DNA of 64,000 bases from Nautilia profundicola AmH (GTDB lineage Bacteria; Campylobacterota; Campylobacteria; Campylobacterales; Nautiliaceae): the NCBI RefSeq assembly GCF_000021725.1, contig NC_012115.1:1525001-1589000 (forward strand). Direction: 5' to 3'. Below, one piece after another: positions 1-64,000 of this stretch. Each line of letters opens with the position of its first letter. The first letter of the stretch is position 1. The position numbers and the translations under genes were made by a program. The notes under the pieces were generated by a model. That model was not told the origin of the DNA and made no database searches. It saw nothing but the letters and a program-made list of their open reading frames with translations.

Positions 1-1167
1 AAGTACGGCTGTACCACCGAAATAGAAATTAATTCCTATAAGTTTTACAAGTAACCAAGGCATTACTGTAATGGCTCCAAGATAAAGCGCACCCCAAAAC
101 GTAAGTCTACTCGCAACTTCATTTAAAAATTTAGCAGTTTGTTCACCAGGTCTTATACCAGGAATAAACCCACCTTGTTTTTTAAGATTTTCAGCAATTT
201 CTTTTGCATTAAATACAATCGAAGCATAAAAATACGCAAAGAAAATTACAAAAATAAACAATAATACATGATATAAGTAACCGTTAGGGTTTAATAAATC
301 TCTAATTTGTACTAACAGTGGATTTGTAACTCCACTTAAAACTGTAAGCGGAAACATTAATATCGCACTTGCAAAGATTGGTGGAATAACACCACTTAAA
401 TTCACTTTAATAGGTATATAATTCATAACTCTTTTGAATCTATTTTGCATTAGCACTTTTTTCTGATAAGAAATAGGTATTCTTCTTTCAGCAAGTTCTA
501 CATATATAATAAATCCAATTGTAGCCACAACTATAAATAATATAAAAATCAAACCTATAACAGAAAGTTCTCCAACATCTACAAGATTTAGTGTACCTAC
601 TATTGCAGATGGAATAGCACTTACAATTCCGGCAAAGATAATTAAACTAATACCGTTACCTACACCTCTTTCTGTGATTTGTTCACCAATCCACACAAGA
701 AGCATTGTACCACCCATCATAGAAAAAGCGGTTAATATAACAAATGTAGAAGTATCTATCATAACTGCGGATTCACCCATTTTCCCTGTCATGGAAGTAA
801 GACCAATCGCAATTCCTATCGCCTGCACAAACGCAATTGCAACAGTAGAATATTTAACAATTTGCATATATTTTTGAAAACCTTGAGAGTCTTTTTTCAT
901 TTCACCGAGTTTCGGGAATGTTGCAGCCAGTAATTCCATAATAATAGACGCAGTAATGTAAGGCATTACACCAAGAGCAATAATACTCATACGACTTACA
1001 GCATTACCACTAAACATATTAAGTAAACCTAATGCATCATTTTGATGTCCGGAAAAAAATTCTTTAATTACATCAATATTTACCCCTGGTACCGGAACAT
1101 ATGCAAGTACTCTGTAGATGAGAAGGAAACCAAGGGTAATTAAGATTTTTTTTGCTATTGGATTCAT
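1..1167 (-). CDS. secY: SecY protein translocase subunit (3' end outside window)
   Basis: Reading frame open from the ATG at 1165-1167 to the window edge (389 codons; the family has about 420-435, so only the last helices are missing). The translation starts MNPIAKKILITLGFLLIYR and contains hallmark SecY stretches such as VPVPGVNID near the N terminus, ITERGVGNGIS and GGFIPGIRPGEQT. It is the multi-spanning channel of the Sec translocon. It follows rplO by 4 bp, as at the end of spc operons. No rpmD (L30) is present between rpsE and rplO. Confidence 0.97.
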   Translation of the reverse strand, partial: MNPIAKKILITLGFLLIYRVLAYVPVPGVNIDVIKEFFSGHQNDALGLLNMFSGNAVSRMSIIALGVMPYITASIIMELLAATFPKLGEMKKDSQGFQKYMQIVKYSTVAIAFVQAIGIAIGLTSMTGKMGESAVMIDTSTFVILTAFSMMGGTMLLVWIGEQITERGVGNGISLIIFAGIVSAIPSAIVGTLNLVDVGELSVIGLIFILFIVVATIGFIIYVELAERRIPISYQKKVLMQNRFKRVMNYIPIKVNLSGVIPPIFASAILMFPLTVLSGVTNPLLVQIRDLLNPNGYLYHVLLFIFVIFFAYFYASIVFNAKEIAENLKKQGGFIPGIRPGEQTAKFLNEVASRLTFWGALYLGAITVMPWLLVKLIGINFYFGGTAVL

Positions 1168-1171
1168 ACCC

Positions 1172-1564
1172 TTACTTTCCAGATGTAGTTATGTTAGCAT
1201 CTTTAATTTTATCTTTAAGCTCTTTAGCTTTAGTTCCAATTAATTTAACTTTTTTAGCTTTAATTTTTACAATATTAGCTAATGCTTCCATTGTAATTTC
1301 GCTAAGTTCTACTATTGCTGGGAATTTATCCACGTTAATAGCCTGAGGTTTTACAACTCTACTTTTAAAACCAACTTTTGGTAATCTTCTTTGAAGTGGT
1401 TGTTGTCCACCCTCAAAACCTCTTTTTTTAGAGTAACCAGTTCTTGATTTTTGACCTTTTTGTCCTCTTGTAGAAGTTTTTCCATATCCTGAACCTGCTC
1501 CACGTCCTACTCTTTTAGTTTTATGAGTAGAACCGCATGCCGGTTTTAAATTATTTAACGCCAT
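1172..1564 (-). CDS. rplO: 50S ribosomal protein L15
   Basis: A 130-residue protein with the L15 N terminus [12 protein letters not shown] and the Gly/Arg-rich segment [20 protein letters not shown] that binds 23S rRNA. Family length is 130-145. It lies between rpsE and secY, 2 bp after the rpsE stop, so it is part of the spc operon and probably translationally coupled. Confidence 0.98.
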
Positions 1565-1566
1565 GA

Positions 1567-2043
1567 TTACGCCTTTTTGCTTTTAATCATTTTTAGAGCT
1601 TCTACAGTAGCTCTAACTAAGTTGTGTGGTTCGTTTGAACCTAATGATTTAGAAAGAATATCTTTAATACCAACAAGTTCAAGTACCGGTCTTACCGCAC
1701 CACCGGCGATCAGCCCTGTACCCTCACTTGCCGGTTTAAGTAAAATTTTAGATGCATTATATTTAGCTTGAACGTCATGATTAATTGTATTACCATGAAT
1801 ACCGTTAATTTCAACCAAGTTTTTAAATGCATCATCAATAGCTTTTTTAATTGCATCTGGAACTTCTTTTGCTTTACCAGTTCCGATTCCAACTATACCT
1901 TTTTTGTTTCCTACAACTACTAAAGCGTTAAATCTGAATCTTCTACCACCTTTAACAACTTTAGTAATTCTTCCGATATTAACAACTACTTCTTCAAATT
2001 CTTCTCTATTATAATCTCTAATTACTTGAGCTTTTTTAGCCAT
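1567..2043 (-). CDS. rpsE: 30S ribosomal protein S5
   Basis: A 158-residue S5 protein. The double-stranded RNA-binding N-terminal domain carries [14 protein letters not shown], and the C-terminal domain has [19 protein letters not shown] and the ending NPHNLVRAT-like [14 protein letters not shown]. It contributes to decoding accuracy in the small subunit. It follows rplR by 16 bp. Confidence 0.98.
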
Positions 2044-2059
2044 TTGCCTTGCCTTTATT

Positions 2060-2425
2060 TTAAAGTTTTATACCATTTTCTCTAAGAGTATCTGCAAACG
2101 CTGCAACTACACCGTGATATTTATAACCGTTTCTGTCAAATCTAACAGAATCGATATTAGCAGCTTTTAATTTTTCAGCGAAAATTTTAGCCGCTTCTTT
2201 TGCACCATTAATATTTGATGGTAATTTATTTTCTAAATGTGCTGTATTTAAGAATGCCAATGTGTTACCTGCAACATCATCGATAGCTTGAACAACTATA
2301 TATTTATTTGATTTATAAATAGTTACTCTCGGCATATCAGCAGTTCCGCTGATTCTACCTCTAACTCTTCTTTTTCTTTTTAATCTTCTTAAGTCTCTTT
2401 TAGCTAATGCTTTACTTCTTCTCAT
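2060..2425 (-). CDS. rplR: 50S ribosomal protein L18
   Basis: A 121-residue L18, the 5S rRNA-binding protein of the large subunit. The basic N terminus ([20 protein letters not shown]) and the C-terminal [10 protein letters not shown]...[12 protein letters not shown] are typical. Located 9 bp after rplF. Confidence 0.98.
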
Positions 2426-2434
2426 CTCTCACCC

Positions 2435-2971
2435 TTATTTTTTAGCTGTTTTACCAGCTTTTCTGATAATATGTTCATCAACATATTTAACACCTTTACC
2501 TTTGTAAGGCTCAGGTTTTCTAAAGCTTCTGATTTCTGAAGCAACTTGACCAACTTGTTGTTTATCGCTACCTTTTACAGTAATAATATTTTTTTCAACT
2601 GTAATAGTAATTCCTTTTGGAATTTCAAAGTTTATAGGGTGTGAATATCCAAGTTGTAATTCTAATATATTACCTTTTACTTGTGCTCTATAACCAACAC
2701 CGTTGATTTCAAGTTTCTTTTCAAATCCTTGAGTAAGTCCGATAACTGCATTGTTAGCTAAAGCTCTTACAGTTCCCCACATTGCTTTTGCGAATTTAGT
2801 TTCTTCTACTGGTTCAAAAGTTAATTCATCACCGTTGATATTAACTTTTACAACACCTTTAGTGTCAATAACTTTTTCGTCTTGGCCTTTTTTAATAATT
2901 AATTTATTCCCTTCAAGTTTAGCTTCAAGGCCAGAAGCTAACTTTACGGGTTGTTTACCTATTCTACTCAT
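2435..2971 (-). CDS. rplF: 50S ribosomal protein L6
   Basis: A 178-residue L6 starting [11 protein letters not shown] with two repeated alpha-beta domains and the conserved C-terminal segment [20 protein letters not shown]. Normal family length. Lies between rpsH and rplR in spc-operon order. Confidence 0.98.
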
Positions 2972-2982
2972 AAATTATCTCC

Positions 2983-3378
2983 TTACCAAATACTACAGAT
3001 TACTTCGCCGCCTACTTTTAATTTGTAAGCTTCATCGTTAGGTAAAACGCCTTTATTTGTTGATACAACTAAAGTACCGTATCCATTTTTAAATCTTTTA
3101 ATATCTTCGTATCCTTTATAAACCCTTCTACCAGGTTTAGATACTTTTTTTACTTCATTAATAACAGAATTTCCGTTTTCATCATATTTTAAAGTAACGT
3201 TGATGAATTTTTTATTTCCATCTTCAACTACTTTAAAACTTTCAATATAACCTTTATCTTCAAATACTTTAAGTACCGCTTCCATTAGTTTAGAGTGATT
3301 AAGTTGAGTCACTTCTAAACCTCTCATAGCGGCATTTCTAATTCTTGTTAATCCGTCTGCAATAATATCATTCATCAT
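2983..3378 (-). CDS. rpsH: 30S ribosomal protein S8
   Basis: A 131-residue S8 with N terminus [16 protein letters not shown] and the C-terminal [20 protein letters not shown], the rRNA-binding region. In other bacteria S8 represses the spc operon by binding its mRNA; no matching mRNA site was looked for here. The first of two tandem ATGs (3376-3378) has the better-spaced AAGGA ribosome binding site. Confidence 0.98.
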
Positions 3379-3390
3379 CTTGGCATCCTT

Positions 3391-3576
3391 TTACCAACTT
3401 GCTTTTTTAACACCAGGGAGTAATCCCTCGTTTGCCATTTTTCTCAGGCAGATTCTACAAATACCAAAATCTCTGTAAACAGAGTGAACTCTACCACAGA
3501 TTGAGCATCTTGTATATGCTCTAACTTTGAATTTTGGTTTTCTTTTAGCTTTAGCTATCATACTTTTTTTTGCCAT
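3391..3576 (-). CDS. rpsN: 30S ribosomal protein S14, zinc-binding type
   Basis: A 61-residue protein of the short zinc-binding S14 class. The four zinc ligands are visible as C24-x2-C27 and C40-x2-C43. The open frame extends 13 codons upstream to 3615, but that extension lies within rplE; the ATG at 3574-3576 gives the canonical [16 protein letters not shown] start. Confidence 0.97.
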
Positions 3577-3577
3577 A

Positions 3578-4123
3578 TTACTTTCCTTTTGTGAATGGGA
3601 ATCCGATAAGTTCAAGCATTCTTTCAGCTTGTTTATCGTCTTCAGTTGTTGTGGAAATATTAATATTCATACCGTGAACTCTAATGATAGAGTCATAATC
3701 CACTTCAGTAAATACTAATTGCTCAGTTAAACCGAAGTTAAAATTACCTCTTCCGTCAAAACCGTCTCTTTTTACACCTTTAAAGTCTCTCACTCTCGGT
3801 AATGCGATTGAGATCAGTTTTTGAAGGAAGTTCCACATCATTTCACCTCTAAGTGTTACTTTAACACCTACAGGCATACCTTCTCTAACTTTAAATCCTG
3901 CTACTGATTTTTTAGCAGGTGTAATAACTGCTTTTTGTCCAGTAATAATTGTTAATGTGTCAGCAACGCTTTGAAGGAATTTTTTATCTTTACTTCCTTC
4001 ACCCACACCTGCACTAACAACGATTTTTTCAATGTTAGGAATTAGCATTGGGTTTTTAATATCAAACTCTTCAGCGAGTTTTGCCCTAACTTCGTCTTTA
4101 TATTTTTTTTGTACTTCAAACAT
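3578..4123 (-). CDS. rplE: 50S ribosomal protein L5
   Basis: A 181-residue L5, which contacts 5S rRNA and P-site tRNA. Typical motifs are [20 protein letters not shown] near the N terminus, [21 protein letters not shown] and the C-terminal end [12 protein letters not shown]-like [12 protein letters not shown]. It ends 1 bp before the rpsN start. Confidence 0.98.
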
Positions 4124-4127
4124 CTTC

Positions 4128-4379
4128 TCAGCCTTCTACTTTTTTTACATTTGAGATGTGAATTGGTTTTTCAATATATTCAAATCCACCTTTTGGATTT
4201 TGCTCAGTAGGCTTAACAGCCTTTTTAACAACGTTCACACCTTTAACAAGTACTTTTTCATCTTTAACAAGTACTTTTAAAACTTCACCAGTTTTTCCTC
4301 TATCATCTCCCGCGATAACTTTTACAGTATCGCCTTTTTTGATTTTGAACTTAGGAGGTAAGTTTTTTCTCGCACCCAT
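4128..4379 (-). CDS. rplX: 50S ribosomal protein L24
   Basis: An 83-residue L24 with the KOW motif ([20 protein letters not shown]) at residues 14-33. It is an assembly initiator of the large subunit. Its ATG shares one base with the rplN stop codon (TAATG overlap), which points to translational coupling. Confidence 0.97.
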
Positions 4380-4747
4380 TATAGCACCTCCGGAGCAAGT
4401 GATGTAATTTTTTGGAAACCTTCGTATCTTACTTCTCTTGCGATTGGTCCGAAAATACGAGTTCCGATTGGCTCTTTTTTAGCATCAATGATAACTGCTG
4501 CGTTATCATCAAATCTTATTAATGAACCGTTTTCTCTTTGAACTTCTTTTTTAGTTCTAACGATTACCGCTTTTACAACTTGACCTTTTTTAATTTTACC
4601 GTTTGGAAGGGCTTTTTTAACAGAAGCGACAATAATGTCACCTACTGAAGCGTATCTTCTTTTTGACCCTCCCAAAACTTTAATACACATAATTTCTTTA
4701 GCACCGCTGTTGTCAGCAACTTTTAATCTTGTAAATGGTTGAATCAT
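4379..4747 (-). CDS. rplN: 50S ribosomal protein L14
   Basis: A 122-residue L14, among the most conserved ribosomal proteins, starting [19 protein letters not shown]. Located between rpsQ (2 bp gap) and rplX (1 bp overlap). Confidence 0.98.
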
Positions 4748-4749
4748 TC

Positions 4750-4995
4750 TTATTCTCCTCTCTCAAGAATATCTTTAAGAACGAAAGATTTTCTTTTAGA
4801 AATTGGTCTGTGTTCAATTGCGCTTACAACATCGCCAACATTTGCTTCGTTGTTTTCATCGTGAACAAGGTATTTTTTGAATTTTTTTACAATTTTATGA
4901 TATTTTGGGTGTAAAACTTTTCTTTCAACTAAAACGTTGATTGTTTTATCACCAGTTTTTTTGATAACTTTTCCAGTAATTATTCTTTTAGGCAT
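4750..4995 (-). CDS. rpsQ: 30S ribosomal protein S17
   Basis: An 81-residue S17 (OB fold, primary 16S rRNA binder) with [23 protein letters not shown] and [12 protein letters not shown]. The start codon overlaps the rpmC stop by one base. Confidence 0.97.
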
Positions 4996-5201
4996 TAGTT
5001 ACCCCTTTTTGCTCTCATCGCAGTTTTAATTCTTGCGATGTCTTTTCTAATTTTTCTAACAAGAGATGTATCTTGTAGCTGCATAGTTTTTAATTTCATT
5101 CTTGTTTCAAAAAGCTCCATTTTTTTCTCTTTTAAAAGATCTTGAAGCTCTTTTTCAGACTTTTCAACAAGTTCCGCTACGTTTAATTTAGTATAGCTCA
5201 T
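4995..5201 (-). CDS. rpmC: 50S ribosomal protein L29
   Basis: A 68-residue L29, a small helical-hairpin protein at the tunnel exit, with the [17 protein letters not shown] region. The ATG at 5199-5201 is chosen because GGAG lies 7 nt upstream; a GTG two codons earlier (5207) is too close to that site. The start overlaps the end of rplP by 14 bp. Confidence 0.95.
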
Positions 5202-5607
5202 TTTCACTCTCCATGCTTACAATTTTTGTTTTAAATGGTAATTTAGCAGCTGCAAGAGTTAATGCCCTAACGGCAGTTTCATTATTTACACCAGTGATTT
5301 CGAAAATAATTCTTCCAGGTTTAATATTCATAACCCACTCTTCAACACTACCTTTACCTTTACCCATTCTCACTCCAACAGGTTTAGCAGTTAGAGGTTT
5401 GTCTGGGAATACTCTAATCCAAATTTTACCTGTTCTTTTCATAGTTCTTGAAAGTGCAACCCTTCCAGCTTCAATTTGTCTTGAGTTGATTCTTCCAAGT
5501 TCCACGGCTTTAAGACCGTAAGTACCGAATGCCAGAGTACTACCTCTATAGGCTTTACCTCTGTTTCTACCTTTTTGCTGTTTTCTATATTTAGTTCTTT
5601 TTGGCAT
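5188..5607 (-). CDS. rplP: 50S ribosomal protein L16
   Basis: A 139-residue L16 starting [17 protein letters not shown], with the [21 protein letters not shown] segment near the peptidyl-transferase centre. The frame has an upstream ATG (5613), but the canonical start is 5607. It overlaps rpsC by 17 bp and rpmC by 14 bp. Confidence 0.97.
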
Positions 5608-6313
5608 TAACATTTCTGCGTCCTTTTCTTCTTCTTGGAGCTTTTCTTTCAGGCGTTGCTGTATCGTCTGAATTCATTTTTCTTTGAAGAACTTCACCTT
5701 TGAATATCCAAACTTTAACACCGATAATTCCGTATGTAGTTAAAGCTTCTGCAAAACCGTAATCAATTTTTGCTCTTAATGTATGAAGAGGAACTCTTCC
5801 CTCAAGATACCATTCAGTTCTTGCCATTTCAGCACCGTTAAGTCTTCCGGCAACCTGAACTTTGATACCTTTTGCACCAGATTTAAGTGCAGATTGAATA
5901 ACTTTTTTCATCGCTCTTCTGAATGCTACCCTTCTTTCGATTTGAGTAGCAACATTTTCAGCTGCAAGTTGTGCTGAAAGCTGTGGTTTTCTTTCTTCTT
6001 TAATGTTAAGAATTAATTCTTTATTACCAATTCTTTTTTGAAGTTCAGCTTTAAGAGCTTCTATTTCACTACCACCTTTACCGATGATAATACCAGGTTT
6101 AGCTGCGAAAATTGTAATTCTGATTTTTTTAGCCGTTCTTTCAATAATAATATCACTGATACCTGCATAGTAAAGTTTTTTCTTTAAGAATTTTCTTAAT
6201 TCATAATCACCTAATACGTTTTCAGGCATAGTGTTATAATTAATGAACCATCTACTTCTCCAGTTTTTGTTTATCCCTAGTCTTAGTCCGATTGGATTCG
6301 TTTTTTGACCCAT
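5591..6313 (-). CDS. rpsC: 30S ribosomal protein S3
   Basis: A 240-residue S3 starting [18 protein letters not shown], with the KH domain [10 protein letters not shown] (about residues 78-87) and a C-terminal domain ending in a basic tail. It forms part of the mRNA entry site. It overlaps rplV by one base. Confidence 0.98.
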
Positions 6314-6633
6314 TAGCTTTCCTTTTCAACTTCTACAAAAATGTGTGCTGTAGGTTTTTGGATTCTGCTCGCCATACCTCTAGCTCTTGGTCTGAATCTT
6401 TTTAGATACGGACCTCTGTCGATTCTGCAAGAAGTAATTACTACTTCGTTTGCATCATATCCGCCGTTTGCAACTGCACTTGCAACAACTTTAGCGATTA
6501 CTCTTGCCGCTTTATTCGGCATAAATTCTAATTTAGCAAGTGCTTCTTCAGCATTCATACCTTGAATTTCTTTAGCAATTAATCTTGCTTTAGTTGGGGA
6601 TAGTCTTATAAATTTTAATACTGCTTTACTCAT
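6313..6633 (-). CDS. rplV: 50S ribosomal protein L22
   Basis: A 106-residue L22 with [16 protein letters not shown] and the C-terminal [20 protein letters not shown] hairpin that lines the exit tunnel. The ATG at 6631-6633 is preferred over an adjacent GTG because AAGGA lies 6 nt upstream. Confidence 0.97.
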
Positions 6634-6642
6634 CACCTATCC

Positions 6643-6924
6643 TTACTTACCAATTTTCTTTTGAACAGAACCTTTATGTCCTCTAAAAGTTCTGGTAGGT
6701 GCAAATTCACCAAGTTTAAATCCAACGTGTCTTTCAGTCACATATACAGGAACGAAATCTCTTCCGTTGTGTACGTTAATTGTAAGACCGATCATATCAG
6801 GTGTAATAGTACTTCTTCTTGACCAAGTTTTAATTGGTTTTGGGTTTTTTTCTTCTTTTGCTTTAAGTACTTTTTTCATTAAATGGTCATCTACAAAAGG
6901 ACCTTTTTTTAAACTTCTAGCCAT
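6643..6924 (-). CDS. rpsS: 30S ribosomal protein S19
   Basis: A 93-residue S19 starting [15 protein letters not shown] and containing [14 protein letters not shown] and [11 protein letters not shown]. Forms the small-subunit head with S13. Normal length and operon position between rplB and rplV. Confidence 0.98.
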
Positions 6925-6933
6925 GAGCTATCC

Positions 6934-7758
6934 TTATTTCTTTCTTCTTGAGATGATATATTTATCAGATTGTTTTTTCTTTCTTGTTTTGTAACCTTTA
7001 GTCGGCATACCCCAAGGTGTAACAGGATGGTTACCTTTACTTCTACCTTCACCACCACCGTGTGGATGGTCAACCGGGTTCATTGCGATACCTCTTGTTT
7101 GAGGTCTGATACCAAGGTGTCTGCTTCTACCGGCTTTACCGATAGTAATGTTTTGGTATTCTGCATTACCAACTGTACCGATAGTTGCCATACATTCACC
7201 AAGAATATATCTCATCTCACCGCTTGGTAATCTAAGAATTACGTATTTACCTTCTCTACCCATGATTTGGCAGCTGTTTCCGGCACTTCTTGCAATTTGT
7301 CCGCCTTTACCAGGTTTCATTTCAACGTTGTGTACCACAGTACCAACAGGGATATTTTTAAGTTTCATTGCGTTACCAGGTTTAATGTCAAGTCCGGCTT
7401 CAGCCGCCATAACAGTATCACCTACTTTTAAACCTTCAGGTTGAATAATGTATCTTTTGTCTCCGTCAACATAGCTGATAAGACAAATTCTACAGTTTCT
7501 GTACGGATCGTACTCAACTGTTGCAACTTTACCAGGTACTCCGAATTTATTTCTTTTGAAATCGATAATTCTGTAAAGTTTTTTAGCACCAGCTTCTCTG
7601 TGTCTTGATGTAATTCTACCAAGGTTGTTTCTTCCTGCTTTTTGAGGAAGTTTAATTAATAATTTTTTTACCGTCGGTTTTGAAGTTATGTCACTGTTAT
7701 CAAGTGTTGTCATAAATCTTCTTGACGGTGTATATGGTTTATAACTCTTTACTGCCAT
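6934..7758 (-). CDS. rplB: 50S ribosomal protein L2
   Basis: A 274-residue L2 essential for peptidyl-transferase activity. Starts [14 protein letters not shown] and carries the highly conserved [17 protein letters not shown] motif with the functionally important His near residue 229, ending in a basic tail. Follows rplW by 9 bp. Confidence 0.98.
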
Positions 7759-7767
7759 CTTCTATCC

Positions 7768-8049
7768 TTATACACTTAGGCTTTCAAGTTTTGCATCTTC
7801 AGGTAATTTAACATAGAATTTTTTATAATCCGGTCTTTTACCTTCGATTCCTCTAAATCTTTTCACTTTTCCTTTTTGTCTAAGTGAATTAACTTTAAGC
7901 GGAGTTACTCCGAAATACTCTTTAAAAATCTCTTTAAGTTGATTTTTAGTCACTTTTGGTGTAGTTTGAACTACAAGCACACCTTGCTCTTGAAGGTTTA
8001 GTGCTTTTTCTGTATACACAATTGATTTAATATCTGTAATATCCGCCAT
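7768..8049 (-). CDS. rplW: 50S ribosomal protein L23
   Basis: A 93-residue L23, the docking site for trigger factor and SRP at the tunnel exit. Recognised by [11 protein letters not shown], the loop [15 protein letters not shown] and its fixed place between rplD and rplB. Confidence 0.96.
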
Positions 8050-8052
8050 CGC

Positions 8053-8634
8053 TTAGCCCTTTATAACTTTTTCGTAAGCCGCTTTATCAAAAATAATGCT
8101 GTGGAATACACTTGCATAATAAGCGTTTAATTCTTCAGGTGTAATAATGTACACGTTTGGAATGTTTCTAAATGCTAAAAATGTTTTTTCATCCATTTCG
8201 TCAACAACGATTAGGTAATCTCTTTGGTTGATTTCTTTTAGCCATTTAGTCGCGTCTTTTGTTTTACCGCTTTCGATTTTAATGCTGTCTACAACGAAAA
8301 GTTTTCCGTTTTCAGCTTTTTCATTAAGTGCGTATTTAAGCGCAACTCTTTTTTGTTTTTTGTTTAATTTTTGTGACCAGTCTCTTTCGTTTCTTGGCCC
8401 GTGCGCAACTCCACCGCCAACGAATTGAGGTGCTCTGATTGAACCTTGTCTAGCTCTACCTAGACCTTTTTGTCTGAAAGGTTTTTTTCCACCACCGCTT
8501 ACTTCACCTCTTGTTTTTGTATGCGCAGTACCAGCTCTTTGGTTAGCAAGGTATGCTTTTACATACAAATAAAGGTTGTGCGGATTGATGTTTTGAAAAT
8601 CTTCCGGTAATTGTTTGATTACTTCTATACTCAT
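8053..8634 (-). CDS. rplD: 50S ribosomal protein L4
   Basis: A 193-residue L4 with the long basic loop ([19 protein letters not shown] and [15 protein letters not shown], residues about 39-76) that reaches into the exit tunnel. In E. coli L4 represses the S10 operon through its leader. The start overlaps the rplC stop by 4 bp (ATGA). Confidence 0.98.
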
Positions 8635-9206
8635 TTCACAATCCTTACTCTTCCTAAACTTCCGTTAGCTCCAGGAACACTTCCTTTAATTACAAGTACG
8701 CCCATGTTTTCATCGTACTCTAATACTTCTGCGTTTACTGTTACGTTTTTGTTACCGTACTGCCCAGGCATTTTTCTACCAGGCATAACTCTACCAGGCC
8801 ACTCACAGTTACCGATTGATCCCGGTGCTCTGTGAAATCTTGAACCGTGTCCACCAGGTCCACCTGCGAATCCGTGTCTTTTTACAACACCTTGGAAACC
8901 TCTACCTTTACTTTTGAAAGTAAGTTTTACTTTTTTAGCTTCTTTAAGTGGTTCAATACTTAGGTCTCCAGGTTCAGTGTTTGCAACTTTAAGTTCAACG
9001 AATCTGTTAAACTCTTTGTCAAGTCCGTATTTTTTCTGCATACCTTCGATAGCTTTGTTCAGCTTTTTACCGTTAGCGTATGCAACTAACGCTTTGTCAT
9101 CTTTTATTTCACAAACTTTAGCCGGAACTACTTTTAATAAAGTTACCGGAATACTTGGGATTCCTACCGTCCTACTCATTCCTATTTTTTCAACTATAAA
9201 TTCCAT
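8631..9206 (-). CDS. rplC: 50S ribosomal protein L3
   Basis: A 191-residue L3 with the [20 protein letters not shown] segment and [15 protein letters not shown] loop near the peptidyl-transferase centre. Follows rpsJ by 10 bp. Slightly shorter than the E. coli protein, as usual for this group. Confidence 0.98.
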
Positions 9207-9216
9207 TCAATTCTCC

Positions 9217-9525
9217 TTAACTTAATGCCCTAACTTCTACATCAACCTCTGGTGCCAACTCAAGCTTCATAAGTTGATCAACAGTTTCAGGCGATGCGTT
9301 CACAACATCAACAATTCTTCTGTGAATTCTGATTTCAAATTGCTCTCTTGAATCTTTGTTAATGTGAGGTGATCTTAATACCGTATATCTTCTGATTTTT
9401 GTAGGTAGAGGAATTGGTCCCTTTACTTCCGCTCCAGTTCTTTTAATAGCATCTGTAATAATGCTAACAGCTTTATCAAGCACTCTATGGTCATATGCTT
9501 GAAGTTTGATTCTGATTTTCTCCAT
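9217..9525 (-). CDS. rpsJ: 30S ribosomal protein S10, first gene of the S10 operon
   Basis: A 102-residue S10 starting [18 protein letters not shown], with [17 protein letters not shown]. First gene of the run; a ribosome binding site AAGGAAGG lies 3-4 nt before the ATG. The upstream leader holds a promoter -10 and two overlapping hairpins (listed separately). Confidence 0.98.
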
Positions 9526-9546
9526 AGCCTTCCTTTTTAAAGATCT

Positions 9547-9571
9547 CGTGGTTTTTCCACGCTTTTGTGGA
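9547..9571 (-). promoter_or_regulatory. Overlapping alternative hairpins in the rpsJ leader
   Basis: On the mRNA strand the leader can form either TCCAC/GTGGA with a 6-nt loop (9571-9556) or CGTGG/CCACG with a 5-nt loop (9561-9547). Both use the same GTGG segment, so the two hairpins exclude each other. The second ends about 21 nt before the rpsJ ATG. This may be an autoregulatory switch, as ribosomal operon leaders often are; no match to the E. coli L4 site is claimed. Confidence 0.4.
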
Positions 9572-9576
9572 CTGAA

Positions 9577-9600
9577 ATTATAAAAGATTTTAATGTCAAA
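9577..9600 (-). promoter_or_regulatory. Putative promoter of the S10 operon
   Basis: A perfect TATAAT occurs at 9582-9577 on the minus strand, about 52 nt before the rpsJ ATG, which would start transcription near 9570. A perfect TTGACA lies at 9599-9594, but only 11 bp from the -10, which is too close for a normal sigma-70 promoter. In Campylobacterota the -35 is often not conserved, so the -10 alone supports this call. Confidence 0.5.
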
Positions 9601-9621
9601 TGTAAGATATTTTGAAGTATT

Positions 9622-9645
9622 TTTTCCTTAAAAAAAGGAAAAAGA
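9622..9645 (-). terminator. Possible terminator hairpin after the LOG gene
   Basis: Immediately after the LOG-family stop codon the minus strand reads TTTTTCCTT, a T-rich loop, then AAGGAAAAA, giving a 9-bp but AT-rich stem without a clear U-tract behind it. A similar hairpin occurs at 57745-57766. Weak as an intrinsic terminator. Confidence 0.35.
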
Positions 9646-9646
9646 T

Positions 9647-10315
9647 CTATTGTTTGTTTTTCAGAATTTCCGTAATTGGAGCGTTTTGAGAAATATAATC
9701 AACAACTTCCTGCACGTCGTCCGTAACCAAATATAATTTTTTGTCTTCAGGAGAGATATATTTCATTTCGAGCATTTTTTCATAAAAATCCAAAAGCGGT
9801 TTATAAAATTCACTTCCGAAAAAAACGATAGGAATCTGGCTCATTCTCTTTGTCTGTACAAGTGTAAGCACTTCGCTCAGTTCATCAAGCGTACCGAAAC
9901 CTCCCGGCATCATTACCGTCGCCACACTGTATTTTAAAAAGGTAACTTTTCTGGTAAAGAAGTATTTAAATTTCAATGATGTCTTTACGTACGGGTTTAT
10001 ATGTTGCTCATGAGGCAGTTCGATATTTAAACCGATACTTACTTTCGCACCTTTATTAGCCGCTTCCATAATACCGGGTCCCCCGCCTGTAATAATCGCA
10101 TACCCTTTATCACTTAATCCTCTTGAAATTTCCGTTGCTTTTTCATAATAATAGTGCCCCGGCTTCTCTCTTGCACTACCGAATATGGAAACTGCAGGCG
10201 GTATATCCTCAAGCTCGTCAAACGCATCCGTAAAATCACTTATAACCCTGAAAATTCTCCAAACGTCTTTATTTATGTTTCTGTTATCCAAAAACTCTTT
10301 TTGTATATCTCTCAT
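9647..10315 (-). CDS. LOG family protein (TIGR00730, nucleotide 5'-monophosphate phosphoribohydrolase type)
   Basis: A 222-residue Rossmann-fold protein. The nucleotide-binding GGGPGIMEAANKGA motif starts near residue 77 and the signature PGGFGTLDE lies at residues 137-145; both define the LOG/lysine-decarboxylase-like family. Characterised members release a free base from a nucleoside 5'-monophosphate (cytokinin activation in plants, AMP/IMP hydrolysis in bacteria). Its true substrate here cannot be read from the sequence. It is followed by the S10 operon on the same strand and preceded by a repeat-rich gap. Confidence 0.9.
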   Translation of the reverse strand: MRDIQKEFLDNRNINKDVWRIFRVISDFTDAFDELEDIPPAVSIFGSAREKPGHYYYEKATEISRGLSDKGYAIITGGGPGIMEAANKGAKVSIGLNIELPHEQHINPYVKTSLKFKYFFTRKVTFLKYSVATVMMPGGFGTLDELSEVLTLVQTKRMSQIPIVFFGSEFYKPLLDFYEKMLEMKYISPEDKKLYLVTDDVQEVVDYISQNAPITEILKNKQ

Positions 10316-10349
10316 GTTAATCCTTTAATAGTAAAATGCTAAAAACGTA

Positions 10350-10419
10350 CATTGGTTATTAGTGTATTAGTATATTTGTTATTGTATTATAATTTTCATT
10401 TTCACTTTCCCTTTTCAAC
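10350..10419. repeat. Degenerate heptamer array, left arm of composite element A
   Basis: About ten degenerate 7-bp units. The first part reads as TTAGTGT/ATTAGTA-like units, changing to TTTTCAC-like units from about 10391. The first part shares the stretch GGTTATTAGT with a sequence inside the epimerase gene at 39531-39572. It lies between an ABC permease and the LOG gene and contains no ORF. Confidence 0.65.
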
Positions 10420-10431
10420 TCTATATATGTA

Positions 10432-10457
10432 CCAAAAAATCTTTTGATTTTTCTGGG
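10432..10457 (-). repeat. Stem-loop core of composite element A
   Basis: On the minus strand an AAAA loop is closed by GAAAAATC/GATTTTTT and an outer CC/GG pair with one bulged base. The same core (better paired, GAAA loop) occurs at 14364-14391. A T-run follows it on the plus strand. It lies between a TTTTCAC-type array and an ATTCTCC-type array, the same order as in the second copy. Confidence 0.7.
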
Positions 10458-10467
10458 ACCTTTTTTT

Positions 10468-10495
10468 CAATTCTCCATTCTCCATTCTCAATTCT
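10468..10495. repeat. Heptamer array, right arm of composite element A
   Basis: Four in-phase 7-bp units of the CAATTCT/CCATTCT type. The array touches the stop codon of the upstream ABC permease (10494-10496). The same unit family occurs at 14404-14438, 37602-37629 (inverted) and 43901-43935. Confidence 0.85.
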
Positions 10496-11573
10496 AAAAC
10501 AGTCTTCCTATTTTCCTGAACCCGATATAAAAAAGCACTATTGCAATTACGGTTTCAGCCGTAAAATACGGTAAAAGATCTATAAAGTTTGTTCCTTTAA
10601 AAAATATCGCTTCGCTTCCTTGGATATAATACCTAACAGGTGATAAAAGAGTCATTTTCTGTAAAAACGGAGCCATGGAGGTTATAGGCGTCCAAGCACC
10701 GCTTAAAAAGAGTAACGGCAGCATTACAAGCATACTAATCTGTGCAACCTGCATAACGCTTTTGCTGTATGCGGCTATCACAAGGGCAATTCCACCGAGT
10801 GCAAAAGAGAAAATAAAACTAAGAACAAAAAAAAGCCACAAATTACCGTTTATAGGCGTATCAAACACTCCGAATATTACAATTCCGACACTTATTACAA
10901 TCCCGGCCATTACCACCACTATCTGGGAAAGCACCTTTGCAAAAATAATCACTTTACCGTCAACAGGCATTAAAAGCATAATATCCCACGTACCTTTTTC
11001 TTTTTCCTTTACAAACACAATCGACACAAGTATAAGTATCAACATCGTTACGACGTTTATAAGCTCTGTCAGTCCCATAAACCATGTGGAGGTTGAGTTT
11101 TGATTGAAAAGTTTATGTATTCTGAAATCAACCGGACTTTTTTGGTTACTAAGCCGCAAAAGTATCTGGTTTAAATATATAAGAGTAACCTGCGCCTGGG
11201 CGGAAGCCGTGGCATCAACAAGTACATTTATCGTGGTAGTTTTGTTTTTATAATAGTTTTTCGTAAAATCGGAATCAAATATAAGCCCCACCATTATTTT
11301 TTTATCAAAAATCGCTTTTTTAAGATCTTTTTCACTTAAAAACACTTTCGGATTTTCAAACTCGGGATAATGAAAATGACTAAGTATTTCATCCGGAAGT
11401 TTTTTCCCGCTGTAGTTTACGTATCCTATACTCACATGCTGAGGCTTGATTTTGATACCGTTCCCGGCTGTATAAACTTCAAGCGTAAACGCATACAAAA
11501 TAAAAAACACCAATCCCACGTTTCTTAAAAACGTTAAAATTTCTTTTAAAAATATCGCTTTAAACGCTCTCAT
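10494..11573 (-). CDS. ABC-2 type transporter permease (YbhS/YbhR-like)
   Basis: A 359-residue membrane protein: one N-terminal helix (residues about 15-35), a large extracytoplasmic domain (about 36-165), then five or six helices ending in the conserved LLFLSGAWTPITSMAPFLQ motif of ABC-2 permeases. Last gene of the export operon; it overlaps the preceding permease by 4 bp. With that permease, the double ATPase and the HlyD-like protein it forms a YbhGFSR-type exporter, whose substrate is unknown (drug-like or lipid-like compounds in known relatives). Confidence 0.9.
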   Translation of the reverse strand: MRAFKAIFLKEILTFLRNVGLVFFILYAFTLEVYTAGNGIKIKPQHVSIGYVNYSGKKLPDEILSHFHYPEFENPKVFLSEKDLKKAIFDKKIMVGLIFDSDFTKNYYKNKTTTINVLVDATASAQAQVTLIYLNQILLRLSNQKSPVDFRIHKLFNQNSTSTWFMGLTELINVVTMLILILVSIVFVKEKEKGTWDIMLLMPVDGKVIIFAKVLSQIVVVMAGIVISVGIVIFGVFDTPINGNLWLFFVLSFIFSFALGGIALVIAAYSKSVMQVAQISMLVMLPLLFLSGAWTPITSMAPFLQKMTLLSPVRYYIQGSEAIFFKGTNFIDLLPYFTAETVIAIVLFYIGFRKIGRLF

Positions 11574-12673
11574 TTAAAAGCCTTTTTTATAAACAGACTG
11601 CCTATAAAAAGCAAAGCAAACGCATAAACAAGCAAAATACCGAGATATAAAAGATTGATCATAGAATTAAACCCTTCCCCCACCAAAAACGTATCATAAA
11701 CGATATGATTGTAATACATTATCGGAAACAGATGTGCTTCTATTAAACTAAACTTATCCATAGACGTTATAGGCATCATAATCCCCGAATACAAAAACCC
11801 TGGAATTACGGTGATGATAATACTCAATACAAGCGCACTTACCTGGGTTTTGGTAATCGCCGAAACCAAAAGCCCTATTCCGACACTTACCATTACGTAT
11901 ATTTCACTGGCTATCACATACAGTAAAAAACTGCCTTTAAAAGGTACATCAAAATAATAAACGGCCCACAAAAAAAGTATATAAATATTAACAGAATGCA
12001 GTAAAAAAGGAGGTACAAGTTTTGAGATTAAAAACTCCCCTTTTGTGATAGGAGATGAATAAAAGTTAAAAATCGTTCCGATTTCTTTTTCTTTTACAAT
12101 CATAAGTGCCGCAAGGATAGAAGGTGCCAGCAGCAGAGTCAAACCGATGATACCGGGAATAATAGCGTTTTCATCCCGTAAAGATTCATTAAACAAATTT
12201 CTCTGGTTGACTCTTATCGGCTCTTTTATTCCGTTTTTGGCAAGTATATTTACAAACATTCCTTGCACATAACCCTCAAGCGTTGTGGCTCTCAAAGGAA
12301 ACGAGCCGTCAATATAGACACCGATTTCGGCAGGATTTCGATGCAGAAGACTTCGTGTAAATCCGCTTGGGATTACGATGAAAAGATCTATTTTGTTTTT
12401 CTTGATCAAATCCAGGGCATCGTTATCGTCAATAGACATAAGTTTCGTATCAAAATATTTGGAATGTTCAAATTTATTGACTATTTCGGTGCTTAATTTT
12501 GTATTGTCCCTGTCGATAATTACCGTTCTTGCGTGTGTGATTTCAAGTTTCAGCCCATAACCGAAAAGAAAAATTATGAGTGTCGGCATAAAATAGACTA
12601 AAATAATCATCTTTGAACGTATTAAATCCAAAAACTCTTTTTTTAGATACGCTTTTATTACACTAATCCTCAT
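11570..12673 (-). CDS. ABC-2 type transporter permease
   Basis: A 367-residue homologue of the neighbouring permease with the same plan: N-terminal helix (about 20-40), periplasmic domain (about 41-175), then a helical domain containing IVKEKEIGTIFNFYSSPI, the coupling-helix region, and GFLYSGIMMPITSMDKF. Overlaps the ATPase gene by 11 bp and the next permease by 4 bp. The two permeases probably form a heterodimer. Confidence 0.9.
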   Translation of the reverse strand: MRISVIKAYLKKEFLDLIRSKMIILVYFMPTLIIFLFGYGLKLEITHARTVIIDRDNTKLSTEIVNKFEHSKYFDTKLMSIDDNDALDLIKKNKIDLFIVIPSGFTRSLLHRNPAEIGVYIDGSFPLRATTLEGYVQGMFVNILAKNGIKEPIRVNQRNLFNESLRDENAIIPGIIGLTLLLAPSILAALMIVKEKEIGTIFNFYSSPITKGEFLISKLVPPFLLHSVNIYILFLWAVYYFDVPFKGSFLLYVIASEIYVMVSVGIGLLVSAITKTQVSALVLSIIITVIPGFLYSGIMMPITSMDKFSLIEAHLFPIMYYNHIVYDTFLVGEGFNSMINLLYLGILLVYAFALLFIGSLFIKKAFK

Positions 12674-14267
12674 TGTTGTTTCCTACCAGTTTGATAAACA
12701 CATCTTCAAAACTCATACCGGGATAATTTTTATGAATGTTTGACATCGTATCATCAAGTATTTTTTTACCTCTTTTAAGTACCACAACCCTGTCACAGTA
12801 TTCCGCCTCACTCATATAATGCGTGGTGATTAATATTGAAATCTGCCATTTTTCCTTGAGTTCCCTCATAAACTTCCAAAAACTCGCCCTCGCTATCGTA
12901 TCAACCCCGCTTGTAGGCTCATCCAAAAAGAGAACAACAGGATCATGAAGCAGAGCGACCGCAACAGAAAACCTCTGATTTATTCCAAGCGGTACGTCTG
13001 TCGGAAAGAAATTTAGATAGTCTTTAAAATCAAGGAGGTTTGAAAAAAATTCGGCTTTTTTTTCAATCTCTTCGGAAGTCAGCCCGTGCATTTTGCCGAA
13101 ATACCTTATGTTTTCATAAATAGTCAAATCATCATACAGTGCAAACCTTTGAGACACGTAACCGATTTTGCTTTTGAGTTTAATCCTGTCTTTATATGAG
13201 TTTATTTTCTCACCCAATAAATAGAGTTCACCCTCATCTATAGGGTAAAGCCCGAGAAGCATTTTCATAAACGTGGTTTTACCTGCACCGTTTGCCCCGA
13301 GAAGACCTAAAATTTCACCTTTTTTAAGCTCCAGATCGATATGATCGTCGGCAATGAAATTACCAAATTTTTTAGTTAATCCTACGGCTTTTACAACAGT
13401 TTCGGGAGTATCTGTATGCTTTTGTTCAAGTTTTATTTTAGGCATTTTTCTGTTTTTTCTAAGAGCGTTTACGAAAAACAGCCCTTCAAGAGTCGGCGTT
13501 GTTTTTTTAAGGTTTAGATCTTTTAATGAATACGTTTTGCCTGCAAAACTCATACATTCATCACACTCAATTTCACCTTCGTATGTGTAGTCTTTAATGC
13601 TTTGGATAAGTTCTTCGTTTGTACCTTTTGCAATAATCTCGCCTTCATCAAAAAGCATAATTTTATCCATCAAAGCGGCTTCTTGCATATAAGCGGTTGA
13701 AATAAGCGCGATTATTCCGTTTTCTTTTCTTTCATTGTCTACAATATCCCAAAGCTCCCGCCTGCTTATAGGGTCGACTCCGGTTGTCGGCTCATCTAAA
13801 ATAAGAAGCTGCGGTCTGTGAAGAAGTGCAAGAATAAGTGAGAGTTTTTGCCTCATACCTCCGCTAAGATTTCCTGCCAGTCTATCCTGAAACTCATACA
13901 GTCCTGCCATTTTAAGCAGTCTTTTTTCGTACTCCGGGTCTTTTTTTATACCCCTAAGACCTCTAAAAAAATCAAAATGCTCCCTTACACTCAAAAGATC
14001 GTATAAAACAAGCCCGAGCCCCTGAGGCATCAGGGAGAGTCTGTCTTTTATTTTTTCCGCTTCTTTGGGTGAATGGTATTTATACCCATTATATTCTATT
14101 TCGCCTTCAAAACCTTTAACTCCCGCTATTGCATGAAGTGTTGAACTTTTCCCGGCACCGTCCGCTCCGATAAGACCGACAATCTCCCCTTCTTTTACTT
14201 CAAAATTTATGTTTTTAGCCGCTACTTTTTCTTTGTACTTTACCGTGATGTTTTTTACTGCTAACAC
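12663..14267 (-). CDS. ABC transporter with two ATPase domains (YbhF-like)
   Basis: A 534-residue cytoplasmic protein with two nucleotide-binding domains in tandem. The first has Walker A GADGAGKSS (about residue 35), signature LSGGMRQKL and Walker B LLILDEPTTGVD. The second has GANGAGKTT (about residue 325), a degenerate signature PLGINQRFS and LFLDEPTSGVD; such a degenerate second signature is normal in YbhF-type proteins. The start is a GTG with AGGA 6 nt upstream. It precedes two ABC-2 permeases with overlapping frames and drives their export. Confidence 0.93.
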   Translation of the reverse strand: MLAVKNITVKYKEKVAAKNINFEVKEGEIVGLIGADGAGKSSTLHAIAGVKGFEGEIEYNGYKYHSPKEAEKIKDRLSLMPQGLGLVLYDLLSVREHFDFFRGLRGIKKDPEYEKRLLKMAGLYEFQDRLAGNLSGGMRQKLSLILALLHRPQLLILDEPTTGVDPISRRELWDIVDNERKENGIIALISTAYMQEAALMDKIMLFDEGEIIAKGTNEELIQSIKDYTYEGEIECDECMSFAGKTYSLKDLNLKKTTPTLEGLFFVNALRKNRKMPKIKLEQKHTDTPETVVKAVGLTKKFGNFIADDHIDLELKKGEILGLLGANGAGKTTFMKMLLGLYPIDEGELYLLGEKINSYKDRIKLKSKIGYVSQRFALYDDLTIYENIRYFGKMHGLTSEEIEKKAEFFSNLLDFKDYLNFFPTDVPLGINQRFSVAVALLHDPVVLFLDEPTSGVDTIARASFWKFMRELKEKWQISILITTHYMSEAEYCDRVVVLKRGKKILDDTMSNIHKNYPGMSFEDVFIKLVGNNNED

Positions 14268-14297
14268 TTCACATCCTGTGAGTTTGCAGTAATAAAT

Positions 14298-14359
14298 GAA
14301 CAGTGAACAGTGTATTTATCTAATTTTTCACTTTTCATTTTTAACTTTTCACTTTTTTC
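14298..14359. repeat. Heptamer arrays, left arm of composite element B
   Basis: Two GAACAGT units (14298-14311) and, from 14325 to 14359, five in-phase units of TTTTCAC type (TTTTCAT, TTTTAAC, TTTTTTC variants). They fill the gap between the ABC ATPase and the HlyD-like gene together with a stem-loop and a second array. Confidence 0.85.
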
Positions 14360-14363
14360 TATG

Positions 14364-14391
14364 CCCCAAAAAATCTTTCGATTTTCCGGGG
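14364..14391 (-). repeat. Stem-loop core of composite element B
   Basis: On the minus-strand RNA, CCCCGGAAAATC pairs over all 12 positions (two G-U pairs) with GATTTTTTGGGG, closed by a GAAA tetraloop, a GNRA-type loop. A related copy lies at 10432-10457. Both copies are flanked by TTTTCAC-type units on the left and ATTCTCC-type units on the right, so the whole unit appears duplicated around the ABC genes. Confidence 0.8.
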
Positions 14392-14403
14392 ACCCCTTTT
14401 TTA

Positions 14404-14438
14404 AATTCTCCATTCTCCATTCTCAATTCTCCATTCTC
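14404..14438. repeat. Heptamer array, right arm of composite element B
   Basis: Five in-phase units alternating AATTCTC and CATTCTC. The array ends 2 bp before the stop codon of the HlyD-like gene (14441-14443). Confidence 0.9.
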
Positions 14439-14440
14439 AA

Positions 14441-15550
14441 TTAAAGTTCCGGCAGTTCATCAAGCGATTTAGGCAGACTTCCGTTTCCTATAAGCACCAC
14501 ACCAGTGGCCGGAAGACCGAGTTTCAAGTATTTGTTAGGCTCCACAGGCTTTAAGTGAACCTCATAAACCCTTGTAATTCTGTCGCTTCTGACAGCTACC
14601 TCTTTTGGTGTAAATTCAGCTCTTTTTGCTATTTTTACAACCTCAGCTTTGATTGGCTTATCAGGAAAAGAATCAAGGAAAATTTCCGCTTTGTCTCCAA
14701 GTTTGATTTTGCCATTTGTGATTTCATCCACATATATTTTCAGATAAAAAGAACTGTTGTCTATTATCGATACCACAGGCATCCCCGCACCTATAACTTC
14801 TCCGGTGTTAGCTATTTTCGTATCCACAAATCCGTTTACAGGAGATTTCAGAGTCATTTCATCTATCATTGTCTGCAGTTCGTCCCTGTTGTGCTCAAGA
14901 GCTTTAATGGAATGCTCAAATGCTTTTAAGTTATTCTGCTGTGAAAGTGCTATGTTTAGATCTTTTTTAGCCGCTTCAAGCGCTGATTTTAACGCTTCTT
15001 TTTTGGCAAGCAAGCCTTTTAACTTATCTTTGTCGGTTTGGGTTTTAAGACGTGCCATTTCAAGCTCATGCTCTTTTGCGAGGTTTCTTTTTACGAGTGA
15101 AGAGAGTCTTTTTTCATCTTTTACATCCTGGTTTATCACTTTTTGAAGTGCGTCGATCTGCGCATTTAGAGCGTTGATTTCCGCTGTTTTGGCTTTTATG
15201 TTAAGCTCCGCTTTTTTTATTGTGTTTTCAATTTTGGATTTCAGGGCTTTAAACTCATTTGTTTTTGCTTTTATCTGTTCGTTTAGGGCGTTTAGTTTTT
15301 CCTGAAACTCTTTTGAATTCAGTTTGGCTATAACTTCACCTTTTTGTACCTCATCTCCGGTATCAACGTTTAGTTTCACTACTCTTCCCGGATATTTTGT
15401 ATTCAGGTTTACGACATCCGCATCTATCCTACCTACCGCTTCGACCAGATAAGGAGGCACTTCTTTTGGATTCAGTTTTACATATATAAAATACCCCGCT
15501 ACAACAAGCAGGGCTATAATAATTACCGGGACTATTTTTTTAAAACTCAT
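14441..15550 (-). CDS. HlyD-family membrane fusion protein of the ABC exporter (YbhG-like)
   Basis: A 369-residue periplasmic adaptor: signal-anchor helix at residues 5-25, a lipoyl half-motif VVKLNVDTGDEVQKGEVIAKL (residues about 57-77), a long helical hairpin rich in Lys, Ala and Leu (about 80-230), the second lipoyl half around LKSPVNGFVDTKIANTGEVIGAG, then a beta-barrel domain. It links an inner-membrane pump to a TolC-like channel. Overlaps the TolC-like gene by 11 bp; the ABC genes follow after a repeat-filled gap. Confidence 0.92.
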   Translation of the reverse strand: MSFKKIVPVIIIALLVVAGYFIYVKLNPKEVPPYLVEAVGRIDADVVNLNTKYPGRVVKLNVDTGDEVQKGEVIAKLNSKEFQEKLNALNEQIKAKTNEFKALKSKIENTIKKAELNIKAKTAEINALNAQIDALQKVINQDVKDEKRLSSLVKRNLAKEHELEMARLKTQTDKDKLKGLLAKKEALKSALEAAKKDLNIALSQQNNLKAFEHSIKALEHNRDELQTMIDEMTLKSPVNGFVDTKIANTGEVIGAGMPVVSIIDNSSFYLKIYVDEITNGKIKLGDKAEIFLDSFPDKPIKAEVVKIAKRAEFTPKEVAVRSDRITRVYEVHLKPVEPNKYLKLGLPATGVVLIGNGSLPKSLDELPEL

Positions 15551-16847
15551 ATTCGCCTCCGTTTAGTTTAAGTTTTACATTTAATAAGAATATTTTGGCT
15601 TTAATTGCGTCTCTTTTGGCTTTTGCTTCGGCGAGTTTGGCGATTACACTGTTTAAATCGCTGCTGTCCGCAAGCCCCTCGTCAAATTTAGCTTTTATGT
15701 ATTCATAATAGCTTTTTCTGGCTTTAATCTCCTGCTGAGCGGCTTTTAATCTGTAAAAAAGTGCATTGTAAGTATTCAGATCGTTTTCATAATCGGTTTT
15801 TATTTTATTCAGATAATCTTTAAGGAATATAGCTCTGCTGAGTTTGGCTATTTTAGCCATCTGAACCTTTGCTTTGGTTTCGCCTCCGTTGAATATATTG
15901 TATTTAATTCCAATAGCCACGTATGATTTATCTATGTTTTGATAATCGTTATCGCTAAGCCCCAAATTATCCGCTTCTCTTTTCAAACCTATCTGAAGTC
16001 CCACCTGAGGATAATAACTTGATTTTGCAAGTTTAATGTCCTCGCCCGAAATTTTAAGTGTTTCTTTTATGGCTTTTACATCTGGTCTTTTGTTGAAATC
16101 GGGTTTGAAGTTCAGTCTGTTCAGATCAATTATACCGTCAATCTCTTTTACGGGTTTATTAATAAGATAGCTCAGAGTCTGAAGCAATGAGTTTTTTTGT
16201 GAGTTTATGTTTTTGATATCCGCTATTACCTCATAGTATTTTGCATTTATTTCATCAAGTGACGATCTGTTAATAAGCCCTTCGTTATACAGGGCTTCGG
16301 CTTTGTCTTTTGCGCTTAATAGTGCTTTTTTAGCCGACTCAAGCGCCATTATCTGATGCTTTAGAGCGTATATATTGCTGTAAAGTTCGGCTGAAGTAAG
16401 CAAAAGCTCTCTTTTTACGTTTTGAAGGTTCAGTTTTTCTTTTATAAGTTCGAGTTTTGATTTTTCTATTAAGTTACTGAGAGCAAAACCTGTAAATAAA
16501 GGATATGAAAATGAAATTTCACCTATAAAATGGTTTTTGTCACTCATAGGAAGTTCGCTGTTAAACGTCTGATAAACAAGATGAACACCGTCGCTTGCCA
16601 CCGCAACAGGCTGGGTTGTTGTGAGTTTCATAACAGGCTGTTTGAAAAAATGCACCGCATTATATTCCAAATCGAGACTTCCGAAGTTCTTGGCCTTTGC
16701 GGATTTCAGTTTTTGTTCGTAAATTTTCACCTTTTGCTCGGCAAGTTTATATTTTAATGAATTTTCGATACTAAGCCTAATATCATTGAAAGACTCAGCA
16801 AATAATAAAAAAGGAATACTCATAATCACTATTTTTTTAACTAACAT
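15540..16847 (-). CDS. TolC-family outer membrane efflux protein
   Basis: A 435-residue outer-membrane factor with a cleavable signal sequence (MLVKKIVIMSIPFLLFAES) and two repeated halves of long helices plus short strands, as in TolC. It supplies the outer-membrane channel for the MFS pump upstream and the ABC pump downstream. The start ATG has AAAAGGAG upstream and overlaps the MFS gene end by 11 bp. Confidence 0.9.
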   Translation of the reverse strand: MLVKKIVIMSIPFLLFAESFNDIRLSIENSLKYKLAEQKVKIYEQKLKSAKAKNFGSLDLEYNAVHFFKQPVMKLTTTQPVAVASDGVHLVYQTFNSELPMSDKNHFIGEISFSYPLFTGFALSNLIEKSKLELIKEKLNLQNVKRELLLTSAELYSNIYALKHQIMALESAKKALLSAKDKAEALYNEGLINRSSLDEINAKYYEVIADIKNINSQKNSLLQTLSYLINKPVKEIDGIIDLNRLNFKPDFNKRPDVKAIKETLKISGEDIKLAKSSYYPQVGLQIGLKREADNLGLSDNDYQNIDKSYVAIGIKYNIFNGGETKAKVQMAKIAKLSRAIFLKDYLNKIKTDYENDLNTYNALFYRLKAAQQEIKARKSYYEYIKAKFDEGLADSSDLNSVIAKLAEAKAKRDAIKAKIFLLNVKLKLNGGEYEF

Positions 16848-18345
16848 TTTTTCTCCTTTTAACTAATAGTAACATAAAAACAAACAGACTCCCAACGAGT
16901 CCCCAAAACCCTGCATCAAGCCATACGTATTTAAACCCGTAATTTGCGCTCATAAACTCCTCAAGCATTCTGAATATTTCAACTCCGGCTTTACCCAAAA
17001 AATTTTCAAGTGCCGAGACGAAATCATATGTAATATGATAATTTTGAAGTGAGACCATACCGTCGAATTCTTTATTTGAATAAAAAACAAGATTGTTTGT
17101 GGCAATGGCGGTTCCGAAACTCCCACCTATAAACCTTACATAATCCATAGTCATGATGCCCTGCTCTATCTTTCCGTTGGAATTATTCATCACAAGCACG
17201 GTAATAGGCGCAAAGAAAAGCCCCATCGCAATTCCAAAAGGCATTGTTTTTAATACCGCTTCCCAAAACGGCGTATAATAATTGATGCTCGGAAACAGTA
17301 AAAACGAACTTATAAGATATATAATCGCCCCCACAATCAGTACCGGCACCGGAGAGAATTTATCACTTAAAGCCCCTGCTATCATACTGAAAACACCTAT
17401 CCATATACCGAATCCCAAAACCCCGAGCCCAGTCTGAATGGAACTGAGCCCCTTGATATGCTCGTAAAACATCGGGATCAGATAAAAATACTGATACATC
17501 GAAAAGCCAAGTAAAACGAAATAAATCAAAATTCCCAGAGAATAGTAAGGGTTTTTAAACAATGTATAATCAAAAAGCGACTCTTTGGAATAATACTCAC
17601 TCATTATAAAAAACAGGGTCCCGAAAAACGTAATAAACCCGAGATACACAATAAACGGCGAATTAAACCACCCGTACTGCTGACCTTTACTGAGAAGTAT
17701 CAATAAAGCAACCGTTGCTACCGTCAGGAATGCAACTGAGATGAAGTTAAGTTTTTCTTCTTTTCTTTCATCCCTGTCAGGTAGTAAAAGTGAGCCGAAT
17801 ATCACAAGGACTATACCTATAGGTACATTTACAAAAAATACAGCCCTCCAGCTGAACCATTCAGTCAGATATCCTCCGAGTGTCGGACCTATCGCCGGTG
17901 CAAAGGCAACTCCAAGGGCAAATATACCCATGGCAATCCCTCTTTTTTCAGGCGGGAAAAAGCCAAAGAGCATTGCCTGGGCCGTTACCATAATCATCGC
18001 CTCCGCAAATCCCTGAATAACACGAGCAACGATTATAAACGAAAGTGAATTTGCAATACCGCATAAAAACGAAGCAATCGTAAACACCGCCACGGATATG
18101 ATATATATCCATTTGTTTCCGAATTTTTTAATAAGCCATTCAACTATCAAAAGTCCCACCGCCGCCGCTATCATATAAGCAGTAATTACCCACTGTACAC
18201 CGTACATATCGGTTGAAAGCGGCCCCTTAAGACGAGGCACGATAATATCCACCACGGTTGTGTCGAGAACGGCCATGAAAGCACCCACTACTACAAGCAG
18301 AATTAACAATGAAAAATGTAAAGTGAAAAGTTTAGGTGTTTGCAT
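16837..18345 (-). CDS. DHA2-family MFS drug efflux pump (EmrB-like)
   Basis: A 502-residue inner-membrane transporter with 14 predicted helices. It has the family motifs AVLDTTVVDI in helix 1 (about residues 24-33), WVITAYMIAAAVG, and GPTLGGYLTEWFSWRAVFFVNVPIG. EmrB pumps drugs with an HlyD-like partner and TolC. Residues 5-14 (KLFTLHFSLL) are encoded by a heptamer array (18307-18334), so the cytoplasmic N terminus seems to have been replaced or extended by repeat sequence. The start overlaps the four-helix-bundle gene by 14 bp. Confidence 0.93.
   Translation of the reverse strand: MQTPKLFTLHFSLLILLVVVGAFMAVLDTTVVDIIVPRLKGPLSTDMYGVQWVITAYMIAAAVGLLIVEWLIKKFGNKWIYIISVAVFTIASFLCGIANSLSFIIVARVIQGFAEAMIMVTAQAMLFGFFPPEKRGIAMGIFALGVAFAPAIGPTLGGYLTEWFSWRAVFFVNVPIGIVLVIFGSLLLPDRDERKEEKLNFISVAFLTVATVALLILLSKGQQYGWFNSPFIVYLGFITFFGTLFFIMSEYYSKESLFDYTLFKNPYYSLGILIYFVLLGFSMYQYFYLIPMFYEHIKGLSSIQTGLGVLGFGIWIGVFSMIAGALSDKFSPVPVLIVGAIIYLISSFLLFPSINYYTPFWEAVLKTMPFGIAMGLFFAPITVLVMNNSNGKIEQGIMTMDYVRFIGGSFGTAIATNNLVFYSNKEFDGMVSLQNYHITYDFVSALENFLGKAGVEIFRMLEEFMSANYGFKYVWLDAGFWGLVGSLFVFMLLLVKRRKNVS
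18307..18334. repeat. Heptamer array inside the start of the MFS gene
   Basis: Four 7-bp units of the CAATGAA/AAATGTA/AAGTGAA type. They encode the N terminus of the MFS pump and touch the 3' end of the four-helix-bundle gene, whose other side carries another array. Confidence 0.75.
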
Positions 18346-18685
18346 TTTTTACAATCTTTGATAGGATTTTTATTATTTCTTCCAAATCATTAAGCAAACT
18401 CTCTGCTTGTTTTTCAGATAAATATTCACTGTCTTTTAGTAAATTAATCCAATATCTACTCTCAACCGATTCTTTCAATGCAATCGACATCTTGTTTTTA
18501 AAGTCTTTTTTAGAAATCGCTTCTTGTGCTTCTGTAATATTTGCCCCTATAGAGGTTCCGCTTCTCATTAACTGCTTCGATAAAACAAACTCTTTTTCTT
18601 TTGATAAAAATTTATATAATTTAACAATTCTCAACGCAAATTGATAACTTTTTTTTACTATCGAATTATTTTCATATTTATTCAT
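18332..18685 (-). CDS. Four-helix bundle protein (23S rRNA intervening-sequence/S23 family)
   Basis: A 117-residue all-helical protein with the family pattern LSKQLMRSGTSIGANITEAQEA (about residues 38-59) and a Lys/Glu-rich second half. The family (TIGR02436) is named for proteins encoded in 23S rRNA intervening sequences; the DGR accessory protein Avd has the same fold. No enzymatic function is known. The gene sits between an EmrA-like and an EmrB-like gene that are normally adjacent, and is bordered by heptamer arrays on both sides; its ATG lies inside the upstream array. A second family member is at 41674-42096. Confidence 0.9.
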   Translation of the reverse strand: MNKYENNSIVKKSYQFALRIVKLYKFLSKEKEFVLSKQLMRSGTSIGANITEAQEAISKKDFKNKMSIALKESVESRYWINLLKDSEYLSEKQAESLLNDLEEIIKILSKIVKNANT

Positions 18686-18715
18686 TTTCCATTTTCCATT
18701 GTATTATTTTCCATT
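18681..18715. repeat. Heptamer array before the four-helix-bundle gene
   Basis: Five units of TTCATTT/TCCATTT/TTCCATT type. It starts right at the stop codon of the HlyD-like gene (18715-18717) and includes the start codon of the four-helix-bundle gene (18683-18685). Confidence 0.8.
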
Positions 18716-19839
18716 TAGTTGAGTTTGCATCTTGCAATCTCAACTTCTCCGCTCATTCCCACAAGCACACCGTCCGGGATTTTGTCAAATTTAATTCTCA
18801 CATAAAACCTCTGCGCCAATTTTGTAAATTCACCGCTGCTTATGTCTCTCGGAACAAGAGCAAACGTTGCAGCGCTTGCAGGAAGTATCTCGCTCACATA
18901 TCCGTCAAAATCTTTATCAAGTGCATCAATATGGATTTTTACCTTACATCCGGGTTTGATACCTTTCATTTTAGTCTCTTCCAAAAGATCCAACACATAC
19001 AGATCTTTCGGATTTACAACGCTTAGAACTTTCATACCGGCATCAAGAACTTCATTGTCATTTGCAAATTTTTTAGCAACCCTTCCGTTTATAGGTGAAT
19101 AAATATATGAATTTTGAATATTAGTGTTTATTAAAGCCAGTTTTTCATTTAAGCCTTTTAGCTGGTTTTGTTGAGCTTCTATTGATTTTTGCAGTCTTTG
19201 GATCTCTTTTTTATTGTTAAGCGCAAGTTTTATTTTCAATTCCAGAGTATTATTCTCAAGCTGGAGTGCGTCGAATTTTCTCTCCTGTGAGCTTATCTGA
19301 TCTTTAAGTGAATAGTAAGCCACTTTTACACTGTCATATTTTTCTTTGGAGATTTTTCCCTGTTTGTAGAGCTTTTGAAACTTTTTATAATCGTTTTTAA
19401 GTTTATCAAGTTTGTATCTCATTGCGTCTATCGCAAAAGCCATGGCTTCAATGTTTTTTTGAAGTTTTAATTTTTCATTATTCAGAAGTTTCAGGTTTGT
19501 GTCTATGTCGCTTGAGAGTTTATTCTTTTGAATTACTGTGGCTTTTATTTTATCTTCAAGAGCCTTTATGTTTGCAAGAAGTTCTTTTTTTTGTATTTCA
19601 AGCTCTTTTGTTTCAAGTTTTGCAAGAAGTTCGCCTTTTTTGACATTCTCTCCTTCTTTTACATAAATCTTTTCAATTTTACCAGGCAGTTTAAAAGATA
19701 AAAACGTTAAAGAGTCAGATTTTACAAATACCGCGTTACTTTCGGCATAGTTTTTATTAAATACAATATATTTATATAATCCGTATACTCCGAGAAGTAT
19801 CAGTGCAATAAATGTAATAAGAGCTATTTTCTTTTTCAT
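18715..19839 (-). CDS. HlyD-family membrane fusion protein (EmrA-like)
   Basis: A 374-residue adaptor with N-terminal anchor helix (about residues 4-22), a lipoyl half KIYVKEGENVKKGELLAKL, a long coiled-coil hairpin, a second half around YIYSPINGRVAKKFANDNEVLDAG-like sequence, and a barrel domain. It would connect the DHA2 pump to TolC. The frame extends to 19896, but the promoter described below overlaps that extension; the ATG at 19837-19839 has AAGG 6 nt upstream. First gene of the double export operon. Confidence 0.9.
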   Translation of the reverse strand: MKKKIALITFIALILLGVYGLYKYIVFNKNYAESNAVFVKSDSLTFLSFKLPGKIEKIYVKEGENVKKGELLAKLETKELEIQKKELLANIKALEDKIKATVIQKNKLSSDIDTNLKLLNNEKLKLQKNIEAMAFAIDAMRYKLDKLKNDYKKFQKLYKQGKISKEKYDSVKVAYYSLKDQISSQERKFDALQLENNTLELKIKLALNNKKEIQRLQKSIEAQQNQLKGLNEKLALINTNIQNSYIYSPINGRVAKKFANDNEVLDAGMKVLSVVNPKDLYVLDLLEETKMKGIKPGCKVKIHIDALDKDFDGYVSEILPASAATFALVPRDISSGEFTKLAQRFYVRIKFDKIPDGVLVGMSGEVEIARCKLN

Positions 19840-19867
19840 CAACAACCTTTTTGAGTAATTTAGAGAT

Positions 19868-19896
19868 ATTTTAGCAGAGAAAAGTTGATATGTCAA
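19868..19896 (-). promoter_or_regulatory. Sigma-70-type promoter of the export operon
   Basis: On the minus strand TTGACA (19896-19891) and TAAAAT (19873-19868) are separated by exactly 17 bp, 29 bp before the HlyD-like ATG. It would start transcription near 19861 and serve the genes down to 10494. Confidence 0.7.
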
Positions 19897-19914
19897 TAAG
19901 CCCTAAAAGGCTTA
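19893..19914. terminator. Hairpin at the end of pglB
   Basis: A perfect 8-bp inverted repeat AATAAGCC/GGCTTATT with a 6-nt loop overlaps the pglB stop codon. A T-run follows it on the plus strand; on the minus strand, the direction of pglB, it is preceded by an A-run and followed by only a short T-rich stretch. It may end pglB transcription just before the next promoter. Confidence 0.45.
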
Positions 19915-22068
19915 TTTTTTAAGTTTGTAGATTTTTACGAAAGAATTAAGTATTACAGGTTCAAACAGTTTCGGATCATAATTTTCAAAGAAAAACATTT
20001 GCACATATGTCGCATCTAATTTATCAGTACTTAAAATCAAGACTCTATTTAACGGTTTGTACCATATTAAGACAATATTAGAGTTGGAATGAAACGGCTG
20101 TTTAACAACCCTATATTTTCCTGTTTTATCATACAGTCCAAGATAAGCAGCTTTTAGAGGTATTAGTTTTTGCCCCCAATGCAGATAACCTTTCATATCC
20201 ATCCATATACCGTTTGCAAATTTAAGTCCTTCTTTTCCTGCCGCAACCACTCTTGTAGAAACGATAAAAGGCTGATTAACTTTTCCTGTTTTTAAATCTA
20301 TACTGCTAAATACTGCTACAGTCGGAAAAATATCCGCCATTCTGAAAGGAAAATAAAAATAAACATCCCTTGTTTTTTCAGGTAGTTTAAAATTGGGATT
20401 GTTTAATGCATTCAGAAAACCATTCGGATCTTTAAATCCGTATTTTTTCATCATATCTTTTATAAAACCTTCTGTTTCAAACTCTTTACCAAGCTCTCTT
20501 GCCACTTCTACTTTATCCGTATATTCAACATCAAGCCTTGCAATATTCGCTGCAGCCGTCTGATTGTGAGTCAATGCAAAACTTACCGGAAAGTTCACTT
20601 CCCCGCTATGCTTTCCACCATCCACTAATGTTTTAGTTCCGGCATAATACCTTATAGGATATCCATAGTCCCACCATGTAACTACGTAATCTTCAGGTTT
20701 TGCAATGTGTGATAATTTATTCAAACTTTCAACTTCCTGACTTAAGAAAGTTGTAGGTGTTTTATAATTAATCACATGCTTAATATTTGCATATAATGAA
20801 GGAGTGATTAAAATTAACGGTAATATTATTTTTGAAATTTTGGCAACTTTATCATTGATAAACAGTTTTGAAACATATTCACTGATAAGTAACACCAAAT
20901 AAGCAAACCCCAATGCAAAAAACGGCACCGCATAAATTGTAAAACGAAGCCCTAATTTATGTGCCATTATACCTATTACTACCATTGGCAATGAAATAAT
21001 CATCACCGGATATCTTATCACCATCAAAACATATCCAATCAAAGAAAAAATAAACAATCCCATACCACCACTTATACGGTTTGCCACTACATCAAAAGGT
21101 ATTTGAGATGCTTCACGGATTGTTTTCGATACATTATAAAAATGCAATCCTTCTTCTCCTGTATCAGATCTATTAAAATAAACCAAAAATTTATTAATAA
21201 ACATATCCATAGTACCACTTAAAAACAACATAATTATACTTATGCCGAACAACCAATAAATGACTCTCCAATTTAAAAATAGTTCAAGTTTTTTTATATA
21301 TACTACATATAAAATTGCTATTAATAACGCATTAATATAAAACTTAAATCCAAACAGAGCCACCAATAAAAACAGTACAAACACAAAACTTTCCTGTTTT
21401 CTTTTAAATGCCGATATATATATAAAGCTCATACCTACAAGAGCCAAAAGAACAGTCCTGCTCTGCGGATACCACCACTCATACAAGACAATCATTAAAG
21501 GTACGAATAAAAACATTTTCCGATTATCATTTACCAAATATTCAATTATTCCCCAAACTATAAACATCAAAAGCACTATTACCAACATATCGGTATCATA
21601 GTACCCTACCATTGTTCTATTGTAATAACTCCATACAATTCCACCTATTAAGGCGGCAGTTAAACCTAAAATATCATTTTTAAAACTTCTTCCTATTAAA
21701 AATAAAGGAACAACAAGCAAGCTTCCAAAAACAGCCGGCATCCATAAGATTACCTCATCAAGACTCAAAAAAGGAAACAGTTTTACGATAGCTGCTGTCA
21801 GCAAACTTGGAAGAGAATGATAAGGATTTAGATTCCCCACAACATGCGAATTGTTCAGTAATTCTTTCGCCCCTGCTGCATAATAATATCCATCTACATT
21901 ATTTATCATTAAAGTTCCATGCCACAGAAATTCTTTAATCCCACTCGCCCATGAAAAATAATAATACCTTACAGCTGTAGCAAATACATAGGCAAACGAA
22001 ATTAATACAAAAGCTGTTTTATTTGAAAATCTAATTTCTTGAATATTCAGATATTCTTTCACTTCCAT
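19912..22068 (-). CDS. pglB: Oligosaccharyltransferase PglB (STT3 family)
   Basis: A 718-residue protein with about 13 N-terminal membrane helices and a periplasmic C-terminal domain. It transfers lipid-linked oligosaccharide to Asn in D/E-x-N-x-S/T sequons. The catalytic signature WWDYG is at residues 465-469, and the metal/acceptor acidic residues known from Campylobacter lari PglB have clear counterparts: D59, D158, D160 and E319. Length matches Campylobacter PglB (about 713). The ATG has AAAGG directly adjacent; a GTG two codons later (22060-22062) is better spaced and may be the true start. It is divergent from the chain-length gene and borders the polysaccharide locus. Confidence 0.96.
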   Translation of the reverse strand: MEVKEYLNIQEIRFSNKTAFVLISFAYVFATAVRYYYFSWASGIKEFLWHGTLMINNVDGYYYAAGAKELLNNSHVVGNLNPYHSLPSLLTAAIVKLFPFLSLDEVILWMPAVFGSLLVVPLFLIGRSFKNDILGLTAALIGGIVWSYYNRTMVGYYDTDMLVIVLLMFIVWGIIEYLVNDNRKMFLFVPLMIVLYEWWYPQSRTVLLALVGMSFIYISAFKRKQESFVFVLFLLVALFGFKFYINALLIAILYVVYIKKLELFLNWRVIYWLFGISIIMLFLSGTMDMFINKFLVYFNRSDTGEEGLHFYNVSKTIREASQIPFDVVANRISGGMGLFIFSLIGYVLMVIRYPVMIISLPMVVIGIMAHKLGLRFTIYAVPFFALGFAYLVLLISEYVSKLFINDKVAKISKIILPLILITPSLYANIKHVINYKTPTTFLSQEVESLNKLSHIAKPEDYVVTWWDYGYPIRYYAGTKTLVDGGKHSGEVNFPVSFALTHNQTAAANIARLDVEYTDKVEVARELGKEFETEGFIKDMMKKYGFKDPNGFLNALNNPNFKLPEKTRDVYFYFPFRMADIFPTVAVFSSIDLKTGKVNQPFIVSTRVVAAGKEGLKFANGIWMDMKGYLHWGQKLIPLKAAYLGLYDKTGKYRVVKQPFHSNSNIVLIWYKPLNRVLILSTDKLDATYVQMFFFENYDPKLFEPVILNSFVKIYKLKK

Positions 22069-22093
22069 CCTTTAAAAAGTTTTCGTTTTTCGA

Positions 22094-22100
22094 TATTATA
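22094..22100. promoter_or_regulatory. Overlapping divergent -10 elements between pglB and the chain-length gene
   Basis: The 56-60 bp gap has TATAAT on the minus strand (22100-22095) and TATTAT on the plus strand (22094-22099), overlapping almost completely. Each is about 28 nt from its start codon. Transcription in the two directions would compete. Confidence 0.45.
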
Positions 22101-22127
22101 ACATTTAAATTATTTTAAAGGGGATTG

Positions 22128-22973
22128 ATGAAAAAGGAAGAAGTAAAATACGTACCTTGCGTTATCCAACCACCAATAGAAGATGATGAAATAGATTTAA
22201 AACAAATAATAATATTATTATTAAAATATAAAAAATTCATATTTTTATTTACATTTATTATTACAGTTTTAGCTTTAATTTACGCATATACCATAAAACC
22301 TATTTATGAAATTAAAGCAAATATACAATTGGGCTATATCAGTAATAGTAATAGTAATAGTAATAGTAAAATATATTTACTTGAACCTCAAGCGACAATG
22401 ATATACATAATTAATAAATTTGACAAATCAAAAGATATCAATGCCTCATATCCTAAAGTTAACGTAAATATCATAAAAAAAACAAAAGACATTTTAAATA
22501 TATCAGTTCAAAATTTTTCTAATACTTCGGCAAAAGAATATTTGATTAGAATAGTAAATACGCTAAAAAAACAGGAAAATTCTAAATTATATGCATATAT
22601 TCAAAATATAAACTCCCAAATTCAAATATTAAATAATCAAATCAAAACTATACAAAATGAAATTATTCTTTTAAACAAATCTCTTCCGAAAATAAAAGAT
22701 ACGAATATTTATCAATTAACTTTAAATAAAATAAACGATTATCAAAATCAAATAACAGATATTAAATTAAAAATTGCTGATCTAAAAACAAAAATTTCTC
22801 CAATAAACATAACTAAAACTCACATTATCGGTACAATCAAACAAAACCCTAATCCGATAAAACCCAAAAAGAAACTTATTGTTATCATAGCATTTATCAC
22901 AGGACTTATATTATCAATATTTCTTGTGTTTTTTATTGAGTTTGTAAAAAGTTTAAAAGAACAGAATCAATGA
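22128..22973 (+). CDS. Wzz-like polysaccharide chain-length determinant protein
   Basis: A 281-residue inner-membrane protein: cytoplasmic N terminus, helix near residues 37-57, a periplasmic coiled-coil region rich in Asn, Ile and Lys, and a C-terminal helix near 253-272 preceded by the Pro-rich NPNPIKPKKK typical of Wzz proteins. No kinase domain. It sets the chain length of Wzy-made polymers. The ATG (22128) follows AAAGGGGA. Residues around 75-83 are a Ser-Asn repeat encoded by a hexanucleotide repeat. Overlaps the next gene by 4 bp. Confidence 0.85.
   Translation: MKKEEVKYVPCVIQPPIEDDEIDLKQIIILLLKYKKFIFLFTFIITVLALIYAYTIKPIYEIKANIQLGYISNSNSNSNSKIYLLEPQATMIYIINKFDKSKDINASYPKVNVNIIKKTKDILNISVQNFSNTSAKEYLIRIVNTLKKQENSKLYAYIQNINSQIQILNNQIKTIQNEIILLNKSLPKIKDTNIYQLTLNKINDYQNQITDIKLKIADLKTKISPINITKTHIIGTIKQNPNPIKPKKKLIVIIAFITGLILSIFLVFFIEFVKSLKEQNQ
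22341..22369 (+). repeat. Hexanucleotide microsatellite AGTAAT in the chain-length gene
   Basis: Four perfect AGTAAT copies plus most of a fifth. They encode alternating Ser-Asn in the periplasmic part just after the first helix. Because the unit is 6 bp, copy changes would lengthen or shorten the protein without frameshift. Confidence 0.9.
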
Positions 22974-23878
22974 TTATTTTAGGTGAAAAATATAAATTCA
23001 ATGAAATTGAAAAACAAAAACTAAAAAAATACAATATTGAATATATTCAACTCACTAATAATATTATCCAAGACATAGAAAACAAACTGTCCAATCATAA
23101 TTATAAATTTATAATTTTAAACACCAATCAAACAGTTCCTAATGAATTGATATCCTATTTAACTTCTCTTGAACTAAAAGGAATTAAATTTTATACAATC
23201 GAGCATTTTTTAGAAGAATATTTAGGTAAAGTTTATATTCCAAAAGATGGAAGTAATATAAATTTTTTAGATGAAATTAAACCTTACAATCAATTACAAC
23301 ATATTATAAAACGAATAATAGATTTTTCTATTACTATTCCACTTGGAATAATTTCTGCACCTATTATGCTTTATGCTACATATAAAATAAAAAAAGAATC
23401 CCCTGAAGGACCTGTAATATTCAAACAAAAAAGAGTAGGCTTAAACGGTAAAGAGTTCATATGCTACAAATTTAGAAGTATGGTTCCTGATGCCGAAAAG
23501 GGACAACCTCAATTCGCAAGCAAAGACGATCCGAGAGTATTCAAATGGGGAGCTTTTATGAGAAAAACTCGCATAGACGAACTTCCTCAGCTCTGGAATG
23601 TCATAAAAGGAGACATGCATATGATTGGTCCAAGACCAGAGAGGAAACATTGGATTGGTATTTTTGAAAAAAACATTCCATATTATAATCTAAGACATTT
23701 AGTAAAACCTGGAATCACTGGCTGGGCACAAGTATGCTACCCATACGGAGCAAATGAAGACGACGCATATCAAAAACTTATGTATGATCTTTATTATATT
23801 AAAAACTGGTCCTTATGGCTTGAAATTAAAACGATTTTTAAAACTATTATGGTAATGGTTGGCAAAAAAGGTATTTAA
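22970..23878 (+). CDS. Initiating sugar-phosphate transferase (WbaP/PglC superfamily)
   Basis: A 302-residue polyprenyl-phosphate sugar-1-phosphate transferase. Residues 1-105 form a soluble domain without clear motif, followed by a re-entrant hydrophobic segment (about 112-137) and the catalytic domain with KQKRVGLNGKEF, YKFRSM, TRIDELPQLWNVIKGDM and GPRPER, then PGITGWAQV. It loads the first sugar of the repeat unit on undecaprenyl phosphate. Lacks the usual four extra helices of WbaP. Its stop codon overlaps that of the convergent glycosyltransferase. Confidence 0.92.
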   Translation: MIILGEKYKFNEIEKQKLKKYNIEYIQLTNNIIQDIENKLSNHNYKFIILNTNQTVPNELISYLTSLELKGIKFYTIEHFLEEYLGKVYIPKDGSNINFLDEIKPYNQLQHIIKRIIDFSITIPLGIISAPIMLYATYKIKKESPEGPVIFKQKRVGLNGKEFICYKFRSMVPDAEKGQPQFASKDDPRVFKWGAFMRKTRIDELPQLWNVIKGDMHMIGPRPERKHWIGIFEKNIPYYNLRHLVKPGITGWAQVCYPYGANEDDAYQKLMYDLYYIKNWSLWLEIKTIFKTIMVMVGKKGI

Positions 23879-24618
23879 TATTTTTTCAGCCCATAATACG
23901 CATAATTTAAAAAATAATAAATACTTTGAAAAATATTCAATTTCTCTACTTCTCTATAAATCTTCCATTGATATTTTGCAGCTTTTAGTTTATTAGAAGA
24001 AACTGAATTTTTTCTAATCCTATAAATCGCTAATTTTTCTTGCATACCTTTTGTTGACTCGATTTGTTTTAAGATTTTAAGCCAAAGTCCATAATCTTGT
24101 CTTTTTAATATATTTGGCATATAAATCTTACCTAACTTTTTTGCATCATAAATTGCAGTTAAGCAACCAATTGGATTTGTTTTTAACAATGATTTATAAT
24201 CTATTTCTTTTGGAGGAATAAAATCTCCTATATTATTATCATTTTCATCAATCAAATCATATGCACTATATGTAAAACTTAAATCATTTTCTTTCATAAA
24301 GTTTATTTGCCTTTCTAATTTTTCAGGTATCCATAAATCATCTGCATCCAAAAAAGCAATATATCTTCCTTTTGCTTCTTTTATAGCAGTATTTCTTGCA
24401 ACAGCAGGACCAGAGTTTTTATCTAATTTTATTAACTTAATTCTTTTATCTTTTTTTATATACTCTTCTATTATTTCATTTGAATTATCTGGACTACAAT
24501 CATCTACAATTATCATTTCTAAATTTCTATATGTTTGATTTAAAACAGAAACTATCGTTTTAGAAATAAATTTTTCACTATTGTATGAGGGAGTTATGAT
24601 AGATACTAAATCATGCAT
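23875..24618 (-). CDS. Family 2 glycosyltransferase
   Basis: A 247-residue GT-A fold enzyme: VSIITPSYNSEKFISKTI at the N terminus, IIVDDCSPDNS, and DADDLW (about residues 95-100), the metal/nucleotide-sugar motif. No membrane helices. Probably adds one sugar of the repeat unit at the cytoplasmic face. Overlaps the polymerase gene by 8 bp. Donor unknown. Confidence 0.9.
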   Translation of the reverse strand: MHDLVSIITPSYNSEKFISKTIVSVLNQTYRNLEMIIVDDCSPDNSNEIIEEYIKKDKRIKLIKLDKNSGPAVARNTAIKEAKGRYIAFLDADDLWIPEKLERQINFMKENDLSFTYSAYDLIDENDNNIGDFIPPKEIDYKSLLKTNPIGCLTAIYDAKKLGKIYMPNILKRQDYGLWLKILKQIESTKGMQEKLAIYRIRKNSVSSNKLKAAKYQWKIYREVEKLNIFQSIYYFLNYAYYGLKKY

Positions 24619-25885
24619 ACGTTTTACTTTTACAATTTATTTCCATTTTAGTATATAATGAAAGACTGAATCCTGCATTTATAAGAATAATTGTTAAAAA
24701 ACTATAATTATAAAAACTATCTATTGTCAAACCAGCGATAAATAATATTATTATTGATATCATTGTTCCTTCTATTAACCATATATATTCTCTATTTGTA
24801 AAATTTAATAATTTTTTTAATTTATAATACAAATAAATATATCCCCCATATTTAATAACAAAACCAATAATTCCGTATTGAGCTAATGTAAATAAATAAT
24901 CATTATCTCCTACTCTAAGTATATTTTTTGCTGCTCCAACACCAAAAAACGGGTTTTCTTTTATCATTTCAAACATCATTTGATAATAATCTAATCTTAA
25001 TTGTATACTTCTAATATGGGATAAATCTTCTAATTTAAATAGCTCATAAATATATTTAAAATTTACTATAATATTTACAATTTCTTGATTATATAATAAT
25101 ATAATTAAAAAAACTATAATACCTAAAATAAAACTTCTATAATTAAACAATATTTTTTTATTTGAAAAAAAAATATATATATATACCATTAATGCTATTA
25201 AAAGAGACGTTCTAGAACTAGATAAAAACACAATTATTAAATGTATAAAAAATATCGAATATAATAAATTTATTTTAAATTTTTTTTTATTTAAAAAATA
25301 TAGAAAGATATAAAAAAATAATATATTCATCACTATACCTAAAGTGTTTGGATTAGCATAAGTTCCTGTAACTCTTAATAATCCCGTAGACACTTTATGC
25401 ATATCATATATATAGTTTACAATAGAATGTATAAAATCAAATGGATTTAAAAGTTGTAATATTATAAACACTAATTGTACAATAATAACAAATAATGCTA
25501 TCTTTAAAAAAACATTTTTATAAGTTTTTGGAAGGTACATACCAAAAATAAATAATATTATATTAAATATTGGTCTATAAAATTCAAATGCATCTCTAAA
25601 AATATAATTGATATTTTGCAATATTCCGTTTAAAAATGCAAATAGCATGGCTAATAAAAAAAATAAATTTATTTTAATCCAAAAAAAGCCTTTTTGTGGT
25701 ATTTTTTTTATATTCATAATAAATAAAAAAAATAAAATTTGTAAAAATATAAGAATATCAATTACCCTATCAGCAATACTATCAAAATTTGGTTTTAATA
25801 AAATAAATAAAATAAAACTATATATCGAAATAAATGATATATTTCTTTTATTATCTATTTTTAATTGCTGTGTATTTATTAACAT
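24611..25885 (-). CDS. O-antigen polymerase/ligase-like membrane protein (Wzy/WaaL superfamily)
   Basis: A 424-residue protein with 10-12 hydrophobic helices and a larger periplasmic loop containing IRSIQLRLDYYQMMFEMIKE and NPFFGVGAAKN (about residues 290-320), the Wzy_C/ligase motif region. In a locus with flippase and chain-length regulator, Wzy polymerase is the likelier role; ligase cannot be excluded. Very AT-rich DNA. Confidence 0.82.
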   Translation of the reverse strand: MLINTQQLKIDNKRNISFISIYSFILFILLKPNFDSIADRVIDILIFLQILFFLFIMNIKKIPQKGFFWIKINLFFLLAMLFAFLNGILQNINYIFRDAFEFYRPIFNIILFIFGMYLPKTYKNVFLKIALFVIIVQLVFIILQLLNPFDFIHSIVNYIYDMHKVSTGLLRVTGTYANPNTLGIVMNILFFYIFLYFLNKKKFKINLLYSIFFIHLIIVFLSSSRTSLLIALMVYIYIFFSNKKILFNYRSFILGIIVFLIILLYNQEIVNIIVNFKYIYELFKLEDLSHIRSIQLRLDYYQMMFEMIKENPFFGVGAAKNILRVGDNDYLFTLAQYGIIGFVIKYGGYIYLYYKLKKLLNFTNREYIWLIEGTMISIIILFIAGLTIDSFYNYSFLTIILINAGFSLSLYTKMEINCKSKTYA

Positions 25886-26804
25886 ACATTTTTACCTTAT
25901 TAAATAAATTCACATATTTTTCCCATTTTAATGAATAATCTATAAATATCTGTTCTCCAATTAATTCACCTAAAACTTTTAATTGATTTATATGGATAAA
26001 ATGATAATGCACAGTAGCTGGATTTAAATATTTTTCACCCCATGTTAAATGCCTTAGATCATAACATGACCAATATCCCAAATCATATAAATCAATCATA
26101 GATTTTAAAGAATTAATGCCATTATTAAAGTATATATTAGCTTTTTCATTATTATTATATCTAATATAATCATACAACCCCCATAATGAAAATATCATAC
26201 CATTTAATACAAATGAACCAGGAGTAGATGGATATTCTTCATAAAATATATTATTATCAAAATAATTTATAAATTTTGAACTATCAGAAAATGTGTCTAA
26301 TGCTTTACTAGCTGCTATTTCATATTTTTTATCATCAAATAACTGACTCGCTCTTAATAAAACAGAAATAACTCTTCCTTGTGTCATAGAAGAAACCCAA
26401 TTTTTACTTAATTTATATTTTTTCTCTTCAACAGAAGAAAGCCAATAACCATCTTTTGTTTGATTATTTATAAACCAATCGGCAAGTAATTTAAACCTTT
26501 CTTTATCTTTATTACTTTTTGTTTCTAAATAAGTATGATATATAGCAAGAGCATATTGACCTATTGCAATAGGATAATAATGGAACTTTTTTTCTTCAAT
26601 ATCTATATATGTTGGAATAATAGGTATTCCTTTATTATCAAAATGAAAGTTTTGACTTCCACCTTTTAACAATTCTTTTTCTCTAAATACAAAATAATAT
26701 TCTAATAATTGTTTATTTTTGTCTACTTTAATTTCATATATTAATGGATTAAAAAAATCTCTTAGTAATTTTTTGATATAAAATATACTTTTATTTAATC
26801 TCAT
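25851..26804 (-). CDS. D-glucuronyl C5-epimerase-like protein
   Basis: A 317-residue protein matching the C-terminal catalytic domain of heparan-sulfate glucuronyl C5-epimerase: WVSSMTQGRVISVLLRA (about residues 134-150), EEYPSTPGSFVLNGMIFSLWGLYDY (in two parts, about 187-212) and SCYDLRHLTW followed by YHFIHINQLKVL near the end. Known members turn D-glucuronate into L-iduronate within polymers. UDP-glucuronate genes are nearby (ugd, 38696). No signal peptide is evident, so it may act in the cytoplasm on lipid-linked oligosaccharide. The ATG at 26804 follows AGGG by 7 nt. Confidence 0.8.
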   Translation of the reverse strand: MRLNKSIFYIKKLLRDFFNPLIYEIKVDKNKQLLEYYFVFREKELLKGGSQNFHFDNKGIPIIPTYIDIEEKKFHYYPIAIGQYALAIYHTYLETKSNKDKERFKLLADWFINNQTKDGYWLSSVEEKKYKLSKNWVSSMTQGRVISVLLRASQLFDDKKYEIAASKALDTFSDSSKFINYFDNNIFYEEYPSTPGSFVLNGMIFSLWGLYDYIRYNNNEKANIYFNNGINSLKSMIDLYDLGYWSCYDLRHLTWGEKYLNPATVHYHFIHINQLKVLGELIGEQIFIDYSLKWEKYVNLFNKVKMYVNKYTAIKNR

Positions 26805-27885
26805 CAAAAAACCCTTTCAAATTTTCAGCTACTTTATCTACTGTAAATAGTTTAGAACTTTTAATAGCATTTTCTAACAATTTTTTATATTTCGTGTTAT
26901 TATTCAATAATTCTTCTAAAATTTGATATAAGTCATCTGTACTGCTAAAATACAAAGTAGAATCATCTAAAACATGTAAATTTTTAAACTCTATATTTAC
27001 AATTAATGGCAACGAATATTTAATCATTAAATATGATATTCCAGTATCTTTTGTTTCTCCATATATTTCTTCATAATCTTCTTTAAAAAATTCTACTCTT
27101 AATTCTGAAAAAATCAAACTAGCTGTTTTCAACTCTTGTTGATATTCTTCATCACTTAAATAATGTTGAAAATATTTCACATTATTAAGATTTAACTTTT
27201 TTATTTTATTTATCACTTCTTTGGATTTTTCTTTTGGATTATTAGAAGGACTCCCCAATAAAACAAATTCTATATTCTCATATCGTTGTGCTAATTTAAA
27301 AAAATTATCATATTTTTTTCTTGTTGTACTAATTATCCCTGGATATACTATTTTTTTTATTTTTGTATTTTTATGAAAAAACATATTATTATTTAACATG
27401 AAAGGCATAACATATATATTATATTCTTTTATATCCGTATGATTTAAAATAAATTTCTTCATATTATCGCTACTAACAAAAAATTTATCTGCTTTCTTTT
27501 TAAAATAGTATCTAATAAACCTTTTAATTATATTTTTCGGTTTGTGAAGTTTATTACCCAAAAACCAAGTTTTAGCATTATGAATTGTTAATGCAAATTT
27601 ATATGAAGGTCTGAAATATAATAAAAAATCAATTAAATAAGATTGTAAAGACGTAATTATTAGATAATCTACTTTATAAGAACTTATTTGTTTCAAATAT
27701 GATTTCATACTTTGATTTTTCATCTTTATTATTTTTTCAACATTAAAATTTTTATTTAATAAATTATTTACATCCTCATCTATAAATAATATAGGTTCAT
27801 GACCCAAATAATGTAAAACCTTAATCCAACTTTCCACTAAAACATAGTGGTTTTTACTGCAAACTTCTAAAATACCTATTTTCAT
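26791..27885 (-). CDS. Glycosyltransferase-like protein, GT-B fold
   Basis: A 364-residue protein, no signal peptide. N terminus MKIGILEVCSKNHYVLVESW, then a Rossmann-like pattern; the second half has KKIVYPGIISTTRKKYDNFF and IEFVLLGSPSN, typical of the linker and donor domain of GT-B enzymes. No exact family could be assigned; a distant GT4 relation is likely. Overlaps both neighbours (17-18 bp and 4 bp). Confidence 0.65.
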   Translation of the reverse strand: MKIGILEVCSKNHYVLVESWIKVLHYLGHEPILFIDEDVNNLLNKNFNVEKIIKMKNQSMKSYLKQISSYKVDYLIITSLQSYLIDFLLYFRPSYKFALTIHNAKTWFLGNKLHKPKNIIKRFIRYYFKKKADKFFVSSDNMKKFILNHTDIKEYNIYVMPFMLNNNMFFHKNTKIKKIVYPGIISTTRKKYDNFFKLAQRYENIEFVLLGSPSNNPKEKSKEVINKIKKLNLNNVKYFQHYLSDEEYQQELKTASLIFSELRVEFFKEDYEEIYGETKDTGISYLMIKYSLPLIVNIEFKNLHVLDDSTLYFSSTDDLYQILEELLNNNTKYKKLLENAIKSSKLFTVDKVAENLKGFFDEIK

Positions 27886-29018
27886 TTAAAATTCCTATAC
27901 AAATTTATATATTTATTTATTTGATCTTCCCATAATAAAGATTTTTTAATTTTAATAAAGCCATTCATAGCAATATTATGTCTCATTTCTTCATTGTTAA
28001 GCAATATTTGTAACTTTTCTTTTAGTTCCTCTTCATTTTCCACAAATATAGCTTCCTTATCTTCTTTTAACCATCCGTATATACCTGTATATCTATGCCC
28101 AATCACTAAACATTTTGATGCAGCCGCTTCTAAATACACTATACCAAATGTTTCTCTTTGACTTGGCATAGCAAATATTTTTGAAATTTTCATATAATTA
28201 ATAACTTCTTCTCTTGTTAAACGCCCTTTTAATTCAATATTTGACACATCCTTTATTTTTTCACGAATTTGATCATACTCTGTCCCATCTCCAATTATTA
28301 TTAATTTCCAGTCTAACTTATTTATTTTTTTAAATGCATTAATTACCCATATTAAATTTTTCCTTGGTATCATATTTCCAACAAATAAAATAATGTTTTC
28401 TTTTTCAATTTTTTTCGTTAATAAGTATTTTGACTCTATTCCATGTGGTATAGATGTACTTTTTAAACCAAGTTTCTTTATAAATTGCTGTGTAGCATAA
28501 TTGTGTGTAATTATTACATCTGCATTTTTTAGAACTTCTAAATATGATTTATATAGTACTGAATTTTTATTTAATAATGACATTTTATCCAAATCACCAT
28601 TCCTAACTGTAACAATTAATGGTATAAAATATTGTTTTTTAAGCTCATATCCTATCTTTCCATCTGGCATAATATTATGAGCATGTATAACTTTATATTT
28701 ATTAAGATTATTTAAAAAACTTTTGTTTAAAATTTTAAAACTATTAATAAAATTATATGAATACCTAAAGAATGGTAGTCTAATATACTTTAAAGTAAAT
28801 ATATTTTTATTTAAGCTTTTAAATACTGGAGGCAAATTATAAATTGCCTTTATTCTGTTATTCAACATAAAAGGTATTTTAGGAATAACTTCTTTTGGGA
28901 AAAAACAATCAACATGAATATCACTTTTTTCTTCTATTGCATTAGCAATTCTTAAAATAATATCGTTTTCTTTTATGCCAGGTATAGGTATATTTCTTGA
29001 AATATATAAAACATTCAT
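27882..29018 (-). CDS. Family 4 glycosyltransferase
   Basis: A 378-residue GT-B enzyme. It has VIHAHNIMPDGKIGY in the acceptor domain, IILFVGNMIPRKNLIWVINAF and the GT4 E-x7-E motif region AMPSQRETFGIVYLEAAA (about residues 288-305). Probably adds a sugar of the repeat unit from a nucleotide-sugar donor. Closely spaced with its neighbours. Confidence 0.9.
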   Translation of the reverse strand: MNVLYISRNIPIPGIKENDIILRIANAIEEKSDIHVDCFFPKEVIPKIPFMLNNRIKAIYNLPPVFKSLNKNIFTLKYIRLPFFRYSYNFINSFKILNKSFLNNLNKYKVIHAHNIMPDGKIGYELKKQYFIPLIVTVRNGDLDKMSLLNKNSVLYKSYLEVLKNADVIITHNYATQQFIKKLGLKSTSIPHGIESKYLLTKKIEKENIILFVGNMIPRKNLIWVINAFKKINKLDWKLIIIGDGTEYDQIREKIKDVSNIELKGRLTREEVINYMKISKIFAMPSQRETFGIVYLEAAASKCLVIGHRYTGIYGWLKEDKEAIFVENEEELKEKLQILLNNEEMRHNIAMNGFIKIKKSLLWEDQINKYINLYRNFK

Positions 29019-29070
29019 TATTGACCTTTTACAAATTTTTAATTTTAAAAATCAAAAACATTTTTAATTA

Positions 29071-29277
29071 TCATTTCCTTTTCATGTAAAAATAAATATG
29101 TATCAAATTTTCGTCTTTTTTTGCAGATATTTTAGAATCTACTATTCCAAATTCTGGATAACTTAATTTAAATTTATACTCTTTTTTTATTTTTCCATTT
29201 TCATCTAAATATTTATCAGCTAATAATTTATAGCATAATTTTGTTGTTGAATAATTGTTGTCAAGAGTTTTCATCAT
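29071..29277 (-). CDS. Small protein of unknown function
   Basis: A 68-residue ORF starting MMKTLDNNYSTTKLCYKL and ending in a basic KRK. I recognise no family. Its start overlaps the end of the family 9 glycosyltransferase gene by 17 bp, with GAGGTG upstream, and composition matches the neighbours, so it is plausible as a real gene of the locus. No signal or membrane segment. Confidence 0.5.
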   Translation of the reverse strand: MMKTLDNNYSTTKLCYKLLADKYLDENGKIKKEYKFKLSYPEFGIVDSKISAKKDENLIHIYFYMKRK

Positions 29278-30415
29278 CTAACACCTCACTAATTCGATTT
29301 TTAACTTTTTCCACTGAAATATTGTTAATATTTAATTTACTCCCATATCCATAGCTATTACTTAATTTTTTATAATTATCCAAATCTTTCTCAATTTCAG
29401 GATGATATATAGGATAATAATACGGCCAAATTTCTTTTGGATAGGGAGTAAATCTACCAAAATGATTTCCGTTAGAGATGACAAATATATTTGTCATCTC
29501 TAACGCAACCGCAAAATGAGGTGCACTTGTTTCATTTGCTATCATTAGATTTCCGTTATAGATTATATAAAGAAAATCAATTAATGAAGTTTTTCCTACC
29601 ATATCTATATAATCATAATTCGCTAAATTTTTAAATTTTTTAGCTTCTTCAATATCTGTCGGACCCCCACATACTACTATCTCATAATTATATTTATCTT
29701 TTAGATATTTACCAATTTCTACAAAATTTTCAATACTCCATTTTCTAAAATCAGCACTTGCACCTATAAATAAAATAGCATAATTATTTGGTAATTTAAA
29801 ACTTAATATTTTTTCTTTTAACTTAATAATAGGCCTTTTAATATCTATTTTTTTATTTAATAAATTTTCAAAAAACTCTTTGTTTCTATAAAACTCAAAC
29901 ATTATTTCGTTTTTTGCAGGTAGAAGTTTTGTATAATATTTATCGCTTATATTTTTTTGCCATTTTCTTATATTGCTTAAATCTCCATTACTTCCTATTT
30001 TTTCTTTTGCGTTTACTACTTTCACAATATTATCGTCAAAAAGAAAAGTCCTGCTATATATTGGATTTATAACTATTTCATAATCTTGTTTTGTTATTTC
30101 TTTTAACTTTTTATATCTGTAAACTATATTTTTCCCGAATTTCACTCTGTCTATCCCTATAAATTTATCTATAAATTCGCTGTCAAATTCTTCTGCTATT
30201 GCTTTCCAAGCCACATTTCCAACTAATGTAATTTTATAATTTTTATATTCATTTTTTAAAACTTCTATAAAATTTCTAAATAACACATAATCTCCTATGG
30301 CATCAAGACGGATAAGTAAGATTGTTTTTTCTTTAACCTTTGAATTTTTTCTTATTAACTTATCGATAATATTAAATAAAATATATTTTATAAAAATTTT
30401 TATTTTCGTTATCAA
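29261..30415 (-). CDS. Family 9 (heptosyltransferase-like) glycosyltransferase
   Basis: A 384-residue protein with the ADP-heptose:LPS heptosyltransferase architecture: ILLIRLDAIGDYVLFRNF (about residues 33-50), the central YAILFIGASADFRKWSIENFVEIG, and the nucleotide-binding IVVCGGPTDIEEA plus NETSAPHFAVAL. The start is a TTG overlapping the upstream TGA stop (TTGA). The donor could be a heptose or another sugar. Confidence 0.85.
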   Translation of the reverse strand: MITKIKIFIKYILFNIIDKLIRKNSKVKEKTILLIRLDAIGDYVLFRNFIEVLKNEYKNYKITLVGNVAWKAIAEEFDSEFIDKFIGIDRVKFGKNIVYRYKKLKEITKQDYEIVINPIYSRTFLFDDNIVKVVNAKEKIGSNGDLSNIRKWQKNISDKYYTKLLPAKNEIMFEFYRNKEFFENLLNKKIDIKRPIIKLKEKILSFKLPNNYAILFIGASADFRKWSIENFVEIGKYLKDKYNYEIVVCGGPTDIEEAKKFKNLANYDYIDMVGKTSLIDFLYIIYNGNLMIANETSAPHFAVALEMTNIFVISNGNHFGRFTPYPKEIWPYYYPIYHPEIEKDLDNYKKLSNSYGYGSKLNINNISVEKVKNRISEVLDDENS

Positions 30416-31137
30416 TGTTTAACTGCCCTTTTTAGCTTTCTATAGATTTTTTTCAAAAACCATATTAATAGTTTTTTACTATTTGAATTATTATATATAT
30501 GCTTATTACCTTTAAAATAAAATTTAAGCACTTCAATTTCATAATCAAATCCATATAAATAAGCCAATACAACGGCTCTATGCTGTCCGTCTCTTATTAA
30601 ATTTTGTCCATTAAAAAGTACTATATATTTCTCATCATAAGGATATCCATTTTTTTCAATTGATTCTTTAAGCTTTAAAAGCCTTTCTTCGTTATTAACA
30701 CCAAAATAATTAAATTGAGGATAATTTATCCATTCATATTTATCACCTTTTAAATACTTATACGCAGGTGTTTCATTAAGAGGCACAATTTTTTGCAAAG
30801 TTAAATCTTTAAATTTATAATGAACTATTGCTTTTAAATATTTGAGTTTTATCTTCTCTTTTTTAATTTCTATTAAATCTGGTAAATAATTAGCACACTG
30901 TTTTAAAAAATGCTCATCAAATTTATTAATATCATAACTTTTTAAAATATCTAATTCTTTCAAAGATTTTCTTACCATTTCTGAAAATTCTAAAAACTCA
31001 TTAATTGTAAAATCAACTCTCATATTATCAATATGCAAATGAATAGATTCACCAATATTATCTTCAATAGTAAATCTCTTAAAAGGACCTTTTTTACTAC
31101 TTACATCATCTAATACTATCACTGCCGGATTACTCAT
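30412..31137 (-). CDS. ParB/Srx-fold domain protein of the polysaccharide locus
   Basis: A 241-residue protein. Residues about 25-60 (GESIHLHIDNMRVDFTINEF) form a short domain also seen in the 71-residue protein at 31787-32002. The C-terminal half has YIVLFNGQNLIRDGQHRAVVLAYLYG (about 169-195), a ParB-like/sulfiredoxin-fold G-x-H-R motif. Such domains can bind or hydrolyse nucleotides or act as kinases, but the role here is unknown. It overlaps both neighbours by a few bases. Confidence 0.6.
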   Translation of the reverse strand: MSNPAVIVLDDVSSKKGPFKRFTIEDNIGESIHLHIDNMRVDFTINEFLEFSEMVRKSLKELDILKSYDINKFDEHFLKQCANYLPDLIEIKKEKIKLKYLKAIVHYKFKDLTLQKIVPLNETPAYKYLKGDKYEWINYPQFNYFGVNNEERLLKLKESIEKNGYPYDEKYIVLFNGQNLIRDGQHRAVVLAYLYGFDYEIEVLKFYFKGNKHIYNNSNSKKLLIWFLKKIYRKLKRAVKH

Positions 31138-31790
31138 TAATATTCCTTAAATTGAATATAGTTTTTAATAATATTTTTATAATCTTTTTTTTCTATCATA
31201 TCTAAAAGATACGGTGTAAATTTAAAAAATACTAATTTCATTTTTCTTTCTATATTTTTTAAATTAATTTTTTCTTTCAATTCTTCTATTCGATTAATAT
31301 ATCCCTCTTGAAATTCTCTTTTATCAAATATACTTCTTACAATTAAAGTAAGAAATTCATCATTATATCCCAATGTCCAATAACCAAACTCTTCGTTAAC
31401 TTTTTCAAATCTTTTATTTTCCCACGCTGACTTTTGAATTTCTTGATCAAGCGGTATCCATTCTCCTTTGTTTAAACTTCTACACACTAATTGAAAATTT
31501 AAATCAAATAAAATATTATTATTATTATTGTATTTAAATTCAAATTTATCTATACCATACAAAAATATATCATTTCTAAATGGATGTGGAATACTGTCAT
31601 ATCCATTTTCTTTAAAAAAATTTACAAACTTTTTTTCATCTTTTTTATGAATTAAAATATCAATATCTTTACCTATTTTTAATTTATTAGGCAATTCATT
31701 ATTAATATTTCTAATTAAAATATATTTAAGATTAGAATCGTTTAATTTTTTAAAAATTCTTATAATTTCTTTACTATCTATATACATCAA
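31137..31790 (-). CDS. Nucleotidyltransferase-like protein
   Basis: A 217-residue protein with a nucleotidyltransferase-type core KIGKDIDILIHKKDEKKF (about residues 37-54; Asp-x-Asp as possible metal ligands) and a helical C terminus. It resembles the uncharacterised NTase-fold proteins found in sugar loci. Sits between two genes that share a small domain. Substrate unknown. Confidence 0.55.
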   Translation of the reverse strand: MMYIDSKEIIRIFKKLNDSNLKYILIRNINNELPNKLKIGKDIDILIHKKDEKKFVNFFKENGYDSIPHPFRNDIFLYGIDKFEFKYNNNNNILFDLNFQLVCRSLNKGEWIPLDQEIQKSAWENKRFEKVNEEFGYWTLGYNDEFLTLIVRSIFDKREFQEGYINRIEELKEKINLKNIERKMKLVFFKFTPYLLDMIEKKDYKNIIKNYIQFKEY

Positions 31791-32002
31791 TCAATACCTT
31801 TTAAATTTTTTAAATTTTTCTCAGCCGTTAAAACAGATAATGCATATTTTAAATAATCTTTTTTATATATCTCAAACCTGAATTTCTCCGATTGTATATG
31901 AATCTGTTCATCAAGCCCCGCTCTTGGAGGATGATTAAGTTCTATTTCAAATTCTTTTGCTAAAATTTTACCTTTTGATAAGGTTTTTATTTTTTCACCC
32001 AT
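31787..32002 (-). CDS. Small protein sharing a domain with the ParB-like neighbour
   Basis: A 71-residue protein with GLDEQIHIQSEKFRFEIYKK (about residues 29-48), similar in pattern (E-x-IH-I/L-H/Q, R-x-E/D, aromatic) to the N-terminal part of the protein at 30412-31137. No family name is known to me. Overlaps its upstream glycosyltransferase by 8 bp and the next gene by 4 bp. Confidence 0.6.
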   Translation of the reverse strand: MGEKIKTLSKGKILAKEFEIELNHPPRAGLDEQIHIQSEKFRFEIYKKDYLKYALSVLTAEKNLKNLKGID

Positions 32003-33116
32003 TTGTTTCTCCTAAAATATTTAATAAATTTTCTTTCATTTTTTTTTCAAAATGCTTTATTCTATGATTTTGATTAATAAATTCAATATTTTTCTTTGAA
32101 AGTTCTTGTAAGTTTGCATTAGGTAATTTAGAAACTTTTATAACTTTTCTTTTTATTTCTTCTATATCATCAGTTACAAAAAATCCTTTATTTTGAATAT
32201 CTACACCTACCATCTCCGTAACTATTGGTATTAAACCTATACTCATAGTAGTTAAAACTGCGCCACTTTGTCCCTCTGAACAACTTGAAAATATAGAAAA
32301 TGCACATTTTTCTACTATCTGCTTAAACTTATATGAATCAATATCCATAAATCCCATGTAATGTATATTTGGCAAATTCAATTCTTTTTCATATACTCTA
32401 AAAAAATCATCCTCTCTTGGACCACATATAAAGAGATTATAATCAGGTAAATCTTTAAATACTTCTATACACAAATCAAGACCTTTATGAACCAAGCCAC
32501 TACTACCAAACCACAAAAAGTTTTTTTTAGCTTTTGAATAATCCTTATTAAAATCAACTTTCCACTTAACCTCATATACACTAACAGGAACTTTATATTT
32601 TGGAATCTCTTGACTGTATATAAATGTGCTTTTTGTCCAATCATTTCCTGTCATAATAATTGCATCACTAAATTTTAATGCATAGTAAGTAGGATTTTTT
32701 ATAAATCTTTTTGGATTTAACAATACTCCTTTTCTCTCATATAATTTTTTTAGTCTATTTAATTCAGCATTATTAGCAAAACAAAAATAAGCACCTGTTG
32801 CATAAAAAATATACTTTTTATTTTTTAGCTTATTTTTTATTATTTTCTCATATAACGGTCCAATACCAAAAAAAACATCATAATCATCTAAATTAATTTT
32901 TTGCTCTACATTTAAATAATTAAAAATATCTACCTGATAACCAAACGCATTAAAAATTTCAGCAATTTTTAATGCTTCTAATTTATTAGAATGAGATTTA
33001 TCTACATTCCCTTTAAAAGGGGAAGTAATATATGAAATAAATACTTTTTTATTAAAACTTGTATTAAAATAGTTAATAACTGGTCTGTCGAAATATTTTA
33101 ACTTTATTTTTCTCAA
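31995..33116 (-). CDS. Glycosyltransferase, GT-B fold (GT4-like)
   Basis: A 373-residue GT-B enzyme. Features are FLWFGSSGLVHKGLDLCIEVF (about residues 200-220), YNLFICGPREDDFF and the donor-site segment FSIFSSCSEGQSGAVLTTMSIGLIPI. It lacks a signal peptide. It probably extends the lipid-linked repeat unit. The flippase gene lies 1 bp upstream. Confidence 0.85.
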   Translation of the reverse strand: MRKIKLKYFDRPVINYFNTSFNKKVFISYITSPFKGNVDKSHSNKLEALKIAEIFNAFGYQVDIFNYLNVEQKINLDDYDVFFGIGPLYEKIIKNKLKNKKYIFYATGAYFCFANNAELNRLKKLYERKGVLLNPKRFIKNPTYYALKFSDAIIMTGNDWTKSTFIYSQEIPKYKVPVSVYEVKWKVDFNKDYSKAKKNFLWFGSSGLVHKGLDLCIEVFKDLPDYNLFICGPREDDFFRVYEKELNLPNIHYMGFMDIDSYKFKQIVEKCAFSIFSSCSEGQSGAVLTTMSIGLIPIVTEMVGVDIQNKGFFVTDDIEEIKRKVIKVSKLPNANLQELSKKNIEFINQNHRIKHFEKKMKENLLNILGETNG

Positions 33117-33117
33117 T

Positions 33118-34425
33118 TTATCTTTTATAACTAACTCCTTTTAATAAAAGTGCTTCCCAAAATAGTTTAATAACCCTTTTATCCAAAAAAACATAAAAAA
33201 CAATATATCCTATTATTAACGATATCAATAACGCATAAGCTGCTCCAATTACCCCAAACAATTTAATAAGAATAAAATTTAATATAATATTTAATATAGA
33301 AACTGTTATACTAAAATAAAAAATTATTTTTGTATTATGTTCTATTAATTGCCATCTATTCCAAACAGTATTAAAAAATATAAATAAATTAGCCCAAATT
33401 AAAATTATTGCTATACTACTTGCTGCCAAATACTTATGGCCAAATGAAATTTCAAATATTAATTTAGAAAATAAACTATATATTATAATTAAAAATAAAG
33501 CAAAATATATTAAAATTGAAGCTATTATTCTAAGTCTTTTATAAAATTCGTTATTCCCTATTTTATGACCTTCTACTAAATATGGCATTAAAGAAGCCAT
33601 AATAATACCCGGAATAAATTGCCAAATATTAGTAAGCCTAATTGCTGCACTATATATACCAGTTTCATAACTATTTAATAAATTTTGTATCATAATCTTA
33701 TCAATATTATTATAAATTACAAATGACATTCCACTTAACATTAATGGCCAACTTTGAGTAAAAAGTTCTTTTATCCATTTAATTCTAATATATCTACACG
33801 AAAAAGAAATTTGTTTTTTAAATTTATAAAACATATAAATATACCCAAGTGCTAAAATAAAATTATCAAATACTATTAAAATAACAAAATATAATAGAGG
33901 AGCTTTTATTAAAATAAAAAAAATCTTTAAAAAAGATGATATCAACAATGAAACGAAATTTACTATTACAACATATTTACTCATTACTTTCGCTTGAAAA
34001 TACATATCTATTACATTAAACACCTGAAAAACCCATGAAAAAGATAAAATCATTATTAAAAAATTTAAGTAATTTTTATTTAATTGATAATATAAAAATA
34101 TTACAATTATTAAAATTACTGCAATTAAAGTTTTCATAAATAAAGCATTTAATAATATTTCATTTTCTCTTTCAGGAAAATTAACTAATTCCTTTACCAC
34201 AACACTATTTAATCCTAGCATTGCAACAGCACTAAAAAGACCAATAAAAGCCTGTGCATAATTTAACCTTCCAAATTGTTCAGGTCCCAAATACCTCGCT
34301 ACCCAAATACCTACAAAAAGTCCTACAACCATTCTTAACATTTTCTCTGCAAAAAGCCATGAAGTATTGGCAAAATATTTTTTAAAGCCTTGATGTTGAA
34401 ACAACTCTTTAATTTTATTAATCAC
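33118..34425 (-). CDS. Wzx-like oligosaccharide flippase
   Basis: A 435-residue membrane protein with about 12-14 helices of the polysaccharide biosynthesis/MATE-like superfamily. The N-terminal part GLFVGIWVARYLGPEQFGRLNYAQAF (residues about 35-60) is typical. Flips undecaprenyl-linked repeat units to the periplasm, where Wzy and PglB could use them. Immediately after fcl. Confidence 0.92.
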   Translation of the reverse strand: MINKIKELFQHQGFKKYFANTSWLFAEKMLRMVVGLFVGIWVARYLGPEQFGRLNYAQAFIGLFSAVAMLGLNSVVVKELVNFPERENEILLNALFMKTLIAVILIIVIFLYYQLNKNYLNFLIMILSFSWVFQVFNVIDMYFQAKVMSKYVVIVNFVSLLISSFLKIFFILIKAPLLYFVILIVFDNFILALGYIYMFYKFKKQISFSCRYIRIKWIKELFTQSWPLMLSGMSFVIYNNIDKIMIQNLLNSYETGIYSAAIRLTNIWQFIPGIIMASLMPYLVEGHKIGNNEFYKRLRIIASILIYFALFLIIIYSLFSKLIFEISFGHKYLAASSIAIILIWANLFIFFNTVWNRWQLIEHNTKIIFYFSITVSILNIILNFILIKLFGVIGAAYALLISLIIGYIVFYVFLDKRVIKLFWEALLLKGVSYKR

Positions 34426-35637
34426 TTACGAATTCCTATACCACTCATAAATTTTCTTAATCCCTTCTTCAAGTTCTACTTTATGTTTCCATCCTAATGA
34501 ATGAAGTTTACTGACATCAATAACTTTTTTCATAGTTCCGTCAGGTTTTGAAGTGTTAAAATAAAATTCTCCTTTGTATCCAATCACGTCTTTTATTAAA
34601 TATGCGAGATCTTTTATGCTTATGTCTTTTCCTGTTCCAATGTTTAAGAAATGAGAATTGTGTGCTGAGGACTGAGGATTGAGGGTTGAGGGTTGAGTTT
34701 TTTTTACTTGTTCATTAACATTTATTATATCATCAATATCTATTTTCTCCATCAAATATACACAGGCATCTGCCATATCATCGGAATACAAAAACTCTCT
34801 CATAGGTTTGCCGCTTCCCCATATTTCAATGGATACAGAATTGAGGTCTGAGGTTTTAGATTTTAGAATCTTAATGCCATAATAATCCAACACTTTTAAT
34901 ATATCTTCCTTTGATGTATCACCATCTACTTTGCTAAAACCTAAATCCTCATCTCTAAATCCTCCTATCGGATTTTTATTTAAATCTTTTCTAATTTCGT
35001 CCCAGTTATCTTCTTCCAAACATTTACCTAAATGAATTTTTCTGATAAGTGCCGGTAAAACGTGAGATTTCTCAAGATCAAAATTATCATTTTCTCCGTA
35101 AAGGTTTGTAGGCATTACTGAAATAAAGTTTGTACCATATTGAATATTAAAACTTTCGCACATTTTAATACCGGCTATTTTTGCTATCGCATACGGTTCG
35201 TTTGTATATTCAAGCTCTCCTGTAAGCAAATATTCCTCTTTTATAGGCTGAGGACAGTTTTTTGGATATATACAGGTACTTCCAAGAAACATAAGTTTTT
35301 TTATATTGTATTTGTAAGCATTATAAATTACATTATTTTGAATTTGGAGATTTTCATATATGAAATCAGCTCTGTAAGTATTGTTTGCAACTATTCCCCC
35401 TACTTTTGCGGCAGCCAAAAAAACATATTCCGGTTTAATTTTTTCAAAAAATTCTTTCACTTCGTTTTCATTTAACAAATTAAGTTTTATCTGTTTTACA
35501 GATTCGGGCAAATCAGCTTTTCTATTATGAATAGTGGCAATAATGTTTTTATACCCTTTTTCTATAAGTTTCCGTACAATAGCACTTCCTACCAATCCGC
35601 TGCCGCCAAATACAACTATTGTAGAATTTTTATTCAT
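34426..35637 (-). CDS. fcl: GDP-L-fucose synthase with repeat-encoded insertions
   Basis: A 403-residue epimerase/reductase of the extended SDR family: GGSGLVGSAIVRKL, catalytic Ser and Y-x3-K (EPYAIAKIAG), WGSGKPMREFLYSDDMADA. Makes GDP-L-fucose from the product of gmd. The usual length is about 310-370; extra residues coincide with three heptamer arrays (34653-34701, 34836-34870, 34933-34967), which encode stretches such as TQPSTLNPQSSAHNSH. Catalytic motifs are intact. The ATG at 35637 is chosen because GGAG lies 6 nt upstream; the frame is open 10 codons further. Confidence 0.92.
   Translation of the reverse strand: MNKNSTIVVFGGSGLVGSAIVRKLIEKGYKNIIATIHNRKADLPESVKQIKLNLLNENEVKEFFEKIKPEYVFLAAAKVGGIVANNTYRADFIYENLQIQNNVIYNAYKYNIKKLMFLGSTCIYPKNCPQPIKEEYLLTGELEYTNEPYAIAKIAGIKMCESFNIQYGTNFISVMPTNLYGENDNFDLEKSHVLPALIRKIHLGKCLEEDNWDEIRKDLNKNPIGGFRDEDLGFSKVDGDTSKEDILKVLDYYGIKILKSKTSDLNSVSIEIWGSGKPMREFLYSDDMADACVYLMEKIDIDDIINVNEQVKKTQPSTLNPQSSAHNSHFLNIGTGKDISIKDLAYLIKDVIGYKGEFYFNTSKPDGTMKKVIDVSKLHSLGWKHKVELEEGIKKIYEWYRNS
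34653..34701. repeat. Heptamer array inside fcl (third from its start)
   Basis: Seven contiguous 7-bp units following GAGGRTT (GAGAATT to GAGTTTT, two identical GAGGGTT in the middle). They encode a Ser/Asn/Pro/Gln-rich insertion just before the conserved FLNIGTGKD segment of GDP-fucose synthase. Confidence 0.92.
34836..34870. repeat. Heptamer array inside fcl (second from its start)
   Basis: Five in-phase units including GAGGTCT, GAGGTTT and TAGAATC. Nearly the same run occurs inside manC at 38089-38123. Encodes KSKTSDLNS before EIWGSG. Confidence 0.88.
34933..34967. repeat. Heptamer array inside fcl (first from its start)
   Basis: Five units of GCTAAAA/CCTAAAT/CCTCATC type. Closely related to the array in manC at 38195-38222. 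Encodes GGFRDEDLGFSKV. Confidence 0.85.
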
Positions 35638-35638
35638 T

Positions 35639-36817
35639 TTAAACTCCACAGCTTTTAGGTACTTCAAATCCGCATTCTTTTAGCACAAGTTCCTGATAGT
35701 TTTCTTTTAAATCACTCTCTACCATCTCTTTTGTCATCTCTTCAAGAGTAATTTTTGGCTCCCACCCGAGTTTTTCTCTGGCTTTACTCGCATCTCCAAG
35801 TAACAAATCAACTTCTGTTGGTCTGAAATATTTAGGGTCTACATTTATAATATCTTTTCCTATCAAACTTTTAGCCTGTTCTATTATACTTTCAGAGTGT
35901 GCTACATTTGCGTCTTTTAAAACTTTTAGCAATTTCTCTTCATCAATACTTTCAACAACACCTTTTTCATCTATCCCTTCACCTTCAAACTTGATATTTA
36001 GACCCAAATATTTACCTGCAAGTCTTACAAATTCTCTGATTTCAGTAGTTCTTCCGGTAGCTATTACCCAGTCTTCCGGCTTTTCATATTGAAGTATCAT
36101 CCACATCATCTCAACATAATCTTTGGCATGTCCCCAGTCTCTTTTTGCACTGAGGTTACCTAAATATAGCTTTTTATCAAGTCCTAAAAGTATTCTTGCC
36201 ATTCCTCTTGTAATTTTTCTGGTTACAAATGTTTCCCCTCTTCTTGGGCTTTCGTGATTGAAAAGTATCCCGTTTACTGCAAACATATTGTATGCTTCTC
36301 TGTAATTCACTGTAATCCAATACGCGTACATTTTAGCTACCGCATATGGGCTTCTCGGATAAAAAGGAGTGGTTTCTTTTTGAGGGATTTCCTGAACTTT
36401 ACCGAACAGTTCGGATGTAGATGCCTGATATATTTTCGTTTTATCGGTAAGTCCGAGGAGTCTTACGGCTTCAAGAATTCTAAGCGTTCCTATACCGTCG
36501 GCATTTGCTGTATATTCCGGCTCTTCAAAGCTTACAGCTACGTGTGACTGAGCCGCAAGATTATATATTTCATCCGGCTGAACCTGTTTGATGATACTTG
36601 TAAGGTTCATACTGTCAGTCATATCCCCATAATGTAAAAAGAAATTCACATCTTCTTCATGTGGATCTTTATATAAATGATCTATTCTTTTAGTGTTAAA
36701 AAGAGAAGTTCTTCTTTTTATTCCGTGAACTTCATATCCTTTTTCAAGTAAAAACTCAGCAAGATAGCTTCCGTCCTGACCTGTTATTCCTGTAATAAGT
36801 GCTACTTTTTTAGACAT
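35639..36817 (-). CDS. gmd: GDP-mannose 4,6-dehydratase
   Basis: A 392-residue extended SDR: NADP-binding [23 protein letters not shown] at the N terminus, the TSELFG catalytic segment, Y-x3-K in [12 protein letters not shown], and [19 protein letters not shown]. First committed step to GDP-L-fucose. About 20 residues longer than E. coli Gmd because of an Ile/Glu-rich stretch around 270-310 also known in some homologues. 7-8 bp overlap with gmm. Confidence 0.96.
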
Positions 36818-37259
36818 ATTTACTTCCTTTAAAATAATCTTTTACATAACTATGAACATTTTTTCTTTTCATAATTTCATCTGCTTCCAACCAAATATAT
36901 TCACTATGTTGTTCAAAAGGTATATTTAATGAAATTTTATCTAAATTCACCTTATAAGCTAAATTAACATAATGCGTGGGTATACCGTTAAACCCTGTGT
37001 CATAAAAATGCTCAAATACTCCTACAAATTCAGGGTTAAAATCTCCCAAATAACCTAATTCATCTTTTAAAATACGCTTTTGTGCTTCTGAAATTTTTTC
37101 ATTTTTATATATTCTGCCTCCGATTGTAAACCAATATCCTTTTGCAGGTTCGTTTACTCTTTTGCCAAGTAAAATTTTTCCTTTGTTTTCAATTATAAAA
37201 TCAATGGAAATTAAAGGAGTGTTTTTAACTATACAGGTAAAAACATCCTCTCTAAGCAC
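36810..37259 (-). CDS. gmm: GDP-mannose mannosyl hydrolase (Nudix family)
   Basis: A 149-residue Nudix-fold protein with the variant box [24 protein letters not shown] (about residues 46-69) that marks GDP-mannose hydrolases, and the [18 protein letters not shown] lead. It hydrolyses GDP-sugars to GDP and sugar and is often found with gmd and fcl. One-base overlap with manC. Confidence 0.88.
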
Positions 37260-38686
37260 TATAGATACCTTTTGTAATCATCTTCTATTCTTACAATATC
37301 ATCCTCGCCTGTATATTCTCCGACCTGTGCTTCAATCAAGACCACCGGTACTTTACCGGGATTGCTAAGCCTGTGAATTTCTTCCATTTTTATATATGTG
37401 GATTCATTGGCTCTTACCAGAAACTTTTTATCTCCAACCTGCACTTCGGCAGTGCCTTTTACAACCACCCAGTGTTCACTCCTATGAAAATGCTTTTGGA
37501 GTGAAAGTCTTTTTCCGGGTTTTACGATAATTCTTTTGATTTTATATCCGTTGTCGGTAATTAATGTTTCAAAGGTTCCCCATGGACGGTGAACTATTAA
37601 TGGAGAATTGAGAATTGAGAATTGAGAATTATTTTTCAATGTATTCACTATATCTTTTACTTTTTGGGTTTGGCCTTTTTTAGTAATTAACAGTGCGTCT
37701 TTTGTATCGACAACTATAAAATCTTCAAGTCCGATTGCCGCTATTACTTTATTCTTTGTCTCGGTGTAATAAAAATTATTCTTACTATTAATTTCTATTG
37801 CTTCATTGGAATCTATTTCATCTACCAAACTGTCAAAACTCCCTACATCATTCCAGTCAAATTCGCTTTTTACTGCTTTTATTTTATCGCTTTTTTCCAT
37901 AACAGCGTAATCTATACTGATATCCGGAATATTTTGCATCTCTTTTAGTCTGAACTGATTTTCGTTTACAATCTGTCTTTTTTCATAGCTTTTAAGCACT
38001 TCTTCATACACTTTTGGAGAATGTTTTTGCAGTTCTTCCAAAAATACTCCGGCTTTAAACATAAACATACCGCTGTTCCATAGATAATAGGATTTAGGTT
38101 TGAGGTCTGAGATTTTAGAATTGTTCTCCAAATACTTTTCGGCTATTGCTAAATCAGGTTTCTCGTGGAAAGTTTTTACATTGAATACACTACTGCTAAA
38201 TCCTAAATCCTCAATGCTACATTCTATATACCCATAGCCCGTATTCGGTTCGGTTGGATTAATACCGAATGTAACCAGATATCCTTCTTCAGCCAGTTCT
38301 TTTGCTCTGTTTACAGCCTCGTTATACTTATCCATATCTTTAATTAAATGATCACTAGGAGTTACAAAAAGTATTTCGTTTTTATCACTTTCAAGTGCGG
38401 CAAAAGCAATAGCGGGAGCTGTATTTCTGCCTATTTCTTCAAGCAGAAACTTTGTATTTTGAATAGTAAATTTTGAATCTATTTCTTCTAAATGATCAAG
38501 TGCAATAAAATAATGATCCAAATTTGTTATTACTTCTAACTTGTCAGATATTTTAGAATTCCTCTCAACGGTTTTTTGAAACAGACTTTTTCCATCAAAC
38601 AATTTTAAAAACTGTTTTGGCATAAGTTTACGGCTCAAAGGCCAAAGTCTGGTACCGCTCCCCCCGCAAAGTATGATATTTTTCAT
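37259..38686 (-). CDS. manC: Mannose-1-phosphate guanylyltransferase / mannose-6-phosphate isomerase
   Basis: A 475-residue type II bifunctional enzyme. The N-terminal nucleotidyltransferase has LCGGSGTRLWPLSRKLMPKQFL and FVEKP-like FHEKPDLA; the C-terminal cupin isomerase domain starts at HRPWGTFE and has QKHFHRSEHWVVVKGTAEV. Supplies GDP-mannose. Heptamer arrays encode NNSQFSILNS at the linker between the domains (37602-37629), SKISDLKPKS (38089-38123) and SIEDLGFSS (38195-38222). All motifs are intact. Confidence 0.95.
   Translation of the reverse strand: MKNIILCGGSGTRLWPLSRKLMPKQFLKLFDGKSLFQKTVERNSKISDKLEVITNLDHYFIALDHLEEIDSKFTIQNTKFLLEEIGRNTAPAIAFAALESDKNEILFVTPSDHLIKDMDKYNEAVNRAKELAEEGYLVTFGINPTEPNTGYGYIECSIEDLGFSSSVFNVKTFHEKPDLAIAEKYLENNSKISDLKPKSYYLWNSGMFMFKAGVFLEELQKHSPKVYEEVLKSYEKRQIVNENQFRLKEMQNIPDISIDYAVMEKSDKIKAVKSEFDWNDVGSFDSLVDEIDSNEAIEINSKNNFYYTETKNKVIAAIGLEDFIVVDTKDALLITKKGQTQKVKDIVNTLKNNSQFSILNSPLIVHRPWGTFETLITDNGYKIKRIIVKPGKRLSLQKHFHRSEHWVVVKGTAEVQVGDKKFLVRANESTYIKMEEIHRLSNPGKVPVVLIEAQVGEYTGEDDIVRIEDDYKRYL
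37602..37629. repeat. Heptamer array in manC at the domain linker
   Basis: Four units, one GGAGAAT and three identical TGAGAAT; the inverse of the ATTCTCA family at 10468, 14404 and 43901. In frame, between the two enzyme domains. Confidence 0.92.
38089..38123. repeat. Heptamer array in manC, GAGGTCT type
   Basis: Five units (AGGATTT, AGGTTTG, AGGTCTG, AGATTTT, AGAATTG). It shares a run of about 20 bases with one difference with the array at 34836-34870 in fcl. Confidence 0.88.
38195..38222. repeat. Heptamer array in manC, CCTAAAT type
   Basis: Four units (GCTAAAT, CCTAAAT, CCTCAAT, GCTACAT), related to the fcl array at 34933-34967. Confidence 0.8.
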
Positions 38687-38695
38687 TCTTTCCCT

Positions 38696-39739
38696 TTATA
38701 TTTTATAAAATCCCTTATACCATTCAACAAAATTTTTAATACCTTCTTTCACATCGGTATAAGGTTTATAACCAAGATCTTTTTCAAGGTCGGTAGTATC
38801 CGCCCAAGTGCTCGGTACGTCACCGGGCTGCATCGGAAGAAGGTTCTTTTTAGCTTCTTTCCCGAGAGATTCTTCTATCGCTTCTATAAAATCCATAAGT
38901 TTAACAGGGCTTCCGTTTCCGATATTATAAACCTTATAAGGAGCTATACTCTCACTGGCTCTTCCGTCCCACTCAGGGTTTGATTTAGGAGGATTATCAA
39001 TCACTCTTACCACACCTTCGATAATATCGTCAATATAAGTAAAGTCTCTTTGCATTTCTCCATAGTTATATACATCAATCGGTTTATCTTCAAGTATGTT
39101 TTTTACAAACTTAAACAATGCCATATCTGGTCTTCCCCAAGGTCCGTAAACTGTAAAAAATCTAAGCCCTGTAGTCGGAATATTATAAAGATACGAATAT
39201 GTATGGCTCATAAGCTCATCCGCTTTTTTTGTTGCCGCATAAAGGCTTATCGGATGGTCTACATTGTCATCAGTTGAAAACGGCTGCTTTTTATTAAGTC
39301 CATATACACTTGAAGAACTTGCGTAGCTTAACGCTTTTACATCATTATGCCTTACGGCTTCTAAGATATTCATATGCCCTACTATATTGCTTTGTATATA
39401 TGCGTCAGGATTTTCAAGTGAATATCTGACTCCTGCCTGAGCGGCAAGATGACATACTTTATCGAACTTTTCTTCTTTAAAAAGTTTATCTATACCGGCC
39501 TTATCTTCAAGATTTAGTTTTATAAATCTGTAATTGGTGTATTTATTACTGGTTATTAGTTTATTGTATTCTATTTCTTCTCTTTTTATTCCTGTCTCTT
39601 CCAGTCTGCCGTATTTGAGGTTTACGTCGTAATAGTCGTTGATATTATCAAGTCCGATTACTTCATCACCTCTTTCAATTAGTCTTTTTGCCAAATGAAA
39701 GCCTATAAATCCTGCTGTTCCTGTGATGAGAATTTTCAT
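38696..39739 (-). CDS. UDP-glucuronate 4-epimerase-like nucleotide-sugar epimerase
   Basis: A 347-residue extended SDR with [22 protein letters not shown], the [13 protein letters not shown] motif of UDP-glucuronate epimerases, the Y-x3-K in [13 protein letters not shown] and [14 protein letters not shown]. Converts UDP-GlcA to UDP-GalA in known relatives, and so pairs with ugd. Residues around 55-75 include a stretch encoded by TTAGT-type repeats (39531-39572). Overlaps the MNT gene by 4 bp. Confidence 0.9.
39531..39572. repeat. Possible heptamer array in the epimerase gene
   Basis: Six degenerate 7-bp steps (TGTATTT, GTTATTA, GTTTATT types). Shares GGTTATTAGT plus flanking TATT with the array at 10350-10385. 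Homologues can also carry an insertion here, so the repeat origin is less certain. Confidence 0.45.
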
Positions 39740-40029
39740 ATTTTAATACCTTTTAACGCTTCTTTTTCTATTAAATTATTAAAATCTTTATGTATGACAA
39801 TATCTACATTTCTAAAAAGAGCATCTTTTAAATTGATTTTCGCTTTTATTCGTTTTTCATAAATGTTTTCATAATTTTGAGGAATTACAAATATATCAAC
39901 ATCTCCGCCTTTTTTACTCAAATCAGTTCTGCTTCCGAATATATAAATATCACTTTTACCAAAAATTTTATTAATCATATTTTTGATAATTTTAATTTCT
40001 TCCGGATTTAACCTGATTTGCGTATTCAT
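39736..40029 (-). CDS. MNT-type nucleotidyltransferase antitoxin (MntA-like)
   Basis: A 97-residue minimal nucleotidyltransferase with GSR at residues 32-34 and the metal-binding D43-x-D45. In HEPN/MNT modules such proteins neutralise the HEPN toxin by adding AMP to it. The ATG at 40029 follows GAGGA; the frame is open four codons more. Overlaps the HEPN gene by 38 bp. Confidence 0.85.
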
Positions 40030-40465
40030 ATTTTTCCTCAACTTTTTTAACTATTTTCTCAAATATTTCTATACTGTCTAACATTTCATTTATCGCATTA
40101 ACTACAGACTCAATTTCCTCAGAATAATCGTGAGATAAAGAATTTCTGATTTCTCTTAATTTCTTCCATTCATAAATGCTGTTGATTATCCCTTCTTTTT
40201 CTATATATTGCAAAATATCTATATAACTTTTATCAGTTAAATCATATTCCAGTTTTTCCAATATTTCTTTAAATACTTTTTCACCCAGTAAAGACTGGAT
40301 TTTACTAAATCTGTAAGCAAGGGTATCAAGGGATTTTATATCATACGACTTGATATCCTCATACTTAGACACATCAATGTTTCCATATTTTTCATTAAAT
40401 TCATCTCTGATATTTTTCAAAATTTCAAGACTATCATTTAATACTTTTATATGAAATTCTATCAC
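39992..40465 (-). CDS. HEPN-domain toxin of a HEPN/MNT pair
   Basis: A 157-residue helical protein with the R-x4-H motif RNSLSH at residues 107-112, the catalytic site of HEPN ribonucleases. GTG start with AAGGA 6 nt upstream. The overlapping MNT gene follows. Likely a toxin-antitoxin module inside the polysaccharide locus, possibly stabilising it. Confidence 0.85.
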   Translation of the reverse strand: MIEFHIKVLNDSLEILKNIRDEFNEKYGNIDVSKYEDIKSYDIKSLDTLAYRFSKIQSLLGEKVFKEILEKLEYDLTDKSYIDILQYIEKEGIINSIYEWKKLREIRNSLSHDYSEEIESVVNAINEMLDSIEIFEKIVKKVEEKYEYANQVKSGRN

Positions 40466-40484
40466 TAATTATCCTTTTTCTTTA

Positions 40485-41677
40485 TCAATCTCTTGAATAG
40501 ATATCTCTCGTATAGACTTTATCTTTTACTCTTTGAAGATTTTCATCAATTCTATTCGCAAGTATTACATCTGATTTTTTAGCAAACTCTTCAAAATCAC
40601 TCACAAACTCTACACCTTCAACCTCATCTCCTTTTGCCATCGGTTCATAAACTACAAGCTTCACAAAAGGTTTTAGCATTTCCATTACGTCAAATATTGC
40701 ACTGCTTCTGAAATTATCGCTTCCGGCTTTCATTATGAGTCTGTATACTCCTACAGTGCCTGTTGATGGTTGATTGTTAATTGTTGATAGTTTGTCAAGG
40801 ACTCTTTTAGCTATAAACTCTTTTCTTGTTGTGTTTGAATCAACTATTGCTTCCATTAGTTTTTGAGGAATGTTTTCTATTGTATAGTTTGCTAATAATT
40901 GCTTAGTATCTTTAGGCAGACAGTATCCTCCGTATCCGAAGCTCGGATTATTGTAATGATTACCGATTCTTGGGTCCAGGCATACGCCTTCGATTATATC
41001 TTTGGTATTAAGACCTTTCATTTCAGCAAAAGTATCAAGCTCGTTAAAAAATGAAACCCTCATAGCGAGGTACGTATTTGCAAACAGTTTAACCGCTTCC
41101 GCTTCCGTGTTATTTGTAAACAAAAGAGGAATTGTTTCTTTAAACGCTCCGTCTCTTAGTAAATTCGCAAAAATTTCCGCTCTTGTTGATTTTTCACCTA
41201 CAATTATCCTGCTTGGATAAAGGCTGTCAAATAGTGCTTTTCCTTCTCTTAAAAATTCAGGAACAAAAAATATATTTTTATAATTGAATTCTTTTTTTAT
41301 TCTTTCAGTATATCCGATTGGATAGTAGAACGGATAACAATTGTAGCTTTCGGATTGATTTCGATTACGTCTTTTATTACGCTTTCAATTGATTTGGTAT
41401 TAAAATAATTGGTTACCGGATCATAATCTGTCGGCGTAGCTACAACAACATATTCTGCTCCCTCATAAGCTTCTTTTTTATTAGTCGTTGCTTTAAGATT
41501 CAAATTTTTAGTTTGGAAAAACTCAGTAATTTCCTTATCTTCGATTGGTGAAATTCTTTTATTTATCATTTCCACTTTTTCAGGAATAATATCAAGTGCC
41601 ACTACTTCATTATTCTGTGCTAAAAGCACTGCATTGCTAAGTCCTACGTATCCTGTTCCTGCTATTGCTATTTTCAA
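40485..41677 (-). pseudogene. ugd: UDP-glucose 6-dehydrogenase with an apparent 1-bp frameshift
   Basis: Two frames together encode a full Ugd of about 397 residues. The first part (41677-41297) has the NAD motif [10 protein letters not shown]. Around 41320-41323 the family's STxPxGYT motif is interrupted: adding one base there restores [12 protein letters not shown] and then a continuous frame to 40485, including [11 protein letters not shown] and the catalytic Cys in [10 protein letters not shown]. It converts UDP-Glc to UDP-GlcA. Whether the shift is real, a sequencing error or programmed is unknown. The start is a TTG overlapping the upstream TGA, with AAAGGA before it. A heptamer array (40763-40790) encodes STINNQPST. 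Confidence 0.88.
40763..40790. repeat. Heptamer array inside ugd
   Basis: Four units of TTGATGG/TTGATTG/TTAATTG/TTGATAG. In frame in the C-terminal part of the dehydrogenase, giving a Ser/Thr/Asn-rich loop. Confidence 0.82.
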
Positions 41678-42096
41678 TGTAAATCCTTTGTGTTAAAGTT
41701 GTTAGGGTTGTTTTGGTTAGTTAAGTTATTATGGTTTTTAGAGTTGTTTTTTAAAAATTTGATAAATGAATTTATCATATAACTTATTTCTGAAAGTTTG
41801 TTTTCAATATTTGCATATTCTTGATGTTTTATATATCCCAATTCTTTAGATAATAACATTAAATATTTAACCTCTTCTAATGAACCTCTTGATATGTAAA
41901 CAAACCTTAAAAAATCCTTATTTGAATTTCTTGAATGCCCTTCTACAATATTTATCGGAACAGAAACTACTGCTCTTTTTAATTGGGATATTATTCCATA
42001 TTCCTCTGTTTTTGGAAAATTATTTAATATTCTATATATTTCTAAAACTAACTGATGACTATTTTGCCAAATTTTTAAATCTTTCCAGTTTCTCAA
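41674..42096 (-). CDS. Four-helix bundle protein (S23 family), second copy
   Basis: A 140-residue protein with [19 protein letters not shown] at the start and the family motif [19 protein letters not shown] (about residues 38-56). It is a different subgroup from the copy at 18332. The last 25 residues are an Asn-rich tail of three-residue repeats ([15 protein letters not shown]) encoded by a 9-bp repeat array. Another array of the same unit lies upstream (42126-42240). It sits directly before ugd, sharing TTGA. Confidence 0.88.
41691..41753. repeat. Nonamer array at the 3' end of the second four-helix-bundle gene
   Basis: Seven 9-bp units fitting TGTTAAGGT (TGTTAGGGT, TGTTTTGGT, TATTATGGT and others) in strict phase. 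Inverse of the AACAACCTT array at 52625-52740. Because 9 is a multiple of 3, it translates to a three-residue repeat. Confidence 0.92.
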
Positions 42097-42125
42097 AAAA
42101 ATCCTTTTTTAAAATAATTTTTTGC

Positions 42126-42240
42126 AACTACCATAATTTACCATAATTAATCTTAACTAACCTTATAAAGATAATAACTTTCCAACTTTTTAAAAACTTC
42201 AACTAACTTTAATAACTTTAACCAACTTCATTTAACTTCT
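42126..42240. repeat. Degenerate nonamer/decamer array upstream of the four-helix-bundle gene
   Basis: Repeated AACTTTAA/AACTAACTT-like units with 9-10 bp spacing fill the gap between the helix-hairpin-helix gene and the four-helix-bundle gene. Same unit family as 41691-41753 in inverse orientation. Confidence 0.75.
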
Positions 42241-42464
42241 ATCTCATCTTTTATTTTTTCAAATGTTTTAACGCCTATGCCTTTTACTTTCATAATGTCT
42301 TCTATTTTTTGAAACGGATGTTTTTTACGGTATTCCATAATAGCTAAGGCTTTTGTATGACCTATACCTTTTAAAGAGTGTAATTCTTGCATTGTTGCCG
42401 TATTGATATTGATTTTTGCAAATAAACTTATTACAAATAAAAACAAAATTAAAAACTTTTTCAT
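42228..42464 (-). CDS. ComEA-like helix-hairpin-helix protein
   Basis: A 78-residue protein with a signal peptide (residues 1-16, FLFVISLFAK) and one helix-hairpin-helix domain: ININTATMQELHSLKGIG then VKGIGVKTFEKI. Such exported proteins bind DNA in the periplasm during natural transformation. The 3' end lies within the nonamer array. Lies 25 bp after galE. Confidence 0.88.
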   Translation of the reverse strand: MKKFLILFLFVISLFAKININTATMQELHSLKGIGHTKALAIMEYRKKHPFQKIEDIMKVKGIGVKTFEKIKDEIEVK

Positions 42465-42489
42465 CCCCCACCCCTTTTTTAAAATTATA

Positions 42490-43494
42490 TCAAATTAGTT
42501 TCTTCTCCCACTCATATGCCGTTTTGCATATAGTTTCCAAATCATCGTATTTTGGCTGCCATTTCATTTTTTCTTTTATTTTCGAACTGTCCGCTATAAG
42601 CATAGCAGGATCACCTGCTCTTCTTGGTGCTGTTTCAACTTTAAAATCGACACCGCTTACTTTTTTAACTGTATCTATTACTTCTTTAACGCTTGCGCCT
42701 TTTCCGTATCCGATATTAAAAACATCACTTTCATTCTCATCAAGATAATCAACCGCTTTAATATGTGCATCCGCCAGATCCATTACATGGATGTAATCCC
42801 TTATACACGTTCCGTCAGGCGTAGGATAATCCGTACCGAATATATACATTCCGTCTCTTTTCCCTACAGCACATTCACTTGCAACTTTAATCAGATGCGT
42901 TGCGTTTTTCGTTTTTTGTCCTATACTGAGATCCGGCGCTGCACCAGCAACATTAAAATATCTGAAAATCACATATTTAAATTGAGAATTTGCTTTTGCC
43001 GTATCCTGAATTATTTTTTCACTGAACAGTTTGCTCTGACCATAAGGATTTATAGGATTTGCAGGAAAATCTTCTTTTATTCCGCTTCCGATTTCACTGA
43101 TATCCGGCTCTCCGTACACCGCTGCCGTAGAAGAAAAAATAAATTTATTTACTCCGTATTCATTGGCAAGTTTTACAAGATTTGCAGTATTTGCAGTATT
43201 ATTCAAATAATATTTAAGAGGTTTCTCCACACTTTCGGGCACAATCAAACTTGCCGCAAAATGGATTATGGCATCAAATTTGTTGGCTTTAAATATTTTT
43301 TCAATTTCATTCCATTTACTCAAATCAGCTTTTATAAAATCAAAATTTCTTATTTTTTTAAGCTCCCCAATGGTAGATTCAAACCCTGTCACCAAACTGT
43401 CTATAACAGTAACGCTGTAACTTGTATTTTCTAATAGAAGCTTAACTACATGGCTACCGATATACCCCGCCCCGCCTGTTACTAAAATATTCAA
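42490..43494 (-). CDS. galE: UDP-glucose 4-epimerase
   Basis: A 334-residue SDR enzyme: TGGAGYIGSHVVKLL, the Ser/Thr of SSTAAVYG, Y-x3-K in NPYGQSKLFSEKI, and the GTDYPTPDGTCIRDYIHV motif specific for GalE. It interconverts UDP-Glc and UDP-Gal for the surface polysaccharide. The start is a TTG with AGGAA 5 nt upstream that overlaps the lipoprotein stop by 4 bp. Confidence 0.96.
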   Translation of the reverse strand: MNILVTGGAGYIGSHVVKLLLENTSYSVTVIDSLVTGFESTIGELKKIRNFDFIKADLSKWNEIEKIFKANKFDAIIHFAASLIVPESVEKPLKYYLNNTANTANLVKLANEYGVNKFIFSSTAAVYGEPDISEIGSGIKEDFPANPINPYGQSKLFSEKIIQDTAKANSQFKYVIFRYFNVAGAAPDLSIGQKTKNATHLIKVASECAVGKRDGMYIFGTDYPTPDGTCIRDYIHVMDLADAHIKAVDYLDENESDVFNIGYGKGASVKEVIDTVKKVSGVDFKVETAPRRAGDPAMLIADSSKIKEKMKWQPKYDDLETICKTAYEWEKKLI

Positions 43495-43910
43495 TTAAGT
43501 TCCTTTATCATTATTAAAATATTGTTTTTTTTATCTTTAAATAAAATTTTCTTTTTTTCTTTTTTACAATAAAATCCGTCGATACATTCTTTGCTCAAAA
43601 TTTTATCAAAAAAGTCGACAGGATAGCCTTGCGGCATGTATTCTTTAATAAATTTCTCTTTATCCATGCATTTTCCGTTCATACAAATATACGAATTTTT
43701 TAGAGTTATTTCAACCGGTGCGTTTGCCGCTTTGTAAATTATAAGTTTTTTATACCCGAAACCTTTTTCCAAAAATCCCTGATCTGCCACTTTGAATTTC
43801 GGAGTTTTTATAACTGCGTATATAGGAGTGGTTTTTGTACTACAACCGGCTACAAGAATGTAAAGTGTAAAGTATAAAGTGAAAAGTGTGACTTTTTTTA
43901 CAATCCTCAA
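43491..43910 (-). CDS. Small lipoprotein with repeat-derived signal peptide
   Basis: A 139-residue protein. The signal peptide ends in the lipobox LVAGC (Cys near residue 23). The mature part has YAVIKTPKFKVADQGFLEKG and four further Cys; similar small lipoproteins of unknown function occur in Campylobacterota. The signal sequence (TLFTLYFTLYIL) is encoded by a heptamer array (43854-43888), and the only start, a TTG at 43908-43910, lies in a second array, with no clear ribosome binding site. The gene start may have been rebuilt by repeat insertion. Confidence 0.7.
   Translation of the reverse strand: MRIVKKVTLFTLYFTLYILVAGCSTKTTPIYAVIKTPKFKVADQGFLEKGFGYKKLIIYKAANAPVEITLKNSYICMNGKCMDKEKFIKEYMPQGYPVDFFDKILSKECIDGFYCKKEKKKILFKDKKNNILIMIKELN
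43854..43888. repeat. Heptamer array in the lipoprotein signal sequence
   Basis: Five units: AAGAATG, TAAAGTG, TAAAGTA, TAAAGTG, AAAAGTG. Encodes the hydrophobic core of the signal peptide on the minus strand. Confidence 0.9.
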
Positions 43911-43935
43911 TTCTCAATTCTCCATTCTCAATTTT
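43901..43935. repeat. Heptamer array after the YrdC-like gene
   Basis: Five CAATTCT/CCATTCT units. They touch the stop codon of the YrdC-like gene (43934) and contain the start codon of the lipoprotein. Same family as at 10468 and 14404. Confidence 0.92.
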
Positions 43936-44360
43936 ATCTTATTCTTTTAATTTTATTTTTTGATAATTTAAAAATAGATGAAGGTTCTCCCTCAAACAAT
44001 CCCCTTTTATCTTCCACAATAATATCCGCCTGTTCCCTTGCCCATACCTCATCAAAACGTTTTTTGTGTAGATTTGCGGAAGTTGAATACATCCATTTGA
44101 ATTTTTTTAAAAATTCCAAATGTCTTTCATCCTTTACCACCCTGTAACTCTCTCCGTTTGGAAAAATAAACGTGGTTTTTTTTGCTCTTCTTAGCATTTT
44201 TTTATACTTGCCCGGAACTCTTACGAATCTTTTAAGTGTTTCCAAACTGTCAACTTCTCTTAATACCGGCTGGTTTAAGGGGCGGTTTTTTATTTTATTG
44301 AGTTTCTTTTTATCTTGTGACAAAAACCCGACTGTTGTATCTGTCTGAGTTAAATAAACT

Positions 44361-44374
<14 letters not shown>
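43934..44374 (-). CDS. Sua5/YciO/YrdC-like protein, short form
   Basis: A 146-residue protein with TQTDTTVGFLSQD at the N terminus and STSANLHKKRFD (about residues 101-112), which resemble the threonylcarbamoyl-AMP synthase fold. It is shorter than true TsaC (about 190), so tRNA t6A function is uncertain. GTG start with AGGA 6 nt upstream, overlapping the FliJ-like gene by 14 bp. Confidence 0.75.
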
Positions 44375-46828
<2,454 letters not shown>

Positions 46829-46829
<1 letters not shown>

Positions 46830-47923
46830 TATTTCTCTTTACTGTATATTTTTACTGCCGTAGCGTCATACTTTCTGATTCCGAGCTCTTCAAGCGCCAA
46901 TTCTAAAGAATTTAATATATATGCCATTTTATTATCCTCTATAATCCCCATGTTATTGATTCTGAAAAGTTTGCCTTTCATATGGTCCTGACCGCCCGCT
47001 ACGTTGATTTCGTATTTGTTTTTCAGTATTTTTCTTATTTCCTCAGCTTTTTCGCTGTAAACTGCAGCCATTGATCTTGCCGGGTTTTGAGGGAATATAC
47101 TAAGTCCTATCGCTTCAATTGCCGCAAGCATTGCATTGTGTCTTTTCGCGGTATTTTCATAGTGTCTCTCAAGCCCGATGTCTTCAAGTTTTTTCAGTAC
47201 TTCGTTTAATGCGATTATAAGCCCCGTTGCCGGAGTAAAGGCTGTCGTTCCTTCGCTTTGTTTTTTAATTTCGTTTGCGAGATTAAAATAAAACCCTCTG
47301 CCGCTTCCGATTCTCTCAACCGCAGCATCGCTAAGTCCAAGCATTGAAAGGCCCGGAGGCAGCATAAATGCTTTTTGGCTTCCTCCCACTACGATATCGA
47401 TATTACTTGTATCCAAATCTTCCACACCAAGAGCTGTAATTCCGTCAGCCACCACGATAATGTCAGGATTTATAAGTTTTATTTCTGCGGCAATTTCTTC
47501 CACAGGATGTCTAAGTCCTCCCGCACTCTCACTAATCTGAATAAAAAACGTATCAATTGAATCATCTTCTTTAATGGCCGCAATAACATCATCAACAAGT
47601 GCCGGAGTATCCCAGTCGTATTTGATTTCACTAAATTCTATACCGTGGGCTTTACATATTTTACCCCATCTTTCACCGAACTTCCCGGCGTTTACAGTTA
47701 ATGCTTTATTTTTTACGGTATTAATTACAGCCGCTTCCATTGCACCCGTTCCGGAAGAGCTTAAAAACACATTGTAAGGCAGTTTAGTAATGTTTTTGAA
47801 TCTGTTTAAAGTATCAAGCAGAATCTCCTTAAATTCAGGAGTTCTGTGATGAATTGTATCTCTAAGATAAGTCTCCCTTACAAAATAAGGGATTTCAACA
47901 GGTCCCGGAGTTGCCAATATCAT
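46829..47923 (-). CDS. Class V aminotransferase (alanine/serine-glyoxylate type)
   Basis: A 364-residue PLP enzyme: TPGPVEIPYFVRE at the N terminus, DTIHHRTPEF, the SSSGTGAMEAAVIN cofactor motif, DGITALGVEDLD and the Schiff-base Lys in GGSQKAFMLPPG. Family members act on alanine, serine, phosphoserine or glyoxylate; exact substrate unclear. Overlaps tkt by 4 bp. Confidence 0.9.
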
Positions 47924-49776
47924 TTTTCAATCCTTTCTACAATCGCATCTACGTCAAATCCGAAATGTTTATATACATCACCGCCTTTACCGCTTGCACC
48001 GAATGTATTCATTCCTATTACCTCATCGGCGTATTTATACCATTCAAATGCTCTGTTTGCTTCTATTGCGATTACTCTGCCTTTGAAAAGAGACGATTTA
48101 AATTCTTCATCCTGCTCGTCAAACAAGTCAAAACAAGGAACACTTACAACTCTCGCATCAAGTCTTTTTGCAACATCTACAGCCAGATTAACTTCGCTTC
48201 CGCTTGCTACAAGTGTAATATCGCTGTTTCCTTCTCTTAAAATATATGCACCCTTGCTTAAATCCGCGTCTTTAGGACTTATGTTTCTAAGCCCCTGTCT
48301 GCTTAACGCAAATACTACAGGAGCATCGATATCAAGTGCCGCTTTCCATGCGTTTACATTTTCATTGGCGTCTGCAGGTCTGAATACGTATAGATTCGGA
48401 ATTGCTCTTAAAGAAGTAATATGTTCAACCGGCTGATGAGTAGGGCCGTCTTCACCTACTACGATACTGTCGTGAGTAAAAATCCAGTAGTTTTTATGGC
48501 TGCTAAGCGCCGCAATTCTAAGAGCGCCTCTTAAATAATCACTAAACACCAAAAATGTAGCGGCATACGGTAAAAATCCGTATGCGCTGAATGCGTTGTT
48601 AATTGCCGCCATTGCATGTTCTCTGATTCCGTAATGCAGGTTTCTTCCGTGTGGGAAATCATCTTCATCTTTAAGAATCGTATTATTTGACGGTGCCAAA
48701 TCCGCACTTCCACCGAGGAAACTCGGAACCGCTTTAGCTATGGCATTAAGAATTTCACCGTTGCTTTTTCTTGTAGCGATACTTGCGCCTTCTTCAAATT
48801 CAGGCCATTTGATTTTACTGAAGTCTTTTTCAAAAAATGCTTTAATTTCTCCTGCATTTGCTTTTTTATTAAATTCAGCCTCAATTACTTCTCCTCTTTC
48901 TTTTACACATCTGAATCTTACAAGTACGTCTTCAGGAACAATGAAAGTTTTTTCAGGATCAAATCCCGCGGCTTCTTTTGATTTTTTAATTACATCCTCA
49001 CCTAAAGGCGCACCGTGGGTTTTTTCACTTCCTTCAAGCCCTACCGCTCCTCTTGCTATTACTGTTTTGGCGATAATTAAAGTAGGTCTTCCGTCGCTGT
49101 TTTTGGCTTCGTTTAATTTTTTTTCAATATCTTCATAATCGTGCCCGTTCATTTCAAGAACTCTGAATCCTTGTGATTCGAATCTTTTTTGAACATCCTC
49201 ATCAAAAGCTATACTTACTTCGCCTTCGATTGAAATATTGTTACTGTCGTATATAATTATTAAATCTTCAAGTTTGTGTTTCCCTGCTAAAGAACATGCT
49301 TCATAAGAAATTCCTTCTTCCAAATCCCCGTCACCGCAAAAACACCATACTTTGTGGTTTATTTCCGGAAATTTAAGACTCATAAACTTTTTAGCCTTTG
49401 CAAATCCAACCGCATTTGCCACACCCTGCCCAAGAGGTCCGGTAGTTACTTCAATTCCAGGAGTATGACCAAATTCCGGATGTCCCGGGGTTTTGCTTCC
49501 TAATTGTCTGAAGTTTTTCAGATCATCCAAAGTAATGTCATACCCCCAAAGGAAAAGCATTGAATAAATAAGAGGAGTCGCATGCCCACCTGAGAACACT
49601 ACCCTGTCTCTGTTTACAAATTCCGGATTATGAGGAGTGATATTTACTACTTCACTAAACACCGTCATAATATCAGCAAGCCCCAAAGCCGCACCGGGAT
49701 GCCCCGAATTTGCTTTTTGCACCATATCGGCAGCTAAAAATCTGATCGTATCCGCCATTTTTTTTCTTAAGTTCAT
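47920..49776 (-). CDS. tkt: Transketolase
   Basis: A 618-residue thiamine-diphosphate enzyme. The N-terminal AADMVQKANSGHPGAALGLADI, the ThDP/metal segment GDGDLEEGISYEACSLAG, and DSIVVGEDGPTHQPVEHITSLRAIPN are typical. It moves two-carbon units in the pentose-phosphate pathway and supplies erythrose-4-P. A bit shorter than E. coli (663), as in other Campylobacterota. Confidence 0.97.
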   Translation of the reverse strand: MNLRKKMADTIRFLAADMVQKANSGHPGAALGLADIMTVFSEVVNITPHNPEFVNRDRVVFSGGHATPLIYSMLFLWGYDITLDDLKNFRQLGSKTPGHPEFGHTPGIEVTTGPLGQGVANAVGFAKAKKFMSLKFPEINHKVWCFCGDGDLEEGISYEACSLAGKHKLEDLIIIYDSNNISIEGEVSIAFDEDVQKRFESQGFRVLEMNGHDYEDIEKKLNEAKNSDGRPTLIIAKTVIARGAVGLEGSEKTHGAPLGEDVIKKSKEAAGFDPEKTFIVPEDVLVRFRCVKERGEVIEAEFNKKANAGEIKAFFEKDFSKIKWPEFEEGASIATRKSNGEILNAIAKAVPSFLGGSADLAPSNNTILKDEDDFPHGRNLHYGIREHAMAAINNAFSAYGFLPYAATFLVFSDYLRGALRIAALSSHKNYWIFTHDSIVVGEDGPTHQPVEHITSLRAIPNLYVFRPADANENVNAWKAALDIDAPVVFALSRQGLRNISPKDADLSKGAYILREGNSDITLVASGSEVNLAVDVAKRLDARVVSVPCFDLFDEQDEEFKSSLFKGRVIAIEANRAFEWYKYADEVIGMNTFGASGKGGDVYKHFGFDVDAIVERIEK

Positions 49777-50621
49777 TATTTCTCCTTATGTCTGTATAAA
49801 TATTTTTCGAGTATCGGTTCTAATTCTTTTCTAAGTTTCTCGTCAAATCCGCTTATTTCATTTTTTAACCTCTGAGCAAGAACATCCGCTTCTTTTAAAG
49901 CGCCATCGAGCCCCAAAAGTGTTACAAACGTATTTTTGTTTTCATCTACGCCGGTAGTCTTACCTGCTTCTTCACTGCTCATTGTCACATCCAGTATATC
50001 ATCCTGCACCTGAAAAAGAATTCCCAAATCAATTCCGAAATTATATAATTTTTCCTGCAGTTTTTTATCTAAATTTACGATAACCGCTCCCATTTGCAAA
50101 CTTGCCGCAATTAACTTCGCAGTTTTATTAAGATGCAGGAATTTAAGTTCATCCAAGTTCAGTTTTTTATTTTCAAAATAACAATCTATTGCCTGCCCCA
50201 AAACCATACCGCCGGCTCCGGCGTTTTCACTGAGAATTTTAATAAGTTCAATTTTAACATCACTGCTAAACGGAGATTTTGAAAGAACCTCAAACGCATA
50301 TGTATTAAGCGCATCCCCGGCTAATAATGCGGTAATTTCATCATACGTTACATGAAGCGTAGGATGGCCGCGTCTAAGATCGGCATTGTCCATAGTAGGC
50401 AAGTCGTCGTGTATTAATGAATATGTGTGTATAAGCTCAATCGCGTAAGCCGCATATTTTGCATTTTCTACTAAAAGCGGCTCATACGCTTTTACGACTG
50501 AGAGCAAGAGTTTCGGCCTGAATCTTTTACCTCCTGCCAACAACATTTCATTTAAAGCTTTTTCATAATACGGATGAAAACTCGGTGCCTTTATTAAATT
50601 TTTTTTTATAAAATCTTCCAT
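49776..50621 (-). CDS. ispA: Polyprenyl synthetase (farnesyl/geranylgeranyl diphosphate synthase)
   Basis: A 281-residue all-helical prenyltransferase with first Asp-rich motif DDLPTMDNADLRRGHPT (about residues 74-90), second motif DDILD near 214 and GGKRFRPKLL. It makes C15 (or C20) diphosphates, precursor of undecaprenyl phosphate. One-base overlap with tkt. Confidence 0.93.
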   Translation of the reverse strand: MEDFIKKNLIKAPSFHPYYEKALNEMLLAGGKRFRPKLLLSVVKAYEPLLVENAKYAAYAIELIHTYSLIHDDLPTMDNADLRRGHPTLHVTYDEITALLAGDALNTYAFEVLSKSPFSSDVKIELIKILSENAGAGGMVLGQAIDCYFENKKLNLDELKFLHLNKTAKLIAASLQMGAVIVNLDKKLQEKLYNFGIDLGILFQVQDDILDVTMSSEEAGKTTGVDENKNTFVTLLGLDGALKEADVLAQRLKNEISGFDEKLRKELEPILEKYLYRHKEK

Positions 50622-50624
50622 TTC

Positions 50625-51521
50625 CTACCTTAATGGTATTGTAGCTGTTATACCTTGCTGTTCTAATGAAATTGTAACATTTTTGTAAGTTGAGAGTGCT
50701 TTTTTAAGCTCTTCAAAAGTTTTAATTTCGACGCCGTTTACTTTTATTATTTTAGCACCTGGTTTTATAAAATATATCTGCTGAAGTTTTTTAGGAAGTT
50801 TTGTAATTACAAGATGATCGTTTACCGATATTCCGAAATGTTCAAGTGGAGTATAAAGATATTTTTTCTTTCTTATTTTAATATTTACTTTTTTACCGTC
50901 TATGCACAAAACTACTTTTTTACCTTTTACGCCTTCTAAAATCGTTTTTGTAAAAATCTCGGGAGTGGCTTTTTTTAAATTGATTTTTTCTAATTTTTCA
51001 CCCGTTTTTATGCCTTTTATATAAAACGGATCGAAACTGACAATTTTCATATTTTCATCAACCTCAATTCCTGCATCTCCCCAATATCCGTATTTTACAA
51101 AATGCTTAATCATATCGCTTTTTATAAATCCGTCACCTCTTCCGATTCCGATCGCTCTGCAGAACATATCGGTAACCACGCTGTTTTTAACAGTTTTAAC
51201 GCTTAACAAAGCGGGAGAAAAAAACAAAGCATCTTTTGCATAATTGCCTACGTATATTTCATTGTGTTTAATGCTTGCCGCCCACCATCCGAGCTTCGCA
51301 TTATCGAAAAACTTAATTTTTCTTTTATTATTTGACTTAATAATACACATACCCGTAAAAGGATCGTAGTTTATGCAGTTTTTTTTGTTAAAAGTGACAC
51401 TTTTTGTTTTAGTTACAGGGACAGAATTTTTTACAAAAGAGTATTTAACCAAGCAGGGTCTGAAATCCGGATAAGTTGACGCTAAAAGAAAAAGAGGGAT
51501 AAAAAATATTAATTTTTTCAT
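50625..51521 (-). CDS. Exported PDZ-domain protein
   Basis: A 298-residue protein with signal peptide (about residues 1-16). The mature part has an unusual N-terminal region with several Cys (PCLVKY, CINYDPFTGMCI) and a C-terminal PDZ-like domain (IKPGAKIIKVNGVEIKTFEELKKAL). No protease triad is visible. Similar exported proteins sit beside ispA/ybaB in Campylobacterota; the function is unknown. Overlaps ybaB by 4 bp. Confidence 0.75.
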   Translation of the reverse strand: MKKLIFFIPLFLLASTYPDFRPCLVKYSFVKNSVPVTKTKSVTFNKKNCINYDPFTGMCIIKSNNKRKIKFFDNAKLGWWAASIKHNEIYVGNYAKDALFFSPALLSVKTVKNSVVTDMFCRAIGIGRGDGFIKSDMIKHFVKYGYWGDAGIEVDENMKIVSFDPFYIKGIKTGEKLEKINLKKATPEIFTKTILEGVKGKKVVLCIDGKKVNIKIRKKKYLYTPLEHFGISVNDHLVITKLPKKLQQIYFIKPGAKIIKVNGVEIKTFEELKKALSTYKNVTISLEQQGITATIPLR

Positions 51522-51805
51522 TGTCCTATATTTAAACCTCCAAACATATTCAGAGCCTGTGATTTTTTATCTTCCACAGCCATTTTTATAGCGTCGTTTA
51601 TCGCACTCATTAAAAGAATCTGAAGCGATTCTTTGTCTTCCAAAAGCGAATCGTCTATTTTAATATCTATTACTTCAAATTTTCCGTTTACACTCGCTTC
51701 CACAAGCCCCCCTCCGCTTGTTGCGGTATATATTTTATTATCGGCTTCTTGCATTTGCTCTTGAATTTTTTGGAGCATTTCGTTTAAATCTACATTACCA
51801 AACAT
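51518..51805 (-). CDS. YbaB/EbfC family nucleoid-associated protein
   Basis: A 95-residue protein. Helix-strand pattern with MQEADNKIYTATSGGGLVEASVNGKFEVIDIKI-like sequence (the conserved GGGLV turn) and C-terminal helix. Binds DNA as a dimer. Normally next to recR or dnaX; here it lies between panD (1 bp overlap) and the PDZ gene. Confidence 0.9.
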   Translation of the reverse strand: MFGNVDLNEMLQKIQEQMQEADNKIYTATSGGGLVEASVNGKFEVIDIKIDDSLLEDKESLQILLMSAINDAIKMAVEDKKSQALNMFGGLNIGQ

Positions 51806-52179
51806 TACCCCTCCTGCAAATAAGTTGTTTTTTCAATTATATCGTTATTATCATCAACAATCAACACTGCAGGTTTGAAATTTTTAGCTTCCTCGGGTGT
51901 CATGTTTGCATAAGCGATTATTATTATTTTATCGCCCGGATGAACCTTTCTTGCCGCGGCTCCGTTTAGACATATATCACGGTTGCCTCTTTTCCCTTTT
52001 ATAACATAAGTAGAAAATCTTTCACCGTTGTTGATATTAACAATGTCCACTTTTTGCCCGACAAGCAGGTTCGCTTCTTCCATCAGCTCTTCGTCGATGG
52101 TAATGGAGCCGACATAGTTTAAATTAGCATCCGTTACCGTAGCTCTGTGGATTTTGGAATAAAGCATTTCAATTGTCAT
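51805..52179 (-). CDS. panD: Aspartate 1-decarboxylase proenzyme
   Basis: A 124-residue pyruvoyl enzyme. It self-cleaves between G24 and S25 in YVGSITID to form the pyruvoyl group; the [20 protein letters not shown] segment contains the conserved region near Tyr/Asn of the active site. Makes beta-alanine for pantothenate and CoA. Confidence 0.97.
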
Positions 52180-52188
52180 TTTATATCC

Positions 52189-52524
52189 TTATGCCCAGAA
52201 TTCCTCCGGAATTAAATATTCTTTTACCGGATTTCCACCGATGATGTGTTCTTTTAATATTTTTTCAATTTTTTCTTTATCAAGATCTACATACATATAC
52301 TGACCAGGCTCCACCATCATAACCGGTCCGAAGTTACATCTGTTAAGACACCCTGTAGGCACTATCCAGTTTACCATAGGATCAATTCCCATTTCCATCA
52401 TTTTTTGCTGAGTGAATTGAAAAAGATCTTCTTTTCCTTCTCTAACACAGCTTGGTTTTGGAAAACTTGGCGGTCTTTTAACCTGACACATATAGATTAC
52501 ATTTTTTGGTTTTGGCATTTGCAT
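52189..52524 (-). CDS. Thioredoxin-like [2Fe-2S] ferredoxin
   Basis: A 111-residue protein with four Cys at 13, 26, 59 and 63 (pattern C-x12-C...C-x3-C, GCLNRCNFGPVMMVEP), as in thioredoxin-like [2Fe-2S] ferredoxins and the NuoE domain. Electron-transfer partner unknown. First gene of the housekeeping operon. AAGGAG lies 6 nt before the ATG. Confidence 0.9.
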   Translation of the reverse strand: MQMPKPKNVIYMCQVKRPPSFPKPSCVREGKEDLFQFTQQKMMEMGIDPMVNWIVPTGCLNRCNFGPVMMVEPGQYMYVDLDKEKIEKILKEHIIGGNPVKEYLIPEEFWA

Positions 52525-52549
52525 ATTACGCTCCTTAATTTTTTTGCGA

Positions 52550-52578
52550 CTTATATCATATTTTTATTAATTTTACAA
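52550..52578 (-). promoter_or_regulatory. Putative promoter of the ferredoxin-panD-purA operon
   Basis: TTGTAA (52578-52573) and TATAAG (52555-52550) are 17 bp apart on the minus strand, 26 bp before the first gene. Fair but not perfect matches. Confidence 0.5.
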
Positions 52579-52624
52579 ATAGATAATTAGATTTTTAGTT
52601 TTTAAGGTTAGTTAAGTTTTTTAT

Positions 52625-52740
52625 ATTTTTAACAACTTTAATAAATTTTTATAACTTTAACAAACCTTAACAACCTCAATAACTTAATAATCATAACAAC
52701 CCTAATTAACCTTAACAACTTTATTACTTAACAACTTCTT
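52625..52740. repeat. Nonamer array between murE and the ferredoxin gene
   Basis: Units of the AACAACCTT type, strictly 9 bp apart from 52669 to 52722 (six units) and looser before that. It covers the murE stop codon (52702-52704) and the last codons of MurE. Same unit, inverted, as at 41691-41753. Confidence 0.88.
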
Positions 52741-53934
52741 AACCGTCTCCCTGTCACTATAATCAATTTTTTTATCACAGTACTGTATGTAGTTTTCATC
52801 ACCTTTGCCTAAAAGCATTAGTGTATAATTTTTCTTTTTAGCTATATCTACAGCTTCTTTGATAGCATCTTTTCGATTTGATATTATTTTATACGGTATG
52901 CTTTTTATACCTTTAGCGATCTCTTTACAAATTTCATTTGAATCTTCACATCTCGGGTTATCTTCCGTAATAATTATATATTCTGCATATTTATCTGCAA
53001 CTTCACCCATCAGATGGCGTTTATCTTTATCCCTGTCTCCTCCTGCACCGAAAACAACAATCTTTTTCCCTTCCACCGCGCTTAGTACTTTTTCCATACC
53101 GTCCGGAGTATGCGCAAAATCAATTATAACAAGAGGCTTTTTCGAAACTATTTCCATTCTTCCGGGAACACCCTCAAAAAGTGAAAAGTTAAAAGTTGAA
53201 AGTGAAGAGTTTGTAAGCAACGAAGCTGTTTTCAAGGCTAATGAAAAATTCATCTTATTAAACTCGCCTGCCATTGGGATATCATCTACTATTGGTTTTT
53301 CCAAAACATATAAATTCTTACAGTTTAAATTAAATTCATACCCTCCACTTTTCACTTTACACTTTTCATTTTTCACTAAAAGTTTTCCATTGAAAACTTT
53401 AACGGTTTCATCCCGAAAAAAACTTTCTTTAACTCTTTTGTATTCTTCCATTGTTTTATGATAATCAAGATGATCCTGCGAGAATGAAGTCAGTATTTTA
53501 GCCGTAAATTCAATACCTTCTATCCTTTGCTGCACTATTGCATGAGAGCTTACTTCCATAATGTAAAAATCCGGCTCATATTTCACAGCTCTTTTAATCG
53601 TTGTGAATATTGGAGGAGTCGTCAGGGTTTTGGCTTCAATTTTTTCACCGTTTAGATAAAAACCTTCAGTACCCTGAATACCTACACTGTATCCGGCTTG
53701 TTGCAATAAATGTCCAAGGACAAACGCAGTTGTCGTCTTACCGTTTGTACCTGTAATTCCTATGAATTTTGTTTTAAGGGTTAAGTTTTGTATCAGTTCT
53801 TTTGGAGTAATATATTTTGAGATATCTTTAGAGTATTTTTCATTTTGTTTGGTTTTTAAGAATAGCTTATCTTCACTAAGCTCTTTTGTATTGTCAGTAA
53901 TAAGATCTTTTTGTATAAGTTCTTTGTAGTTCAT
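52702..53934 (-). CDS. murE: UDP-MurNAc-tripeptide synthetase
   Basis: A 410-residue Mur ligase: ATP loop GITGTNGKTTTAF (about residues 58-70), LTTPP for UDP-MurNAc, SQDHLDYHKTMEEY, VPGRMEIV and the DNPR motif (EDNPRCEDS) that selects meso-diaminopimelate. It is shorter than average (about 450-490). Two heptamer arrays replace or extend surface stretches: EKCKVKSGG (53345-53379) and NSSLSTFNFS just before FEGVPGR (53177-53211). Its C terminus runs into a nonamer array. Confidence 0.95.
   Translation of the reverse strand: MNYKELIQKDLITDNTKELSEDKLFLKTKQNEKYSKDISKYITPKELIQNLTLKTKFIGITGTNGKTTTAFVLGHLLQQAGYSVGIQGTEGFYLNGEKIEAKTLTTPPIFTTIKRAVKYEPDFYIMEVSSHAIVQQRIEGIEFTAKILTSFSQDHLDYHKTMEEYKRVKESFFRDETVKVFNGKLLVKNEKCKVKSGGYEFNLNCKNLYVLEKPIVDDIPMAGEFNKMNFSLALKTASLLTNSSLSTFNFSLFEGVPGRMEIVSKKPLVIIDFAHTPDGMEKVLSAVEGKKIVVFGAGGDRDKDKRHLMGEVADKYAEYIIITEDNPRCEDSNEICKEIAKGIKSIPYKIISNRKDAIKEAVDIAKKKNYTLMLLGKGDENYIQYCDKKIDYSDRETVKKLLSNKVVKVN
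53177..53211. repeat. Heptamer array inside murE, before the VPGR motif
   Basis: Five units of the AAAAGTG/AAAAGTT/GAAAGTG type, in frame. Same family as the TTTTCAC arrays (inverse). Confidence 0.88.
53345..53379. repeat. Second heptamer array inside murE
   Basis: Five units: CCACTTT, TCACTTT, ACACTTT, TCATTTT, TCACTAA. Opposite orientation to the array at 53177-53211, about 130 bp away. Confidence 0.88.
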
Positions 53935-53950
53935 GATTTATTATATCACA

Positions 53951-54319
53951 TTATTGTAAAAGAGTATTAAATCCGTCTATAAGTTCATAATCATTGAAAT
54001 TTGAAAGCAACTCTTCAAAATAACTTATCGCACTTTCTTTATACCCGTAGTTTAAAAGCATTTCAAAAAATTCAAGAAGATCTTCTTTATTTTCAAAAAT
54101 CACTTTTGTAGATAAAAGTATATTTTCCAAGTCTTCTTTTGTTTTTACAAGAAGTTTAACATCACTGAATAAAATACCGTTTATTTCATCGTGATTGAAA
54201 GAAGAGGAGGAATCGGTTAAAAGCTTATCTAAAAGCAGCTTCACCTTTCCGTACTCCTTCTTTTCAATAGCAGATTTAAGGAGTTCTTTTAAATCAAAAT
54301 GAATATTTGACAAGCTCAT
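53951..54319 (-). CDS. Conserved helical protein of unknown function
   Basis: A 122-residue acidic, Leu/Glu-rich helical protein starting MSLSNIHFDLKELLKSAIEK. No recognisable motif, no signal or membrane helix. The ATG at 54319 follows AGGA and overlaps the end of the NifU-like gene by 26 bp, so it is translated with it; the frame is open to 54349. murE follows 16 bp later. Confidence 0.7.
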   Translation of the reverse strand: MSLSNIHFDLKELLKSAIEKKEYGKVKLLLDKLLTDSSSSFNHDEINGILFSDVKLLVKTKEDLENILLSTKVIFENKEDLLEFFEMLLNYGYKESAISYFEELLSNFNDYELIDGFNTLLQ

Positions 54320-54590
54320 CCAATTTATCCTCATAACCATGAGGTACATTCATTACTACAAGTTCAGGGTGTATTTTTTCTTTAAGTGCTTTTTCAATAC
54401 CGTATTTTAATGTTGCACCGGCACTTGCACACCCTACGCACCCGCCCTGTAATTGAACGAAAACGATCGGTTTTCTTACGTCTATTAACGTAACATCACC
54501 GCCATCCATTTGAAGCATAGGCCTAACTTCATCAAGTACGCCGGCCACAGCTTCTTTTAAATCTTCATTAGAAAAAGGAATTTCAGCCAT
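54294..54590 (-). CDS. NifU C-terminal-domain protein (Fe-S scaffold)
   Basis: A 98-residue protein of the Nfu type with the C-x2-C motif GGCVGCASA (about residues 52-60) that binds a [4Fe-4S] cluster, and LQMDGGDVTLIDV. It delivers clusters to apoproteins. The ATG at 54590 has GGAG 7 nt upstream; that GGAG spans the rplQ stop region. Confidence 0.92.
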   Translation of the reverse strand: MAEIPFSNEDLKEAVAGVLDEVRPMLQMDGGDVTLIDVRKPIVFVQLQGGCVGCASAGATLKYGIEKALKEKIHPELVVMNVPHGYEDKLDELVKYSF

Positions 54591-54591
54591 C

Positions 54592-54960
54592 TTATTCTCC
54601 AACGAATTCGATTATACACATTTCAGCTGCATCACCTCTTCTAAATCTTGTTTTGATAATTCTTGTATATCCACCTTTTCTGTTTTCGAATTTAGGTGCG
54701 ATTTCTTCTATTACTTTTCTTGTTGCCGCTTTAGCTCTTTCGTTTGATCCAAGTTTTGAATAAACATATCTGTGAGTGTTTAAATCAGCGTTTTTAGATT
54801 TTGTAATAAGTTTTTCAACATATTTTCTAAGCTCTTTCGCTTTTGGAACTGTTGTTTCGATTCTACCGTTTTCGATTAAATCGCATGCTAAGTTTCTAAG
54901 AAGTGCCTGTCTGTGTTCACTAACACGACCAAGCTTTCTGTATCCGTGTTTATGTCTCAT
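54592..54960 (-). CDS. rplQ: 50S ribosomal protein L17
   Basis: A 122-residue L17 starting [24 protein letters not shown]. Last gene of the alpha operon; shares one base with rpoA. Confidence 0.98.
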
Positions 54961-55952
54961 TAATTCTCCTTAAGTTGTGATAGTTTATCTTCAATTGCTT
55001 TTTTAATATCAAGCGGCAATGTTTTATTTAACGGGAATCCGATTTCTTCAAGTTTGTCAAAAATCTCTTCTAAAGATTTAGTACCAAGGTTTTTGATATT
55101 TGAGATTTTTTCTTTACCCATAAGTACAAGCTCACCGACAAATCTGATACCTGCTCTGTCAAGCGCATTGAAACTTCTGCTTCTTAAATTCAAATTCTCA
55201 ATTGGTTCAAAAAGTACATTGTAAACTTCGTCAAGCTCAACGCTTTGTGACGTTTTTTGCTCAAGTTTGAATTCTTTTGAAAATACGCTAAATTGGTTTA
55301 AATAGTTGTTAACTGCGTTTTTAAACGCATCAATCGGGCTGATTTGTCCGTCTGTTTCAACTTCAAAAATAACTTTTTCAAAATTAGGATCGTCTTCAAC
55401 TAAGATATTTTCAATGTTGTAAACAACTTTTTTAATCGGACTGAAATATGCGTCAAGTCCGATAAATCCTTCTGGAATTTCATCTCTGAAGTTTTCTACG
55501 GCTACGAATCCCATACCTTTTCTGATAATTAAAGTCAGTTTAAGTTCCGCTTCTTCGTTTAATGTTGCAATATATTCATTAGGTGTAACAATATCAACTA
55601 AATCATTAGCAAGATCGCTACCTTTAATTTCTTTAGGACCTACGAACACATAGTCAACTACTGCTTCATCGCCCTCTTTAATTTTAAATCTGATGTTTTT
55701 AAGGTTAATAATAAAACTTGCAACATCTTCAAGCATGCCTTTTAATGAGTCGAACTCATGTTTTACACCTTCGATTTTAAGAGCGATAGGTGCAAAACCC
55801 GGAGTTGAAGCAATTAGCGTTCTTCTAATCGGATGAGCAACGCTAACCCCGAACCCCGCTTCAAAAGGATATACTTCGATTGTAGCTTTGTTTCCTTCTT
55901 CTTTGAAAGAAACATCGCTTGGAATTAAAACTTCTGTTTTTATTTTATTCAT
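54960..55952 (-). CDS. rpoA: RNA polymerase alpha subunit
   Basis: A 330-residue protein with N-terminal dimerisation domain ([16 protein letters not shown]) and a C-terminal DNA-binding domain with helix-hairpin-helix [13 protein letters not shown]. Normal length. Position between rpsD and rplQ is as in other bacteria. Confidence 0.98.
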
Positions 55953-55965
55953 TTTTTAGCCCCTA

Positions 55966-56592
55966 TTATTTAGAGTACAACTCAACTACTAGTCTTTCTT
56001 CTACCGGAATATTTACTTCTTCTCTTTCTGGTACTCTTTGGAATACACCAACAAGTTTTTCTTTATCTACGTCCACCCACGGTGCGATACCAGTCTGTTG
56101 TGATAGTTCAAGTGCTCTTTGAATTTGTACGTTGTTTTTAGATTTTTCTCTAATTTCAATTCTGTCACCTTCTTTTACTAAGTAAGAAGGAATATTTACT
56201 TTTTTACCGTTTACTAAAATATGTCCGTGAGTTACAAGCTGTCTTGCAAATCTTCTAGTAGATGCAAATCCCATTCTGTAAACTACGTTATCAAGTCTTC
56301 TTTCAAGAAGTTTGATTAGGTTTTCCCCTGTGTTACCTTCTTGTCTGTTTGCTTCACGGAAGAATTTTCTAAATTGTTTTTCAAGTACACCGTAATAGAA
56401 TTTGATTTTTTGTTTTTCTCTTAGCTGTAAACCGTACTCAGAAATTTTAGTTCTTCTTTGTCCATGCTGTCCTGGTGCGTAAGGTCTTTTGTCAAGCGCT
56501 GACTTTCCAGCTAATCTTCTTTCACCTTTTAGCTCTAAGCTAACTCCAAGTCTTCTTTCGATTTTTTCAACTGGTCCTGTATATCTTGCCAT
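55966..56592 (-). CDS. rpsD: 30S ribosomal protein S4
   Basis: A 208-residue S4 of the zinc-free form (no Cys cluster at the N terminus). Contains [13 protein letters not shown] and the S4 RNA-binding domain [20 protein letters not shown] followed by [16 protein letters not shown]4 regulates the alpha operon in other bacteria. Confidence 0.98.
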
Positions 56593-56594
56593 CG

Positions 56595-56987
56595 TTACAC
56601 CCTTCTTCTTTTTCTTGGTCTACATCCGTTGTGAGGTAACGGAGTTACGTCTTTCATCCATAATACTTTAATACCTTCAATAGCACCTACAGTTTTAACT
56701 GCAGTTTCTCTACCACCACCAGGTCCTTGTACTTTAATACCTACTTCTTTAATTCCGTATTCTTTAGCTTTAGCCATTACGTCTTCAACTGCCTGCTGAG
56801 CCGCGAACGGAGTAGATTTTTTACTACCTTTGAATCCAAGTGCACCCGCACTGCTCCAGCATAATGCGTTACCCATTTCATCAGTTACAGTAATCATAGT
56901 GTTGTTGAATGTCGCTGAAATATATACAACTCCGCGACCAACTTGTTTTTTAATTTTTTTCTTTTTAGTTACTTTTCTTTTAGCCAT
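56595..56987 (-). CDS. rpsK: 30S ribosomal protein S11
   Basis: A 130-residue S11 with HISATFNNT-like [28 protein letters not shown] and the ending [16 protein letters not shown]. Two bases before rpsD. Confidence 0.98.
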
Positions 56988-56997
56988 CTCTCACCCT

Positions 56998-57366
56998 TTA
57001 TTTAGCTTTTGCGCCAACAGTTTTTCTTTTACCTTTTCTTGTACGTGCGTTAGTTTTAGTTCTCTGACCTCTAACAGGTAATCCTCTTCTGTGTCTTAAA
57101 CCTCTATAGCACCCAAGGTCCATAAGTTCTTTAATGTTAAGCTGAACGATTTTTCTTAGTTCACCCTCAACGATATAGTTTGATTGAATTTCTTTGTTTA
57201 GAATTGAAACTTCGTCTTCAGTTAATTCGTAAACTCTTTTTTCCGGATCAATTCCAGTATCTTTTAAAATTTTTCTACTTGTAGTAAGTCCGATTCCATA
57301 AATATATGGAAGTGCATACTCGATTTTTTTCTTTTTTGGTAAGTCTATCCCTGCAATTCTTGCCAT
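56998..57366 (-). CDS. rpsM: 30S ribosomal protein S13
   Basis: A 122-residue S13 starting [26 protein letters not shown] and ending with the basic [21 protein letters not shown] tail that contacts tRNA. Three bases after rpmJ. Confidence 0.98.
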
Positions 57367-57369
57367 GTT

Positions 57370-57483
57370 TTATCCTTGTCTTTGTTTATGTCTAGGATTT
57401 TCACAAATAACTCTTACAATCCCTTTTCTTTTTACCACTTTACATTTAGGGCAAATTTTCTTAACTGATGCTCTAACTTTCAT
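57370..57483 (-). CDS. rpmJ: 50S ribosomal protein L36
   Basis: A 37-residue protein, the smallest here: [20 protein letters not shown] at the start, with zinc ligands C11, C14, C27 and H32. AAGGAG lies 5-6 nt upstream of the ATG (57481-57483). First gene of the alpha operon; infA is not upstream of it. Confidence 0.97.
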
Positions 57484-57502
57484 AACTTCTCCTTAAATTT
57501 TA

Positions 57503-57518
57503 GGAAAATACGTTTTCC
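57503..57518 (-). terminator. Hairpin between the 6S-like RNA and rpmJ
   Basis: Palindrome GGAAAA-CGTA-TTTTCC followed by TAAAATTT on the minus strand, between the RNA and the rpmJ ribosome binding site. May end the RNA, with leakage into the ribosomal operon; the U-tract is imperfect. Confidence 0.4.
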
Positions 57519-57524
57519 GTTTAA

Positions 57525-57661
57525 ACGCCCCTTAGGTACAAAGACCAGCTCTTGCAATTAGTCAGCTGCGATGTTACGGATAAGTGCCTTAGCGACTTAT
57601 CCACTTCACAACTTAACTACTTCTCTAAACTAATTGCAAAACCTCTTTTACGTTCAGGGGG
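57525..57661 (-). ncRNA. ssrS: 6S RNA-like structured RNA upstream of rpmJ
   Basis: Within the 300-bp gene-free gap (57484-57783) the minus strand can fold into a long rod with a central bubble, the 6S RNA plan. A closing stem pairs CCCCCT near 57661 with AAGGGG near 57528. A second stem pairs TTGCAATTAGT with ACTAATTGCAA. A terminal hairpin pairs GGATAAGT with ACTTATCC, 9-nt loop. Between the last two lies an unpaired region of about 25 and 15 nt. TATAAT ends 6 nt before the first base. 6S RNA holds sigma-70 RNA polymerase in stationary phase. An alternative is an rpmJ-operon leader. Ends are approximate. Confidence 0.72.
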
Positions 57662-57666
57662 ATGGA

Positions 57667-57672
57667 ATTATA
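57667..57672 (-). promoter_or_regulatory. -10 element of the 6S-like RNA
   Basis: Perfect TATAAT on the minus strand, 6-7 nt before the CCCCC start of the predicted RNA. No clear -35 at the usual distance. A heptamer array begins 17 bp further upstream. Confidence 0.6.
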
Positions 57673-57688
57673 TCATATAAATATATAG

Positions 57689-57723
57689 CAAAGTGAAAAG
57701 TGAAAAGTGAAAAAGGAAAAATG
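57689..57723. repeat. Heptamer array upstream of the 6S-like RNA
   Basis: Five units of CAAAGTG/AAAAGTG/AAAAATG type, directly upstream of the RNA promoter; inverse of the TTTTCAC family. Confidence 0.88.
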
Positions 57724-57744
57724 AGGAATTTTTTCGCTCTATTA

Positions 57745-57766
57745 TTTCCTTAAAGAAAGGAAAAGA
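57745..57766 (-). terminator. Possible terminator hairpin after the purine permease
   Basis: Inverted repeat TTTCCTT/AAGGAAA, similar to that at 9622-9645. Just beside it, GAGCTC-AAAG-CTCTTTG offers a second small hairpin next to the permease stop codon. AT-rich. Confidence 0.35.
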
Positions 57767-57783
57767 GCTCAAAGCTCTTTGTT

Positions 57784-59070
57784 TTAATGAAAAATAAATG
57801 CCATTAAACCAATAATTGCAAGTGTAATTGTTCCGATATTGATTTTATCGAATTCTTTTCTAAATGCTGCCAGAATCAAATATAGAACGAATCCGGCACT
57901 AAGTCCAAGTGTAATTGAATAAGTAAGAGGCATTAAAATAATTGTTACAAACGCACTGACTGCAATTGTAGTATCTTTAAAATCAATATTTTTAAGCTCA
58001 CTAAACATCAATACACCAACCATTACTAAAATAGGATAAATCGCATTTTCCGGAATTGCTTTATATATAGGTAAGAAAAACAGTGTAGTAATGAATAGCA
58101 GTCCCGTAACAACCGCGGTAAGGCCCGTTCTACCGCCTTCTTCAACCCCGGCCGCACTTTCAATAAATGAAGTCGTTGTTGAAGTACCAAGTGCTGCTCC
58201 TATCACAGTTGCAGCCGCGTCAGCTTCAAGTGTTTTTTGAAGTTCTTTGCTTCCATCTTTAAACAGTCCAGCTCTCATACCTATTCCGGCAAGAGTTCCG
58301 ATTGTATCAAACATATCCGTAATTAAAAATGTAATAATTACTGGAATTAAAGATAAAGTTAAAGCACTCATTAAATCAAATTTAAATACTATAGGAGACA
58401 TACTTGCAGGCAGTGAAACTATACCGTCAGGAAGTTTCGCAAGTCCGAATACCCATGCAACGATTGAAGTGATTATAATAGAAAAAATAAACGCACCTTT
58501 AACCCTATATGCATACATAATCGCAGCCACTACAAATCCAAAAATTCCAAGAAGTACATGCGGATCGTGCAAATTACCAAGCCCTACTAAAACTGCGTCG
58601 TTATTTACGATAATCTTCATACCCTGAAGACCGATAAACGCAATAAACGCACCTATACCGGCACTGATTGCACGTCTGATATCAACAGGCACAGATTCAA
58701 GCACCCATACTCTGAATTTCGTAAATGAAAGCACCAGGAATATAAGCCCACTTATCATTACAATTCCTAAAGCAGTCTGCCAAGGAATTCCCATACCTTT
58801 AACCAAACCGAACGTAAAATACGCATTAAGTCCCATTCCGACACTCATTGCAACAGGAGTATTTGACCAAAATCCGTTAAGGATAGTCGCAATTATTGTT
58901 ACAACAGCCGTTGCTGTAATCAATGCGTCAAACGGCATTCCTGTCAGACTCATAATACCTGCGTTTACAGGAACGATATACATCATAGCCAAAAATGTCG
59001 TAAATCCGGCTCTTACCTCGGTAGAAACATTTGTATTTTTTTCAGAGAGTTTGAATAGTTTTTCAAGCAT
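57784..59070 (-). CDS. NCS2-family purine permease (AzgA-like)
   Basis: A 428-residue membrane protein with about 12-14 helices: AGFTTFLAMMYIVPVNAGIMS near the N terminus, MGLNAYFTFG, and the DMFDTIGTLAGIGMRAG motif, plus TSTTTSFIESAAGVEEGGRTG. Such proteins bring in adenine, guanine or hypoxanthine with protons. It fits with purA salvage needs. AAGGAGG lies 6-7 nt before the ATG. Confidence 0.92.
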   Translation of the reverse strand: MLEKLFKLSEKNTNVSTEVRAGFTTFLAMMYIVPVNAGIMSLTGMPFDALITATAVVTIIATILNGFWSNTPVAMSVGMGLNAYFTFGLVKGMGIPWQTALGIVMISGLIFLVLSFTKFRVWVLESVPVDIRRAISAGIGAFIAFIGLQGMKIIVNNDAVLVGLGNLHDPHVLLGIFGFVVAAIMYAYRVKGAFIFSIIITSIVAWVFGLAKLPDGIVSLPASMSPIVFKFDLMSALTLSLIPVIITFLITDMFDTIGTLAGIGMRAGLFKDGSKELQKTLEADAAATVIGAALGTSTTTSFIESAAGVEEGGRTGLTAVVTGLLFITTLFFLPIYKAIPENAIYPILVMVGVLMFSELKNIDFKDTTIAVSAFVTIILMPLTYSITLGLSAGFVLYLILAAFRKEFDKINIGTITLAIIGLMAFIFH

Positions 59071-59075
59071 TGAAC

Positions 59076-59103
59076 CTCCTTGATTTATTTCAAGGAGATT
59101 ATA
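59076..59103 (-). promoter_or_regulatory. Promoter -10 and inverted repeat before the purine permease
   Basis: TATAAT at 59103-59098 is directly followed by CTCCTTG, 8 nt, CAAGGAG (59097-59076), a perfect 7-bp inverted repeat that spans the expected transcription start and includes the ribosome binding site. It may be an operator or, if transcription starts upstream, a hairpin masking the ribosome site. Confidence 0.45.
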
Positions 59104-59150
59104 ACAAATATGAAATAGATATTAAATGGCTACAAAATAAGTCTTATTTC

Positions 59151-59178
59151 ATGAAGGATGAAGATGGAAGGTGGAAGA
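59151..59178. repeat. Heptamer array after hsp20
   Basis: Four units ATGAAGG, ATGAAGA, TGGAAGG, TGGAAGA. It ends exactly at the hsp20 stop codon (59179-59181). Confidence 0.85.
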
Positions 59179-59601
59179 TTATTTAATTTCGATTTTTTTA
59201 CCTTCCGGTTTTTTGCGTCTTGGAATATAAAGCACTAACACACCGTTTTCATATTTAGCTTCAATATTATCTGCATCCGCATCCGCAGGTAATTTGAAGC
59301 TTCTTTCAAATCTTCCGAAAAAGCTCTCGATTCTTGTATAGTTTTCTTTTTCTTCTTTTCTTTGAAGTTTTCTTTCACCTGAAATTGTTAAAATTCCATC
59401 ATTTACTGAAATTTCAATATCTTCTTTTTTTACTCCAGGAAGATCGATTTCAAGATAATAACCTTTTTCATCAACTTTTTCATTAACCGCAGGTGTAAAA
59501 GCTTCAACTTTTTGAACAGGTCTATTTGTATTCAAAACCGCACCTATTCTTCTTTCGATATCTTGTAATTCTTTAAAAGGATCAAATACTGTTGGCCACA
59601 T
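59179..59601 (-). CDS. Small heat shock protein Hsp20
   Basis: A 140-residue chaperone with an alpha-crystallin domain (about residues 38-130): YYLEIDLPGVKKEDIEISV, SGERK, FERSFKLPADAD and the GVLVLYIPRRK end. N terminus MWPTVFDPFKELQDIERRIG. Keeps denatured proteins soluble. AGGAGG lies 5-6 nt upstream, with its own strong promoter. Confidence 0.95.
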   Translation of the reverse strand: MWPTVFDPFKELQDIERRIGAVLNTNRPVQKVEAFTPAVNEKVDEKGYYLEIDLPGVKKEDIEISVNDGILTISGERKLQRKEEKENYTRIESFFGRFERSFKLPADADADNIEAKYENGVLVLYIPRRKKPEGKKIEIK

Positions 59602-59645
59602 TGTCCCCTCCTTTAAAGAATGTATTCTAATATTTTTACGTTATT

Positions 59646-59674
59646 ATTATACAAAATTTAGGAGAAAAAGTCAA
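59646..59674 (-). promoter_or_regulatory. Sigma-70-type promoter of hsp20
   Basis: TTGACT (59674-59669), 17 bp, TATAAT (59651-59646) on the minus strand, 45 bp before the ATG. No CIRCE element was seen. Confidence 0.7.
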
Positions 59675-59685
59675 GAAAGTTGATA

Positions 59686-61026
59686 TTAGAAGACTAATAT
59701 TTTATTATCTCTTTCCCTAAAGTCTCTTTTTTCTAAAACTCTTATATTTCCGTTTTTAAGTAAAAGTTTAAATACATTGTTGCCTTTTCTTAAATAAAGT
59801 ACGATTTCATATTTATCAGGATATGTGAATTTACCTTTTTTAACACTTAAAGATATGTTTTGGTTTGTACTCAACATGTCAAATACCGTTTGATTTTTAT
59901 CAAAATGCCCTTTAAAAAACACTTTTCCGGTATTTTCTTTCGAAAGATCAATACCTGTTAAATATCTTATTTTATTAGTAAAACTGTTTTTTATGAATTT
60001 GGTATCATTACTTACAATATCGAATGTTCCGAATTTTTCATTTATTTTAATTGTCCCGGAAATTACTCCGTTTAATAATTGCATAACACCTATATAGTCA
60101 AAAAACTCTTTACCGTCCATTTTAAAAGTCATTTCTATTCTTGAATCGGCAAATCCACGGAAATTTTTTCCTTTAAATTTCAGCACGTCATTAGAAGACT
60201 CATACACTCCGGTAAAATTAGTATATGTATGAAACGGATATAATAATATAGGTTTTAATTTCAATAAATCAATATTTTGAGCATTGAATCTGTAATTCCA
60301 TTTATCTTTTTGAACCTGTCCGTTTAAAGCTATATTACCAATATCAGCATTTATATTTGATTCGAATGTTAAATCTTTTTTATTTTTCATTTTTACGTTT
60401 GTTATGGCTTTGAATTCAGTATCCAATCTATTTTTATATTCACCTATAGTTTTAAATTCTACGTTGAATAATGAATTTTTTTCTTTATTTACCTGTATAT
60501 CGGTTTTACCTTCAACCCAAGGATAATCTATCTTAAGAATATAAAGAAGCTTTTTCAAATCAAAATCGCTTCCTTTTGCATGAATACTAACATCATCGTT
60601 TAATTTCACTTTAAAATTCATATATCCGTTTGCAAAAAACGACATGCCTTCAATAACAAAATCATCTCTGTCAATATAAATTTTACCGCTTAAATTCATT
60701 TTTCCCTGATAATAAGGTGATAATTCGGAAAGATTTTCCACATTGCCTTCAAACATTGCATTTAAAGGGAAAATGGCTCCGTAAACTTTTATAATATTAT
60801 GTCCTTTTTGTGCAGCCAAAGAAAAATTATTAACTCCATAATCCAAATACGTAATTTCAGCACCTGGTATGTATCTGTCTATTTTCGATTCAATTACTTT
60901 TTTTAAAATACCGCTGCCTATAGGTGTAAGCATTAATAAAACCGCTAAAATCACAACCCCTATTCCAATCAAAAAACCTAAAAATAATTTATACCCCAAT
61001 GTTTTTTTATATATTTTTTTAAACAT
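59686..61026 (-). CDS. Membrane-anchored AsmA-like protein of unknown function
   Basis: A 446-residue protein with one N-terminal helix (about residues 13-36) followed by a long beta-rich periplasmic region with repeated short strands (such as FKGKNFRGFADSRIEM and YLTGIDLSKENTGKVFFKG). This resembles AsmA/YhdP-like lipid-transfer proteins but no diagnostic motif was found. The ATG at 61026 has AAGGA 6 nt upstream; it overlaps the MscS gene by 8 bp. Confidence 0.6.
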   Translation of the reverse strand: MFKKIYKKTLGYKLFLGFLIGIGVVILAVLLMLTPIGSGILKKVIESKIDRYIPGAEITYLDYGVNNFSLAAQKGHNIIKVYGAIFPLNAMFEGNVENLSELSPYYQGKMNLSGKIYIDRDDFVIEGMSFFANGYMNFKVKLNDDVSIHAKGSDFDLKKLLYILKIDYPWVEGKTDIQVNKEKNSLFNVEFKTIGEYKNRLDTEFKAITNVKMKNKKDLTFESNINADIGNIALNGQVQKDKWNYRFNAQNIDLLKLKPILLYPFHTYTNFTGVYESSNDVLKFKGKNFRGFADSRIEMTFKMDGKEFFDYIGVMQLLNGVISGTIKINEKFGTFDIVSNDTKFIKNSFTNKIRYLTGIDLSKENTGKVFFKGHFDKNQTVFDMLSTNQNISLSVKKGKFTYPDKYEIVLYLRKGNNVFKLLLKNGNIRVLEKRDFRERDNKILVF

Positions 61027-62110
61027 GTTCAATCCTTATTGGCGTTTCAACATACAGACTATTTGAAGGGAATGCGAATGAAGCGCCATTTTTTTCAACT
61101 ATTTCTTTTATTTTGAAATTAACATCCTCTCTTATTTTTAAATAATCGTCCCAAACCGCAGTTTTTGTAAAAAAGTAGCAAAATATACTTAATGAACTGT
61201 CTTGATATTCATCAAAATATATCAAAATCGGCTCATTGTGTATATCAGGATGATTTAAAAGCATTTCTCTTATTTCATTAAGAATTTTTTCCATTACTTC
61301 AAGCGTAGTATCGTAGGTTAATCCGAGTCTCATCATAATCCTACGTCTGTCACGCCTGCTGAAATTTTCGACATTTGAATTAGCAATTACGGAATTAGGC
61401 ACTACTATTAGCCTTTTGTCAAAAGCCCTTATTTTAGTCGTACGCATGCCAATATCTTCAACTATTCCCTCTGCGTTTCCTATTTTAACCCATTCTCCTA
61501 TTTTAAAAATATTATCGGTTAAAATAGCAATGCCTCCAAAAATATTGGCAGCCGTATCTTTTGCAGCCAACGCAAACGCCAAACCACCTAAACCTAACGA
61601 AGCCAAAAAGCCGGTAACATTAATACCCCAATCCTGAAGAAGAGCGACTACACCGACAGTCACAACAAAAACTTTTGTTATTTTTATTAAAAACGAAGCG
61701 AGTTCACGAGAGCTTTTACCGAATTTACCCAATAAATGATATACATACTCCTCAAACTCGGTAATGACATTATATATCATCCAAAACAGATCAAATATCA
61801 AAAGACCTTTAAGCAGATGATTTAAAAGAGCTCCGTTTGCATCAAGAAAATAAAAAAGAAAATATACACCCGCAATAATAAATAAAAATCTTAAAGGATT
61901 ACGTATAGCGTTTAAAAACTTATCATCAACGTCCGTTTTAGTTTTCGATACTACTTTTTTCAAAAACGACAAAACTATTAAAGTAAAAAACTTTCTTGCA
62001 AATAAAAATACAAAAAATATAAAAAAGGCTATTAATATTTTATAAATAGGCAACGATAAAAATTGATAATTAAGCAAATCAAGCAGCGCTTGAGGAAGGT
62101 TTTGAGCCAT
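61019..62110 (-). CDS. MscS-family mechanosensitive ion channel
   Basis: A 363-residue inner-membrane protein with four or five helices and an MscS core. The pore helix and following beta domain are visible as GLGGLAFALAAKDTAANIFGGIAILTDNIFKIGEWV (in two parts, residues about 175-210), then VEDIGMRTTKIRAFDKRLIVVPNS. Opens under osmotic stress. One base lies between it and ftsI. Confidence 0.93.
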   Translation of the reverse strand: MAQNLPQALLDLLNYQFLSLPIYKILIAFFIFFVFLFARKFFTLIVLSFLKKVVSKTKTDVDDKFLNAIRNPLRFLFIIAGVYFLFYFLDANGALLNHLLKGLLIFDLFWMIYNVITEFEEYVYHLLGKFGKSSRELASFLIKITKVFVVTVGVVALLQDWGINVTGFLASLGLGGLAFALAAKDTAANIFGGIAILTDNIFKIGEWVKIGNAEGIVEDIGMRTTKIRAFDKRLIVVPNSVIANSNVENFSRRDRRRIMMRLGLTYDTTLEVMEKILNEIREMLLNHPDIHNEPILIYFDEYQDSSLSIFCYFFTKTAVWDDYLKIREDVNFKIKEIVEKNGASFAFPSNSLYVETPIRIEHV

Positions 62111-62111
62111 A

Positions 62112-63818
62112 TTAATCCCCTATTAATTTTTCATCCTTCATTATTATAACAATTTTTTTGAATAATGGTACAGCGCTTTGAGAAGCGAAGTAATTAGGAA
62201 AGGGGGCTTTTATATCTAAAAAAGTTACTCCAATAGTGTATTTGTGGGATTTATCATTTGCAAAACCAAAAAATGAAGAATTATATATTTTTTCGTACCT
62301 GTTATTAACGCTTACGTGTGCCGTACCTGTTTTACCCGCTGTGAAGATATCTTCCATATATGCGTTTTTGGCTGTACCTTTTAAAACTATTTTTCTTAAG
62401 ATTCTCAGCATTTCATTAGCGGTTTTGGCACTTATTACACGTTTGGCAACACTTTGCACATTGGCTATTTTAGGAGTTACTTCAATACCGTTATTATTAA
62501 ATGCGTTATACGCTTTTAATAGTTGTATAAAATTCACCATAATACCGTACCCGTATGCAGTAGTTGATTTATAAATCGGGTAATTAAGCTCTCTTAAACT
62601 CCTGATTACACCCTTTATCTCATAAGGCAGATCAATTCCGCTGTATTTTGAAAATCCGAAATTTTTAAGCCCTTCGTAAAATTCTTTGGGTGTGAGTCTT
62701 AATGCAAGCTGCGATATTACGATATTACTTGAATATACAAGAGCGTTTTCGGCACTAAGCCATGCAAAAGCGTCGTCATCTCTTATATACGTTTTTCTCC
62801 ATTTAGGTTTCCATTTACCGTTGTATGCGTTTAGAACCTCATAAGGGTTTACCTTTTTATTTTCAAGCAAAATAGCAAACGTAATCGGTTTCATAACGGA
62901 TCCGGGTTCGTATAAATATCTGATAGCGCTAATTTTCATATTCGGTATGTCTTTTTTGGTTATACGTAAAGGATTGAATCTGTTTGACGTGGCAATGGCC
63001 AAAATTTTACCTGTTTTAGAATCCATAACGGCAGCCATTACCTCTTTTGCCTGATAAAGGGATTTTGCTTCATCAAGAAGTTTTTCTATTCTTCTTTGAA
63101 GTACAAGATTTATATTCAGCTCAATATCTTTACCGTTTACAGGATATTGAACAATCGAATTTTTATCATAAATTATATTTCCGCTTACATCCCTGTATCC
63201 TACGATTTTACCGTTTTTTTGAGGACGTAATATATTGTCGTAATAATCTTCTATACCGTTATCGCCTCTTCCTTTATCTTTAAGATATCTTCCCAAAAAC
63301 GGCTCAAACGTATCACCGTACGGATAAAGCCTTTTAAAAAGAGCCTCATATTTGTTTTTTCCCATATATACAACACTTTCTATATCATACGCTCTTCTGA
63401 CGCCGTTAATTGAAGTAAAAACCCTGTAATAATCAAGAATTTTTCTGAGATAAACAAGTTGCTGCTTTGTTTTTAAATCAACTTTTGCTAAAAGTATTCT
63501 TTTTGTATGTTTTCTTAATTTACGGTAAAGAGTTTTTTTGTCAACTCCGGTATATATACTGAAAAGATCTATAAACATTCTTTTTTTATCGCTAACAATA
63601 TACGTAGGGTTTATATACACACTGTAGATTTTTTCACTTTTCGCCAAAGTGAAATTTTTGGTTTTTATACTTCCTCTTATCGCACTTTCTATTTTTGTTA
63701 TTTTGGGATTGAAATAGCTTTTGGGTTTGGTAACACTAAAGAACAAAAAGGCACCGAAAAGTGCCATTACAAGAAGAAAAAAAATTATATAAATTATAGG
63801 GATTTTAGTGTTTTTCAT
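62112..63818 (-). CDS. ftsI: Peptidoglycan D,D-transpeptidase (FtsI/PBP2-type)
   Basis: A 568-residue class B penicillin-binding protein. One N-terminal helix (about residues 7-28), pedestal domain, then transpeptidase with the S-x2-K motif EPGSVMKPIT (about residue 305), SxN in VYSSNIVIS and KTGTAHVS (about 495). Makes septal cross-links. Shares one base with the fliE stop (TAATG), the arrangement also seen in Campylobacter. A short two-unit ATGAAGG-like repeat lies at its C-terminal end. Confidence 0.92.
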   Translation of the reverse strand: MKNTKIPIIYIIFFLLVMALFGAFLFFSVTKPKSYFNPKITKIESAIRGSIKTKNFTLAKSEKIYSVYINPTYIVSDKKRMFIDLFSIYTGVDKKTLYRKLRKHTKRILLAKVDLKTKQQLVYLRKILDYYRVFTSINGVRRAYDIESVVYMGKNKYEALFKRLYPYGDTFEPFLGRYLKDKGRGDNGIEDYYDNILRPQKNGKIVGYRDVSGNIIYDKNSIVQYPVNGKDIELNINLVLQRRIEKLLDEAKSLYQAKEVMAAVMDSKTGKILAIATSNRFNPLRITKKDIPNMKISAIRYLYEPGSVMKPITFAILLENKKVNPYEVLNAYNGKWKPKWRKTYIRDDDAFAWLSAENALVYSSNIVISQLALRLTPKEFYEGLKNFGFSKYSGIDLPYEIKGVIRSLRELNYPIYKSTTAYGYGIMVNFIQLLKAYNAFNNNGIEVTPKIANVQSVAKRVISAKTANEMLRILRKIVLKGTAKNAYMEDIFTAGKTGTAHVSVNNRYEKIYNSSFFGFANDKSHKYTIGVTFLDIKAPFPNYFASQSAVPLFKKIVIIMKDEKLIGD

Positions 63819-64000
63819 TAAATTTGTGTTTTTAGAAGCTCTTTGTAGGCGTTAATGGCTTTGTTTCTTACTTCCAAAACCATTTTCATTTGCATTTCCG
63901 CTTTTTGAATTGTAATAGACGCTTTTGCCAAATCTTCGACTTTTCCTGTAGCGATATCCGCTTCGGCTTTTTCGGCATTTTGCATCATATTGTTTGTTGT
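63818..64000 (-). CDS. fliE: Flagellar hook-basal body protein FliE (5' end outside window)
   Basis: The last 60 residues of FliE in an open frame to the window edge: KAEADIATGKVEDLAKASIT, then QMKMVLEVRNKAINAYKEL near the C terminus, the FliE hallmark. FliE joins the MS ring to the rod. The N-terminal 40 or so residues are missing. Confidence 0.95.
   Translation of the reverse strand, partial: TTNNMMQNAEKAEADIATGKVEDLAKASITIQKAEMQMKMVLEVRNKAINAYKELLKTQI

What the first reader, a model, noticed from the sequence alone, without database searches (positions are those of the whole stretch)
18307..18715. Four-helix-bundle gene bordered by heptamer arrays, splitting an EmrA/EmrB pair
The arrays at 18307-18334 and 18681-18715 touch the two ends of the gene, and even contain its start codon. 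EmrA-like and EmrB-like genes normally lie side by side. It looks like a small insertion unit of array-gene-array. The S23/intervening-sequence family occurs inside 23S rRNA inserts and resembles Avd of diversity-generating retroelements, so a nucleic-acid role is reasonable.
Basis: partly seen in the sequence, partly recalled or inferred. Interest (0 to 1): 0.78.

Follow-up and report, generated by a model that had tools for sequence, protein, structure and literature searches.

The report
Four-helix-bundle gene between mirrored heptamer arrays
The small S23-family gene between emrA and emrB belongs to a widespread family of mobile units in which this gene sits between two mirror-image arrays of 7-letter DNA repeats, which ties an unexplained protein family to an equally unexplained class of bacterial DNA repeats.

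Summary
The gene is a PF05635 (S23, 23S rRNA intervening-sequence) protein. In 147 S23 loci from about a dozen phyla, a period-7 array lies upstream in 70% and downstream in 76%, against 5% and 12% for control genes; no other period exceeds 5%. The downstream array is the inverted copy of the upstream one, with a unit private to that locus (own-arm match median 18, other loci 8, P~4e-53). Related bAvd genes lack arms (0 of 22). Two further sets replicated it. The unit behaves as a cassette: sister Nautilia species share 96%-identical EmrB, but their S23 genes are 57% identical and their arms differ; nearby they carry unrelated S23 genes at one junction. Empty sites exist. In Microcystis the same arms hold S23 or unrelated inserts. 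23S rRNA copies show the same plan. S23 can be under strong purifying selection. G-U/A-C counts give no sign that RNA pairing keeps the arms matched; S23-less matched arms occur in-frame inside MurE and change unit together between species. Best reading: a heptamer-armed, IVS-type mobile cassette whose arms are matched at DNA level, with S23 probably acting on them. Mobility chemistry unknown.

The parts
18332..18685 (-). S23 (four-helix-bundle, 23S rRNA intervening-sequence protein) gene, 117 aa
   Evidence: PF05635 E=1.2e-31; PDB 2RLD E=1.3e-32
18683..18716 (-). upstream arm, heptamer array (GGAAAAT)n; holds the S23 start codon and meets the emrA stop
   Evidence: TRF; sequence; family-wide pattern
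18301..18331 (-). downstream arm, inverted heptamer array (CTTTTCA / CATTTTT)n; encodes the N-terminus of EmrB
   Evidence: TRF; period-7 score 11.5, inverted match to the other arm 10.5
16837..18345 (-). emrB-like MFS transporter whose start codon overlaps the S23 3' end by 14 nt
   Evidence: PF07690; coordinates; orthologous sites
18715..19896 (-). emrA-like membrane-fusion protein, its stop codon abutting the upstream arm
   Evidence: HlyD_D23; coordinates
41767..42084 (-). second S23 gene of the genome, from a different S23 clade; the congener G048 carries an unrelated S23 at this junction
   Evidence: PF05635; tree
41698..41748 (-). downstream arm of the second unit (period about 9)
   Evidence: TRF
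42129..42228 (-). upstream arm region of the second unit (period about 9-10)
   Evidence: TRF; period-10 score 14.5
53346..53375 (-). S23-less arm 1 inside MurE-like ORF 52702-53934, in frame
53177..53203 (-). S23-less arm 2, inverted to arm 1, inside the same ORF

Best explanation
The locus is one copy of a mobile, intervening-sequence-type cassette with the layout [7-bp array] - S23 gene - [same array inverted]. It sits in the sense orientation at stop/start junctions of operons, where its own sequence supplies stop and start codons and keeps the neighbouring genes translatable. The same kind of unit lies inside 23S rRNA genes. SHOWN by sequence: the architecture, its specificity to S23, the private unit of each copy, empty and filled sites, and swapping of cargo and arms at one site. 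INFERRED: the S23 protein (related by sequence to crystallised S23 proteins, one published as an assembly of five four-helix bundles) binds its own arms as a hairpin or single strand and promotes movement or maintenance of the unit. The arms are kept matched at DNA level, most simply by template switching between inverted repeats during replication. When transcribed they can pair and be cut by RNase III, as shown for the Coxiella 23S IVS, which is harmless between cistrons. The strand-transfer chemistry is unknown and probably uses host enzymes.
For: Array enrichment at period 7 only: 70% upstream and 76% downstream of S23 versus 5% and 12% at control ORFs; both arms 62.6% versus 0.7%; own-arm inverted match median 18 versus 8.0 (other loci) and 7.5 (control ORFs). 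Replicated in 27 cyanobacterial loci (70% both arms) and 23 mostly Bacteroidota loci (inverted match >=12 in 78%). bAvd sister family: 0 of 22 with arms, while low-scoring bAvd hits that are really S23 have them. Cassette behaviour: emrB 96% but S23 57% identical between G000 and G048, arms changed too; G113/G127 emrB 92%, S23 54%. Unrelated S23 units at one junction in congeners. Empty sites. Same arms around different cargo in Microcystis. Solo arms and a truncated S23 in Tenacibaculum. Phyla intermixed in the S23 tree. 23S rRNA copies with heptamer arms. Coxiella IVS with heptamers, 28-bp stem and an RNase III cut at the first repeat (PMC4990558). Purifying selection on S23. Arm length tight, about 32 bp. 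DNA-level matching: no G-U excess over A-C and paired unit change in MurE.
Against: No nuclease or recombinase in the unit, and no target-site duplication was recognised. Some S23 genes lack clear arms (G127 emr site; about a third of loci miss one or both at the cut-off). Some genomes with several S23 genes have no dispersed arrays in the sampled stretches (G003, G040), and G033 has arrays without an intact S23. Very low dN/dS with vertical inheritance in Tenacibaculum is unusual for a merely selfish element. Binding of S23 to the arrays is untested. Whole-RNA folding of the window unit is no better than shuffles, although the closing stem is predicted.
Confidence: 0.68

Rival explanations
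1. RNA-level intervening sequence: the arms exist to form an RNA stem that RNase III cuts, removing the S23 RNA from operon transcripts as in 23S rRNA. Selection for RNA pairing keeps the arms matched.
For: Sense orientation in operons (125 of 138 downstream and 122 of 138 upstream neighbours on the same strand); predicted 13-bp closing stem; published RNase III excision and 28-bp stem in Coxiella; copies inside 23S rRNA.
Against: Mismatches between arms are not biased to G-U: 124 G-U versus 149 A-C, against 50% at shifted registers. Matched arms also occur inside MurE coding sequence, where cutting would destroy the message. The total folding energy is not exceptional.
Confidence: 0.2
2. Arrays come first: heptamer microsatellites arise by polymerase slippage, and S23 genes merely land in them or persist there because the sites tolerate insertion.
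For: Heptamers are known to be over-represented in bacteria and were attributed to slippage (PMC4692102). Solo and S23-less arrays are common in several genomes. Microcystis arms hold different cargo.
Against: G003, G040, G090, G085 and G008 have S23 but no period-7 arrays in the sampled stretches. Units differ between S23 copies within one genome. The arms are mirror images of narrow length range, which slippage alone does not give. bAvd genes do not sit in arrays.
Confidence: 0.15
3. Translational control: the arrays are RNA-binding sites at start codons and S23 is the regulator, binding several repeats in the manner of TRAP and adjusting the downstream gene.
For: Upstream arms contain ATG in 52% versus 22% expected. 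MacGregor 2015 proposed a repeat-binding translational regulator for TAACTGA arrays. S23 is conserved.
Against: Unit sequence varies widely while the protein is conserved; there is no reason for inverted matched arms; neighbouring genes have unrelated functions and are often housekeeping.
Confidence: 0.1
4. Coincidence: low-complexity AT-rich sequence and short degenerate repeats read as arrays.
For: At this locus alone the arrays are short and imperfect.
Against: Period specificity, control ORFs, cross-locus shuffles and replication sets.
Confidence: 0.01

Closest known systems
23S rRNA intervening sequence (IVS) with S23p, e.g. Coxiella burnetii (PMC4990558)
   Same: S23 ORF between inverted repeats that form a stem of about 28-32 bp; heptameric repeats just upstream of the ORF with copy number varying between strains; regarded as selfish and horizontally acquired
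   Different: Here the unit lies between protein genes of operons rather than in rRNA, both arms are heptamer arrays with a unit private to each copy, and the plan holds in about a dozen phyla; excision was not tested
REPIN / RAYT (REPtron) systems (PMC3116915, abstract only; details from own knowledge)
   Same: A conserved gene flanked by inverted short repeats, with related repeat pairs dispersed in the genome without the gene
   Different: S23 has no HUH/Y1 transposase domain; the repeat is a tandem heptamer of variable sequence, not a fixed palindrome
TAACTGA heptamer repeats of Beggiatoaceae, Cyanobacteria and Bacteroidetes (MacGregor 2015, PMC4679880)
   Same: Same repeat as the Microcystis arms (AACTGAT); near start codons; patchy distribution; a mobile repeat-binding protein was suggested
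   Different: The text of that paper does not mention S23 or four-helix-bundle genes and found no mechanism; S23 is the candidate partner found here
GGGAATC / GGGGATT heptamers of Xanthomonas and Nostoc (PMC4692102)
   Same: Heptameric arrays in intergenic regions, some as inverted pairs
   Different: Discussed as possible G-quadruplexes or slippage products; no link to S23
Avd of diversity-generating retroelements (bAvd, PF22296)
   Same: Related four-helix-bundle family, weak profile similarity
   Different: bAvd genes have no heptamer arms, and several S23-bearing genomes, including this one, lack a reverse transcriptase

Membership tests
S23 / 23S rRNA intervening-sequence protein (PF05635) | profile match over the curated cut-off | tested here: met
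   109.5 bits against 33.8
23S rRNA IVS element | S23p-type ORF inside the element | tested here: met
23S rRNA IVS element | terminal inverted repeats able to form a stem around the ORF | tested here: met
23S rRNA IVS element | location inside a 23S rRNA gene | tested here: not met
   window copy lies between emrA and emrB; the G085 copies do lie in 23S rRNA
23S rRNA IVS element | excision by RNase III | not testable with these tools
   needs RNA end mapping
REPtron (RAYT plus REP) | Y1/HUH transposase gene | tested here: not met
   only PF05635 and weak bAvd profile matches
REPtron (RAYT plus REP) | inverted short repeats flanking the gene, and dispersed gene-less copies | tested here: met
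   (heptamer arrays, not REP palindromes)
Diversity-generating retroelement (Avd) | reverse transcriptase in the system | tested here: not met
   no RVT_1 in G000 nor in several other S23-bearing genomes
Diversity-generating retroelement (Avd) | bAvd profile over cut-off | tested here: not met
   21 bits against 40
Insertion sequence / MITE | target-site duplication | tested here: inconclusive
   filled and empty emr sites are too diverged and array-blurred to define one
Insertion sequence / MITE | transposase in the element | tested here: not met
   S23 is the only profile-supported gene between the arms

The most novel reading that the evidence does not exclude
S23 proteins are the missing trans-acting partner of heptamer microsatellites in bacteria: a transposase-less, REPtron-like system in which a small four-helix-bundle oligomer recognises 7-nt periodicity rather than a fixed sequence, and creates, spreads or rewrites mirror-image heptamer arrays across the genome, even in frame inside essential genes such as murE. 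23S rRNA intervening sequences would be one special case of it.
Probability: 0.35. Interest if true: 0.92.

Novelty: new variant of a known kind. Interest (0 to 1): 0.82.

Why it matters
Three open questions meet here. The S23 / four-helix-bundle family has no assigned function; the origin and movement of 23S rRNA intervening sequences is unresolved after decades; and heptamers are the over-represented long microsatellite of bacteria with no accepted cause. A strong, specific, multi-phylum link between the S23 gene and inverted heptamer arrays makes all three testable with one purified protein and one gene deletion. It also suggests a mobile unit that lives in operons without breaking them.

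Tried and rejected
Stop codons in all three frames of the upstream arm looked like an adaptation but are explained by composition (2.25 frames versus 2.14 null). RNA pairing as the force matching the arms was tested by G-U versus A-C mismatches and not supported. Reverse-transcriptase help was rejected for this genome. An alignment of all S23 clades was too diverse to scan with; a narrower one was used, so the broad set is biased to the window's S23 clade, while searches are not. Five below-cut-off PF05635 hits (L103, L105-L108) were left out of the statistics; none has arms by the cut-off used. The spread of dispersed arrays by resident S23 units was only suggestive: best match to own-genome arms in G025 and G048, not clearly in G000 or G103. 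A TAACTGA pattern survey in 145 cyanobacteria found too few positive genomes (4) to test association. Most literature searches for S23 with heptamers returned nothing specific; the Coxiella and Beggiatoaceae papers were the useful ones.

Full report
WHAT IS THERE. The window lies at 1525001-1589000 of a 1,676,444-bp one-contig genome. ORF 18332-18685(-) is a 117-aa S23 protein (PF05635, E=1.2e-31; weak bAvd match). Its closest solved relative is 2RLD (E=1.3e-32), then XCC0516, 2GSC (E=0.18); XCC0516 was published as a quaternary structure of five four-helix bundles (title cited in PMC4990558). Upstream lies emrA (HlyD type) and downstream emrB (MFS), all on the minus strand. Period-7 arrays abut both ends. 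They are inverted relative to each other. The upstream one contains the S23 start codon and meets the emrA stop. The downstream one begins at the S23 stop and encodes EmrB residues 5-14, because the EmrB ATG overlaps the S23 end by 14 nt.

IS IT CHANCE? For this locus alone it might be: the arrays are short and the window holds about 15 others. So I tested the family. PF05635 hits in 120 order-level genomes and 80 loci from other phyla gave 153 distinct S23 loci, 147 with both flanks. A period-7 array (score >=10 within 150 bp) lies upstream in 70% and downstream in 76%. For 145 other ORFs of the same loci the figures are 5% and 12%. For periods 5, 6 and 8-13 the S23 figures are 0-5%. Both arms (>=9) occur in 62.6% versus 0.7%. 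The two arms of one S23 match each other as inverted copies (median 18), but not as direct copies (8.5), and not with arms of other loci (8.0) or at control ORFs (7.5); Mann-Whitney P=4e-53. The unit differs from locus to locus (GATAGTC, GGTCGTT, TGTGGGA, AATTGAG, ATCAGTG and many more), even between S23 copies of one genome. Arm length is narrow, median 4.57 units or about 32 bp on both sides.

REPLICATION AND SPECIFICITY. S23 genes found by HMM in 145 cyanobacterial genomes gave 27 usable loci: 70% have both arms and 78% have inverted match >=12. Twenty-three more, mostly Bacteroidota, gave 39% and 78%; cross-locus matches had median 8.0 in both sets. The related bAvd family (PF22296) is the key control. 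Twenty-two genes over its cut-off show no arm pairs (0 of 22), while the low-scoring hits, six of which I confirmed as S23 by Pfam, often do.

DOES IT MOVE? At the emrA|emrB junction of Nautiliaceae, G101 and G124 are empty with the two genes overlapping directly. G088 has only the downstream-type array. G033 keeps the S23 tail and downstream array behind a different gene. Seven genomes have S23 with both arms and G127 has S23 without clear arms. G000 and G048 are 85% (emrA) and 96% (emrB) identical, yet their S23 proteins are only 57% identical and their arms differ (GGAAAAT / CTTTTCA versus GGAGAAT / ATTCTC). G048's S23 groups with G113 of another genus, which has the same arm type. G113 and G127 likewise share 92% EmrB but 54% S23. 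So the gene and both arms change together. A distant S23 also sits at emrA|emrB in another family (L025), an independent use of the same junction. Upstream of UDP-glucose dehydrogenase (window 41.7 kb) N. profundicola-like G000 and G048, with flanks about 90% identical, carry S23 genes from distant clades of the tree, with different arrays.

In 12 Microcystis genomes the same inverted (ATCAGTG)n / (AACTGAT)n arms at hlyD|acrB enclose S23 in six, an unrelated insert in two and another insert in two; one has a solo array and one is rearranged. In Tenacibaculum trpD|trpC, six of 30 examined loci carry S23, two of them truncated, while others keep a solo downstream arm (L294, L299, L310) or a truncated S23 start (L302). 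In the S23 tree, phyla are intermixed, for example Cyanobacteria inside Bacteroidota.

WHERE IT SITS. Of 138 loci, the downstream neighbour is on the same strand in 125 and the upstream neighbour in 122. In 41 of 102 cases the downstream arm lies in the reading frame of the next gene. Junctions seen by inspection include emrA|emrB, cysD|cysN, sucC|sucD, trpD|trpC, hlyD|acrB and starts of NDP-sugar genes. I did not compute a genome-wide baseline for co-directionality. Three identical G085 copies lie inside 23S rRNA and have heptamer arms too. That ties the operon units to classical intervening sequences, where Coxiella shows GACAGAT heptamers, a 28-bp stem and an RNase III cut at the first repeat (PMC4990558).

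ARRAYS WITHOUT S23. G000, G048, G103, G025 and G033 have about 20 period-7 arrays per 100 kb, but G003, G040, G008, G085 and G090, which have S23, have none in the sampled stretches. G016, G018, G020 and G010, without S23, also have none. Some S23-less arrays form inverted pairs. The clearest pair is in a MurE-like Mur ligase (ORF 52702-53934): two in-frame arms with a 142-bp spacer. At the same two positions G048 has a different unit in both arms, while the spacer is homologous. Across the ten parsed Nautiliaceae sequences the arms match within a genome more than across genomes (permutation P=0.009). G120 and G122 lack arms, and G113 has two different arms, perhaps an intermediate. One Microcystis genome has 228 matches to TAACTGA x3, with none for the reversed control.

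HOW IT PROBABLY WORKS. Shown: architecture, specificity, cassette-like exchange, empty sites and purifying selection on S23 (dN/dS 0.01-0.06 in Tenacibaculum, 0.11-0.45 in Nautiliaceae). Not shown: binding, excision or transposition chemistry. RNA pairing as the force keeping arms matched is not supported: G-U mismatches are not favoured over A-C (124 versus 149; 50% at shifted registers), and arms occur inside coding sequence. DNA-level homogenisation by template switching between inverted repeats fits better (established mechanism, from own knowledge). A reverse transcriptase is not needed: this genome, G048 and several other S23-bearing genomes have none. I therefore favour a heptamer-armed cassette on which S23 acts by binding its arms, moved by host replication or recombination enzymes. 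RNase III trimming of the transcript is a likely side effect in some contexts.

KNOWN OR NEW. IVS elements, S23 proteins and bacterial heptamer repeats are each known. Coxiella's heptamers next to S23p were noted, and MacGregor (2015) asked which mobile protein goes with TAACTGA repeats. I found no paper in the held library that links S23 genes generally to inverted heptamer arms; papers outside it could not be searched.

CAVEATS. Many loci are from MAGs; loci are not fully independent; cut-offs were set by eye and then applied to the replication sets; five sub-cut-off hits were excluded; the clade is the window's own; and the genome of the window could not be scanned as a file.

Noticed in passing
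window 53177-53375 (ORF 52702-53934): Essential-type MurE ligase carries two in-frame inverted heptamer arms without S23; both arms have another unit in the congener G048, and G113 has two different arms.
   Followed up: yes
window 37599-37630, 38088-38122, 38196-38229 (ORF 37259-38686): Heptamer arrays, one inverted pair with 73-bp spacing, inside a mannose-1-phosphate guanylyltransferase-like ORF.
   Followed up: partly
window 34665-34697 and 34842-34867 (ORF 34426-35667): TGAGGAC-type heptamer arrays in direct orientation inside a nucleotide-sugar epimerase ORF.
   Followed up: no
window 14297-14442: Three different heptamer arrays between an HlyD-like gene and an ABC ATPase gene; the congener has only one of them at the same junction.
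   Followed up: partly
window 43859-43933: Two adjacent heptamer arrays of different unit and opposite direction, 12 bp apart, at the 5' end of ORF 43491-43910.
   Followed up: no
window 52587-52735: Long imperfect 9-10-bp array (TTTAACAAC type), resembling the arms of the second S23 unit, without an S23 gene.
   Followed up: no
L260, L270 versus L264, L267 (Microcystis hlyD|acrB): Two unrelated non-coding inserts sit between the same heptamer arms that hold S23 in other Microcystis genomes.
   Followed up: partly
L133: S23 from a Clostridia MAG groups inside the Nautiliaceae emr-site clade; transfer or MAG contamination.
   Followed up: no
G103 stretches L206-L208: Arrays whose unit drifts gradually along the array (TTGGACA to TTAGTCA to TTGGGAA), as if copied with errors.
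   Followed up: no
L035 (G033 emr site): A different gene ends just before the remaining S23 tail and downstream array, apparently replacing the S23 body.
   Followed up: no
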